A stretch of DNA of 38,815 nt, taken from the IMG/VR virus record IMGVR_UViG_3300022919_000008, positions 1 to 38,815 of that record. One strand, 5' to 3'. Shown one piece after another: positions 1 through 38,815 of the stretch; position 1 is the stretch's first letter, and each line of letters begins with the position of its first letter. A program made the translations under genes and the position numbers. The notes beneath the pieces were generated by a model, which was given only the letters and a program-made list of their open reading frames with translations, ran no database searches and was not told the DNA's origin. This DNA comes from a virus.

Positions 1-556
1 AGCCAGACAATTAGATGCAAAAGGTATTGAATATATTTGGAATGTTTGGGGAGATACATCAAGCCAATACGCTATAAATTTAATGAAAGAGTTTGCAAAC
101 TGTCCTAACGTGTATTTTAAAGGAATTACAACTGAACCGCACAAAGAAATAAACAAAGCTGATTATTTAGTTCAGTTATCAGATACGGAGGGATTCGCAT
201 ACTCAGTTTATGAAGCAATGCAAGTTAAAACACCTTGTATAATTACGCCTTTTGCATCCGGTAAAGAGCAAATTACGAATGGGATTAACGGCTATATTGT
301 GCCGTTTGAAATGGATAATATTCCGTTTGAGTCTATCCTTAAACGCGATTTAAAAGTGCCTGAATTTGAGGAATTAGGAAAAGAAGAACACTGGATTAGT
401 TTCTTTGATTCGTGTTTAGAATGGTACAAAGAAAATGTAATTACTGTAAAGATTATCGCAGTTGTACAAAAATACAAAATAGGCGAAATAGTAGATTTAC
501 CAAAAGAACGTGCTTTATCCGCTATTGAAAGAGGGCTGGCGGTTTTGGTTGAATGA
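1..556 (+). CDS. GT4-like glycosyltransferase, C-terminal part (5' part lies at 38129-38815)
   Basis: This is the 3' portion of a gene interrupted by the linearisation point. The frame is open from base 2 and joins in frame with the gene starting at 38129, giving a protein of about 367 aa once the 139-base overlap is merged. The segment has the glycosyltransferase family 4 C-terminal signature: TEGFAYSVYEAM (E-x7-E type nucleotide-sugar site), then TPCIITP and NGINGYIVP. The last ~36 residues (KIGEIVDLPKERA...IERGLAVLVE) look like a separate small domain resembling the protein at 922-1101. GT4 enzymes move sugar from an activated donor to an acceptor; the acceptor is unknown. Its place directly after the capsid gene makes a virion protein a candidate, which is inference. 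Confidence 0.85.
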   Translation, partial: ARQLDAKGIEYIWNVWGDTSSQYAINLMKEFANCPNVYFKGITTEPHKEINKADYLVQLSDTEGFAYSVYEAMQVKTPCIITPFASGKEQITNGINGYIVPFEMDNIPFESILKRDLKVPEFEELGKEEHWISFFDSCLEWYKENVITVKIIAVVQKYKIGEIVDLPKERALSAIERGLAVLVE

Positions 557-578
557 AACAATATTTTTATTATCTTTG
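549..578 (+). promoter_or_regulatory. Bacteroidetes-type promoter for the 584-719 RNA and tRNA
   Basis: TTG at 549-551 and TATCTTTG at 571-578 are 19 nt apart, matching the Bacteroidetes housekeeping promoter (TTG-N~19-TAnnTTTG). It overlaps the end of the glycosyltransferase gene. The predicted start, near 585, falls at the base of the long closing stem of the RNA. The same ATTATCTTTGAA core recurs before four late transcription units. Confidence 0.6.
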
Positions 579-583
579 AAACT

Positions 584-719
584 ATAAAACGCACTGCCTT
601 AGGTCAAAGGTTTAACTAAATAGGTAGAACGGCAATTGAAAGATATTGCAAGGAGCGGAATTAATACCCCGTACGGTTGGCTGATACGTTAAGTTTAAAG
701 TTTAGTTTGTGCGTTTTTA
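584..719 (+). ncRNA. candidate structured phage RNA ending in a terminator-like closing stem
   Basis: No plausible reading frame occupies this stretch. AAAACGCAC (586-594) pairs perfectly with GTGCGTTTT (709-717), which runs into a T tract, so the 5' and 3' ends would form a 9-bp terminator-like closing helix. Inside it, AACTAAA (614-620) can pair with TTTAGTT (701-707), CCTT (597-600) with AAGG (607-610), and GCAAT (632-636) with ATTGC (645-649). A promoter sits immediately upstream and a tRNA follows. The family is not recognised. It could be a stable non-coding RNA or the leader of the tRNA transcript. Confidence 0.45.
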
Positions 720-723
720 TTTA

Positions 724-797
724 GGACTTTTAGCTCAGTTGGTTAGAGTATCTCGCTCATAACGAGAAAGTCAAAGGTTCGAATCCTTTATAGTCCA
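724..797 (+). tRNA. tRNA-Met (anticodon CAT)
   Basis: A full cloverleaf can be drawn. The acceptor stem is GGACTTT (724-730) with ATAGTCC (790-796), with one T-T mismatch. The D arm starts TAGCTCAGTTGG. The anticodon stem is TCTCG/CGAGA (751-755/763-767) with loop CTCATAA and anticodon CAT at 758-760. The T arm is AAAGG-TTCGAAT-CCTTT (773-789). The discriminator is A797 and CCA is not encoded. CAT could be Met or a lysidine-modified Ile tRNA; elongator Met is the simplest call. Confidence 0.93.
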
Positions 798-801
798 CGA
801 A

Positions 802-867
802 TGCAGTTCGAGTCTGCTCGCTAACCGAGATAAGGTAAATGCTTACTGCTCCAGTTCGAGTCCGGAG
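802..867 (+). other. tRNA-like remnants: two extra T-arm-like hairpins
   Basis: GCAG-TTCGAGT-CTGC (803-817) and TCCAG-TTCGAGT-CCGGA (850-866) both look like tRNA T arms with the usual seven-base TTCRANN loop, but lie only 48 bases apart. Between them are GTAA-ATGC-TTAC, like a variable arm, and CTCG-CTAAC-CGAG, like a shortened anticodon arm. No complete cloverleaf fits without overlapping the tRNA at 724-797. This looks like degraded tandem tRNA genes, or a leftover of recombination at tRNA sequences. Confidence 0.35.
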
Positions 868-921
868 AACTATTTATAGTACAGGTGGATAAGCGGTTAA
901 TTTTAACAAAAACTAATAGTT

Positions 922-1101
922 ATGAAAATCAAATTATTAAAAGATCATTTGGATCATACTGCAGGAGATACAATTGAGGTAACGGAGCAGAGAGGCGGTT
1001 ATTTGCTTCGTGTTGGTGTTGGTGAAGTATCTGAAGCTAAAAAAGAAACTAAGGAATTAAAGCAAAATTTCAACAATAAAAAGCGGAACCCGAAAAGCTA
1101 A
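922..1101 (+). CDS. small head-region protein with a GD-I-EV type beta domain (59 aa)
   Basis: A 59-residue protein: MKIKLLKDHLDHTAGDTIEV, then a basic Lys/Asn-rich tail. The 'KVLK...aGdviEV...A..li..G.a' pattern is common in very small proteins encoded near phage capsid genes, whose role is not settled. It resembles the last ~36 residues of the glycosyltransferase just upstream. The ATG lies about 35 bases after the tRNA debris. Family membership is by eye only. Confidence 0.65.
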   Translation: MKIKLLKDHLDHTAGDTIEVTEQRGGYLLRVGVGEVSEAKKETKELKQNFNNKKRNPKS

Positions 1102-1125
1102 CGAGTAGGGAAAATACATAAATAC

Positions 1126-1434
1126 ATGCATACAATGAGTTTTATTTTAAGAAAATTGCTAAATGATAACACGCAGACAAACATCGTTTTAGGCGATCAG
1201 TATCAATTAATTGAAAGAGATACCAATTACGATGAGTTTTCAAAAGCATTCGAAGTTGATTTTGGCAAATTTCACGTTGCAGACGTAGATCCAGAAAGTG
1301 ATAATTTTACAAAAAACTGTTATGCTTTTTTGGTAATTAACGAGGGTAGTAAATTCATTCCTTTGTATAAAGGTCAATTCAACTACATAATGACTGATTC
1401 CGGCAAAACATTTGCAAATTTGAGTTATAGATAA
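1126..1434 (+). CDS. hypothetical protein (102 aa)
   Basis: Not recognised. It is a soluble-looking, acidic 102-residue protein with aromatic-rich beta-like segments (FGKFHVADVDPES, FLVINEGSKFIPLYKG) and no membrane segment or signal peptide. A second in-frame ATG three codons downstream (1135) could be the true start. It sits between the small protein at 922 and a strong terminator, so it ends the capsid-proximal unit. A minor head or accessory role is possible from position only. Confidence 0.65.
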   Translation: MHTMSFILRKLLNDNTQTNIVLGDQYQLIERDTNYDEFSKAFEVDFGKFHVADVDPESDNFTKNCYAFLVINEGSKFIPLYKGQFNYIMTDSGKTFANLSYR

Positions 1435-1453
1435 TTTTAAAAGAAAGGAGATT

Positions 1454-1486
1454 AAAAGAGATATAGAAATGTATCTCTTTTTTTAT
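1454..1486 (+). terminator. intrinsic terminator before the HNH gene
   Basis: AAAAGAGATA (1454-1463) is perfectly complementary to TATCTCTTTT (1472-1481) around an 8-nt loop, followed by a T run. The T run merges directly into the ATTATCTTTGAA promoter of the HNH gene. Confidence 0.85.
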
Positions 1487-1494
1487 TATCTTTG
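1487..1494 (+). promoter_or_regulatory. late-type promoter core before the HNH gene
   Basis: TATCTTTG within the recurrent TTTTTATTATCTTTGAA context, 19 bases before the ATG at 1514. No TTG is seen at the expected -33 position. This matches the cores at 571, 3459, 9150 and 33545. Confidence 0.5.
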
Positions 1495-1513
1495 AATCAA
1501 ACAATTATGCAAT

Positions 1514-2020
1514 ATGGATATAGAAGAAATTTGGAAAGACATTCCCTTGATCTTACACTATCAAGTTAGTAATTTAGGCAATGTAAAAAGCAAAGACCGG
1601 TTATTAATAAGAAGTTGCGGTAAAAAGCATACTGTAAAAAGCAAAATATTAAAACAAATTGTTAACAATGACTATTTAAGAGTATGTATTAATCGTAAGT
1701 CAATGTATGTGCATCAATTGGTGGCTAGAGCTTTTAAAAATCATATAACTGACGGGACTCATGATAAAGTTATAGACCACATAGACGGTAATAAATTAAA
1801 TAATAACGAAAACAATTTACAAATATTAAACAATAGAGAGAATTGTTCAAAAGAATCTAGAGGCATTTCTAAATACACGGGCGTTAGCTGGATAAAAAGC
1901 AGAAAAAGATGGAACTCACAAATATCTATTAATGGTAAACAGATTTTTATAGGTAGGTTTAAAAACGAGTATGATGCACATTTAGCTTATCAAGAGAAAC
2001 TTAAAGAAATAAACAAATGA
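1514..2020 (+). CDS. HNH homing endonuclease with NUMOD4 and AP2-like domains
   Basis: Domain order fits a free-standing homing endonuclease. A NUMOD4-like start (residues ~1-35: EEIWKDI...YQVSNLGNVKS) is followed by an HNH_3 core (~75-110: VHQLVARAF, then VIDHIDGNKLNNNENNLQ with the catalytic His pair and Asn) and a C-terminal AP2-like DNA-binding segment (~115-165: SKYTGVSW...RWNSQI...IGRF...DAHLAYQE). The stop TGA overlaps the ATG of the connector gene (ATGA at 2017). It is a mobile insertion into the morphogenesis operon, bracketed upstream by its own terminator and promoter core. Confidence 0.9.
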   Translation: MDIEEIWKDIPLILHYQVSNLGNVKSKDRLLIRSCGKKHTVKSKILKQIVNNDYLRVCINRKSMYVHQLVARAFKNHITDGTHDKVIDHIDGNKLNNNENNLQILNNRENCSKESRGISKYTGVSWIKSRKRWNSQISINGKQIFIGRFKNEYDAHLAYQEKLKEINK

Positions 2021-2463
2021 GCTATTTATCAGTAATAACTTTAGAACGAGCAAAGAATTATTTGCGTATTGATCCTGATTTAACAGAGGATGATGCGGAT
2101 ATTACTTCAATGATTAATGCGTCATTACGATACGTTGAACAGCGCACAAGGCATTTTATGTATGCGCGTGATGTTGTTTATAATGGATCATGTCAAGTAA
2201 AAGTTTATGATTATCCGATTAATTCGGTTGTAACAGATCCTGCACCGTGGAGTTTAACACGAACAATGTATACAATATTCCCAGATGTAAAAACAGTAAC
2301 TTTGAATGTAGGTTATTTAGCTGATGAGGTACCTGATATTTTTATTCAATCGGCTTTGCAGATGATTAAGGTTTGGTATTATGAGGCAGAGAAACAAGTT
2401 AACAGCCAAATGATACCGATTAGTGTAACTGAAGCGTTGGACGTTGAAAAAAGATTTATATAA
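2017..2463 (+). CDS. head-tail connector protein (HK97 gp6-like)
   Basis: A 148-residue protein opening with 'SVITLERAKNYLRIDPDLTEDD', the hallmark of phage gp6-like connectors (phage_connect family), followed by a helical region (ITSMINASLRYVEQRT) and the conserved C-terminal helix (IQSALQMIKVWYYEAE). Members form a dodecameric ring under the portal. It starts within the stop codon of the HNH gene. The next structural gene, the head-tail adaptor, follows after one small membrane-protein gene. Confidence 0.85.
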   Translation: MSYLSVITLERAKNYLRIDPDLTEDDADITSMINASLRYVEQRTRHFMYARDVVYNGSCQVKVYDYPINSVVTDPAPWSLTRTMYTIFPDVKTVTLNVGYLADEVPDIFIQSALQMIKVWYYEAEKQVNSQMIPISVTEALDVEKRFI

Positions 2464-2464
2464 C

Positions 2465-2617
2465 ATGAAAACAATATTGATTTTTTTTGGCGCAGTACTA
2501 ATGGCTTTTTTAGCTTATTTAATTTTTAATCACTTTAATATTAATCTTTTTATAATTGGATGGGCTTCTTGCTCGGCATATATTTCAGTTATTTTTTGTT
2601 TTAAAAAACACTTATAG
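2465..2617 (+). CDS. small two-helix membrane protein (50 aa)
   Basis: A 50-residue reading frame starting two bases after the connector's stop. Almost all of it is hydrophobic: residues 3-19 (TILIFFGAVLMAFLAYL) and 25-43 (NLFIIGWASC...VIFCF) form two likely transmembrane helices, with a KKHL tail. Its function is unknown. A membrane protein inside the connector operon is unusual. Confidence 0.6.
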   Translation: MKTILIFFGAVLMAFLAYLIFNHFNINLFIIGWASCSAYISVIFCFKKHL

Positions 2618-2619
2618 CC

Positions 2620-2955
2620 ATGCTAGCAAGACAATACGATAAAAGAATTAAAATTTATAGTACGACTAACGTGCCTGATGGTTATGGTGGTAACACTGTA
2701 CAATATGTTTTAATAGACTCATTTTGGGCAGAATTAAAGCAAAATTCTGCTTATCGTGATTACAGCATAGGAAAGTCAGACATTAAAGATAATTGGAGCT
2801 TTAATATTCGTGCTACACCCAAAATAACACCCGGAAATATTGACAACTTAACAATTGAATATAAAGGTGTTAAACGTGTCGTAAATGACATTCGCTATAA
2901 TGATGAATTATTCAGAGAACTAAATATTACGGCAAATGGCGATTCGGGGAGTTAG
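2620..2955 (+). CDS. head-tail joining/adaptor protein (SPP1 gp16-like)
   Basis: 111 residues with the pattern of the phage head-tail joining family: an N-terminal 'YDKRIKIYSTTNVPDGYGGN' (the family's typical R-I-x-I...D..GG), then FWAELKQ, DNWSFNIRATPKITP and a C-terminal beta region IEYKGVKRVVNDIRY. Such proteins close the connector and gate DNA. It overlaps the next gene by 20 bases. Confidence 0.85.
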   Translation: MLARQYDKRIKIYSTTNVPDGYGGNTVQYVLIDSFWAELKQNSAYRDYSIGKSDIKDNWSFNIRATPKITPGNIDNLTIEYKGVKRVVNDIRYNDELFRELNITANGDSGS

Positions 2956-3448
2956 AGAAACAATAAGCAAAATAAGGGCTTTTGGAGAAAGTGCTGAAAG
3001 GCAAATAAATGCCGAAACCGAGGCTATAGCAATGCAGATAGAAGGTGATGCAAAACGAATGGCTCCGACCAACTTTGGAAAATTAAGACAATCTATATCC
3101 AGAAGAAAAATAAACCCTTCAAATTATGCGGTAACTGTAAATGAATTTTACGGTGCTTATATGGAATTTGGAACAGGAACAAAGGTTAAGGTTCCTGTTG
3201 AGTTCAAAAGTATGGCTGAATCATTCAGAGGACAAAGACAGGGTACTTATGCTCAGGGTTTGGAAAGCATAAAAGTTTGGTGCCGTTCAAAAGGTATAGA
3301 TGAAAAGTTTGCGTATGTTATATTTGCTAAGATATTAGGTGCGGGAATAAACCCAAAACCTTTTTTATATCCTGCATGGGTAAAAGGCAAAAAGGACTAC
3401 GAGAAAAACCTAAAAGCATTATTAAGAAGATTGAACGCACGTGTATAA
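2936..3448 (+). CDS. HK97 gp10-like tail completion/connector protein
   Basis: 170 residues. An N-terminal helix (RETISKIRAFGESAERQINAE) is followed by the HK97 gp10 signature: AKRMAPTNFGKLRQSISRRK and then YGAYMEFGTGT, ending in NPKPFLYPAW with a basic helical tail. The family sits between connector and tail and helps tail attachment. The insert between EFGTG and the C-terminal PFLYPA is longer than in many gp10 proteins. The start ATG lies inside the previous gene. Confidence 0.88.
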   Translation: MAIRGVRETISKIRAFGESAERQINAETEAIAMQIEGDAKRMAPTNFGKLRQSISRRKINPSNYAVTVNEFYGAYMEFGTGTKVKVPVEFKSMAESFRGQRQGTYAQGLESIKVWCRSKGIDEKFAYVIFAKILGAGINPKPFLYPAWVKGKKDYEKNLKALLRRLNARV

Positions 3449-3458
3449 TTATTTTTAC

Positions 3459-3466
3459 TATCTTTG
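3459..3466 (+). promoter_or_regulatory. late-type promoter core immediately before the tail terminator gene
   Basis: TATCTTTG in the context TTTTTACTATCTTTGAAAC, only 4 bases before the ATG at 3471. The nearest upstream TTG (3431) is 25 bases away, longer than the usual spacing. If used, the transcript would be leaderless or start inside the gene. The motif may instead have a role other than initiation. Confidence 0.4.
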
Positions 3467-3470
3467 AAAC

Positions 3471-3899
3471 ATGGTAAATGTTAATCCTGATAAATTTATT
3501 AGAAAAGCGGTTTTCGATGCTACAAATAATATTGTGGTTAACTCAAAAATTATCAAAACATTTGATAGCCGGTTAACTGGTAACGCAAATTTATCAGAAT
3601 ACATTTTAATGACTGCTCAAGATAAGGATGTGTTGAAAAATACAAAATGTGAACATGAATGGGAATCATCACTATTGATTGAGATTTATACACGTTATTC
3701 AAGCGCAGGAAATGCAGGAAGTAGATTGTTACTAAATGATATTGAACAGGCAGTAATGGATGTTTTAAATCCTAAATTAACAATACAAGGATTTACAAAT
3801 GTTACTCAAAATATTACTTACGAAACATCATTAGAAACGGTTACTGATACTGAGAATATATATCGTTCTTTTTTACGTTTAAACTTAATACTTAAATAA
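3471..3899 (+). CDS. probable tail terminator/tail completion protein
   Basis: 142 residues. The size, mixed alpha/beta look and position between gp10-like and tail tube genes fit the tail terminator (gpU/gp11-type) slot. Visible features are an N-terminal helix (NPDKFIRKAVFDATNN), a central 'EHEWESSLLIEIYTRYS' strand region, 'RLLLNDIEQAVMDVL' and a C-terminal strand 'RSFLRLNLIL', like proteins that measure against the tail tube. The call rests mainly on synteny. Confidence 0.65.
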   Translation: MVNVNPDKFIRKAVFDATNNIVVNSKIIKTFDSRLTGNANLSEYILMTAQDKDVLKNTKCEHEWESSLLIEIYTRYSSAGNAGSRLLLNDIEQAVMDVLNPKLTIQGFTNVTQNITYETSLETVTDTENIYRSFLRLNLILK

Positions 3900-3906
3900 A
3901 AATACA

Positions 3907-4356
3907 ATGGCAGACAAAATAAAAGGGGAAGGACTTATCCTTTATGTGCATGATGGAGCGTTATACCGCCCAGTTGCGTGTTTGACTTCTAATTCATTAA
4001 ATATGGAAAGAAGTGTTATTGAATCACAAACAAAATGTGCGCCAGGAGTTGTTGAAAAACAATCAGGAGTATTTAGCTATACAGTTGAAGCAGACGCAAT
4101 AGCAATAGATACAACAGCTTTGACAGGTGACGATACTAAAGCGTCACATGATTACTTTTTTGACGTTATTCAGTCAGGGGAAACCACTAACTGGAAAATG
4201 GATTCTGGATCTGGAGCATTAAGTTATTACGGCTCAGGAATTATTACAACTGTAGGTTTCGAAGCTCCAACAGGTGACGAATTTGCAAGTTTTACAGTAT
4301 CAATTGATGGATCTGGAGCAATTTCAAAAACTGACCCATTAGCACCAAGCGTATAG
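3907..4356 (+). CDS. major tail tube protein
   Basis: 149 residues, opening with GEGLILYVHDG...PVACLTSNSL, followed by ESQTKCAPG...QSGVFSYTVEADAI. This is the TP901-1-like major tail protein pattern in which an early strand is followed by a 'typical T-x-C/S' loop. The gene directly precedes the frameshifted chaperone pair, as expected for the tube protein. A clear paralogue lies at 9162-9677. Confidence 0.82.
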   Translation: MADKIKGEGLILYVHDGALYRPVACLTSNSLNMERSVIESQTKCAPGVVEKQSGVFSYTVEADAIAIDTTALTGDDTKASHDYFFDVIQSGETTNWKMDSGSGALSYYGSGIITTVGFEAPTGDEFASFTVSIDGSGAISKTDPLAPSV

Positions 4357-4360
4357 TATT

Positions 4361-4702
4361 ATGCACAAAACAAAAATTGAAATATCAGGTATAAAGTATA
4401 ATTTCGGAATCGGATTCCTTAATTTACTTATTCAAGGAGAGCAAAAAAGTCTTAACGAACTATCTGTTTTAGATGAAGTTTTATTGATGCCATTGGTTAT
4501 TTATTATTCACGTGTTTATGCTTGTGAAAGAGATAATTTACCTATTACGTTCAGTAAAAAAGATATTCTAAATTACATTGATGATAACGGGGGTATTCAT
4601 GGTGATTTCTATCAGCAAATATACATCGCTTACATCAACGCAATGACTAAAGATGTTCCGGCCGATGAAGATAAAAAAAAAGTAGCGAAAGTGGAAAAAT
4701 AG
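4361..4702 (+). CDS. tail assembly chaperone, short (G) form
   Basis: 113 residues when read without frameshift. It sits between the tail tube and the tape measure, the invariable position of the lambda G-type chaperone, which coats the tape measure before tube polymerisation. The frame ends soon after a run of nine A (4673-4681), the likely slip site giving the longer GT form described at 4361-5025. Confidence 0.78.
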   Translation: MHKTKIEISGIKYNFGIGFLNLLIQGEQKSLNELSVLDEVLLMPLVIYYSRVYACERDNLPITFSKKDILNYIDDNGGIHGDFYQQIYIAYINAMTKDVPADEDKKKVAKVEK

Positions 4703-5025
4703 ACTTTCAAAAAGACGTTATATCATTTGCGATAGGCGAACTTGGAATTTCTACATTGAAACGTGTTTATGACATGTCATTTGCAGAGTTTCAAATTCGC
4801 CTTTTTGCATGGAAAAGATGCCAAGACAGAGATTGGGAAAAAGTTCGTTTACTGGCATGGCACATACAATCTACTTCAATGACAAGAAAAGGAAAAATGC
4901 CTTCTATTCAAAAGTTTATGCCATTAGGTATTGATAAAGGAGAAAATAACGGTTTATCAGAAGCTCAAAAACAAAGGTTCTTAGATGTTAGCGCAGAATA
5001 TTACAAACAAATAACAGGCAAGTAA
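4361..5025 (+). CDS. tail assembly chaperone, frameshifted long (GT) form
   Basis: A -1 slip in the A run at 4673-4681 (GAT AAA AAA AAA GTA to ...AGT AGC) moves ribosomes from the G frame into an open frame. That frame is blocked upstream by TAA at 4672-4674 and continues to the stop at 5023-5025. The fused product would be about 221 aa. The downstream part (ISFAIGELGIS..., MSFAEFQIRLFAWKR, VRLLAWHIQ, MPSIQKFMPLG) has the look of T-type chaperone tails and has no good start of its own except a TTG at 4756. The chaperone frameshift is among the most conserved features of long-tailed phages. Confidence 0.8.
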
Positions 5026-6890
5026 TGGCTTTACAAATAGAAATAGGAACTGATAACTCAGGTCTTGAAAGAGGCATTTCGGATGTTGAAAAACAACTAA
5101 GAACACTTGAAAGAAGACGTGAAGCCCGTGTCAGAATTGGCGCAGATGTTGGCGATTTAGATCGTAGAATATCTGAAACAAATACTCGGCTAAATCAATT
5201 ACGAACAACTGCTAATAATACTGCTCCTGCAATGGACAGGCTCAACAGAAGCACATCTAACGGTTCAAATACACTTACTCAGTTTTCCAGAATTGCTCAA
5301 GATGCCCCTTTTGGTATTATGGGTATTGGTAATAACTTAACAGCAACAGCTGAGGCGTTCTCAAACCTTTCCAGAAGCGCAGGAGGTGCCAGAGCTGCTT
5401 TATCTGCTGTTGGTCAATCTTTATTAGGCGGTGGCGGTATTTTGTTGGCTATTTCATTAGTTACTACAGGATTGACCATAATGAGTCAAAAAGGTCTTAC
5501 GGTTAGTGATGTATTCGCAAAACTAACAGGTAAGTTTGACGAAGCAAGAGCGGCAGCGCAAAAATTAAATGTTGAGGTATCTAAAGAAACGCAAGGTGAT
5601 ATTTCTGGGATGAACGCCTATGTTGCAGTCGCAAAAGACGTTAGTTTGTCAATGGAAGATAGATTGATAGCTGTTAAAAAGCTACAAGATGAATATCCGG
5701 CATATTTTGGTAATTTATCAAAGGAAAAAATACTAAATGGAGATGTTGCAGGAACAGTAAAAGAAGTTACAAAAGCTTTAATTGCAAGAGCAAAGGCAAC
5801 CGCTTTGACCGACAGAATAGTAAAGTTAGCGACTGAGGAAGAAGAAATCAGAAACAAAATAAACAACCAGATTTTAGAAGCTGCCAGATCATCAAAACTA
5901 ACGAATGCTCAAACGGCTATATTAGCGGGTAATTTCAAAGCCCTTGCTCAGAATGGCGGTAACTTCATGGAAACCGTTAACAAAGTAGGAAAAGAAGCAA
6001 ATATTCCGTGGTTAGTTTTGAATGGTACTATTGTTCGTGTTCTGCAAGGATTTACAGGATTAGGAGAGGAATTAAGAAACAATAAAGCGCAACAAGACAG
6101 ATTAACAGGAAGTTTAGAAGAACAAACAAAAGCTCAAATAAAGCTAGAGGCGGTAAAAGAAAAAGCTAAAAAAAAGAATGAAACCCCACAAGTTCAGGGT
6201 ATTGATTCTTCTGGATTAGGTGGTTTCGGCATTATTGAAGATGCTCAAATGCTGAAACAAACTGCTAATGGAGTTTACGTATTAGAAAACAACATTAAAA
6301 CTTCTTTAAGTAGAATACCTGGATATTTCGATACAAGCGCACAAGAATCATTATTGTCTTTACAAAAATTTAATGAAGATGCAAGTGCGCTAATAAGAGG
6401 GTCTTTAAGCAATACTTTTCAAGAATTAGGCACGTCTATAGGAGAAGCTTTAGCAATGGGTAAAAGCGTTATGGGAGCTGTTGGCAAAACCCTGTTAAAT
6501 GGTATGGGTCAATTCCTTAAAGATATGGGTGGTTTGCTTATAAAATATGGTACATTAGCAATTGCAAAAGGTACTTTAGATGTAGCTATGAAAACACCAG
6601 TAGTTGGTATCGCTGCGGGTGCCGCAGCTATCGCGGTTGGTATTGCACTTTCTGCTGCAGGAGGAGCAATGAGTGCAAGAGCCAGTCAAGGAACTACCGG
6701 AGCAGGAAGCACAGGAGCTTCTTATAATTCCCCTGCATCTCAGACTAGTTATGGTGGGTTTTCAGGTGGATCAGGCAGCGGAACAGTTGTTTTCGAAATA
6801 TCAGGAACTTCTTTAATTGGCGTGTTATCAAATTCATTAGATAGAAATAGTAGATTAGGAGGTAATTTAGGATTAAATACAAATGGCTAA
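5025..6890 (+). CDS. tail tape measure protein
   Basis: 621 residues, following the chaperones as expected. An N-terminal coiled coil (~15-70, SDVEKQLRTLERRREARVRI...) is followed by Gly/Ala-rich hydrophobic segments near residues 130-155 (LLGGGGILLAISLV) and 525-555 (VVGIAAGAAAIAVGIALSAAGG), and a low-complexity Ser/Gly/Thr tail. These are typical of tape measures, which set tail length and can insert in the host membrane. At roughly 0.15 nm per residue it predicts a tail near 90 nm (family rule, not measured). The ATG overlaps the previous stop by one base. Confidence 0.87.
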   Translation: MALQIEIGTDNSGLERGISDVEKQLRTLERRREARVRIGADVGDLDRRISETNTRLNQLRTTANNTAPAMDRLNRSTSNGSNTLTQFSRIAQDAPFGIMGIGNNLTATAEAFSNLSRSAGGARAALSAVGQSLLGGGGILLAISLVTTGLTIMSQKGLTVSDVFAKLTGKFDEARAAAQKLNVEVSKETQGDISGMNAYVAVAKDVSLSMEDRLIAVKKLQDEYPAYFGNLSKEKILNGDVAGTVKEVTKALIARAKATALTDRIVKLATEEEEIRNKINNQILEAARSSKLTNAQTAILAGNFKALAQNGGNFMETVNKVGKEANIPWLVLNGTIVRVLQGFTGLGEELRNNKAQQDRLTGSLEEQTKAQIKLEAVKEKAKKKNETPQVQGIDSSGLGGFGIIEDAQMLKQTANGVYVLENNIKTSLSRIPGYFDTSAQESLLSLQKFNEDASALIRGSLSNTFQELGTSIGEALAMGKSVMGAVGKTLLNGMGQFLKDMGGLLIKYGTLAIAKGTLDVAMKTPVVGIAAGAAAIAVGIALSAAGGAMSARASQGTTGAGSTGASYNSPASQTSYGGFSGGSGSGTVVFEISGTSLIGVLSNSLDRNSRLGGNLGLNTNG

Positions 6891-9141
6891 AAAAATAACA
6901 ATTGCTTTCAATGAAAATTTAGATACCGGATTAGGTTCTAACTTCACATATTCCATATCTATTGATGGTAAAAAAATAATATTTGCAAATGGGACTGATA
7001 AAGTTGATATTGGTTACAATACTACAGGTGATGTTCCTCCAAATTCAATTGAAGTTTATGACAATCTAAATGAAACTATTGAAAAAACATTGGATTGGCT
7101 ATCTAATGGATATGCAAATTCTATTTTATCTTATAGCCGTTTAGAAAACACTATTGAAGTTTTTATAGATCATGAAAATGTAGTTGTTTCTGATTTTGTA
7201 TCTTCAAATGTTGGGGTAGTACTATCTATAGAAAACATAAATATTTTCATAGAAGGAGAAATAAAACTAAAATATTTCTTTCAATATTTTAATATTGTAA
7301 ATGATGAATATAGATTTGAGATATACCAAGTTGGTTTTACCGGAGAAAAAACAGAAATATATGGTAGGGCTACAATCGAAAAAGGAGGCTCAAAAAATCA
7401 TTTAGATGCGGTAAGAGGGACAAGTGTAAGTATTGAATTAGAAGCAAACGAAAACTTAACATTAAAGGATTTATACACTCAAAATGAATTAGAATATCCT
7501 GTAAAGTTTATTAAGAATGATAAATTAATATTCAGAGGCTATCTAAATCCTGATGGAGTTTACCAGTCTTTTGTTCAGGATGAGTGGAGAATATCATTAG
7601 ATTGTGTTGACGGACTAGGATCGATAAACAATCTTTCTTTTGTACAGGAAAACGGGCTTCAATTCGTTGGGAAAATGAATGCTCAGGACATTATTTTTTA
7701 CTGTCTAAGAAGAACAGGGTTATTGCAAAAAATAAATACTTCTGTGAATATTTTTTATGAAGGCTATGCAGACTTACCTAATAGAAATATTTTTGAATCC
7801 ATAGAAATGAATGTTGACAGGTTCGTTAAGAAAGATTCAGATACTATAATGAGTTGCGGAGAGGTTTTAAAATCTATTTTAGATATTACAAACTCATGTA
7901 TAACTCAGGAAGATGGGGAGTGGTTTATTTACAGACCGAATGAAATATTTCAAAACTCTTATGTTGATTTTAAAAAATATGACATATCAAATAATTATGT
8001 CGAAACATTTAAAAAGAACTTAAATATAAAGACGGGTAGCCAAATAAACAACTTTTACCCACATCATGCAGTGGGTAATCAAAAAATACAAATACAGGGG
8101 AGCATTTCTGCATTTAGAATAAATTATAAATACGGTTTTATATCAAGCTCTATTTTAAACCCTAATTTAGAACATGACGATAATTTGAACTATGATTTTT
8201 GGACTAAGTACCCAATGGAGGAAAACGAGATAAGGTATGATCCTACTAAAAATTCTGGGGTGTTAATGGTTGCTTCTGGATTGTCACCCGGAACAGGTGC
8301 TGATACGGAAAGAGTGATGAGCTCGTCTAATTTGTTTTTACTTGAAGGGACTACTTTTGAATTAAAATCTGATTTAACTGTTTGGGGGTATAAGACAGTC
8401 TTTTTGTTTCGGGTTCGTTTGGAAAACTATTATCTTTTAAATGATGGTACGTGGGGAGTTGTTGACGATCAAAAATCATATATAAGACATATTTTTGGCA
8501 GTTCTGCCCAGGATGCAACAAACTACCCTGAAATAAATGACACTTTCGTTTTTAAAGCTTCCCCAACTCCTGTATCAGGTAATTTGTTTGTTGAAATATG
8601 GAGCCCTGTATCGGTATTTCCTTTGGCTTTTAGACAGTTAACAATGATAAGAAGTGTTAATTTAATGGTAAACACGGCAGACACAACAATAAAAGAAGGA
8701 GAATTTCATACTGTTGAAAGAGCAAACGTAAGTTCGAAAGTAAAAGACAATAAAGAGGTTTTTAACGGGGACAGTATTGACGAGTTTTTTAACGGGGCAA
8801 TATTTAAACTTGGAGGGGCGGAATTGACAGAAGTTTGGTATAGAAAAGGTTATGTGGAGAAAAAGCCATTGCTTAGAATAATAGCAGAAGAAGCTTTAAA
8901 AATATCAGCCAGACCAGGTCAGATATTTTATGGTGATTTTTACGGATATTTGCCTTTTTTATCTTTAATATCAATCGATGGATTTTCTACAAAATTTATG
9001 TTTTTGGAATACAGATATGACACTTATTCAAATATAGGTTCATACAAGCTTTTAGAGCTGTATTCTCCAGAATTACCAGATATAAGTTATAAATATACTT
9101 TTGATTACGGAACAGTTGTTAAACCAACTATTAAATCATAA
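6883..9141 (+). CDS. large tail tip/baseplate protein
   Basis: 752 residues, the second-largest tail gene, overlapping the tape measure by 8 bases. It is beta-rich with no signal peptide. The section around residues 185-245 (VSIELEANENLTLKDLYTQ, FRGYLNPDGVYQ) resembles the hub/tail-associated domains found after tape measures in Bacteroidetes phages. Position suggests it combines distal-tail and tail-hub roles. No lysozyme or peptidase motif was seen. The exact family is not recognised. Confidence 0.65.
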   Translation: MAKKITIAFNENLDTGLGSNFTYSISIDGKKIIFANGTDKVDIGYNTTGDVPPNSIEVYDNLNETIEKTLDWLSNGYANSILSYSRLENTIEVFIDHENVVVSDFVSSNVGVVLSIENINIFIEGEIKLKYFFQYFNIVNDEYRFEIYQVGFTGEKTEIYGRATIEKGGSKNHLDAVRGTSVSIELEANENLTLKDLYTQNELEYPVKFIKNDKLIFRGYLNPDGVYQSFVQDEWRISLDCVDGLGSINNLSFVQENGLQFVGKMNAQDIIFYCLRRTGLLQKINTSVNIFYEGYADLPNRNIFESIEMNVDRFVKKDSDTIMSCGEVLKSILDITNSCITQEDGEWFIYRPNEIFQNSYVDFKKYDISNNYVETFKKNLNIKTGSQINNFYPHHAVGNQKIQIQGSISAFRINYKYGFISSSILNPNLEHDDNLNYDFWTKYPMEENEIRYDPTKNSGVLMVASGLSPGTGADTERVMSSSNLFLLEGTTFELKSDLTVWGYKTVFLFRVRLENYYLLNDGTWGVVDDQKSYIRHIFGSSAQDATNYPEINDTFVFKASPTPVSGNLFVEIWSPVSVFPLAFRQLTMIRSVNLMVNTADTTIKEGEFHTVERANVSSKVKDNKEVFNGDSIDEFFNGAIFKLGGAELTEVWYRKGYVEKKPLLRIIAEEALKISARPGQIFYGDFYGYLPFLSLISIDGFSTKFMFLEYRYDTYSNIGSYKLLELYSPELPDISYKYTFDYGTVVKPTIKS

Positions 9142-9149
9142 TTTTTTAA

Positions 9150-9157
9150 TATCTTTG
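9150..9157 (+). promoter_or_regulatory. late-type promoter core before the second tail-tube-like gene
   Basis: TATCTTTG in ATTTTTTAATATCTTTGAA, 4 bases before the ATG at 9162. There is no TTG at standard distance. It has the same arrangement as at 3459 and 33545. Confidence 0.4.
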
Positions 9158-9161
9158 AATT

Positions 9162-9677
9162 ATGGATTTCGTAAACGGAGAAGATAGAATTTTATATGTA
9201 AAATACAATGGTGTTTATTTACCTGTTGGATGTTTGACGGGTAATGGTATTTCTGATAATACAGAAATGATAGATACCACAACCAGAGACAATAAAGGAT
9301 GGAAAACTCAAAGACCATTAGTTCAAGGTTATTCCGTTTCTTTTTCTGGGCTACAAATAAACTCTACTTTAGTAGGTGGTAATTTTAATGTTGCCAGTTA
9401 TGATAAACTAATACAATTCAAGAGATCAAAATTATTGTTAGAATGGAAAATACAAGGATCTAAATATCCTATTGTAGATTATGGATTTGGTCATATTGAA
9501 TCAATTGAATCAACAGAAAATGTAGCTGAATTTATGAGTTTTTCAGGTAATTTAATTGGATTTGGAAAACCTTTGACTACAAGTTTAGGAACTGTTTTAT
9601 TAAACAACGGTGATCCTAATGTATTAATCCAAACAGACGAAACAGGAAACGAATTATTAAGAGTAAGTAAATTTTAA
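9162..9677 (+). CDS. second tail-tube-like protein (paralogue of the gene at 3907)
   Basis: 171 residues. The first third aligns by eye with the tail tube protein: GEDRILYVKYNGVYLPVGCLTGNG against GEGLILYVHDGALYRPVACLTSNS, then a Thr-rich loop, a Lys/Gly stretch and a strand (VQGYSVSFSGLQI against QSGVFSYTVEADAI). It is separated from the tube gene by the tape measure and tail tip genes. Possible roles are a tail-tip ring, a distal tail adaptor, or a minor or alternative tube subunit. The duplication is well supported by sequence; the role is inferred. Confidence 0.7.
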   Translation: MDFVNGEDRILYVKYNGVYLPVGCLTGNGISDNTEMIDTTTRDNKGWKTQRPLVQGYSVSFSGLQINSTLVGGNFNVASYDKLIQFKRSKLLLEWKIQGSKYPIVDYGFGHIESIESTENVAEFMSFSGNLIGFGKPLTTSLGTVLLNNGDPNVLIQTDETGNELLRVSKF

Positions 9678-9679
9678 TT

Positions 9680-10315
9680 ATGGCTATAAATCCAGATTTA
9701 GTAACTACAGTACAAGTAAGTGAATTGCCTCCTGCTCCATTATCAGATACAAGCTTATTGGCTCACCAAGTTGGCGATATACTATCACAGGTGAGCATGG
9801 AGCAAATATTAATTTATGTTAGAAGCCAATCGATAAGCCAGCCTTACGAAACTAAGTTTTTGACTATTCCGCAATCTGAAGCTGTTGAATATGTTGATGC
9901 AAATTTTGATATGACGCCAGGAGAAAATGAGGGAATTGGAAAGGAAGAAGGTTTGTGGAATGGATGGGCGATACACAACGGTAACAACGGAACCTATAAT
10001 TTAGATGGCCAAGCATTAATAGGTTTTGGAGCAACTTACAACACAATTGGTCAGTTTGTTGGATCCGCAACTCATACATTATCATCTTCTGAATTACCTT
10101 CACACAGACACCCGAACGGAATGGCAGACGATACGGATGATTTGTATGTTTATGGATCTACTAATATAGGAGTTCCTGGAGAGGCTAAAAGAACTATTGT
10201 AGCCGAAGATACGGCCAGAAATTTCCAGGGCTTGACAGGATTAACAGGGGGAGGGCAGGCTCATAATAATATACAGCCTTCAATGGTTTGTTTAATGATA
10301 TATAAATTACCATGA
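9680..10315 (+). CDS. tail collar/fibre-like protein
   Basis: 211 residues. The N-terminal ~50 (NPDLVTTVQVSELPPAPLS...HQVGDILSQVSMEQI) is shared with the tail spike that follows and probably docks onto the tail. The C-terminal part has tail-collar features: DLDGQALIGFGATYN, LSSSELPSHRHPNG and the ending GGGQAHNNIQPSMVCLMIYKL, the usual His-rich trimerisation/receptor tip of short fibres. The stop codon overlaps the start of the next gene. Confidence 0.8.
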   Translation: MAINPDLVTTVQVSELPPAPLSDTSLLAHQVGDILSQVSMEQILIYVRSQSISQPYETKFLTIPQSEAVEYVDANFDMTPGENEGIGKEEGLWNGWAIHNGNNGTYNLDGQALIGFGATYNTIGQFVGSATHTLSSSELPSHRHPNGMADDTDDLYVYGSTNIGVPGEAKRTIVAEDTARNFQGLTGLTGGGQAHNNIQPSMVCLMIYKLP

Positions 10316-12717
10316 TAGATCCAGATTCAATAAATACAGTAAGGGTGGGGGAATTACCGCCTGCAGATTTTAATTTAACAGATAATTTACCTCATGAAAT
10401 AGGCACAGAATTAAAAAGAGGCACTATTGAGCAATTAGCTGACGTTATAGGTGCTCATTTAGGCGCTTCAGATTCTTTGGCATTTAATCCTACAACCGTG
10501 ACGGATGGTGGTACCTTACCAGAAACCACTTCAAATGAATGGATGTTAGTGGGTAAAGGCACGTTTTCAAACGTAGGAGGCGGAGATGATATAATTACTA
10601 CTGAAGAACTAAACGCACTAACATCTAACGGGTCTTATTGGTCTTTAGCGGTTCAAATACCTATTAATGTAGAATTAGCAGGAATCACACAAAATATACG
10701 TTCTGGATACACTCAAACGACGCCAAGCGAGGATGCTGTTTACAATGCTATTGCAAATATTTTGACAAATATAACTGAGTTATCTACTGATGACATAGAT
10801 AATAATTCAGAAGTAGATGGAGGTAATGTTACTGAAGCTTTAAATAATTTGCTCATTAATTCAGGATTCAATTCTGTTGCATCAGCTTATGTAGAATCAA
10901 ACGGAAACAACTCAACCGCTCAAATAGGAAACAGCAGAAAAGCTTACCTTACCATTGATGCCGCTTTAGATGCTTTACCATCAACAGGTGGGATTATTAA
11001 AATAGGATTAGGCTCTTTTTTAAGTCCGACACCGTCAAAAATTAAAGACAATACTAAGTTTTTTGGAAGCGGTAAACCCTATCCAAATATGACAGTTACT
11101 TATATTGATGAATTTACGAAACCTACTATTACAAGCCCTACCGCTATGATTGGCGGTACTATTTTACAAGGCTTATTCAATTTAAATAACAAAAACAACA
11201 TAGAGATTCATGATTTAGGAGTAGACACAGGCAAAACCTGGATAGATGCAAACAACGGAGGTGTAGCGTTAGACGCTTTAAGAACTTGTATTCAAAATCC
11301 ATTATTACCTAATAGTTCAGTTTTACCTGCAAAAGGTATTGTAGTAAGTAACGTATCTACTTTGTGTTATTCTGCAACTGCTTTAGTTCATGCGATGTTA
11401 ATAGAAAACACAGTAGGCGCAAAAATATCAAATGTAAGTACGTATTTTGGTTATCATGGATTAGTTATAAAAAGCACCGGTACAAATGTAAATGGGTGTT
11501 ATTCTTTAGGGCATGACGGAGAGGGTGTAATTATAAAAGCAGACACATATTCTTACAGTTCAGATATAAATGTAAATAACATCTATATCTCTTCCATTAG
11601 CGCTTTTGACGGAGGCGGTTTAATGATTGACGGGGGCAGTGGAACGATACAAAGGGTCAATATCTCAAATGCAAATATAGAATTTACTAAATACGGAATA
11701 ACAGATACTTATAATACGGGTATTGACGGGATTAATCTGAATAACATATCCGTATATAAAACACAAGGTAACGGTATTTATTTCAATGATAGTTCCAAGA
11801 ATGTAGTAATAAGCAATGTAAACCAAGATAATACTATTTCCGGTAACGGCGTAGAAATTCAGTCAAAACCTGGGTGCGAAAAAACTTTAATTAACGTCCA
11901 CACAAAAAATTCATCGCAGTACGGTATTTATTTAACAGGAGGTACTGGTAGTATAAAAGTAAATAATTTATCTTCTGAAAATGACGTAAGCGGTATAGTT
12001 ATTAGCGGAAATATATATGGTCATACAGTTAAATCAAACAGTGTTTTCACAGGTACTTTAACTTTAGATACGGGAAATATAAACGGTAAAAATTTTGCTT
12101 CTTCTGTCGGTGCAAGTAATTCTATCGGGAGTGGTTCGGCTTTTTATTTTGATAATAATTTAAGTAGCACAAGTAAAAGATTTTTAACAGTTCAAATGAA
12201 TGCTCTTAATGGATTGGATTTTTGGGAGTTTAATGGCTCTACTTCTACATGGACAAACACAGGTACTAAGATAAATTCTAACGGGAGTATCACTGTAGGT
12301 AATTTATCAGGATCTGGGAATAGAATGACTTTATCAGAACCTGATGGTACACAGATACCAGGAGATATTGCGCCAACATCAGGAACTTACACCCCTGCAA
12401 GTGCTGGAGGTGCAACTTGGGCTTTATGCTATTGGTCAAAAGTTGGTAAAATCGTAACATTGAGTTTGAACGCTTCTTACGTTTCGGCTGGTGCATCAAG
12501 CTCTGTAAATATAAATTTTCCTTATCCTTCAGGCCTAAATGATAAAAATAACATTTCTGAAATTAGAGGTAATGGGTCTTACGGAATAGGTGACACGCTA
12601 AGAAATTCTATGGTATTAAAAGGAACTACAAGCGCATCTAATGGCCAAATCGTATTGGGAAGTGTTGTCGCTGCAACTTACGTATTAAGTGGTTCAATAA
12701 CATACGAAACTAATTAA
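10312..12717 (+). CDS. tail spike with right-handed beta-helix
   Basis: 801 residues. Residues 1-50 repeat the docking module of the previous protein (DPDSINTVRVGELPPADF...HEIG...GTIEQL). From ~200 the sequence becomes pectate-lyase-like: AYLTIDAALDALPSTGGIIKI, then short repeats rich in Asn, Gly and Ile/Val (e.g. VKINNLSSENDVSGIVI-type rungs to ~590), typical of trimeric spikes that bind or cut surface polysaccharide. The C-terminal ~120 residues (SGTYTPASAGGATWALCYWSKVG...) form a separate beta head seen on tail fibres. Active-site residues cannot be assigned by eye. Confidence 0.82.
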   Translation: MIDPDSINTVRVGELPPADFNLTDNLPHEIGTELKRGTIEQLADVIGAHLGASDSLAFNPTTVTDGGTLPETTSNEWMLVGKGTFSNVGGGDDIITTEELNALTSNGSYWSLAVQIPINVELAGITQNIRSGYTQTTPSEDAVYNAIANILTNITELSTDDIDNNSEVDGGNVTEALNNLLINSGFNSVASAYVESNGNNSTAQIGNSRKAYLTIDAALDALPSTGGIIKIGLGSFLSPTPSKIKDNTKFFGSGKPYPNMTVTYIDEFTKPTITSPTAMIGGTILQGLFNLNNKNNIEIHDLGVDTGKTWIDANNGGVALDALRTCIQNPLLPNSSVLPAKGIVVSNVSTLCYSATALVHAMLIENTVGAKISNVSTYFGYHGLVIKSTGTNVNGCYSLGHDGEGVIIKADTYSYSSDINVNNIYISSISAFDGGGLMIDGGSGTIQRVNISNANIEFTKYGITDTYNTGIDGINLNNISVYKTQGNGIYFNDSSKNVVISNVNQDNTISGNGVEIQSKPGCEKTLINVHTKNSSQYGIYLTGGTGSIKVNNLSSENDVSGIVISGNIYGHTVKSNSVFTGTLTLDTGNINGKNFASSVGASNSIGSGSAFYFDNNLSSTSKRFLTVQMNALNGLDFWEFNGSTSTWTNTGTKINSNGSITVGNLSGSGNRMTLSEPDGTQIPGDIAPTSGTYTPASAGGATWALCYWSKVGKIVTLSLNASYVSAGASSSVNINFPYPSGLNDKNNISEIRGNGSYGIGDTLRNSMVLKGTTSASNGQIVLGSVVAATYVLSGSITYETN

Positions 12718-12741
12718 ATAAATATAAAAAAATATAAAAAA

Positions 12742-13119
12742 ATGGAAACATTCTTATTAGAATTATTCGGAACAGTTGATCTTCCAAGTTATTTAGCGTG
12801 GTTTATACTATCAATTATTGGAGCTATTACAGCTTCTTTAGTTAGAAATCATTTAACCACTTTAAAAAGCTTTCCGGTAAATGCAGTTCAATTACTTACT
12901 GGTATTTTGATTACTTTTATATTTATTAGATTTTCATTAGAATTAACCGGATTAACTCCTAACGCATTTGGAGCTTTTGCAATTGGACTTGGGGGTAATG
13001 AATTAGCTTTAGGATTTTTGAAAAGGTATTTAGAGAAAAAGAAATTGGATGCCTCAGCCGATGATATAGGAGGCGGAGGAATTAAAAACCCACCACCAAC
13101 ACCGCCGCCAGGTAATTAA
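12742..13119 (+). CDS. holin candidate 1: three-helix membrane protein with Pro-rich tail
   Basis: 125 residues. Hydrophobic helices lie near 15-36 (LPSYLAWFILSIIGAITASL), 47-67 (VQLLTGILITFIFIRFSLEL) and 74-92, then a charged stretch (KRYLEKKKLD) and a GGGGIKNPPPTPPPGN tail. It is the first gene after the tail spike in a run of three membrane proteins and an endolysin, which suggests holin or antiholin. The membrane topology is seen; the function is inferred from synteny. Confidence 0.6.
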   Translation: METFLLELFGTVDLPSYLAWFILSIIGAITASLVRNHLTTLKSFPVNAVQLLTGILITFIFIRFSLELTGLTPNAFGAFAIGLGGNELALGFLKRYLEKKKLDASADDIGGGGIKNPPPTPPPGN

Positions 13120-13123
13120 TATT

Positions 13124-13474
13124 ATGAAATATTTTATAAAAGAATTTATTTGGCTTATTCCTATTTTATTAATGGGAGTAAGCTTTTTGTCTGTTATAAT
13201 TCCGTGGTTTGGATTTCCTTTTGAGTACGTTGTTTGGGGTAATATTGGCGGTTTTTCTTTATTAACCAACTTAGTTTTATTCGAAAGATTTTATTACGGA
13301 AAATATTGTATTTTTACTAAATTGTTTCCTGTAGGTTTAATATTAGTAAATATTGTAAATATATGGGGATTTTATAACCCAAAGTACTATAATGTATGGT
13401 ACGAAATAGTAATATTGTCCGTAACTTCCACGGCATTATTAATTTATCAACTTAGTAAAAGTTTGAACAAATGA
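13124..13474 (+). CDS. holin candidate 2: four-helix membrane protein
   Basis: 116 residues with four hydrophobic segments (about 8-28, 38-54, 64-84 and 92-109) and a basic C-terminus LSKSLNK. The family is not recognised. It overlaps the next membrane protein gene by 4 bases (ATGA), so the two are probably translated together. It is one of three possible holins in this cassette. Confidence 0.55.
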   Translation: MKYFIKEFIWLIPILLMGVSFLSVIIPWFGFPFEYVVWGNIGGFSLLTNLVLFERFYYGKYCIFTKLFPVGLILVNIVNIWGFYNPKYYNVWYEIVILSVTSTALLIYQLSKSLNK

Positions 13475-13725
13475 TTTTTTTAGAAACTGCAGTACACGAA
13501 ACGGCTCAGGTTGCCTACGGAAATATTAATTTAGTAACTGGGTGCATAATTGTTATCGTTGCTTTGTCGAGTGCAGTAGTTTATTTATACAAAAGGACTG
13601 AATCATTACAAAAGGAGTTTAGAGATGAATTAAAAGCCTCAAACGCAACTCTAATGGACATGAGTAAGTCTTATCATCAATTTGTAAATCAAATGTCTAT
13701 TCTGGTTGATATGAAAAAGAAATAG
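13471..13725 (+). CDS. small single-helix protein with coiled coil, lysis cassette
   Basis: 84 residues. One transmembrane helix (~20-41, NLVTGCIIVIVALSSAVVYLY) is followed by a charged amphipathic stretch (KRTESLQKEFRDELKASN...) likely to form a coiled coil. The layout resembles XhlA-like haemolysin/antiholin proteins, though with the helix nearer the N-terminus. It may be a holin partner. Confidence 0.55.
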   Translation: MIFLETAVHETAQVAYGNINLVTGCIIVIVALSSAVVYLYKRTESLQKEFRDELKASNATLMDMSKSYHQFVNQMSILVDMKKK

Positions 13726-13727
13726 CC

Positions 13728-13874
13728 ATGTGTGATACTTTAGGTAAAATACCCGAAAAAGAAAGATTTCATTTGACTTTGGAAGAAATTAAACAAGACA
13801 TTGAAAAAGGGAATCGTGTTTTAAAAGAATTTATTAAAAAAACCAAAGATTATGAAACTATACGAAAAATATAA
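13728..13874 (+). CDS. small hypothetical protein upstream of the endolysin (48 aa)
   Basis: A 48-residue charged, helical-looking protein (MCDTLGKIPEKERFHLTLEE...). It begins right after the membrane protein gene and overlaps the endolysin start by 23 bases, so it is probably co-translated with it. It has no recognisable domain. Confidence 0.5.
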   Translation: MCDTLGKIPEKERFHLTLEEIKQDIEKGNRVLKEFIKKTKDYETIRKI

Positions 13875-14490
13875 ATCGCTATTAAACAAATATCAAGTAA
13901 ATACAGTTTTACGTTTAAGTCATTTCTTTGCTCAGATAAAACAGGAATCAGGATTAAAGCCTATTGAGGAAAATTTAAACTATTCTGTAGAATCTTTAAT
14001 TAGTTTATTTGGCCGTCACAGAATCAGCGTTTCTGATGCAAAAAAATACGGACGTGTTGATGGAAAACAAAAAGCTAATCAGGAAATGATTGCAAATATT
14101 TTGTATGGTGGTGAATGGGGTAAAGAAAATCTTGGGAATACTAAACCTGGGGATGGTTGGAAATATAGAGGTCGTGGTTTCAAACAAATTACAGGGCGTG
14201 CAAACTACAGATCGTTATCAGATGACACAGGAATTGATTTTATTAATAATCCTGATTTATTGCTTTCGGAAGTTGATGCTATGGTTTCCGCATTGTGGTT
14301 CTGGAATAAGCATAATTTAAATTCTTTGGCGGATTTTACCGGATTAAAAGAAAACCAAAAAACCAAGAAAAAAGAAGATTCTGTTATTTTGATTACTCGT
14401 GTAATTAATGGCGGAAACTTAGGCATTGATAAAAGACGTAAATATTTCGAAGAATATAAAAAAGAATTTTATAAAGACTTAAGTAACTAA
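13852..14490 (+). CDS. endolysin, glycoside hydrolase 19 (chitinase-like lysozyme)
   Basis: 212 residues with the GH19 lysozyme pattern: LSHFFAQIKQESGLKPIEENLNYS near residues 22-45, containing the first catalytic Glu (E32) and a second acidic pair (E39/E40); then DGWKYRGRGFKQITGRANY (~103-121), where the family binds substrate; and a C-terminal LWFWNKHNLNSLAD with a lysine-rich end. GH19 phage lysozymes cleave the peptidoglycan glycan chain. There is no signal peptide, so release should depend on a holin from the preceding genes. Confidence 0.9.
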   Translation: MKLYEKYKSLLNKYQVNTVLRLSHFFAQIKQESGLKPIEENLNYSVESLISLFGRHRISVSDAKKYGRVDGKQKANQEMIANILYGGEWGKENLGNTKPGDGWKYRGRGFKQITGRANYRSLSDDTGIDFINNPDLLLSEVDAMVSALWFWNKHNLNSLADFTGLKENQKTKKKEDSVILITRVINGGNLGIDKRRKYFEEYKKEFYKDLSN

Positions 14491-14528
14491 ACCCTTATTT
14501 AACAAAAACACATAAAAACTTAATTAGT

Positions 14529-14597
14529 ATGAAAAACGAAATAGTAATATCAGGCAAAGTAATTGGAGCAATAATCGATAAAGGAACATTTGTATGA
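14529..14597 (+). CDS. very small peptide coupled to the next gene (22 aa)
   Basis: An ATG-started frame of 22 codons (MKNEIVISGKVIGAIIDKGT...) ends in TGA overlapping the ATG of the 60-residue gene at 14594 (ATGA). It could be a real micropeptide or a coupling leader. The evidence is only the start, the overlap and a non-random composition. Confidence 0.35.
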   Translation: MKNEIVISGKVIGAIIDKGTFV

Positions 14598-14776
14598 GAA
14601 AGTTAATAGGTTATCCGACAACATGGATATTGTTTTATTTAGGCGATGCGATTTCAAGAATACCAAACTTTAATTATAATGCTTATAATAAATTAATGAT
14701 TTGGTCAAGCGAAGTACAGGATTGGTCAGGATTAAATAGTCCATGGAAAGGAAACAGATTTAGACAAACAAAATAA
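14594..14776 (+). CDS. small hypothetical protein, lysis region (60 aa)
   Basis: 60 residues, with an aromatic hydrophobic segment (residues ~6-20, YPTTWILFYLGDAIS) then a polar Trp-rich part (WSSEVQDWSGLNSPWKG). It may associate with the membrane. It lies between the endolysin and the spanin-like lipoprotein. The family is not recognised, though similar short proteins of this flavour are common near phage endolysins. Confidence 0.6.
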   Translation: MRKLIGYPTTWILFYLGDAISRIPNFNYNAYNKLMIWSSEVQDWSGLNSPWKGNRFRQTK

Positions 14777-14778
14777 TT

Positions 14779-15339
14779 ATGAAAAAACTAAACATAATTT
14801 ACGCAGCCTTGATATTTGTTTTTCTATTATCGATGTGTTCATGTGGTGCCAGGAAATCAACGGTTGATAAATCAAAAGAAGAAACAAAAACCGAAATAAA
14901 GGACAATTCAGTTAATGAAATAAAAACAGATACCAATGTAAAAACCACTACAACGGTAAAGACTGACGATAAAAACGAAACTGTCACTGAAGAAACTATA
15001 TTAGAACCTGCAGACAATACGAAAGAAAGTTTTGTGATTGAAAAAGACGGAACAAAGGTCGTTTTAAACAACGTAAAGAAAACGGTTAAGAAAACAACTC
15101 AAAAGAATAATACTAAATCTGAATCAGCTATTGTAAAGGTAGAGAATTTATTAGAGGTTTTAAAGCAAAATAAAGAAGTCAAACAAACAAAAACTACTAA
15201 AAAAGAAATCAAAACAAAACAGGTAGATAAAAAGCAGTTTAGTACGTTTGTAATGATGTGTGTCGTTGCTTTCGGATTGATATTACTATGGTGTGTTTAC
15301 AGGTTTTACAAAAAGTTGCCGTTAGTTCCGAAATTATAA
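14779..15339 (+). CDS. candidate unimolecular spanin (lipoprotein with C-terminal transmembrane helix)
   Basis: 186 residues. A lipoprotein signal peptide (MKKLNIIYAALIFVFLLSMC, acylatable Cys at 20 or 22) is followed by a long charged Lys/Glu/Thr region (25-150) predicted extended, and a C-terminal transmembrane helix (~156-176, FVMMCVVAFGLILLWCVYRF) with a basic cytoplasmic tail. Outer-membrane lipid anchor plus inner-membrane C-terminal helix is the u-spanin layout, used to join the two membranes at the final step of lysis. The position after the endolysin supports this. Confidence 0.75.
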   Translation: MKKLNIIYAALIFVFLLSMCSCGARKSTVDKSKEETKTEIKDNSVNEIKTDTNVKTTTTVKTDDKNETVTEETILEPADNTKESFVIEKDGTKVVLNNVKKTVKKTTQKNNTKSESAIVKVENLLEVLKQNKEVKQTKTTKKEIKTKQVDKKQFSTFVMMCVVAFGLILLWCVYRFYKKLPLVPKL

Positions 15340-15348
15340 TTATATTTG
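15316..15348 (+). promoter_or_regulatory. possible promoter after the lysis cassette
   Basis: TTG at 15316-15318 and TATATTTG at 15341-15348 are 22 nt apart, slightly long for the Bacteroidetes consensus. It would drive the gene-poor stretch that ends at the 15522 terminator. Confidence 0.4.
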
Positions 15349-15552
15349 TTATAAGTTTTTGCCTATCCGAGCAAAGTAATAAATCCATACAGTCCATTTT
15401 ATATGGTGTAGACTGCGGGTATATGGGTTCCTTTTCTTTTTAATTTGAATTCTTTCATAATTTTATTTTTACAGTTTGTTTTCGCAGGGGTGGTTTCCTG
15501 CAGATTTGGGGGATTATTACCAAAACCGCTTCTTAATTGGAGCGGTTTTTTT
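15349..15552 (+). ncRNA. gene-free stretch holding a candidate small RNA
   Basis: 15340-15685 has no convincing gene. Within it, GCAGG-GGTGGTTT-CCTGC (starting at ~15485) forms a hairpin, followed by a linker and the terminator at 15522. CAGTC/GACTG near 15400-15424 forms a weaker arm. A possible promoter lies at 15341. This fits a short non-coding RNA or untranslated leader, but nothing identifies a family. Confidence 0.3.
15522..15552 (+). terminator. intrinsic terminator at the end of the late region
   Basis: AAAACCGCT (15522-15530) and AGCGGTTTT (15541-15549) form a perfect 9-bp stem with a 10-nt loop, followed by T residues. It separates the lysis unit from the early promoter at 15626. 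Confidence 0.88.
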
Positions 15553-15625
15553 GTATGGTAAAGTCAGTAAACACGCTTTAAATGTTAAAGTTTAGTTTTA
15601 AAGTAATTTTATTTTAATTAAATTA

Positions 15626-15655
15626 TTGTGTAATTAAAAAATAGTATTATATTTG
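15626..15655 (+). promoter_or_regulatory. strong promoter of the early small-gene operon
   Basis: TTG (15626-15628), 19 nt, TATATTTG (15648-15655): a textbook Bacteroidetes promoter. Forty bases upstream lies TGTTAAAGTTTA (15583-15594), part of a box repeated at 20684 and 29101. It drives the gene set starting at 15686. Confidence 0.75.
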
Positions 15656-15685
15656 CTATCAGATAACCCACTAAAAAATAAAATT

Positions 15686-15925
15686 ATGACAACTGACAAA
15701 TTAAAAGAATTGAATGAGCTTTCTTCAAAAATTAAAAGCTTAGAAAAAACTATTGAAAACGGTAAAACACAAACATGCGAATGGATTGAATTTACTTTTG
15801 GGAATGGTTCAAATAGATCAAATGTATGTGATGATAAAGATTTAATTTCTTTAGTTAGAGATTTGATTGTCTCAGAAAACACAAAAAGACTAGAAACACT
15901 TCAGGAACAATTTAAATCATTATAA
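15686..15925 (+). CDS. hypothetical early protein (79 aa)
   Basis: 79 residues with an N-terminal coiled coil (TDKLKELNELSSKIKSLEKT), a short 'CEWIEFTFGNGSN' strand region and a C-terminal helix (NTKRLETLQEQFKSL). The ATG at 15686 is preferred over an upstream TTG at 15653 because that TTG lies inside the -7 promoter element. The family is not recognised. It is the first gene of the early operon. Confidence 0.7.
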   Translation: MTTDKLKELNELSSKIKSLEKTIENGKTQTCEWIEFTFGNGSNRSNVCDDKDLISLVRDLIVSENTKRLETLQEQFKSL

Positions 15926-15928
15926 ACT

Positions 15929-16084
15929 ATGGCAAGACCTAAAATTAAAGATCGTGGAGAAATTAAAGACATTCTAACGATTAGCATCGAAAGAAAATAT
16001 TTAAACAATCAAGACAAGGAACAATTAAGAACAGTTGCTTATACTGCAATTGTTGGATTTATTAACAACCAAAAAACAAAGTGA
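15929..16084 (+). CDS. small hypothetical protein (51 aa)
   Basis: 51 residues, basic N-terminus MARPKIKDRGEIKDILTISI followed by a helix. It starts three bases after the previous stop. The size and charge would suit a nucleic-acid-binding protein, but no motif identifies it. Confidence 0.55.
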   Translation: MARPKIKDRGEIKDILTISIERKYLNNQDKEQLRTVAYTAIVGFINNQKTK

Positions 16085-16088
16085 TATT

Positions 16089-16268
16089 ATGACAGCAGTA
16101 GAGGAAATTATAGCTTTTTGCGGAGATTCAAAACCGCTAAAAAAGGTGAAAGAATTCGCTAAATCTAAGCTATTAAAAGAAGAAAATAAATTTGATGAGG
16201 CTTATGATAAAGGTTTTTTAGATGGGTTTTTAGATTGTGAAAAAATATTTAAAAGAGGGAAGTCATGA
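16089..16268 (+). CDS. small hypothetical protein (59 aa)
   Basis: 59 residues, helical and rich in Lys/Glu (VKEFAKSKLLKEENKFDEAYDKGFLDGF). The ATG at 16089 follows the previous stop by four bases and is chosen over non-ATG codons inside the preceding gene. The TGA overlaps the ATG of the next gene (ATGA), so they are probably coupled. Confidence 0.6.
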   Translation: MTAVEEIIAFCGDSKPLKKVKEFAKSKLLKEENKFDEAYDKGFLDGFLDCEKIFKRGKS

Positions 16269-16489
16269 AAAACTTTGCGGTAATAACCAACAGCCAACGG
16301 GATTTCAATGTTTTCAAATTAGAAAACCAATATTCCGGAAACGATCATAACTTCATCCAGGTGCAAACGATTGAAGATGTATTAAAAAACCAATTCAACG
16401 ACTTTGTTGTAAAATCGAACTCGGTAAAAATGCCGAATGTGAATGAAATTATTAAGGCTGTTGAACAAAATATTAATCAGTTAAATTAA
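16265..16489 (+). CDS. hypothetical early protein (74 aa)
   Basis: 74 residues (MKNFAVITNSQRDFNVFKLE..., IQVQTIEDVL...). The alternating strand/helix pattern and 'F-x-V-I-T-N-S...DF..F' opening look like a small alpha/beta protein. Not recognised. It overlaps the upstream gene by 4 bases. Confidence 0.65.
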   Translation: MKNFAVITNSQRDFNVFKLENQYSGNDHNFIQVQTIEDVLKNQFNDFVVKSNSVKMPNVNEIIKAVEQNINQLN

Positions 16490-16495
16490 AAATTT

Positions 16496-16795
16496 ATGAA
16501 AAAATCATACTCAATACAAGCAAAGACAATAGAAGAATTTACTAAAATTGAAGAAGCAGTAGAATCGCTATCAATAGCTACTAAATCACAAATAGAAATG
16601 GCTTACGAATCGTTTTCTATTATAAGAATTAAGCTTAAAAAAGAATTTAATAATAAAATAGATTTATTATTGCCAAGTGATTTAGTAGACATTAGCATCT
16701 CAGAAACAGAAATCGTTGCATTTAATTCTAAATTCTCTTTTACAATGGAAAAAGAACCGAACCAATTAATTAAACTATCTTTTTGTAAACAATGA
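16496..16795 (+). CDS. hypothetical early protein (99 aa)
   Basis: 99 residues: an N-terminal helical region (KTIEEFTKIEEAVESLSIATK), a basic middle (KLKKEFNNKIDLLLP) and beta-like C-terminal segments (VDISISETEIVAFNSKFSFTM). There is no known motif. Its TGA overlaps the start of the next gene. Confidence 0.65.
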   Translation: MKKSYSIQAKTIEEFTKIEEAVESLSIATKSQIEMAYESFSIIRIKLKKEFNNKIDLLLPSDLVDISISETEIVAFNSKFSFTMEKEPNQLIKLSFCKQ

Positions 16796-17010
16796 ACCCC
16801 GAAATATTCACCCACTACGGCAACCGATTAAGGACACGTTATAAAAAGATGTACAGAAATTCATTAAAAGCAATTGCGGTATCTAAAATTGCAGTAATCG
16901 ACACGGTACAGATAACAACGCACTACGCTTCAGAGATACGAACACAATGCCGAGTATTTAAAAACAATATTAACCAACTAAATAGATTTGATTATGAGCA
17001 GAGAGATTAA
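16792..17010 (+). CDS. hypothetical basic early protein (72 aa)
   Basis: 72 residues, Arg/Lys-rich (NRLRTRYKKMYRNSLKAIAVSK). It overlaps its neighbours at both ends (ATGA at 16792; 17 bases with the YopX gene). The basic composition would fit nucleic-acid contact, but the family is not recognised. Confidence 0.6.
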   Translation: MNPEIFTHYGNRLRTRYKKMYRNSLKAIAVSKIAVIDTVQITTHYASEIRTQCRVFKNNINQLNRFDYEQRD

Positions 17011-17431
17011 ATTTAGGGCATGGTACGAAAAAGACAAACAAATGATAGATTGGTTTAGTCTAACTCAAAACGCATGGAACACATTCAGAGGCGAGCAACC
17101 ATTAAGTTTGATATATGAGATATTAGTAGCTCGTAAAGATGATTTTAATGTAATGCAATTCACAGGATTAAAAGACAAAAACGGTGTAGAAATTTATGAG
17201 GGGGATATTTTTAAAGATGTTTTAAACTCTGATCAAATTGGAGTGGTTAAATTCGGAGAGTACAATCATTGCTTTGATGACAAAAGAGTTAAAACGTACG
17301 GAAATCATATTGGGTTTTATGTTGATTTTAACGATTCAAAAATTAGAAAAGATTTAAAATACTGGTCTAATCATAGTTTTATAATCGGAAACACACACGA
17401 AAACCAAGAATTATTAAATCAACCGATTTAG
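16994..17431 (+). CDS. YopX family protein
   Basis: 145 residues with clear YopX features: N-terminal REIKFRAWYEKDKQMI, central VMQFTGLKDKNGVEIYEGDIF, then VKFGEYN and the closing HSFIIGNTHENQELL. YopX proteins are common in phages and prophages; their function is not established. The ATG at 16994 (MSREIKF) is preferred to an upstream TTG at 16988. Confidence 0.92.
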   Translation: MSREIKFRAWYEKDKQMIDWFSLTQNAWNTFRGEQPLSLIYEILVARKDDFNVMQFTGLKDKNGVEIYEGDIFKDVLNSDQIGVVKFGEYNHCFDDKRVKTYGNHIGFYVDFNDSKIRKDLKYWSNHSFIIGNTHENQELLNQPI

Positions 17432-17473
17432 AAAACCAACAAATTACGATTATTAAAACCTAAAAATAAGATT

Positions 17474-17992
17474 ATGGACCTATCAAAAACAATCATTCCG
17501 AAATCAGATCAATTAAACGCAGACGATTTAATATCAGGGGCAAAAACTATTAAGATTAGAGATATAAAAGGAGGTGCAGATGAAGCGCAACCTGTATGTA
17601 TTTATTTTTACGGAGACAATAACAAGCCTTTTAAACCATGCAAATCAATGCGTAGAGTGCTGGTGCAATTATGGGGTTCTGAAAGCTCGGTATTTCATGG
17701 CAGAAGATTAACAATTTATCGTGATGATACGGTAAAATGGGCAGGAGTAGAAACGGGCGGAATTAGAATAAGCCACGCTTCACATATACCTGCATCAACA
17801 CGTGTGCTGGTAACGGCTTCAAAAAACAAACGAGTACCAATGACTATTGATGTTTTGCCTTTTATTGAATTGAAAGATTTGGCAGGAGCAAAAAAAGCAA
17901 TCAAAGAAAAGAAATTTACTTTAGAAGCTATTTTGGAAAAATACGATTTAACCGAAGAACAATTTAAAGCTTTGCAAGATGAAACAGTTTAA
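17474..17992 (+). CDS. conserved phage protein next to the YqaJ-like exonuclease
   Basis: 172 residues. The middle (QPVCIYFYGDNNKPFKPCKSMRRVLVQLWG, HGRRLTIYRDDTVKWAGVETGG) looks beta-rich and basic, with a helical C-terminal extension (AKKAIKEKKFTLEAILEKYDLTEEQFKALQ). It overlaps the exonuclease gene by 14 bases. In many phages the partner of such an exonuclease is a single-strand annealing or ssDNA-binding protein, so that is a candidate role. No RecT, Erf or SSB signature was recognised. Confidence 0.65.
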   Translation: MDLSKTIIPKSDQLNADDLISGAKTIKIRDIKGGADEAQPVCIYFYGDNNKPFKPCKSMRRVLVQLWGSESSVFHGRRLTIYRDDTVKWAGVETGGIRISHASHIPASTRVLVTASKNKRVPMTIDVLPFIELKDLAGAKKAIKEKKFTLEAILEKYDLTEEQFKALQDETV

Positions 17993-18659
17993 GTGCAGGG
18001 CTTCGTGCGGTGGTAAATTATTAACCAACGACAGAAGCGGTAAAGCAATGGGAGAAACTGCAAAATCTTATTTAAAAGAATGGGTTATTTCAGAACTTAC
18101 AGGAAAAGAAAAAGATATTAAATCTAAATATCTTTCACGTGGTAAAACAATGGAATCGACAGCAATCGAAAGAGCATCTAAATATTACGGTTGTGAATTA
18201 GAAAAAAACGAAGTTAATTTAGAAAACGAATATTTCACAGGAACTTATGATGCTAAAAACTTTGAAAGAGTAATTGATACAAAAGTACCATTTGACGCTT
18301 TTACATTTCCTTTTTTCATTACCGAACCCGATTCAAGTTATTATGCACAGCTTCAGATTTACATGGAACTGACAGGATTAAAAAAAGCGAGCCTTTGTTA
18401 TTGTCTTGAAAACGGAAGTGATGAACAAATACAAAGATTATCTTGGGATATTGCGAGAGATTCAGGCAAAGACGAACCAGATATTGAAGAATGGGATATT
18501 GCAGAAAATCAATTAAGTTACGATAATTTGCCAGACAATTTAAGGATAAAAGTTTTTGAATTTGAATACGATAAAGCTTTTATAGAACAATTAGAAATAC
18601 GAGTATTACAAGCAAGAAAATACATTGAAACCGAACTATTAACACAAATAAAATTATAA
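17979..18659 (+). CDS. YqaJ-like phage recombination exonuclease (PD-(D/E)xK)
   Basis: 226 residues. The nuclease core is readable: RGKTMESTAIERASKYYG (catalytic Glu helix, residues ~53-70), NEYFTGTYDA (acidic motif II), VIDTKVP (the D-x-K pair) and YYAQLQIYMELTGLKKASLCY (the conserved Q-x-x-x-Y helix). Enzymes of this class degrade one DNA strand from ends to start recombination or help concatemer formation. It is flanked by the possible annealing partner and a coiled-coil protein. Confidence 0.85.
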   Translation: MKQFKCRASCGGKLLTNDRSGKAMGETAKSYLKEWVISELTGKEKDIKSKYLSRGKTMESTAIERASKYYGCELEKNEVNLENEYFTGTYDAKNFERVIDTKVPFDAFTFPFFITEPDSSYYAQLQIYMELTGLKKASLCYCLENGSDEQIQRLSWDIARDSGKDEPDIEEWDIAENQLSYDNLPDNLRIKVFEFEYDKAFIEQLEIRVLQARKYIETELLTQIKL

Positions 18660-18662
18660 ATT

Positions 18663-19667
18663 ATGAGCACAGAATTAATATTAGTAAATCCTACTGAATT
18701 TGGAATAGAAGAAAAAACAGCAAATAACTTCTTAAAAGGACTAGAGGTTTCTTTGGCTGAAAGAGATTTATTAGATAAAGAATTTGAAATAGTTTCTAAA
18801 CTAGAAATGAATTCCGAAAACGTTATTAAATTTCGTGAGTTAAGAATAAAGTACCAAAAAAATAGAACTCAAGGAACTAACAAATGGCATGAAATCCAAT
18901 CTGAAATACCACTAAGGCATAAACAATATTTAGACGCTAAGAAAAGAGCTGAAAATAGTGTTAATGAATCCAGAGAAACCGTGTTGATGAATGGCGAAAA
19001 GTTTTTCGAGAACCAGGAAAAAGAACGCCTTTCATTATTAAAAATAGAAAGAGAAGCTTTTTTGCGTCCTTTCGTTGACAGTCTGCCAAATGGACTGGAG
19101 GATTTGGACCAAGATGTTTTCGATTCATTTTTAGAAACTAAGAAAAAAACACATTTAGAAAAATTAGAATTAGAGCGTTTGGAAACCGAAAGAATAGAAA
19201 ACGAACGTTTGGAGCGTGAAAAAGAAATTGAAGCACAACGCCTTGAAAATTTACGTTTAAAAGAGGAGTCAGAAGCAAAAGAAAAAGCACTTGAAAAAGA
19301 ACGTGCAGAGGCAAAAGCTAAACAAGACGCTATCGAATTAAAAGCTAAACAAGAACGTGAACAAGCAGAAAAGGAACGTAAAATTGAAGCTGACAGACAG
19401 GCTAAAATACAAGCCGAAAAAGATGCAGAAATTGCGAAGTTAAAAGCTCAAAAAGAGAAAGAAGAAGCTGATAAACTTGCCAAAGAAAAAGCTGAAAAAG
19501 CCGAATCGGACAAACTTGCTAAGGCACCAATTAAAAAACAATTATCTGTTTGGGTTGAAAGTTTCAATATTCCAGTTGTTGGAGTTGACAACGAAACATC
19601 AAAAGAAATTAAAGAAAAATTCGAAGCGTTCAAAAAATGGTCATTAACACAAGTAAATAACCTGTAA
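18663..19667 (+). CDS. long coiled-coil protein of the recombination block
   Basis: 334 residues. The N-terminal ~110 is a helical module (LVNPTEFGIEEKTANNFLKG...). Residues ~150-285 form an unbroken Lys/Glu/Ala coiled coil (e.g. EREQAEKERKIEADRQAKIQ). The last ~45 (KKQLSVWVESFNIPVVGVDN...) form a small separate region. Similar coiled-coil proteins follow exonuclease or annealing genes in Gram-positive and Bacteroidetes phages (DUF1351-like), function unknown. Confidence 0.7.
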   Translation: MSTELILVNPTEFGIEEKTANNFLKGLEVSLAERDLLDKEFEIVSKLEMNSENVIKFRELRIKYQKNRTQGTNKWHEIQSEIPLRHKQYLDAKKRAENSVNESRETVLMNGEKFFENQEKERLSLLKIEREAFLRPFVDSLPNGLEDLDQDVFDSFLETKKKTHLEKLELERLETERIENERLEREKEIEAQRLENLRLKEESEAKEKALEKERAEAKAKQDAIELKAKQEREQAEKERKIEADRQAKIQAEKDAEIAKLKAQKEKEEADKLAKEKAEKAESDKLAKAPIKKQLSVWVESFNIPVVGVDNETSKEIKEKFEAFKKWSLTQVNNL

Positions 19668-19668
19668 T

Positions 19669-19908
19669 ATGAAAGACGCATTAGGAAACGATATAATCAT
19701 AGGGAATGCTTATGGTTTTGCAAGATGTGACAACGGCATAAACACTATTAAATTAGGTGTTGCAGAAGGGAAAACGCCAACAGGTTTTGCTTCATTAAAA
19801 ATAGATCAGGCTTTTTCGTCTGCTTATAATGACCAACCTGTAAACGTAAATTGCGAACAGAAATACGAGAAAGTCAAAGTTAAACCATTTATGCTATTCC
19901 CGATATGA
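19669..19908 (+). CDS. small hypothetical protein, beta-rich (79 aa)
   Basis: 79 residues: MKDALGNDIIIGNAYGFARC..., with strands resembling an SH3-like barrel ('D.lG..i.iGn.Y...r'). It begins one base after the previous stop and overlaps the next gene by 4 bases. Proteins with this opening are frequent in phage early regions; the function is not known. Confidence 0.65.
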   Translation: MKDALGNDIIIGNAYGFARCDNGINTIKLGVAEGKTPTGFASLKIDQAFSSAYNDQPVNVNCEQKYEKVKVKPFMLFPI

Positions 19909-20144
19909 AATACACAAAATACATTTTATCAATAGTGATTCCTTTTGGGTTTATGTATCTGATCGGATGCTTAACGTTTGAAAGTTTTTGGCTGTCGAGT
20001 TGGAGTAGTAACGGACGTGTTTTAATCGGTTCTTTTGCTTCTGCAATATCAGTATATCTTTTGATACACAATATTGCCTTAGACGCGTCTAAAATCGATG
20101 TTAAAGAGATTTGGGTTTATGGTGCTAAAATTGTGAAGAAATGA
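19905..20144 (+). CDS. small two-helix membrane protein (79 aa)
   Basis: 79 residues with two hydrophobic segments: ~5-26 (KYILSIVIPFGFMYLIGCLTF) and ~40-60 (VLIGSFASAISVYLLIHNIAL). The ends are basic. It is coupled by ATGA overlaps to both neighbours. A membrane protein in an early operon could act in host takeover or superinfection exclusion, which is inference only. Confidence 0.65.
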   Translation: MKYTKYILSIVIPFGFMYLIGCLTFESFWLSSWSSNGRVLIGSFASAISVYLLIHNIALDASKIDVKEIWVYGAKIVKK

Positions 20145-20401
20145 AAAGCTTTAAAACTACTTTTAATTTATCTCAGGAGATAGGTATAAGTACCGTTGCA
20201 ATAACGCAAAGAGCTATAAAGCTTCATATAAAAAAAACAGGCAATTCCTATAAGTTTAATGAAAAAGAATCTGAAGAAATAAGGGGCTATAAAAGGAAAG
20301 TTGAAATTCCTAAAGTAGTGGTTTTAGAAACTATTAAACACTATCCTTTAAAAACAACCGAAACGTTTTATATTTATGAAAGCAAGATCAATAATATGTA
20401 A
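20141..20401 (+). CDS. helix-turn-helix-like small protein (86 aa)
   Basis: 86 residues. Residues ~5-45 read as a helix-turn-helix (FNLSQEIGISTVAITQRAIKL, then a wing-like KTGNSYKFNEKESEEIRG), similar in style to excisionase/MerR-type DNA-binding modules. The rest is Lys/Val-rich. It may be a phage regulator. It overlaps the previous gene by 4 bases. Confidence 0.6.
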   Translation: MKSFKTTFNLSQEIGISTVAITQRAIKLHIKKTGNSYKFNEKESEEIRGYKRKVEIPKVVVLETIKHYPLKTTETFYIYESKINNM

Positions 20402-20442
20402 AAATGGAAGAATAAATTAATAATAAATAAACAAAAATAATT

Positions 20443-20619
20443 ATGAAAGCAAACACGCCTTATGTTAAAAAGTATGAAAATGGAGTTTTAACAAATCCAA
20501 TCACAAAAGATAATCCTTATTTATTTGCTCCGGTTCGTGAAAGAATAGGAAGAATGCACAGATTTTGGCATATCGTACAAAATAAATTCTTTACAGGAAG
20601 AACGGTTGTAAAATATTAA
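20443..20619 (+). CDS. small hypothetical protein (58 aa)
   Basis: 58 residues (MKANTPYVKKYENGVLTNPI, ..., ending FFTGRTVVKY). It is basic and aromatic and resembles no family I know. It ends about 20 bases before a strong terminator and is the last gene of the 15.7-20.6 kb operon. Confidence 0.6.
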   Translation: MKANTPYVKKYENGVLTNPITKDNPYLFAPVRERIGRMHRFWHIVQNKFFTGRTVVKY

Positions 20620-20640
20620 ACAACAGTTACCCCCCCCACT

Positions 20641-20669
20641 AAAGCCATTTCGAAAGATTTGGCTTTTTT
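20641..20669 (+). terminator. intrinsic terminator closing the first early operon
   Basis: AAAGCCA (20641-20647) pairs with TGGCTTT (20660-20666), followed by a T run. The loop contains TTTCGAAA, which also occurs in the loop of the capsid operon terminator. A run of eight C lies just upstream. Confidence 0.85.
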
Positions 20670-20683
20670 ATTTAAAATAAATA

Positions 20684-20734
20684 TGTTAAAGTTTAATAAA
20701 AGACGTATTTAATCAAAAAGACTTCTTATATTTG
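20684..20734 (+). promoter_or_regulatory. promoter with upstream TGTTAAAGTTTAATAAA box
   Basis: TGTTAAAGTTTAATAAA at 20684-20700 is identical over 17 bases to 29101-29117, and both are followed by CGTATT then a -7 element (TATATTTG, 20727-20734). No exact TTG occupies the -33 position (CGTATTT instead of CGTATTG). It lies directly before the gene at 20755, so the transcript leader is short. Confidence 0.55.
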
Positions 20735-20754
20735 TCAAACAAAACAGATAAAAC

Positions 20755-21057
20755 ATGTCAAAAGAAAAAAGAAACACAGTAAAAAAAACGGTAACAATGC
20801 ATCCTAAAGTAGTTGATAAAGTTCGTGAATACGCAAACAACTTAACAGAAATGGAAATTGCAAAAGAAGGCAATTTAAGGCTTCAAAAGTTTAAATTATT
20901 AGTTTGGTTCAGATACATATCAAACGGAGAACAGGAGAAAGATTGCGATACTTTTACAACTAATGCATATACTTTAGAACATGCTAAAATGAATATTACA
21001 GAAGCTCACTTTAATACTAAATCAGTAATGCCTTTTAAGTTTGAATTGATTAATTAA
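20755..21057 (+). CDS. hypothetical early protein with basic N-terminus (100 aa)
   Basis: 100 residues. The N-terminal SKEKRNTVKKTVTMHPKVVDKVREYANN has the strand-helix look of ribbon-helix-helix DNA-binding proteins, followed by a region unlike any family I recognise (KLLVWFRYISNGEQEKDCDT...). It is the first gene behind a promoter carrying the repeated 17-base box, so a regulatory role is possible. Confidence 0.65.
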   Translation: MSKEKRNTVKKTVTMHPKVVDKVREYANNLTEMEIAKEGNLRLQKFKLLVWFRYISNGEQEKDCDTFTTNAYTLEHAKMNITEAHFNTKSVMPFKFELIN

Positions 21058-21076
21058 TCACTAAAAATAAAGGATT

Positions 21077-21331
21077 ATGGAATTTAAAAATGAATCGTCT
21101 ATACCTATAGTAGAATTTAGACATAACGGAGATGTTTATATAAAAGGCGAACTAATTGAAAAAGAAGTAGGAATAGCTTTTAAAGAATTATTATACCCAA
21201 ATATTAAAAAGAATGAAAATTATAACGAAATGTTAGAAATGCTAAAAGATATTCTGGAACAACGAGAGGATGGTAGGGATTATGTTTCTTTGTCAGACAT
21301 GCGTGAACTAGTAAAAAAAGCAACATCATGA
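21077..21331 (+). CDS. hypothetical protein (84 aa)
   Basis: 84 residues: N-terminal IPIVEFRHNGDVYIKGELIEKEVGIA, a short beta motif common in small phage proteins ('i.f...G.vyv.Gk.v..D.eva..f'), then a helical acidic tail (YNEMLEMLKDILEQREDGRD). Function unknown. The TGA overlaps the next micro-gene. Confidence 0.65.
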   Translation: MEFKNESSIPIVEFRHNGDVYIKGELIEKEVGIAFKELLYPNIKKNENYNEMLEMLKDILEQREDGRDYVSLSDMRELVKKATS

Positions 21332-21399
21332 AAACAAAACAACTATTCCAAACCCTAAACCGCCAATTATTAAAAAAACTAATTGAACCAAAACAATAA
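21328..21399 (+). CDS. very small basic peptide (23 aa)
   Basis: A frame of 23 codons coupled to the previous gene through ATGA (MKTKQLFQTLNRQLLKKLIE...). It is basic and probably helical. It may be a real micropeptide; evidence is limited to coupling and composition. Confidence 0.3.
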   Translation: MKTKQLFQTLNRQLLKKLIEPKQ

Positions 21400-21414
21400 C
21401 TTAAAACACAAATT

Positions 21415-21555
21415 ATGCCACCAGAAAACTACAAACCAACCGCCAAATTATTCCACAACTACAACACCCGACTTAAAAAACGATTGTTGCCGGAACCGAC
21501 AAATAGAGAAGTGTTACAATGTATAACTAAAAAATACGGTTTATGTCTGAATTAA
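21415..21555 (+). CDS. small basic protein (46 aa)
   Basis: 46 residues (MPPENYKPTAKLFHNYNTRL...). It shares with the preceding peptide the theme 'LFxxxNxxLKKxLxEP', hinting at duplication (KQLFQTLNRQLLKKLIEPK against KLFHNYNTRLKKRLLPEPT). It overlaps the next gene by 13 bases. Confidence 0.45.
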   Translation: MPPENYKPTAKLFHNYNTRLKKRLLPEPTNREVLQCITKKYGLCLN

Positions 21556-21953
21556 GTTATAACGAATTAAGAAAAGGTAATTTATTATATTTTCCATTTA
21601 TTAGCGGTAACGTTGAAGTAATCGGCATCAATGCTATGTATGGAGCAAACGATCATTATTTTAATAAACTTTCAGTAATGGAAGGTATTAATATGTATTA
21701 CGAAACTATTGAAGTTTTTAAACCAATACCATTAACAGAAGAATGTTTGATTAAGTTTGGGTTTAAATATGATATAGAAACAAAAACATATCATACACCA
21801 TCTTTTTATTGGTTTTCTATAAGTTTATATGCTAAAGATGGAGCCGGTTTTTGTATAGAAAACGTTCAGTATAAATTTATTGAACACGTACACCAACTAC
21901 AAAACCTATATTTCGCATTGACTGGAATAGAACTACAACAAAAAAATAATTAA
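21543..21953 (+). CDS. hypothetical phage protein (136 aa)
   Basis: 136 residues, opening LSYNELRKGNLLYFPFISGNVEVIGINAMYG, with IPLTEECLIKFGFKYDIETKTY in the middle and a closing HVHQLQNLYFALTGIEL. The 'ElRiGN.v....g....v..i.' start and 'ipLteewLlkfGF' and 'vHqLQNLyfaLtG.EL' ends are typical of a widespread Bacteroidetes phage protein of unknown function. Confidence 0.78.
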   Translation: MSELSYNELRKGNLLYFPFISGNVEVIGINAMYGANDHYFNKLSVMEGINMYYETIEVFKPIPLTEECLIKFGFKYDIETKTYHTPSFYWFSISLYAKDGAGFCIENVQYKFIEHVHQLQNLYFALTGIELQQKNN

Positions 21954-21966
21954 AACCTAAACGGAA

Positions 21967-22149
21967 ATGACGAAAGACATACCAATAGAATTACTAGAAT
22001 GGCTAAAGGAATGCTATAAATCTGTTTCTTATGGAAGAGAACCTATTAAAATATCTAAATGTGGAGGTTATTTTTTCGTTAAGTTCTCGGATAAAGAGAC
22101 ATATAAAATTAGTCTTCAGCTTTATAAAACCGAAACAACATTAGACTAA
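21967..22149 (+). CDS. small hypothetical protein (60 aa)
   Basis: 60 residues (MTKDIPIELLEWLKECYKSV...) with an N-terminal amphipathic helix and a C-terminal strand region (GGYFFVKFSDKETYKISL). No family recognised. Confidence 0.55.
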   Translation: MTKDIPIELLEWLKECYKSVSYGREPIKISKCGGYFFVKFSDKETYKISLQLYKTETTLD

Positions 22150-22180
22150 CCCAACACAAAAACTAACTTAAATTAAAATT

Positions 22181-22411
22181 ATGAAAACACAAATAGGAGA
22201 ATCTTTAACTTGTGACTTTGAAGAAAATACATGGACTTTTGAAATGGAAGATAATTTTGAAGTAACGGCAGGAGAATTTATGATAATTCCAAAAGAGTTA
22301 TTTAAACAGCAAATTATTGATGCTTATGAATCTGGGCAAGATGGTACTTTTTCAGAACCTATTAATTACTACACCTCAACCTTCGAAACAAACAAAGAAG
22401 CTTTAAAATAA
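22181..22411 (+). CDS. small acidic hypothetical protein (76 aa)
   Basis: 76 residues, strongly acidic (DFEENTWTFEMEDNFEVTAG...). This composition, in an early operon, recalls small acidic phage inhibitors, but there is no homology evidence by eye. It is followed six bases later by the next gene. Confidence 0.6.
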   Translation: MKTQIGESLTCDFEENTWTFEMEDNFEVTAGEFMIIPKELFKQQIIDAYESGQDGTFSEPINYYTSTFETNKEALK

Positions 22412-22417
22412 ATTGTG

Positions 22418-22753
22418 ATGAGCACTAGAAAAGAAGTATATATAATTCATGGATTTAAGTTTGATGAAAATTTCACTTGTGAATTTTGGGAAAAAGATTT
22501 TTACGATGAAATGGTTTGGGATAAAAATAAGCCAACAGACCAGCCTTTTTTTATTACAGACGGAATGAATGGAGATTACACATTCTTCGGTTTTGTTAAA
22601 CAAATTTCAAAAGGATGGGATGATGAAGACTATGACATTGTTGAGATTGACAATCCCTACAACATCGATGAAATAATTAGTAAATTCAAGAATCTTTATC
22701 CGGAGGTAACTATTCCATTATTTAAAACTTATTATTTACCCCATTGGGTTTAA
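22418..22753 (+). CDS. hypothetical protein (111 aa)
   Basis: 111 residues from ATG 22418; a GTG one codon upstream (22415) is the alternative start. It is aromatic and acidic (KEVYIIHGFKFDENFTCEFWEKDF..., NGDYTFFGFVKQISKGWDDED). No recognised domain. Confidence 0.6.
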   Translation: MSTRKEVYIIHGFKFDENFTCEFWEKDFYDEMVWDKNKPTDQPFFITDGMNGDYTFFGFVKQISKGWDDEDYDIVEIDNPYNIDEIISKFKNLYPEVTIPLFKTYYLPHWV

Positions 22754-22788
22754 GCCCACTAACGCCAATAGGCATAAAATTTAGGATT

Positions 22789-22947
22789 ATGAAAGAACTG
22801 CATAAATGGTTATCAATATTTACCGGATTCATAATTGGATTTGGGTTTGGAGACGTATTAAAAGGTAAAGAATTTAATCAATACATTTTATCATTGGTTT
22901 TGTTTTTATTACTAGTCAACTGTATACTGAATTATCACAAAAAATAA
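22789..22947 (+). CDS. small membrane protein (52 aa)
   Basis: 52 residues with two hydrophobic segments (~6-22, KWLSIFTGFIIGFGFGD, and ~30-48, YILSLVLFLLLVNCILNY) and a basic end. The ATG at 22789 is preferred over a TTG at 22744 that overlaps the previous gene. Function unknown. Confidence 0.55.
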   Translation: MKELHKWLSIFTGFIIGFGFGDVLKGKEFNQYILSLVLFLLLVNCILNYHKK

Positions 22948-22953
22948 AATGTC

Positions 22954-23160
22954 ATGAAAATACAAGAAACAGCAGAGGGAATTTTGAACGACATTGAAGG
23001 CGTTTTAGGCAATTCGTTGCCACTTGGAGACGATCCTTATTTTGAACAAACTAAGCAGATTGCAATTATTTTTGTAGATCGTATTTTATATAATTTCTGT
23101 AATGACGTTGCGAGATACACTCTTTACTTAGAAGTTAAAAAATACATACAAAATAGATAA
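22954..23160 (+). CDS. small hypothetical protein (68 aa)
   Basis: 68 residues, helical (ETAEGILNDIEGVLGNSLPL...). It is the last gene before the structured RNA and helicase unit. Not recognised. Confidence 0.55.
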   Translation: MKIQETAEGILNDIEGVLGNSLPLGDDPYFEQTKQIAIIFVDRILYNFCNDVARYTLYLEVKKYIQNR

Positions 23161-23234
23161 ACAACCCAACCAAAACCCCTTTCTTTAAAAATAATTAAAG
23201 CTAGTGAAAATTAGGCTGATTAAATAAAAAGAAG

Positions 23235-23242
23235 TATATTTG
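23235..23242 (+). promoter_or_regulatory. -7 element of the helicase leader RNA
   Basis: TATATTTG, about 105 bases before the helicase ATG. No TTG lies at the usual distance, so the promoter is weaker by consensus than the matching one at 25218-25247. Its position relative to the kissing-loop RNA is the same in both. Confidence 0.45.
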
Positions 23243-23246
23243 AGAA

Positions 23247-23336
23247 AATCGCAAACCACTACTTGCGAGAAGATATTTAGACAACGTCTAATCTAAAAGG
23301 CTCTTATGATTGTAGTGGATCATAGGGGCTTTTTTA
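23247..23336 (+). ncRNA. kissing-loop leader RNA A, upstream of the helicase
   Basis: Three hairpins occur in 90 bases. Hairpin 1 is TCGCAA/TTGCGA (23249-23254/23263-23268) with loop ACCACTAC. Hairpin 2 is TTAGAC-AAC-GTCTAA (23277-23291). Hairpin 3 is a 16-bp stem with three G-U pairs (23295-23310/23319-23334) with loop TGTAGTGG and a T run. Loop 1 CCACTAC (23256-23262) is the exact complement of loop 3 GTAGTGG (23312-23318), so a kissing pseudoknot is predicted. The ATG of the helicase follows at 23347. RNA B (25252-25345) has the same plan with different sequence. No known family is recognised. Confidence 0.7.
23295..23336 (+). terminator. terminator-like hairpin of leader RNA A
   Basis: A 16-bp stem followed by T residues ends 11 bases before the helicase start codon. 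As placed, it would reduce read-through into the helicase unless the structure is altered, so it may act as an attenuator. Confidence 0.7.
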
Positions 23337-23346
23337 TTTATACAAT

Positions 23347-24981
23347 ATGCAATTAAGATACTATCAAACAGATATGGTTAACTCTATATTTGAAGCCGAA
23401 AAAGCACATAAATCGGTTTTATGTCAATCTGCTACCGGATCAGGCAAAACGGTAATCATGTCTTTTTTTATTAAAGAATGGCTTAATCGTAATCCTGGAC
23501 GCAAGGTCCTTGTTTCGGTCCATCGTGACGAATTGGTAAGCCAAACTTCTGAAACACTCGCTAAACTCGGGATACTAAACGACAAAATTACTGCTAAATC
23601 AAAACCGGACTTTAGTAATAATACATTTGTTGGAATGACGCAGACAATACATTCACGAAAAATTAAACTTGATATTGGTTTATTTATTATAGATGAAGCA
23701 CATGAACAGGTTCATGTAAAAACGTTTCATTTATTCGATAACGCGTTTAGGACCGGATTTACAGCAACTCCTTCACTAAATAAACGCGTCACATATTATG
23801 AATGCGAACATTGTAATAAGAGATTTAAAACACGTGAAGTTTGTTGTTATAAGGACCATGCTATAAAATGGAGCGCACCGGTAACCATGTCAGAAACTTA
23901 CGATACTGTTATTGTTGGAATTCCTATTCGGGTCCTGATTGATGAAGGTTCTTTAGTCGATGAAATTATTTTTGACTACGATTACTATTCAGAATTAAAA
24001 TCGAAAGGCGATGATGATTTTGACGAAAACGAAATTGCAGAAGAAAGTATAAAGCACGATAAAAACGTTTTAGATGAATATGTAGAAAAAGCAATCGGTA
24101 AAAAGACAATGATTTTTACAGCTTCAACAAAACAAAATACTTCTTTGGTCCAAACATTTACTGAGGCAGGACACAAAATACAATCTTATGATTCTGTAAA
24201 CAATGAAGTTTCAGAACGTAAAACAACGGTCAAATGGTTCAAAGAAACGGACGGTGCAATACTTGTGAGTACCGGAACTTTTACTACCGGATTCGACGTT
24301 AAAGAAGTAGAATGTATAATTGTAAACCGTCCGACTAAATCATTATCATTGTGGCATCAAATTATAGGGAGGGGCGCAAGACCGAGCGACTTAATTTTTA
24401 AAGATAATTTTATTGTAATTGATTTAGGTGGAAATGTAAAAAGATTGGGAAAGTGGTCTGATCAATTAGACTGGGAAGATATTTTTTATAATGGAGTAGT
24501 CAAGGCTAAACAGAAAAAAGAAACGCTTGTACAATGCGAAAAATGCTGTTACAATTGGCTTGGTTCTAATAAAGATGAATGCCCTGATTGCGGACACGTT
24601 AACACGGTCCAGTTATCCATACGTGAACCACGTAGTGATGAAGACCAAGAACTAGATGTTGTGGATAAAAAAACAGTCGCTTTACAAACAATACCTTTGC
24701 CAAATGGAAAAAAAGTTGCTGAGTTTGTCGTTAGGACCACGAATGACAAGAAGGATTATTATCGCATCTTAATTGAAAAATATATTGATCTATGGAAATT
24801 GTACAGAGTTACAAAAGAAATATATTTAGAACGAATTCGGACCGGATATTTAAAAAAACGCATTCAAGAATACCTTAAAAAAAATTACGGATACGTCAAT
24901 ATGATTCGAAACGGTGTTCCTCGTACCTATTCATACCTTCAGGAAAAGATAGAAAGTAAATTAAAAGCCATTTTCTCGTGA
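23347..24981 (+). CDS. SF2 DEAD/DEAH-box helicase with zinc clusters
   Basis: 544 residues. Motif I is ATGSGKT (~29-35), motif II DEAH (~116-119), motif III-like FTATP (~138-142), and motif VI HQIIGRGAR in the second lobe. A Cys-rich insert after FTATP (CEHC...CC...H, ~153-171) and a second zinc-ribbon-like cluster near 396-416 (CEKC...CPDCGH) are extra. This type of phage helicase is usually part of the replication module, unwinding DNA near the origin or during recombination. It is the first gene after leader RNA A and is followed by a strong terminator. Confidence 0.93.
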   Translation: MQLRYYQTDMVNSIFEAEKAHKSVLCQSATGSGKTVIMSFFIKEWLNRNPGRKVLVSVHRDELVSQTSETLAKLGILNDKITAKSKPDFSNNTFVGMTQTIHSRKIKLDIGLFIIDEAHEQVHVKTFHLFDNAFRTGFTATPSLNKRVTYYECEHCNKRFKTREVCCYKDHAIKWSAPVTMSETYDTVIVGIPIRVLIDEGSLVDEIIFDYDYYSELKSKGDDDFDENEIAEESIKHDKNVLDEYVEKAIGKKTMIFTASTKQNTSLVQTFTEAGHKIQSYDSVNNEVSERKTTVKWFKETDGAILVSTGTFTTGFDVKEVECIIVNRPTKSLSLWHQIIGRGARPSDLIFKDNFIVIDLGGNVKRLGKWSDQLDWEDIFYNGVVKAKQKKETLVQCEKCCYNWLGSNKDECPDCGHVNTVQLSIREPRSDEDQELDVVDKKTVALQTIPLPNGKKVAEFVVRTTNDKKDYYRILIEKYIDLWKLYRVTKEIYLERIRTGYLKKRIQEYLKKNYGYVNMIRNGVPRTYSYLQEKIESKLKAIFS

Positions 24982-24989
24982 TTTATCTT

Positions 24990-25025
24990 AAAACCTTAAC
25001 TTATAAATAGTTAAGGTTTTTTTAT
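24990..25025 (+). terminator. intrinsic terminator after the helicase
   Basis: AAAACCTTAAC (24990-25000) and GTTAAGGTTTT (25010-25020) form a perfect 11-bp stem with a 9-nt loop, followed by a T run. Confidence 0.92.
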
Positions 25026-25217
25026 TTGTATTTACTTACAAAAAACCGTGACACATCGACCAAAAAAGTACTTTATACTTACTATATAAAAAACGAAACC
25101 ACTAAATAAAAAAGTTTTTGCAAAGGGTGAAAAATATAAAGATACGTCACTTTTCTTCGTTAACCCTCTATTTTATTGGGGGTAACAGAGTGACACATCT
25201 TTTTTTATATAAAACTG
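25026..25217 (+). other. gene-free AT-rich repeat region; candidate origin or operator
   Basis: No gene is seen between the helicase terminator and the primase promoter. GTGACACATC occurs twice as a direct repeat (25048-25057 and 25190-25199), with a further ACGTCAC in between (~25144-25151). AGGGT/ACCCT and GTTAACCC/GGGGTAAC arms form imperfect inverted repeats near 25127-25186. Runs of A and T make it easily melted. Lying between helicase and primase genes, it is a natural place for a replication origin or regulator sites. This is inference. Confidence 0.35.
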
Positions 25218-25247
25218 TTGTGTATTAATAAATAATAACTATATTTG
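25218..25247 (+). promoter_or_regulatory. promoter of leader RNA B and the primase-helicase
   Basis: TTG (25218-25220), 19 nt, TATATTTG (25240-25247): an ideal Bacteroidetes promoter, about 120 bases before the primase-helicase ATG. Confidence 0.78.
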
Positions 25248-25251
25248 TCTT

Positions 25252-25345
25252 GTGGTTGGCTTCTCACATTATACCAACTAAAGAAATTACACAGCTCCTA
25301 TAAGGAAAAACGAAGTGAGAAGCGTTTTGAATTATGGGAGTTTTT
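25252..25345 (+). ncRNA. kissing-loop leader RNA B, upstream of the primase-helicase
   Basis: Hairpin 1 is TGGTTGG/CCAACTA (25253-25259/25274-25280, one G-U) with a 14-nt loop beginning CTTCTCAC (25260-25267). The terminator-like 3' stem is AGCTCCTATAA/TTATGGGAGTT (25293-25303/25332-25342). Inside it, a 6-bp stem AAAACG/CGTTTT (25307-25312/25323-25328) displays loop AAGTGAGAAG, whose GTGAGAAG (25315-25322) is the exact 8-base complement of CTTCTCAC. The plan matches RNA A although the sequences are unrelated, which supports a selected architecture. The ATG of the primase-helicase follows at 25366. Confidence 0.7.
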
Positions 25346-25350
25346 GTTTT
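25293..25350 (+). terminator. terminator-like hairpin of leader RNA B
   Basis: An 11-bp outer stem is followed by TTTTTGTTTTT (25341-25351), ending about 15 bases before the primase-helicase ATG. This is the same geometry as RNA A. It may act as an attenuator. Confidence 0.65.
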
Positions 25351-25365
25351 TAAACCATTTTTACT

Positions 25366-27714
25366 ATGCCAATAATATCAATTTTTAAAAAGATAACAGA
25401 TGTTAACAATCCTTTCAATAAAGATGTTAGCTATGCTTTAAAAAGAATTCAAGAAGGTAAATCAAAAGATTTTGTTGAACAATTACGTTTAATGAATCCA
25501 GAAGATTATGCAAAAAATAAATCAAAGCTACCTGTAGTTTGTTTTAATGGCAAATTCAAAAGTAGATCAATAACCGGATTGATTGAACATTCTGGATTAA
25601 TTATTTTAGACTTTGATAAATTCAAAACCAAAGACGAAGCAATTGAATTCAAGAACTCTATTTTAAGTGATGAATACATATATTCAGTTTGGATTTCTCC
25701 TTCAGCATTAGGTGTAAAAATATTAGTTAAAATACCAGGCATTACAGAAAATCACAAAGGATATTTTCAATCTTTAAAAAAATACTTTAATCATCCTAAT
25801 TGGGATGATTCAGGAAGTGATGTAAGTAGGACCTGTTTTGAAAGCTACGACCCCGATATTTATATAAATACTGAAAGTTCAAAGTGGACAGAATTAGAAG
25901 AACCTGAAATTGAAGAAATAGGAACTTATGAGCCTATTGTAAGAATGACTTCATCAAATCAGATCGTTGAAAAATTATTGGTTTGGTGGACAAAAAAATA
26001 CGGAATGAATAAAGGTTCAAAAAACAATAATCTTCATAAGCTTTCATCCGCATTCAATGACTTTTCTATTGATTACAATGATGCACTTTCAGAGTGTATG
26101 AAGTACGATGAAGGAGGTAAACAAAAAGAAATTGAATCTTTGGTACGTTCTGCTTATAAAAGACCTTCTGCAGGAAAAGCATTTGAAGATACTTCCCAAA
26201 AAGAAAAGATTGAAAAGATGGTCCGGTCCGGTAAATCAGTAAAGGATATTGAAAAAGTTTATAAAGATGTTGATATTTCCAGAATAAAAGAAACTTTAGA
26301 TATTGACGAATTTTGGTTTTATAATGATAAAGGGAAAGTTGTTCTTTCAACTCATAAGTTTAAATTTTGGTTAGAGCAAAATAATTTTTTCAAATACTAT
26401 CCTTCAGAGCAAAGTAATACTTTTACATTCATAAAAAAGGATCAGAACTTACTTGAAGAAACAAACGAAAAAAGAATAAAAGATTATGTTTTAAAGAACA
26501 TATTAGAACGCTCTAACATTGGGTATGGACCCTACGATTACATGGCTTCAAACAGCGGTTATTTTAAACCTGATTTTCTTTCAATGTTAGACACTACAGA
26601 AGTAGAAATAAAAGAAGATACATCAACTGAATGCTATTTGTATTTCAAAAATTGTGTTGTAAAAGTTACTGCTGATAAAATAGAAAAAATTGATTATTTG
26701 GATCTTGATGGTTATGTATGGAGAAGGCAAATAATTGACAGAAATTATGAAACATTTGATCATCACGAATCAGAGTTCAGGACCTACTTATGGCTTGCAT
26801 CTGGTAAAGATGTGCAAAAGTATAATTCTCTAAAAAGCGTTATTGGATATTTGCTTCACTCATTCAAAACGAGCGCAAACAATAAAGCGATTATTTTTAA
26901 TGATGAAACTATTTCAGAGAACCCAAACGGTGGATCTGGTAAGGGTATTTTTTGGAATGGATTAAAAAACATGAAAAAAGTTTCCAGAATAGACGGCAAA
27001 ATGTTTGAACCAACAAAAACATTTCCTTATCAAACTGTAAGTACTGATACTCAAATTTTGGTTTTCGATGATGTTAAAAAGAATTTCAACTTTGAGAATC
27101 TGTTCAGTTTAATTACTGAAGGAATTACACTTGAATACAAAGGACAGGATGCAATCAATATTCCGGTGGAAAAGTCGCCAAAAATTTTGATTACAACAAA
27201 TTACACTGTTGGTGGTATTGGAGGATCTTTTGAGCGTAGAAAGTTTGAAGTGGAAATGTCAAGTTATTTTTCGCACAAACACACACCATTAGATGAATTT
27301 GGGCATATGCTTTATTCTGATTGGGACCAAAAAGAATGGTTACGTTTTGATAACTTTATGATTAATTGCGAACAATATTATCTAAAAAACGGATTAGTAA
27401 AACATAATTTCAATAATCTTGAAGTTAGAAAATTTATTAAAGAAACTTCTTATGAATTTTACGAATGGAGTTCGGACCGTGAAAATTTGCCTCATAATTT
27501 TAGAATTGATAAAACTGAGTATTTTACAAAATTCTGTAATGAGTACCAAGATTTTAAGAAGTTTCTATCTCAAAGAAAGTTCACACAATGGCTTGAATCT
27601 TACGCTAAATACTATAACCTTAAATATATATCAGGCAGAACCAACACAACAAGATGGATAGACTTTGAGGATCCAACACAACCAAGAGAAAACGACAACG
27701 ATATTACTTTTTAA
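25366..27714 (+). CDS. primase-helicase (BT4734/VirE-N-like plus P-loop helicase)
   Basis: 782 residues. The N-terminal third (ITGLIEHSGLIILDFDK near 67-83; then VWISPSALGVKILVKI) matches the BT4734/VirE N-terminal primase-like fold, with an acidic D-F-D motif at ~81-83. A middle region (VEKLLVWW...NNNLHKLSSAFNDF...DALSEC) resembles primase C-terminal modules. The C-terminal half is an SF3-like ATPase: ENPNGGSGKG (~517-527), ILVFDDVKK (~564-572) and ITTNYTVGG (sensor-like, ~607-615). Such proteins prime and unwind phage DNA. It is the only primase recognised, and no DNA polymerase was found. Confidence 0.87.
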   Translation: MPIISIFKKITDVNNPFNKDVSYALKRIQEGKSKDFVEQLRLMNPEDYAKNKSKLPVVCFNGKFKSRSITGLIEHSGLIILDFDKFKTKDEAIEFKNSILSDEYIYSVWISPSALGVKILVKIPGITENHKGYFQSLKKYFNHPNWDDSGSDVSRTCFESYDPDIYINTESSKWTELEEPEIEEIGTYEPIVRMTSSNQIVEKLLVWWTKKYGMNKGSKNNNLHKLSSAFNDFSIDYNDALSECMKYDEGGKQKEIESLVRSAYKRPSAGKAFEDTSQKEKIEKMVRSGKSVKDIEKVYKDVDISRIKETLDIDEFWFYNDKGKVVLSTHKFKFWLEQNNFFKYYPSEQSNTFTFIKKDQNLLEETNEKRIKDYVLKNILERSNIGYGPYDYMASNSGYFKPDFLSMLDTTEVEIKEDTSTECYLYFKNCVVKVTADKIEKIDYLDLDGYVWRRQIIDRNYETFDHHESEFRTYLWLASGKDVQKYNSLKSVIGYLLHSFKTSANNKAIIFNDETISENPNGGSGKGIFWNGLKNMKKVSRIDGKMFEPTKTFPYQTVSTDTQILVFDDVKKNFNFENLFSLITEGITLEYKGQDAINIPVEKSPKILITTNYTVGGIGGSFERRKFEVEMSSYFSHKHTPLDEFGHMLYSDWDQKEWLRFDNFMINCEQYYLKNGLVKHNFNNLEVRKFIKETSYEFYEWSSDRENLPHNFRIDKTEYFTKFCNEYQDFKKFLSQRKFTQWLESYAKYYNLKYISGRTNTTRWIDFEDPTQPRENDNDITF

Positions 27715-27716
27715 TC

Positions 27717-28040
27717 ATGACAGAACATACACTACAACTTGAATGCATTGCAATTGTTAGGAATCAATACGAAAGATTCGGGACCGGAACTATAATCCCA
27801 ATTATAAACGAATTGGCAGCGAAAAGAAAAGACATTACGATTAAAATAGGAGCTTCTGACACTATCGTTTTGTTTTTCGGTAAATTATTATTCATCGAGT
27901 TTAAAGTTGGATACAACAACCAGTCAAAGGCTCAAATTGAATTCCAAAAATTAGTAGAAAAACTTGGTTTTAAGTATTACGTAATCCGGTCCACAAATGA
28001 ATTTCAAAACATTTTACTCAAAGAACAACCGACCTTTTAG
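27717..28040 (+). CDS. VRR-NUC domain nuclease
   Basis: 107 residues. The VRR-NUC pattern is readable: a helix with Glu (EHTLQLECIAIVRNQYE), GASDTIVLFFGKLLFIEFKVG (the D and E-x-K catalytic residues), then NQSKAQIEFQKLVEKLGFKYYVIRS. Such nucleases cut branched DNA or help resolve junctions in phages. It directly follows the primase-helicase gene. Confidence 0.9.
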   Translation: MTEHTLQLECIAIVRNQYERFGTGTIIPIINELAAKRKDITIKIGASDTIVLFFGKLLFIEFKVGYNNQSKAQIEFQKLVEKLGFKYYVIRSTNEFQNILLKEQPTF

Positions 28041-28152
28041 ATTGTCGGGAATAGCAGAAGATACCGTTACAATTAAGTGGCTCGATACCGGTTTATTCGA
28101 ATCCTTCCCCTACCCAAAAATTGAGCCTTATTTGAAAACTAAAAATAAATAG
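27997..28152 (+). CDS. small hypothetical protein overlapping the nuclease gene (51 aa)
   Basis: 51 residues: the middle FRLSGIAEDTVTIKWLDTGL then FPYPKIEPYLK reads as a real small beta protein. The start overlaps the nuclease gene by 44 bases, or initiation occurs later. The length and sense of the C-terminal part, which lies beyond the overlap, support it being translated. Confidence 0.55.
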   Translation: MNFKTFYSKNNRPFRLSGIAEDTVTIKWLDTGLFESFPYPKIEPYLKTKNK

Positions 28153-28159
28153 AGAAATT

Positions 28160-28381
28160 ATGAAAAAGAAAGCACACGAACTTATTTTTATTTCACAGAT
28201 TAAACGTGATGGATCTGGAACTAAAAAAATATTTAAAAAAGATGTGAAGTTTTTAACCACAAATAAATATGCAATGAAAGATGAATTTGAAATTAACCGC
28301 TTGTCCATTTCAGAAAGAACTTACATAGCGTCAGGATTTAATAGCTATGTCGTGAAGTTGAAAACACCAATCAACTATTAA
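28160..28381 (+). CDS. small basic hypothetical protein (73 aa)
   Basis: 73 residues, Lys-rich (KKKAHELIFISQIKRDGSGTKKIFKKDV...). The sequence 'LSISERTYIASGFNSYVVKL' suggests a beta-rich C-terminus. No family recognised. Confidence 0.55.
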   Translation: MKKKAHELIFISQIKRDGSGTKKIFKKDVKFLTTNKYAMKDEFEINRLSISERTYIASGFNSYVVKLKTPINY

Positions 28382-28411
28382 CGGAATGTTTGGAGATAAA
28401 AAATAGAAAAT

Positions 28412-28555
28412 ATGAAAACGATTATATACCCTTTCACATACGAACAATGGTTAGCGCATCCATCAACTAAACCAAAAATAAAATTGTGCAAAGAATTAGC
28501 TAAAAAAATTGATGACGCAAAAAAGTACGGACAACAATTTATAATTAATCTATGA
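28412..28555 (+). CDS. small hypothetical protein (47 aa)
   Basis: 47 residues (MKTIIYPFTYEQWLAHPSTK...), basic helical C-terminal half. Its TGA overlaps the next ATG (ATGA at 28552). Confidence 0.5.
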   Translation: MKTIIYPFTYEQWLAHPSTKPKIKLCKELAKKIDDAKKYGQQFIINL

Positions 28556-28680
28556 GAGAATATTTAAAGTGGTGGACGTTATTGCCTACAGAAACCAAAA
28601 AACAAATAATGCAATCCAACTCAATCAAAGTGATTACATATAGCGACATTAAGCGACTTTATTTGGAAGGGAGGAAATAA
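28552..28680 (+). CDS. small hypothetical protein (42 aa)
   Basis: 42 residues (MREYLKWWTLLPTETKKQIM..., SDIKRLYLEG). It is translationally coupled to the gene before it and ends just before a promoter cassette. Not recognised, although 'W..L....k..i......i..it..dI..LY' resembles small phage proteins of this region. Confidence 0.5.
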   Translation: MREYLKWWTLLPTETKKQIMQSNSIKVITYSDIKRLYLEGRK

Positions 28681-28725
28681 AAAGTGTTAAATGTATTGCG
28701 TATATTAAAAACATTCGTATCTTTG
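28681..28725 (+). promoter_or_regulatory. promoter cassette 1 (GTGTTAA...GTATTGC...TATCTTTG)
   Basis: AAAGTGTTAA (28681-28690), GTATTGCGTATATTAAA with the TTG at 28696-28698, and ACATTCGTATCTTTG (-7 at 28718-28725, 19-nt spacer). It is nearly a copy of the cassette at 29097-29152. It marks 28762, not an earlier in-frame codon, as the gene start. Confidence 0.72.
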
Positions 28726-28761
28726 TATCAGCAATTAAGCGAAATACTAAAACTAAATATT

Positions 28762-28968
28762 ATGAACTCAGCATTTAACCAAATTAAAAATACAGCAGAA
28801 AACAGACATACAGATGTTTTGAAACAAGATATTATAGTTGCATATAAAAACATGATAGCTAAAAATAATGATCTTACAAAAACTGTTTATTATGCATTAT
28901 TTGAAGTATTGATGTCAAGAGTTTCAGAAACAGAATTAGATGAATTTGAATCAACTTATAAAAATTAA
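28762..28968 (+). CDS. hypothetical protein (68 aa)
   Basis: 68 residues, helical (MNSAFNQIKNTAENRHTDVL..., SRVSETELDEFESTYKN). The start at 28762 is chosen because a longer frame opening at GTG 28684 would run across the promoter at 28696-28725. No family recognised. Confidence 0.6.
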   Translation: MNSAFNQIKNTAENRHTDVLKQDIIVAYKNMIAKNNDLTKTVYYALFEVLMSRVSETELDEFESTYKN

Positions 28969-28969
28969 C

Positions 28970-29113
28970 ATGAAAAAACGAGTAGGACACCCGCCAAACC
29001 CACCGGACTATAAAACTCTTCAAGTACGGGGAGTTCCGGAACAACTTTATAAAAAACTTCAGACGTATTGCCGCGAAGAAATTGAAAAGTATAAAAAAAG
29101 TGTTAAAGTTTAA
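28970..29113 (+). CDS. ribbon-helix-helix-like small DNA-binding protein (47 aa)
   Basis: 47 residues. The core YKTLQVRGVPEQLYKKLQTYC has the strand-then-helix form of Arc/MetJ-type proteins (hydrophobic and basic alternation in the strand 'TLQVRGV', then P-E-x-L). The end (REEIEKYKKSVKV) is basic. Its 3' end overlaps the TGTTAAAGTTTAATAAA box at 29101, so the box could be its own operator. Inference. Confidence 0.62.
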   Translation: MKKRVGHPPNPPDYKTLQVRGVPEQLYKKLQTYCREEIEKYKKSVKV

Positions 29114-29152
29114 TAAACGTATTGCATATATTAAATAACATTCGTATCTTTG
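29097..29152 (+). promoter_or_regulatory. promoter cassette 2 with TGTTAAAGTTTAATAAA box
   Basis: AAAGTGTTAAAGTTTAATAA (29097 on), then CGTATTGCATATATTAAA with TTG at 29122-29124 and ACATTCGTATCTTTG, -7 at 29145-29152 (20-nt spacer). The 17-base box is identical to 20684-20700. It is near-identical to the cassette at 28681 apart from that inserted box. Confidence 0.75.
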
Positions 29153-29183
29153 AATATGTTTAACCAGTAAAACAAATTAAATT

Positions 29184-29372
29184 ATGAATGAAGATGCTTA
29201 CAACACGATTATGGAACTTTTTAAATCCGGAGAAATGGAAAGTATAAAGTTCACAAAAAAAGGCAAGATAATCGTTAAATGGAAACGAGAGACGAAAGTT
29301 ATTCAATACACCGGAATCAATTCAATGAATCAAGTATTGAAAGATTTAGAAATGTTTGAAGAAACAATTTAA
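29184..29372 (+). CDS. small hypothetical protein (62 aa)
   Basis: 62 residues: helix (YNTIMELFKSGEMESIKFT) then a basic strand region (KKGKIIVKWKRETKV). It is the first gene behind promoter cassette 2. Not recognised. Confidence 0.58.
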   Translation: MNEDAYNTIMELFKSGEMESIKFTKKGKIIVKWKRETKVIQYTGINSMNQVLKDLEMFEETI

Positions 29373-29430
29373 ACGAAAAAATCCTAAGCATGATTTAAAA
29401 AGGCTTTTTTAACCAAATAAAAAAATAAAG

Positions 29431-29955
29431 ATGAAATACGAAATTACAAAAGAGCAGATAGAAACTTTAGTTGATGTTTCTAAAAATGCAGAGATAAGAC
29501 TTAAAGAATGGTTTCCTGAAGCGTTTAAAACTGTTTTAGAAGTTGGAAAATGGTATAAAACTAAATTTGTTTTTATAAATATAACTAACATTGATGCAAA
29601 AGGCAAAGTCTATGGTTATGGATGGGATTTATGCAGTGAAATTTGGCACGGTTCTGATAATGACGATTGGGGAGTTGACAATGCAATCGAAGCCACCGAA
29701 TCAGAAGTTTTCGAAGCATTGAAAAAAGAAGCTATTAATAGAGGGTATAAAAACGGAAATTTCAAGTGCCTCTTAATGCCTGATTTTACACACAAGGTTA
29801 TGAATAATTTTCATTTTCAAGATAACATGCTTTTTCACGGAGAAAGTAATGTTCATAAAAACAATGTTATTTTTAAAGACGGACAATGGGCAGAAATAAT
29901 TGAAACAATAACTAAAAAAGAAGCGGAAAAATTACTTAACAAAAAAATAATATAA
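29431..29955 (+). CDS. hypothetical protein (174 aa)
   Basis: 174 residues. The opening YEITKEQIETLVDVSKNAEIRLKEWFP and WYKTKFVFINITNIDAKGKVYGYGWD suggest a helical start and a beta module. The C-terminal half, with 'DNMLFHGESNVHKNNVIFKDGQWAEII', resembles conserved Bacteroidetes phage and prophage proteins of unknown function. No catalytic motif seen. Confidence 0.68.
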   Translation: MKYEITKEQIETLVDVSKNAEIRLKEWFPEAFKTVLEVGKWYKTKFVFINITNIDAKGKVYGYGWDLCSEIWHGSDNDDWGVDNAIEATESEVFEALKKEAINRGYKNGNFKCLLMPDFTHKVMNNFHFQDNMLFHGESNVHKNNVIFKDGQWAEIIETITKKEAEKLLNKKII

Positions 29956-29957
29956 CC

Positions 29958-30206
29958 ATGAAGCCAAAAATCACAAAACAAGAATTAGCACAATTAAACA
30001 AAATGAATCCTGGGGCTTTTCACATCAACACAGAAGAACTTGAAACAGTGTGTAAAAACGCTTCAGAATCATTATTAAGAATACAAGAAAATATTGATTC
30101 GCTCCCAAAAAGAAAGTCACTATTAGAAAGATTTTACGACTACATGTCGAACTTTATAAACGGTGGAAAATCAATTGCGCCGGCTGAACTTAAACCTTTT
30201 GCATAA
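29958..30206 (+). CDS. hypothetical protein (82 aa)
   Basis: 82 residues, helical (ITKQELAQLNKMNPGAFHIN..., LLERFYDYMSNFINGG). It starts three bases after the previous stop and shares one base with the next start. Not recognised. Confidence 0.6.
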   Translation: MKPKITKQELAQLNKMNPGAFHINTEELETVCKNASESLLRIQENIDSLPKRKSLLERFYDYMSNFINGGKSIAPAELKPFA

Positions 30207-30358
30207 TGACAGGAAAAACCCTAAAACAAGTAGTAACAGAAATAAAAGGTTATCCGATTTCTAACATGTATGCGGAATCATTTGCAAGAAGTAATTTCGC
30301 ACAAGTTTACGCCTGGATAAAACACGATGTATTAATTAACCAATCAAAAAGTAAGTAG
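30206..30358 (+). CDS. small hypothetical protein (50 aa)
   Basis: 50 residues (MTGKTLKQVVTEIKGYPISN..., AQVYAWIKHD), tightly packed between neighbours: it begins at the last base of the gene before it and ends two bases before the next. No family recognised. Confidence 0.5.
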   Translation: MTGKTLKQVVTEIKGYPISNMYAESFARSNFAQVYAWIKHDVLINQSKSK

Positions 30359-30360
30359 TT

Positions 30361-30726
30361 ATGACTAAAGAAGAAAAAATTAAAGAGGCTTATGGGCAAT
30401 ATTGGGAAGAAAGAAAAGAGTATGTTGACGAAAACGGATGGGATACTCAATTAAAGTTCTATGAAATTGACAGAGAGAAATTTGATACTCAAACTAAAGG
30501 ACGTGGAATTTATATAACCCGCCCTAAATACTTACAAGGAATAGAAAACAACAACGGCTGGATTCGTATTGAATCGGAAGATGATTTGCCTAAGGAAACA
30601 AATAATTATTGGGTAGTTAATGAATTGGGTATATCAATGCGAGGATATGATATGCAAGATCATAATCATTGGGAAGACATTACCCACTACCAACCAATAG
30701 AAAAACCAGAACCCCCAATTTATTAA
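30361..30726 (+). CDS. DUF551-like protein (121 aa)
   Basis: 121 residues. The C-terminal half carries DUF551-like features: NGWIRIESEDDLPKETNNYWVV and HWEDITHYQPIEKPEPPI (conserved 'W..i....LP', 'yW', 'THwqPl..PepP'). The N-terminal half is a charged helical extension (KIKEAYGQYWEERKEYVD). The function of DUF551 proteins is unknown; they are common in phage early regions. Confidence 0.72.
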   Translation: MTKEEKIKEAYGQYWEERKEYVDENGWDTQLKFYEIDREKFDTQTKGRGIYITRPKYLQGIENNNGWIRIESEDDLPKETNNYWVVNELGISMRGYDMQDHNHWEDITHYQPIEKPEPPIY

Positions 30727-30749
30727 CCACTAACAAAACAAAAATAATT

Positions 30750-31241
30750 ATGAAATTAGAATTGAAAAAATTAATATCAAGCCGTTTATTTGGAGAATTA
30801 ATCAGGAGTGAAGAACATGGATTTAAGAATAGAATTGATTATATTTTAGGTTACGAAAAACTTAGAAATAATTATGATGATTTTATAAAACAAAAATTAA
30901 CTATTTGGATGTTCGTTCCCTGCAAATTAGTTGATGGTGTTTGGGTGGTTTTGGAAGAGCCTTTGCAACAAAATTATGTATTTGAAGATCACCCGGAATT
31001 GGCGGGAAATCCAAAAGAATATGATTTAGAATTGTTTGAAAACGACATAAAAGAATACCAAGAAGCAAAAGACAGAGTTTTGTTTGCTAATTTCAAATAT
31101 GACAAAATGGGGTTTGCTTATTCTACTACTCAAAGTGAATGCGTATTTGATGAGGAATATATGGAATCAAAAACAATCGAAGACTTAGTAAAATACAATT
31201 TAGAACTAACACCAACAGCCAAAAAACTAATAGGATTATGA
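30750..31241 (+). CDS. hypothetical protein (163 aa)
   Basis: 163 residues from ATG 30750, preferred over a codon at 30669 that would overlap the previous gene. The 'LTIWMFVPCKLVDGVWVVLEEP' core and following ELFENDIKEYQEAKDRVLF are typical of phage-specific small proteins with no assigned role. The TGA overlaps the next start (ATGA). Confidence 0.68.
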   Translation: MKLELKKLISSRLFGELIRSEEHGFKNRIDYILGYEKLRNNYDDFIKQKLTIWMFVPCKLVDGVWVVLEEPLQQNYVFEDHPELAGNPKEYDLELFENDIKEYQEAKDRVLFANFKYDKMGFAYSTTQSECVFDEEYMESKTIEDLVKYNLELTPTAKKLIGL

Positions 31242-31411
31242 GCAAACGCAACAAAATCACTAATAACATCGGCAACAATAGCAATATTAATTTTAATATA
31301 TTTTGGATTATGAGTAAGAGAAAAGCGCAATACGAAGGAATGAATGAAACTTCAAAAGTGAGAAATAAACAAACAAATTTGACTCCAAAGAAAAAGAAAC
31401 GAAAAAAATAA
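31238..31411 (+). CDS. small basic protein (57 aa) with two possible starts
   Basis: 57 residues ending in a very basic tail (TPKKKKRKK). Two ATG contexts are similar (GGATTATGAG at 31233 and 31305), giving 57 or 33 residues; the second repeats the MSKRx start, hinting at a small duplication. The basic tail suggests nucleic acid contact. Confidence 0.45.
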   Translation: MSKRNKITNNIGNNSNINFNIFWIMSKRKAQYEGMNETSKVRNKQTNLTPKKKKRKK

Positions 31412-31415
31412 AATT

Positions 31416-31763
31416 ATGGCAAAAATAACATTTTCACAATCTAATAATGCAGGAGATATACCTATTTATAATTATACTTTAGAACAATTAAAAGACGATA
31501 AATTTACAGACGTTTATGAAATGTTTGCAAATACAGATGACAAAGTTTTTGTTTGTTTTATATCTTTTTCAGAAATAGAAGATTGCCCTTACCAATATGA
31601 ACATCCTGAATTTTTAATAACACAAGATAAAATTTCAGCTGAGATGTATTTTAATAACTTCGTAACAGACATGACAGAAGAAAGCTTTAATTTCAATTTC
31701 TTTTGCTTTGAAAATTATGAAGAAGCATTTAAATATTGCACTGACTTAAAAGAAGGTTTATGA
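31416..31763 (+). CDS. hypothetical acidic protein (115 aa)
   Basis: 115 residues, acidic and aromatic (EQLKDDKFTDVYEMFANTDD, FVCFISFSEIEDC). It is the last gene of the early region, immediately before the packaging operon. Not recognised. An acidic protein here could be an inhibitor or DNA mimic, but that is speculation. Confidence 0.62.
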   Translation: MAKITFSQSNNAGDIPIYNYTLEQLKDDKFTDVYEMFANTDDKVFVCFISFSEIEDCPYQYEHPEFLITQDKISAEMYFNNFVTDMTEESFNFNFFCFENYEEAFKYCTDLKEGL

Positions 31764-31801
31764 ATAATCAACAACCATCCAATTAACTTTGTGATAGTTT
31801 T

Positions 31802-31832
31802 TTGCTTTTTTGGTTGGAAATGTTTAATTTTG
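31802..31832 (+). promoter_or_regulatory. promoter before the terminase genes
   Basis: TTG (31802-31804), 20 nt, TAATTTTG (31825-31832), about 22 bases before the small terminase ATG. An 11-base direct repeat TGAATAATCAA occurs at 31761 and 31831, overlapping this promoter. Confidence 0.5.
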
Positions 31833-31854
31833 AATAATCAATTGTAAATTCAAG

Positions 31855-32157
31855 ATGTCAGAAAAATCACACGGAGGTAAGCGAGAAGGAGCAGGAGCAA
31901 AGAGAAAAGCCGATATTGAGAAAACAGATACTATTTTTTTAACCATGATCAAAGAGGTTAAGAATGTAGAATCAGACGAAGAAGCACGTATTGAGTTGGC
32001 TAAAGAATTGTTTTCTTTTGAGCGTGGTTGCATGTTTATTGCAGAGCATGTTTTTGGTAAGCCAAAAGAAATTATTGAGAATATAAACATCGATGCAGGA
32101 AAGTTAACAGAAGAGGAAATAAAGAAAATCAGTTCAAATCTTGAGCAATCTTACTAA
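31855..32157 (+). CDS. terminase small subunit (probable)
   Basis: 100 residues directly before the large terminase, overlapping it by 17 bases. The N-terminal GGKREGAGAKRK motif is typical of small terminase and similar phage DNA-binding starts, followed by a helical middle (EARIELAKELFSFERGCMFI) and acidic C-terminal helix (AGKLTEEEIKKISSN). The small subunit recognises the packaging start site and recruits the large subunit. It is short for the family. Confidence 0.75.
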   Translation: MSEKSHGGKREGAGAKRKADIEKTDTIFLTMIKEVKNVESDEEARIELAKELFSFERGCMFIAEHVFGKPKEIIENINIDAGKLTEEEIKKISSNLEQSY

Positions 32158-33532
32158 TTATCAGAAAGTACTTAAAGTAAAATGTGAGAATGATTTATTA
32201 TTTTTCACCAGATATATTTATAAAGAAAATCACAGGCGTAATTTTATAGTTGCGCCTCATTTCGTTTTAATAGCGGAGTTCTTGACTAAAGTTTATAATG
32301 GAGAAATTAAAAGAGCAATTATAAACATTCCACCTCGGTATGGAAAAACAGAATTAGCTGTTAAATGTTTTATTAGTTGGTGCCTTGCTAAAAATCCTGC
32401 GTCAAAATTCATTCACTTATCTTATTCTGATGATTTGGCATTAGATAATAGCTCCCAAACAAAAGAATACATTGAAAGCGAATCATTCCAATCGCTTTGG
32501 CAAATGAAGCTCAAGAAAGATGCTCAGGGTAAAAAGAAATGGTTTAATGAATTAGGAGGTGGTGTTTATGCTACTGCATCCGGCGGAGCTATTACGGGCT
32601 TTGGTGCCGGAGTAGCTGAAAGCAAAACTTTTGCAGGCGCAATCATAATAGATGATCCATTAAAGCCGGATGATGCTAATTCAGACGCTAAAAGAGGTTC
32701 AGTTAATGAAAGATACAATTCAACAATAAGAAGCCGTGTAAACGACAGAGAAACGCCAATTATTGTAATTATGCAAAGATTGCATGAAGAAGATTTATCC
32801 GGTTTTCTTTTAAATAATGGTTCCGGAGAAAAATGGGATCATTTGTGCTTACCTGCGTTAGATGAAGAAAATAATCCATTATGGAAAGAAAAGCATTCGT
32901 TTGAAGAATTGGAACAAATTCGCCAGGCAAATAGATATAACTTCGCGGGTCAATACATGCAAACTCCTTCGCCAGCTGAGGGTGGGGAATGGCGAAAAGA
33001 TTGGTTTCAAATAAAGGATAAATCAGAAATACCATTTGAAAAACTAAATTGGGAATTATTTATTGATGGTGCTTACACTAAAGATACTAAGAATGATCCA
33101 AGCGGTTTTCAGATTGGTGCAAAATGGAATAATGATTACGTTATTTGGTCAAGTATTGATAAATACTTAGAAATGCCAGAGTTGTTAAAATTCCTACCTA
33201 ATCACATTGCATCATCCGGAGTAAAGGTAAACATGTCATTAGTTGAGCCAAAAGCGAGCGGAAAGTCTATACAACAATTAATTAGACAGCAAACAAATCT
33301 AAATATTACAGAAATAAAAACTACTTTTGTTAATAGTTCTAAGATTGAAAACGCAAGAGCATGCTCTCACTTCATCGAAGGAGGTCGTGTAATACTCGTT
33401 AAAGGCGCATGGAACGAACATTTCTTACATCAAGTGGCTATATTTCCAAACGGGAAACACGACGAGCATATCGATTTAACGTGTTATGGAATTGAAAGAA
33501 ATTTGATTGGAAACGCATTTTTCATAGTTTAA
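32141..33532 (+). CDS. terL: terminase large subunit
   Basis: 463 residues from a TTG start at 32141, the best start before the conserved N-terminus. Walker A is IPPRYGKTE (~63-71). Walker B is GAIIIDDP (~166-173), with the coupling Gln-Arg after it (VIMQRLHEED). The C-terminal RNase H-like nuclease has acidic residues in FIDGAY (D309), LVEPKASGKS (E369) and GKHDEHID (D441/D445). This is the ATP-driven DNA packaging motor and nuclease. It pairs with the small subunit upstream and the portal downstream. Confidence 0.96.
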   Translation: MSNLTNYQKVLKVKCENDLLFFTRYIYKENHRRNFIVAPHFVLIAEFLTKVYNGEIKRAIINIPPRYGKTELAVKCFISWCLAKNPASKFIHLSYSDDLALDNSSQTKEYIESESFQSLWQMKLKKDAQGKKKWFNELGGGVYATASGGAITGFGAGVAESKTFAGAIIIDDPLKPDDANSDAKRGSVNERYNSTIRSRVNDRETPIIVIMQRLHEEDLSGFLLNNGSGEKWDHLCLPALDEENNPLWKEKHSFEELEQIRQANRYNFAGQYMQTPSPAEGGEWRKDWFQIKDKSEIPFEKLNWELFIDGAYTKDTKNDPSGFQIGAKWNNDYVIWSSIDKYLEMPELLKFLPNHIASSGVKVNMSLVEPKASGKSIQQLIRQQTNLNITEIKTTFVNSSKIENARACSHFIEGGRVILVKGAWNEHFLHQVAIFPNGKHDEHIDLTCYGIERNLIGNAFFIV

Positions 33533-33544
33533 ACAAAAAATTAT

Positions 33545-33552
33545 TATCTTTG
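33545..33552 (+). promoter_or_regulatory. late-type promoter core before the portal gene
   Basis: TATCTTTG in AATTATTATCTTTGAG, 3 bases before the portal ATG at 33556. There is no TTG at standard spacing. Same pattern as at 3459 and 9150. Confidence 0.4.
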
Positions 33553-33555
33553 AGC

Positions 33556-34953
33556 ATGGCAAATAGTTTAATGAACAGTTTTAGATTAGGTTACGACTAT
33601 CTTACGGGAGGTAAAAAAACACGTAATGCATACAATCAGGCGTTTTACGAATGGATAGGCATCGGTTACGTTCAGTACGACCACAAAAACGCATCATACC
33701 TAAAATACGGTTACAATCAGAATCCTACTATATTTTCCATTATAAATAAATCTACTGTAAAACTTGTTTCTGTTCCTTATGCTATTAAAGAAGTTGAAGA
33801 CAAACAAAGCTACTCAAAGCTTAGAATGTTGGATTTAGCCACTAAAGGGAATGTATCTGTTCGTCAATACATTGATAAGGTTGCATTAGAAACTAAAGCC
33901 TATAAAGACAAAGAAAAACCTTTCCCATTAGAACAGCCAAATCCAAATCAAACGTGGTCGGATATATTCGGGCTATATAAAACTTATTTGGACTTAATCG
34001 GCAATTTTTACTTATACACGCCAAAACCTGAAGATGGATTGAACAAAGGAGTGCCTAAACTTGCTTATGCTTTGCCTGCTCATATGATTCAAATAGTATT
34101 GAAAAAGGATGCTAATTTATTGTATGATGAAAACCCAATTGATTACTACATGCTTATTGATGGTGATTGGTTTATTCAATTTCCTGTTGAAGATGTCATT
34201 CATGTAAAGACTGTGAATCCTAATTACGATCGTTCAGGATCACATTTATACGGACAATCAAGATTAAGAGCCGGGTTACGTAATTTACAATCTCAAAATA
34301 GTGCAATTGATACTAATATACAAATGCTTAAATCAGCTGGAGCATACGGTTTTTTATATGGAAAAGGAACGCCATTAACACCAGATCAAGCTGCTTCATT
34401 AAAAGAGCGTTTAGTTGAAATGGATAAAGATCCAGGAAGATTAGGTAAAATTGGTGCTTCATCTGCTGAGATTGGATTTCAAAGGATTTCATTAACAACT
34501 GATGAATTAAAACCGTTTGACTATCTTAATTGGGATCAAAAGATGTTATGTAATGTATTGAATTATCCTGATGAATTATTAAATAATGATGGTGGCTCTA
34601 AATTAGGCGGTACATCCGAAACAATGGAGGCTAAAAAAACATTAATTACTGAAAATATTCAGCCTGATTTAATATTGCTTCAAGAAGCTTTAAACAAGTC
34701 TTTTGTTCCGTTGTTCCCAGGTTATGAAAATAGCGTTATTGAGTGGGATGTTACAGCCCTACCAGAAATGCAAACAGATATGAAACAAATGTCTGAAGCA
34801 TTAGATAAGATACCATTAACACCTAATGAGGTTCGTACTGCATTTAAATACGAAACAGTCGAGGAAGACGGAATGGATGTTGTTTGGATTAATACAGGAA
34901 AAGTAAGAATTGATGATGTGAGTGCAGAAATGATTAATAATGCTAACCAATAA
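33556..34953 (+). CDS. portal protein (HK97 type)
   Basis: 465 residues. The family's readable segments: an N-terminal region with NPTIFSIINKSTVKLVSVPYAI, the 'PLEQPNPNQTWSDIFGLYKTYLDLIGNFYLY' core, the conserved VEDVIHVKTVNPNYD and 'YGQSRLRAGLRNLQSQNSA', and a C-terminal LTPNEVR. Twelve copies form the ring through which DNA passes. The start ATG at 33556 is chosen over the TTG at 33550, which lies within the promoter-like motif. Next in line are WDGH-like, MuF-like, protease and capsid genes. Confidence 0.95.
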   Translation: MANSLMNSFRLGYDYLTGGKKTRNAYNQAFYEWIGIGYVQYDHKNASYLKYGYNQNPTIFSIINKSTVKLVSVPYAIKEVEDKQSYSKLRMLDLATKGNVSVRQYIDKVALETKAYKDKEKPFPLEQPNPNQTWSDIFGLYKTYLDLIGNFYLYTPKPEDGLNKGVPKLAYALPAHMIQIVLKKDANLLYDENPIDYYMLIDGDWFIQFPVEDVIHVKTVNPNYDRSGSHLYGQSRLRAGLRNLQSQNSAIDTNIQMLKSAGAYGFLYGKGTPLTPDQAASLKERLVEMDKDPGRLGKIGASSAEIGFQRISLTTDELKPFDYLNWDQKMLCNVLNYPDELLNNDGGSKLGGTSETMEAKKTLITENIQPDLILLQEALNKSFVPLFPGYENSVIEWDVTALPEMQTDMKQMSEALDKIPLTPNEVRTAFKYETVEEDGMDVVWINTGKVRIDDVSAEMINNANQ

Positions 34954-34962
34954 AATAAATAT

Positions 34963-35400
34963 ATGAATACTGTACAAGAAATAAACAAACATATTGCTAA
35001 TTTAAAGATTAACGATATTAATTTTAAAGAGAATGATATTTCAGATGGATATCATACTTTTAATGAACTTTATGAGTTTAGAAAGCTTTACAATGCTGTT
35101 TTGTTTAATGAGTGGGCGAAAGATTATATAGAACAAACAAGTATAGAAGGGAATTTATCGGATAATGCCATTACGAAATACGATGTTCATAAATCATGGA
35201 AACATAATGACGGAGAAGATTGTTTTGGTGGTGGTTGGTTTATTGTTGTTGCTGTTTTGCCAGAAGGTCAAATATCAAACCATTATAAAGCAAAAGACTG
35301 GGATTTATTTAATATACCTGTTTGGGAAAAAGCAAAATATGAATTTGACGGACACACTCCTTCTGATGTAATGTATAGATTAGAATCATTGACTAAGTAA
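34963..35400 (+). CDS. WDGH-domain-like protein (145 aa)
   Basis: 145 residues. Two motifs are recognisable: DISDGYHTFNELYEFRKLYNAVLFNEWAKD-type start (residues ~24-50, typically 'SDGYHTFdELYehR..Lf') and the closing NHYKAKDWDLFNIPVWEKA then YEFDGHTPSDVMYRLESL. This matches the phage family called WDGH, of unknown function. It is inserted between portal and MuF genes and may be an accessory rather than a structural protein. Confidence 0.7.
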   Translation: MNTVQEINKHIANLKINDINFKENDISDGYHTFNELYEFRKLYNAVLFNEWAKDYIEQTSIEGNLSDNAITKYDVHKSWKHNDGEDCFGGGWFIVVAVLPEGQISNHYKAKDWDLFNIPVWEKAKYEFDGHTPSDVMYRLESLTK

Positions 35401-36165
35401 ATGACAAATTGGAACAAACTACAACCACGATACGAAAAGAAAGCGTATAGAATCGTTCAGAAACATATAAAATTGATTCTGGAGCGCATTCCTGTAGATA
35501 ATACCAATTTGAATAATTATGATATCATAATAGAACTAAATATTCACAAAGAGGACGTGTTTAATATGTTTTTAGAGCTATACAATACAATTGGTATAGA
35601 TTACGGAAACAGAGTAAATAAAGACTTAGAAAAGGTTACAAAAGCAAATACTTTATTCAATAACTATTTGTTAAAAGAAATTTTACTATTTTTGTCTAAT
35701 GAAGGAGGTATAAAGATTACAAGTGTTCGAGATACTTTGATTCAAGATGTTATAAAAAGCATTAAAGATGGACTCGGAGAAAACGCAACGGTTATAGATT
35801 TAAGAAATGCATTGTACGCTATAATTTCAAAGAGCCAAACTTTTTATAAATATCAGGCTTTAAGAATTGCGAGAACTGAAACAACGAGCGCAAGTAATTT
35901 CGCTTCATTTAAAACGGCAGAACAAAGCGATTTAGTTTTGCAGAAGCAATGGGTTTCAGTTTTAGACAATAGAACGCGTTTAGATCATAGGTTAGAAGAT
36001 AATCAATTAACTGATTTAGAACAGCCTTTTATAATGGCGAGTGGAGCAGTTTTACAATATCCGGGTGATACTGGCGCACCTCCTAACGAGGTTATTAATT
36101 GCAGATGTACAATGGCATTTATTCCTAAGCGTGATGCTCAGGGTAATTTAATATTAAAAAGATAA
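35401..36165 (+). CDS. MuF-like minor head protein
   Basis: 254 residues starting at the base after the preceding stop. The C-terminal MuF signature is clear: YQALRIARTETTSASNFASF, KQWVSVLDNRTRLDHR and the final PPNEVINCRCTMAFIPK. The N-terminal half is helical. MuF proteins associate with the portal inside the head and may travel with the DNA. It is followed three bases later by the protease gene. Confidence 0.92.
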   Translation: MTNWNKLQPRYEKKAYRIVQKHIKLILERIPVDNTNLNNYDIIIELNIHKEDVFNMFLELYNTIGIDYGNRVNKDLEKVTKANTLFNNYLLKEILLFLSNEGGIKITSVRDTLIQDVIKSIKDGLGENATVIDLRNALYAIISKSQTFYKYQALRIARTETTSASNFASFKTAEQSDLVLQKQWVSVLDNRTRLDHRLEDNQLTDLEQPFIMASGAVLQYPGDTGAPPNEVINCRCTMAFIPKRDAQGNLILKR

Positions 36166-36167
36166 CA

Positions 36168-36824
36168 ATGAACTTTAAACAATTAGCTTACGACTTAAAA
36201 GAGCTTGACGATGCTAAAGGCGTTGTTGTTGCTTATGCTAACGCTTATAATAACGAGGATTCAGATAAAGATATTTCTGCTCCAGGTTCATTTGATAAAA
36301 CAGTAACGGAAAACTTTAAGCGTATTCGTGTTTTAAAAGATCATAATCCTACAATGATGATTGGAGTACCGTTGAAAATTGATACTACTGATCCTTATGG
36401 ACTTCTTACAACAACTCAGTTCAACATGAATAAGCCTTTAGGTAAAGACATGTTTACTGATGTAAAATTGATGCACGAAAGCAATATGAACGCTGAGCTA
36501 TCAATTGGCTACAGTGTTATGAAGCGTGACAGTAAAAACAAATCAATTATTACAGAATATAAGCTAATGGAATATTCGTTTCTTTCAAGTTGGGCAGCGA
36601 ATGAATTAGCAACAGTACAAGATATTAAAGGGATTAAAAGCCATTACGGTATTTTATCACTTATTGAAAAATCATACAATTTAGATTACTCTGATGAAAG
36701 ATTAAGACAAATTGAAACATTACTAAAATCACTTTCTAATGAGCCGTCAGAAACTGACACTTTGCAAGACAAGCCGATTATCGAAACTATCGAACAATTT
36801 AGACAATCATTAAAATTAAATTAA
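36168..36824 (+). CDS. HK97-family prohead protease (S78)
   Basis: 218 residues. The family's beginning KGVVVAYANAYNNEDSDKD, the catalytic His in RVLKDHNP (His59) and the Ser in NAELSIGYSV (Ser112) are readable, followed by IITEYKLMEYSFLSSWAANEL. The C-terminal tail (RLRQIETLLKSL) may have a scaffold-like role. It cleaves the capsid's N-terminal delta domain during head maturation. It lies directly upstream of its substrate. Confidence 0.92.
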   Translation: MNFKQLAYDLKELDDAKGVVVAYANAYNNEDSDKDISAPGSFDKTVTENFKRIRVLKDHNPTMMIGVPLKIDTTDPYGLLTTTQFNMNKPLGKDMFTDVKLMHESNMNAELSIGYSVMKRDSKNKSIITEYKLMEYSFLSSWAANELATVQDIKGIKSHYGILSLIEKSYNLDYSDERLRQIETLLKSLSNEPSETDTLQDKPIIETIEQFRQSLKLN

Positions 36825-36825
36825 A

Positions 36826-38061
36826 ATGGATTTAAAAGAACAATTAGAAGGTTTAAAAAACGACCTTACAAACAATTTTGACACTAAATCAAAGTTAGAT
36901 ATTCAAACGGCTATTGAGTTAGTAGAGGCTAAAATTAAAGCTGATAAAGACGCTTTAAAAGGTGAGTTTGATAAAGAAATTTCTGATTTAAAAGCTGAGT
37001 TTCAAAAGAAATCAAAATTAGATCAAGATCATCTTGATGCAATGGATATTCGTTTGAAACAAGCAAAAGGAGAAGCTCCAAAAGAAATAAAAACGTTCAA
37101 TCAAATAATCGCGGAAGCTATCAAAGAAAATGCTGAAGCAATTCAAGGATTTAGAAAAAATTCTACAGACTTAGTTATAGAACTAAAAGCAGTCGGCGAT
37201 ATGTCTATTGCTGCTAATTTCCCAGGAGCGACACCATGGAATCAGGACGTACGTGAAATGATGATTCCAAAGCCTTACGATAGAGTTTGGTTATCTGATT
37301 ACTTACCACAAGGAAGCACAACAAAAGGAAGCGTTATCTATCCAAAACAAAACGGAGGCGAAGGAGCTGCTGCGACTTGGGTTTCCGGTTCAGGTAATAA
37401 GCCACAAATGGACTACGATTTAACAACTCAGTCAGCTTTTGTTAAATGGATTGCCGGTACTGTAACCGTTGACCGTGAAATGCTTGATGATTTGGAGTTC
37501 ATGACTTCTTATATTCAATCACAAATGCTTATTAGCTTGAAAGTTGCTGAGAATGATTTCATCTTAAACGGTACAGCAGACACAAATCCGGTTCAAGGAT
37601 TGCTTGACGTAGCTACGGCTTACGATGGTACATTTACTGCTGCTGTTGATAAAATTGTTGATGCTGCTTATGGTCAAATCCCGGAGGATACTTTCGAGTT
37701 TTATCAAGGAAACACGGCTATTTTAAATGTTCGTGATGGTGTTAAAATCGGATTGAATAAAGCAGAAGGATCAGGTGAGTACGATCTTCCTCCAGGAACT
37801 GTTGCTTTCGAAAACGGAAGATTGAGAGTTGCAGGATTAAACATTGCTACAACAACTCAATTAGGAGCTAACAATTTCTTAGCGTTCGATAGAACAGCTA
37901 CTTTGTTAATTAACAGATTAGCACCTGAATTGAGAATGTTTGAAGATGCTACATTAGCAAAACAAAACAAAGTAATGTTCAGAATCGAAGAAAGAATTAC
38001 TCTTGCTATTTTCAATAATGCAGCAGTTGTAAAAGGTAGTCTCGCGACGCCGTCTGTATAG
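36826..38061 (+). CDS. major capsid protein (HK97 fold)
   Basis: 411 residues. Residues 1-~105 form a charged coiled coil (delta/scaffold domain) likely removed by the upstream protease, perhaps near TDLVIELKAVGDMSIAANFPG. The rest shows HK97 features: VIYPKQNGGEGAAATWVSGSGNKPQ, then KWIAGTVTVDREMLDDLEFMTSYI, NDFILNGTADTNPVQGLLD and a C-terminal NKVMFRIEERITLAIFNNAAVVKGS. Its gene is followed by a strong terminator, which fits very high expression of the head operon. Confidence 0.95.
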   Translation: MDLKEQLEGLKNDLTNNFDTKSKLDIQTAIELVEAKIKADKDALKGEFDKEISDLKAEFQKKSKLDQDHLDAMDIRLKQAKGEAPKEIKTFNQIIAEAIKENAEAIQGFRKNSTDLVIELKAVGDMSIAANFPGATPWNQDVREMMIPKPYDRVWLSDYLPQGSTTKGSVIYPKQNGGEGAAATWVSGSGNKPQMDYDLTTQSAFVKWIAGTVTVDREMLDDLEFMTSYIQSQMLISLKVAENDFILNGTADTNPVQGLLDVATAYDGTFTAAVDKIVDAAYGQIPEDTFEFYQGNTAILNVRDGVKIGLNKAEGSGEYDLPPGTVAFENGRLRVAGLNIATTTQLGANNFLAFDRTATLLINRLAPELRMFEDATLAKQNKVMFRIEERITLAIFNNAAVVKGSLATPSV

Positions 38062-38083
38062 TAGGAACTTGAATTATAAATTT

Positions 38084-38116
38084 AAACCTCCTTTCGAAAG
38101 ATTGGAGGTTTTTTAT
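38084..38116 (+). terminator. intrinsic terminator after the capsid gene
   Basis: AAACCTCC (38084-38091) pairs with GGAGGTTT (38104-38111) around an inner CTTTCGAAAG, followed by T residues. Confidence 0.9.
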
Positions 38117-38128
38117 TAAATTTACTTT

Positions 38129-38815
38129 ATGGAAAAACGAAAAGAAACTATAGGTATTTATATTAGTCGTTGGAATGCTATAGGAGGCGTGGAAACTTCA
38201 GCACAAAACTTCTGTAAAAGAATGTCAAAGCATTACAATATTACTTTGCTTTATCATACTGTAGCTAATGAAAACTTAATAACTGAATTAAAGAAATATT
38301 GCAATGTTGTAAAAGCCGATTTTAAATCAAAATATACTTTCGATATTTTTATAAGCACAACCGCATGGGATCGTAGCGCATACGAAATTGTTAACGCTAA
38401 ATGCTATGTTCAAATTGTTCACGCTGATTATCGAGTATTAATTGATGGGTGGGCATTTAATTATAAACCTAATGGATTAGTTACACATCATGTTTGCGTT
38501 GGAGAAACCGTTAAAACTGGCTTCGAACACGTTACAAAATTAAAAGCAGACGCAATTATTTACAATCTTTTAGATAATACAATTAAGCACGCTAAAAAGC
38601 CTAAAAATAAAGTGTTAACGTTAATTACTTGTTCACGTTTATCTGGAGAAAAGGGATTTAAACGAATGAAGCAATTAGCCAGACAATTGGATGCAAAAGG
38701 TATTGAATATATTTGGAATGTTTGGGGAGATACATCAAGCCAATACGCTATAAATTTAATGAAAGAGTTTGCAAACTGTCCTAACGTGTATTTTAAAGGA
38801 ATTACAACTGAACCG
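38129..38815 (+). CDS. GT4-like glycosyltransferase, N-terminal part (continues at base 1)
   Basis: The ATG at 38129 starts 13 bases after the terminator of the capsid operon. The protein begins MEKRKETIGIYISRWNAIGGVETSAQNFCKRM, with the 'GGvE....n' Rossmann-like start of GT4 enzymes, then VQIVHADYR and an inter-domain segment (VLTLITCSRLSGEKGFKRM, typical of the second nucleotide-binding domain). The frame runs off the end and continues through base 2 to 556 after removing the 139-base overlap. Its place right after the capsid gene suggests it modifies virion proteins, or perhaps teichoic or surface sugars of the host; this is inference. Confidence 0.85.
   Translation, partial: MEKRKETIGIYISRWNAIGGVETSAQNFCKRMSKHYNITLLYHTVANENLITELKKYCNVVKADFKSKYTFDIFISTTAWDRSAYEIVNAKCYVQIVHADYRVLIDGWAFNYKPNGLVTHHVCVGETVKTGFEHVTKLKADAIIYNLLDNTIKHAKKPKNKVLTLITCSRLSGEKGFKRMKQLARQLDAKGIEYIWNVWGDTSSQYAINLMKEFANCPNVYFKGITTEP
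38677..38815 (+). repeat. terminal overlap with bases 1-139 (direct repeat, one difference)
   Basis: The last 139 bases equal the first 139 except position 13 (A) against 38689 (G). The change is TTA to TTG, both Leu, at a third codon position. This shows that the record is a circular or circularly permuted genome read slightly past its start, or a true terminal repeat. The mismatch may be population variation. Confidence 0.95.

Follow-up and report, generated by a model that had tools for sequence, protein, structure and literature searches.

The replication gene behind the CI RNA of phage P4 encodes the primase-helicase α. Replication control in ColE1 involves 7-nt kissing loops between RNAI and RNAII (with Rop), and put of phage HK022 is a promoter-proximal, two-hairpin phage RNA that acts in cis on termination and, to our knowledge, has no complementarity between its loops. 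We know of almost no cis-regulatory RNAs in phages of the Bacteroidetes. By pairing with seqA on its upstream side and seqC on its downstream side, both in the same transcript, CI stops the replication genes; IsrK, for its part, has its own readthrough mRNA as a target in trans (PMC4825925). In antisense systems the U-turn motif YUNR speeds the pairing of loops (PMC4485353). The consensus for flavobacterial sigma-A is TAnnTTTG at −12 to −5 (PMC9723704). Here we describe leader RNAs in a stretch of viral DNA of 38,815 nt (IMG/VR record IMGVR_UViG_3300022919_000008), which we refer to as the window, and in related phages.

Two leaders of like architecture in the window

The original prediction held that the primase gene is preceded by an ideal promoter, a 5′ hairpin (HP1) with a 14-nt loop and a terminator-like hairpin that carries, in its own loop, an exact 8-base complement of the start of the HP1 loop. 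The coordinates of all these features proved correct (Table 1): the promoter box agrees with the flavobacterial consensus, the loops of HP1 and the terminator are perfectly complementary, and the 11-bp outer stem and the run of T residues are present in the sequence. The leader (25240–25351) would give rise to a transcript of about 97 nt, in which HP1 is followed by a short linker and then by a strong terminator-type hairpin that stops 24 nt 5′ of the primase ATG. Because the −7 box fits the sigma-A consensus at −12 to −5, +1 should lie at about 25252, and HP1 would therefore begin at nucleotide 1 or 2 of the RNA. RNA folding recovered both hairpins, and the fold was better than those of shuffled sequences (z of −2.2 to −2.8). 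When the HP1 loop was shuffled, at least 8 complementary bases were obtained in 735 of 200,000 trials. The complement itself lies on the same strand as the leader; one promoter-like match on the minus strand was seen at 25554, inside the primase open reading frame.

Table 1. Features of the primase and helicase leaders and their units (window coordinates)
Feature	Position	Strand	Detail	Basis
Promoter, primase leader	25218–25247	+	−33 TTG at 25218; −7 box TATATTTG at 25240–25247	sequence
HP1, 5′ hairpin, primase leader	25253–25280	+	stem 25253–25259/25274–25280, 7 bp; loop 14 nt	fold, stem covariation
Kissing segment 1, CTTCTCAC	25260–25267	+	opens HP1 loop; complement of 25315–25322	
Linker, AAGAAATTACAC	25281–25292	+		alignments
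Terminator hairpin, primase leader	25293–25342	+	outer stem 25293–25303/25332–25342, 11 bp; 3×3 internal loop GGA/GAA; inner stem 25307–25312/25323–25328, 6 bp; apical loop AAGTGAGAAG	fold, covariation
Kissing segment 2, GTGAGAAG	25315–25322	+	in terminator loop; first letters are U-turn motif GUNR	
T tract 3′ of terminator stem	25341–25351	+		sequence
Primase gene (putatively regulated)	25366–27714	+	BT4734-like N-terminal domain (PF08800); PHROG primase/helicase	
−7 box, helicase leader promoter	23235–23242	+	TATATTTG	sequence
HP1, helicase leader	23249–23268	+	loop code CCACTAC, 23256–23262	
HP2, additional linker hairpin, helicase leader	23276–23291	+		
Terminator hairpin, helicase leader	23295–23335	+	loop code GTAGTGG, 23312–23318	
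ResIII-type DNA helicase gene (putatively regulated)	23347–24981	+		
Ordinary terminator closing helicase unit	24990–25026	+	12-bp hairpin and T run	sequence, inverted repeat

An RNA of the same architecture and unrelated sequence had been predicted before the helicase gene. When the entire window was searched promoter-first on both strands, exactly two elements were returned, the helicase and primase leaders, and none on the minus strand, whereas 1,100 shuffled regions gave two matches with lower scores. The two leaders are alike in architecture and different in sequence. The helicase unit has a terminator of its own, and thus the primase gene appears to be a separate transcription unit that depends on its own promoter. 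The window promoters at 15626, 20708, 28696 and 29122, which lie shortly before genes, have plain, unstructured leaders of 20–36 nt.

We also note some other features of these regions. Repeats of GTGACACATC, possible origin iterons, occur 5′ of the primase promoter at 25048–25057 and 25190–25199, as do repeats of TAGGTACACATT 5′ of a primase promoter in a related locus (L017:3827–3850). A long non-coding stretch elsewhere in the window carries, after a promoter-like site at 549, a tRNA (724–797) and an Rfam DUF805b RNA (RF02914, 40 bits; 1080–1111), the latter directly 5′ of an open reading frame at 1126.

A class of leaders with compensated loop pairing

We collected primase homologues from viral contigs and read the regions upstream of them. 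As had been predicted for related phages, the architecture was conserved and the loop sequences changed: the kissing pair is CTCTTCAC/GTGAAGAG in L005, CCTTCAC/GTGAAGG in L003 and L042, CCTCTGAC/GTCAGAGG in L006, CATCTAC/GTAGATG in L008, CTTCCAC/GTGGAAG in L011 and ACATAGGA/TCCTATGT in L076. Changes in kissing segment 1 of the window leader are compensated in L005, L213, L140, L056 and L103. A search of both strands of 7.1 Mb of fetched DNA yielded 41 distinct elements with a promoter and an ATG, belonging to 34 groups and bearing 30 loop codes; the element finder picks perfect complements, and this set is biased accordingly. Thus, the predicted class of phage-encoded RNAs before replication genes was borne out, with its architecture kept and its loops changed and compensated.

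We define the class by a TAnnTTTG promoter, a hairpin that lies at most a few nucleotides from +1, and a terminator at most about 35 nt from the ATG whose loop is complementary to the HP1 loop over at least 7 nt; the window element has all of these. HP1 begins at +1 to +3 across the class, its stem being short or imperfect in some elements (L006, L211), and the kiss comprises 7–8 bp. The terminator ends 7–32 nt (median 18) 5′ of the ATG in the 41 elements and is strong, with a median hairpin energy of −17.8 kcal/mol and at least six T residues in eight in 36 of 41. Of the 26 terminators with an internal loop, 18 have GA on both sides of it (6.6% expected by chance). The purine-rich strand of the kiss starts with GUNR in 37 of 41 elements, against a background of 13%; in place of the YUNR of U-turn kissing RNAs, the class thus keeps the UNR core and has G as the first base. 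Invariant positions are otherwise few: the GU..AC ends of the kiss, the GA of the internal loop and fragments of the linker, which ends in an ATTAYAC-like sequence in the aligned relatives. A metabolite riboswitch or aptamer was rejected, there being no conserved core sequence among the elements. A search of Rfam, including C4 antisense RNA and riboswitches, gave no family match for the elements (window and 12 loci at the gathering threshold; leaders at E up to 5), and in the literature searched we came across no account of such an arrangement.

Most elements precede genes for replication and recombination. The genes behind them encode primase, ResIII-type helicase, PIF1/Dda-like helicase, replication-initiation proteins and a RecT-like protein, as well as a Dam-type methyltransferase, HNH and GIY-YIG endonucleases and a few unknown products. 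A homing-endonuclease or small open reading frame often comes first, between the leader and the replication gene. Several such frames lie between leader and primase gene and therefore look like insertions behind a primase leader; HNH-type or related small frames in this position were seen in L002, L009, L010, L032, L036–L039, L062 and L063. Among 74 primase loci with upstream sequence, a kissing leader stands directly before the gene in 13 (including L073–L075, L077 and L078), and a kissing leader followed by an inserted frame in 15. A different, sister leader is found in 32; L016 and L030 resemble sister variants by eye. Other relatives therefore have the sister leader at the very position of the kissing one, or an inserted homing-endonuclease or small frame that separates leader and primase. 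Among named phages, elemoE and elemoF of Flavobacterium sp. BAL314 have an element before the replication operon; scans of Leef_1, Panino, pippi8-1, phi17:1, Bacteroides phages and phi46:1 found no element with a promoter.

Only three analyses were free of selection for complementarity: two kissing-blind tests and a genome search with a covariance model. When leaders were selected solely by promoter, open reading frame and minimum-free-energy hairpins, loop matches of at least 7 nt were found in 7 of 30 cognate and 0 of 870 non-cognate pairings, and matches of at least 5 nt in 13 of 30 and 21 of 870, respectively. When they were selected by promoter, terminator and open reading frame, and a match was sought in the 5′ region, at least 7 nt matched in 24 of 82 leaders, as compared with 69 of 6,642 non-cognate combinations (1%). 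The covariance model (R1) was derived from six elements, with the kiss pairs left out, and searched against 301 Flavobacteriaceae genomes. Its top match (L331, E = 2.4e-7) has a promoter, loops AGCCTTCGAC and GTCGAAGGCT that pair over 10 nt, and a replication-initiation gene 13 nt 3′ of the stem. Five weaker matches and the best phylum-wide match (L337) were without kiss and promoter and without such a gene behind the stem. In the fetched loci, R1 likewise recovered elements that precede other genes. An origin of the elements in the hosts was rejected, L331, which lies on a 1.9-kb, possibly viral contig, being the one convincing match in the 301 genomes.

A promoter-free scan of 2.2 Mb gave 35 matches at a score of at least 20, of which 33 lay no more than 80 nt from an ATG and 27 had a TAnnTTTG box; 0.6 Mb of shuffled sequence gave three, none with a promoter. 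The kiss helix was paired in 100% of cells in alignments of helicase, rep and primase leaders (A3), of a subclass with HP2 (A2) and of a primase subclass (A4). Because the alignments include elements found by complementarity, this figure is partly the result of selection, which does not apply to the kiss pairs that were changed on both sides (three in A3, three in A2 and four in A4). For the whole structure, 30–42 cells showed double changes against 11–15 in shuffles, and its score was higher than that of any of the 500 shuffles or any slid control. In one case a single change is compensated: the PIF1 leaders of L010 (TGTCTAC/GTAGACA) and L237 (CGTCTAC/GTAGACG) precede proteins that are 96% identical. 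To judge from these sequence comparisons, a class of phage leader RNAs with compensated, element-specific loop pairing is real and, apparently, undescribed. Alignment-based RNA discovery would tend to miss such a class, since evolution keeps the tertiary pairing and not the sequence; a search based on complementarity finds it readily.

A candidate attenuator and its alternatives

We consider it probable, at roughly 60%, that the primase leader is a cis-acting transcription attenuator in which loop–loop kissing sets the level of readthrough, and the class would then be a variant of transcription attenuators built on such kissing. It is the position of the elements and their T tracts that point to attenuation of transcription in cis. 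RNA polymerase would tend to halt at the terminator, leaving the short RNA. As the terminator hairpin emerges, the HP1 loop may dock on its apical loop, helped by the U-turn motif, and docking would alter the timely closure of the hairpin base and so the amount of primase mRNA. No length rule that would make kiss and terminator mutually exclusive emerged: helix length and effective linker were uncorrelated (rho = −0.04), and only the length of the HP1 loop correlated with that of the raw linker (rho = −0.48, p = 0.006).

As to direction, we lean, tentatively, toward a kiss that favors readthrough, because a strong terminator directly precedes an essential gene and because a primase leader that has lost HP1 (L210:7325–7421) has a weakened tail: it retains the terminator loop AAGTCAGAGAG, and its T tract is interrupted (GGGCTATTTTT). 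This leader is the one case among the relatives examined of uncompensated loss of a loop partner, an outcome that would have counted against the original prediction. Since it keeps its terminator without HP1, the kiss is evidently not indispensable everywhere. Codes differ among the elements of one phage, with cross-pairing of 2–4 nt and one case of 6. The codes being private, each gene would be tuned separately; candidate toggles, if there are any, are a phage protein, a host factor, Mg2+ and terminated copies of the RNA. The attenuation of two replication genes that had been proposed is in keeping with the attenuator-like placement, the class being wider than those two genes; the suggested shared antiterminator found no support in our results, in which most loops are private to one element. 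Attenuation by kissing would provide a concrete, testable mechanism for setting primase and helicase levels in such phages.

Alternatively, the terminated leader might be a trans-acting RNA. With the multiplication of phage DNA, copies of it would pair with leaders of the same code, whether nascent or read through, and hold down expression of the replication genes, so as to control copy number or exclude a like phage; P4 CI and IsrK are precedents for such an RNA (PMC4825925). The reading is possible, if distinctly less probable. Private codes would fit the specificity that it calls for. The sister leaders speak for it. They have the core GGGGTTGTCGGAGGCATCCAC..AAAAGG-loop-CCTTTCCCC, and wherever an open reading frame was assigned, the gene behind them is of primase type; L013–L065 and L248–L330 (for example, L017:3909–4001) show a core of GTTGTCGGAGGCATCCAC-N-TAAAAGG and a terminator with a variable loop. 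Nearly all of their 13 loop codes have a complement just after the T tract (cognate matches of 5–9 nt) and 11 of 13 a second complementary site near the ATG; the terminated form would lack both sites. The sister class was absent from the 301 Flavobacteriaceae genomes and had no Rfam match. Bridging the two classes, two kissing elements (L219:4776–4872 and L141:1260–1353) carry the HP1 code a third time, as an exact 7-nt copy that lies exactly 2 nt 5′ of the ATG. However, the kissing class has both loops in one RNA, which should pair in cis, and 39 of the 41 elements show no ATG-proximal copy; the two that do have it at an identical position and are not above the count in shifted controls. No downstream copy of the loop code was found in the window primase leader. 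A still more tentative version is that the leaders are self-specific riboregulators, each replication gene having a private code and terminated copies acting in trans on transcripts of the same gene. If so, a phage would count its own genomes and could exclude relatives with the same code.

To return to the attenuator that we prefer, a hairpin this near the ATG could instead affect translation. The kiss might mainly control translation or RNA stability, locking the readthrough mRNA or the short RNA at both ends, with the hairpin before the ATG modulating access of ribosomes: HP1 at +1 to +3 and the second hairpin cap both ends, the stem ends a median of 18 nt from the ATG, and homing endonuclease genes of T4 are under translational control by RNA structures (PMC2988022). 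We think this unlikely, as a strong T tract directly after the stem is a hallmark of terminators that would be superfluous in a translational element, and the hairpin base falls, for the most part, outside the start region. Even less probable is a role of the RNA in replication itself, as a primer or as an origin RNA beside an iteron-bearing origin, such as the GTGACACATC repeats (25048 and 25190) and the iteron-like repeats in L017 might indicate: leaders of this class are also found before helicase, PIF1, RecT-like and other genes, they are tied to ATGs, and inspection of the window's helicase leader by eye revealed no comparable repeats. Finally, chance, that is, terminators and hairpins with accidentally matching loops, was rejected: a single 8-nt match alone would have a probability of about 0.4%, but the covariation, the kissing-blind comparisons of cognate and non-cognate loops and the prospective match L331 all contradict it.

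Comparison with known regulatory RNAs

The CI RNA of P4 and the c4-type RNAs of P1 and P7 are likewise phage leader RNAs 5′ of replication genes, with complementary segments in one transcript and premature termination (PMC4825925). In those systems a processed, antisense-like fragment is the active RNA and acts in trans, whereas here the loop of a 5′ hairpin kisses the loop of an intrinsic terminator; partner sites on both sides of the regulatory loop, as in c4, were absent from the window primase leader and found only in L219 and L141. In the case of IsrK of Gifsy-1, as proposed for the leaders, a single phage promoter yields a short, terminated RNA as well as a readthrough mRNA (PMC4825925), but IsrK acts in trans on a structured ribosome-binding site, and kissing of a 5′ hairpin with a terminator loop is unreported for it. 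In T4-type homing endonuclease genes, hairpins lie beside the ribosome-binding site, that of seg43 directly 5′ of it, and neither a kissing partner nor a terminator is described there (PMC2988022).

Loop–loop recognition with a U-turn (PMC4485353), a decision at a terminator and control of replication genes are also features of the pT181 and pIP501 attenuators and U-turn antisense systems; these employ an RNA from the opposite strand and YUNR, whereas the present leaders have both loops on one strand and GUNR. ColE1 similarly uses two opposite-strand RNAs, which control a primer, whereas the pairing described here is intramolecular and precedes protein genes. Unlike put, which acts on distant terminators, the leaders have a terminator as their second hairpin. 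The class supplies natural sets of near-orthogonal kissing codes, and cultured hosts exist (Flavobacterium sp. BAL314 with elemoE and elemoF).
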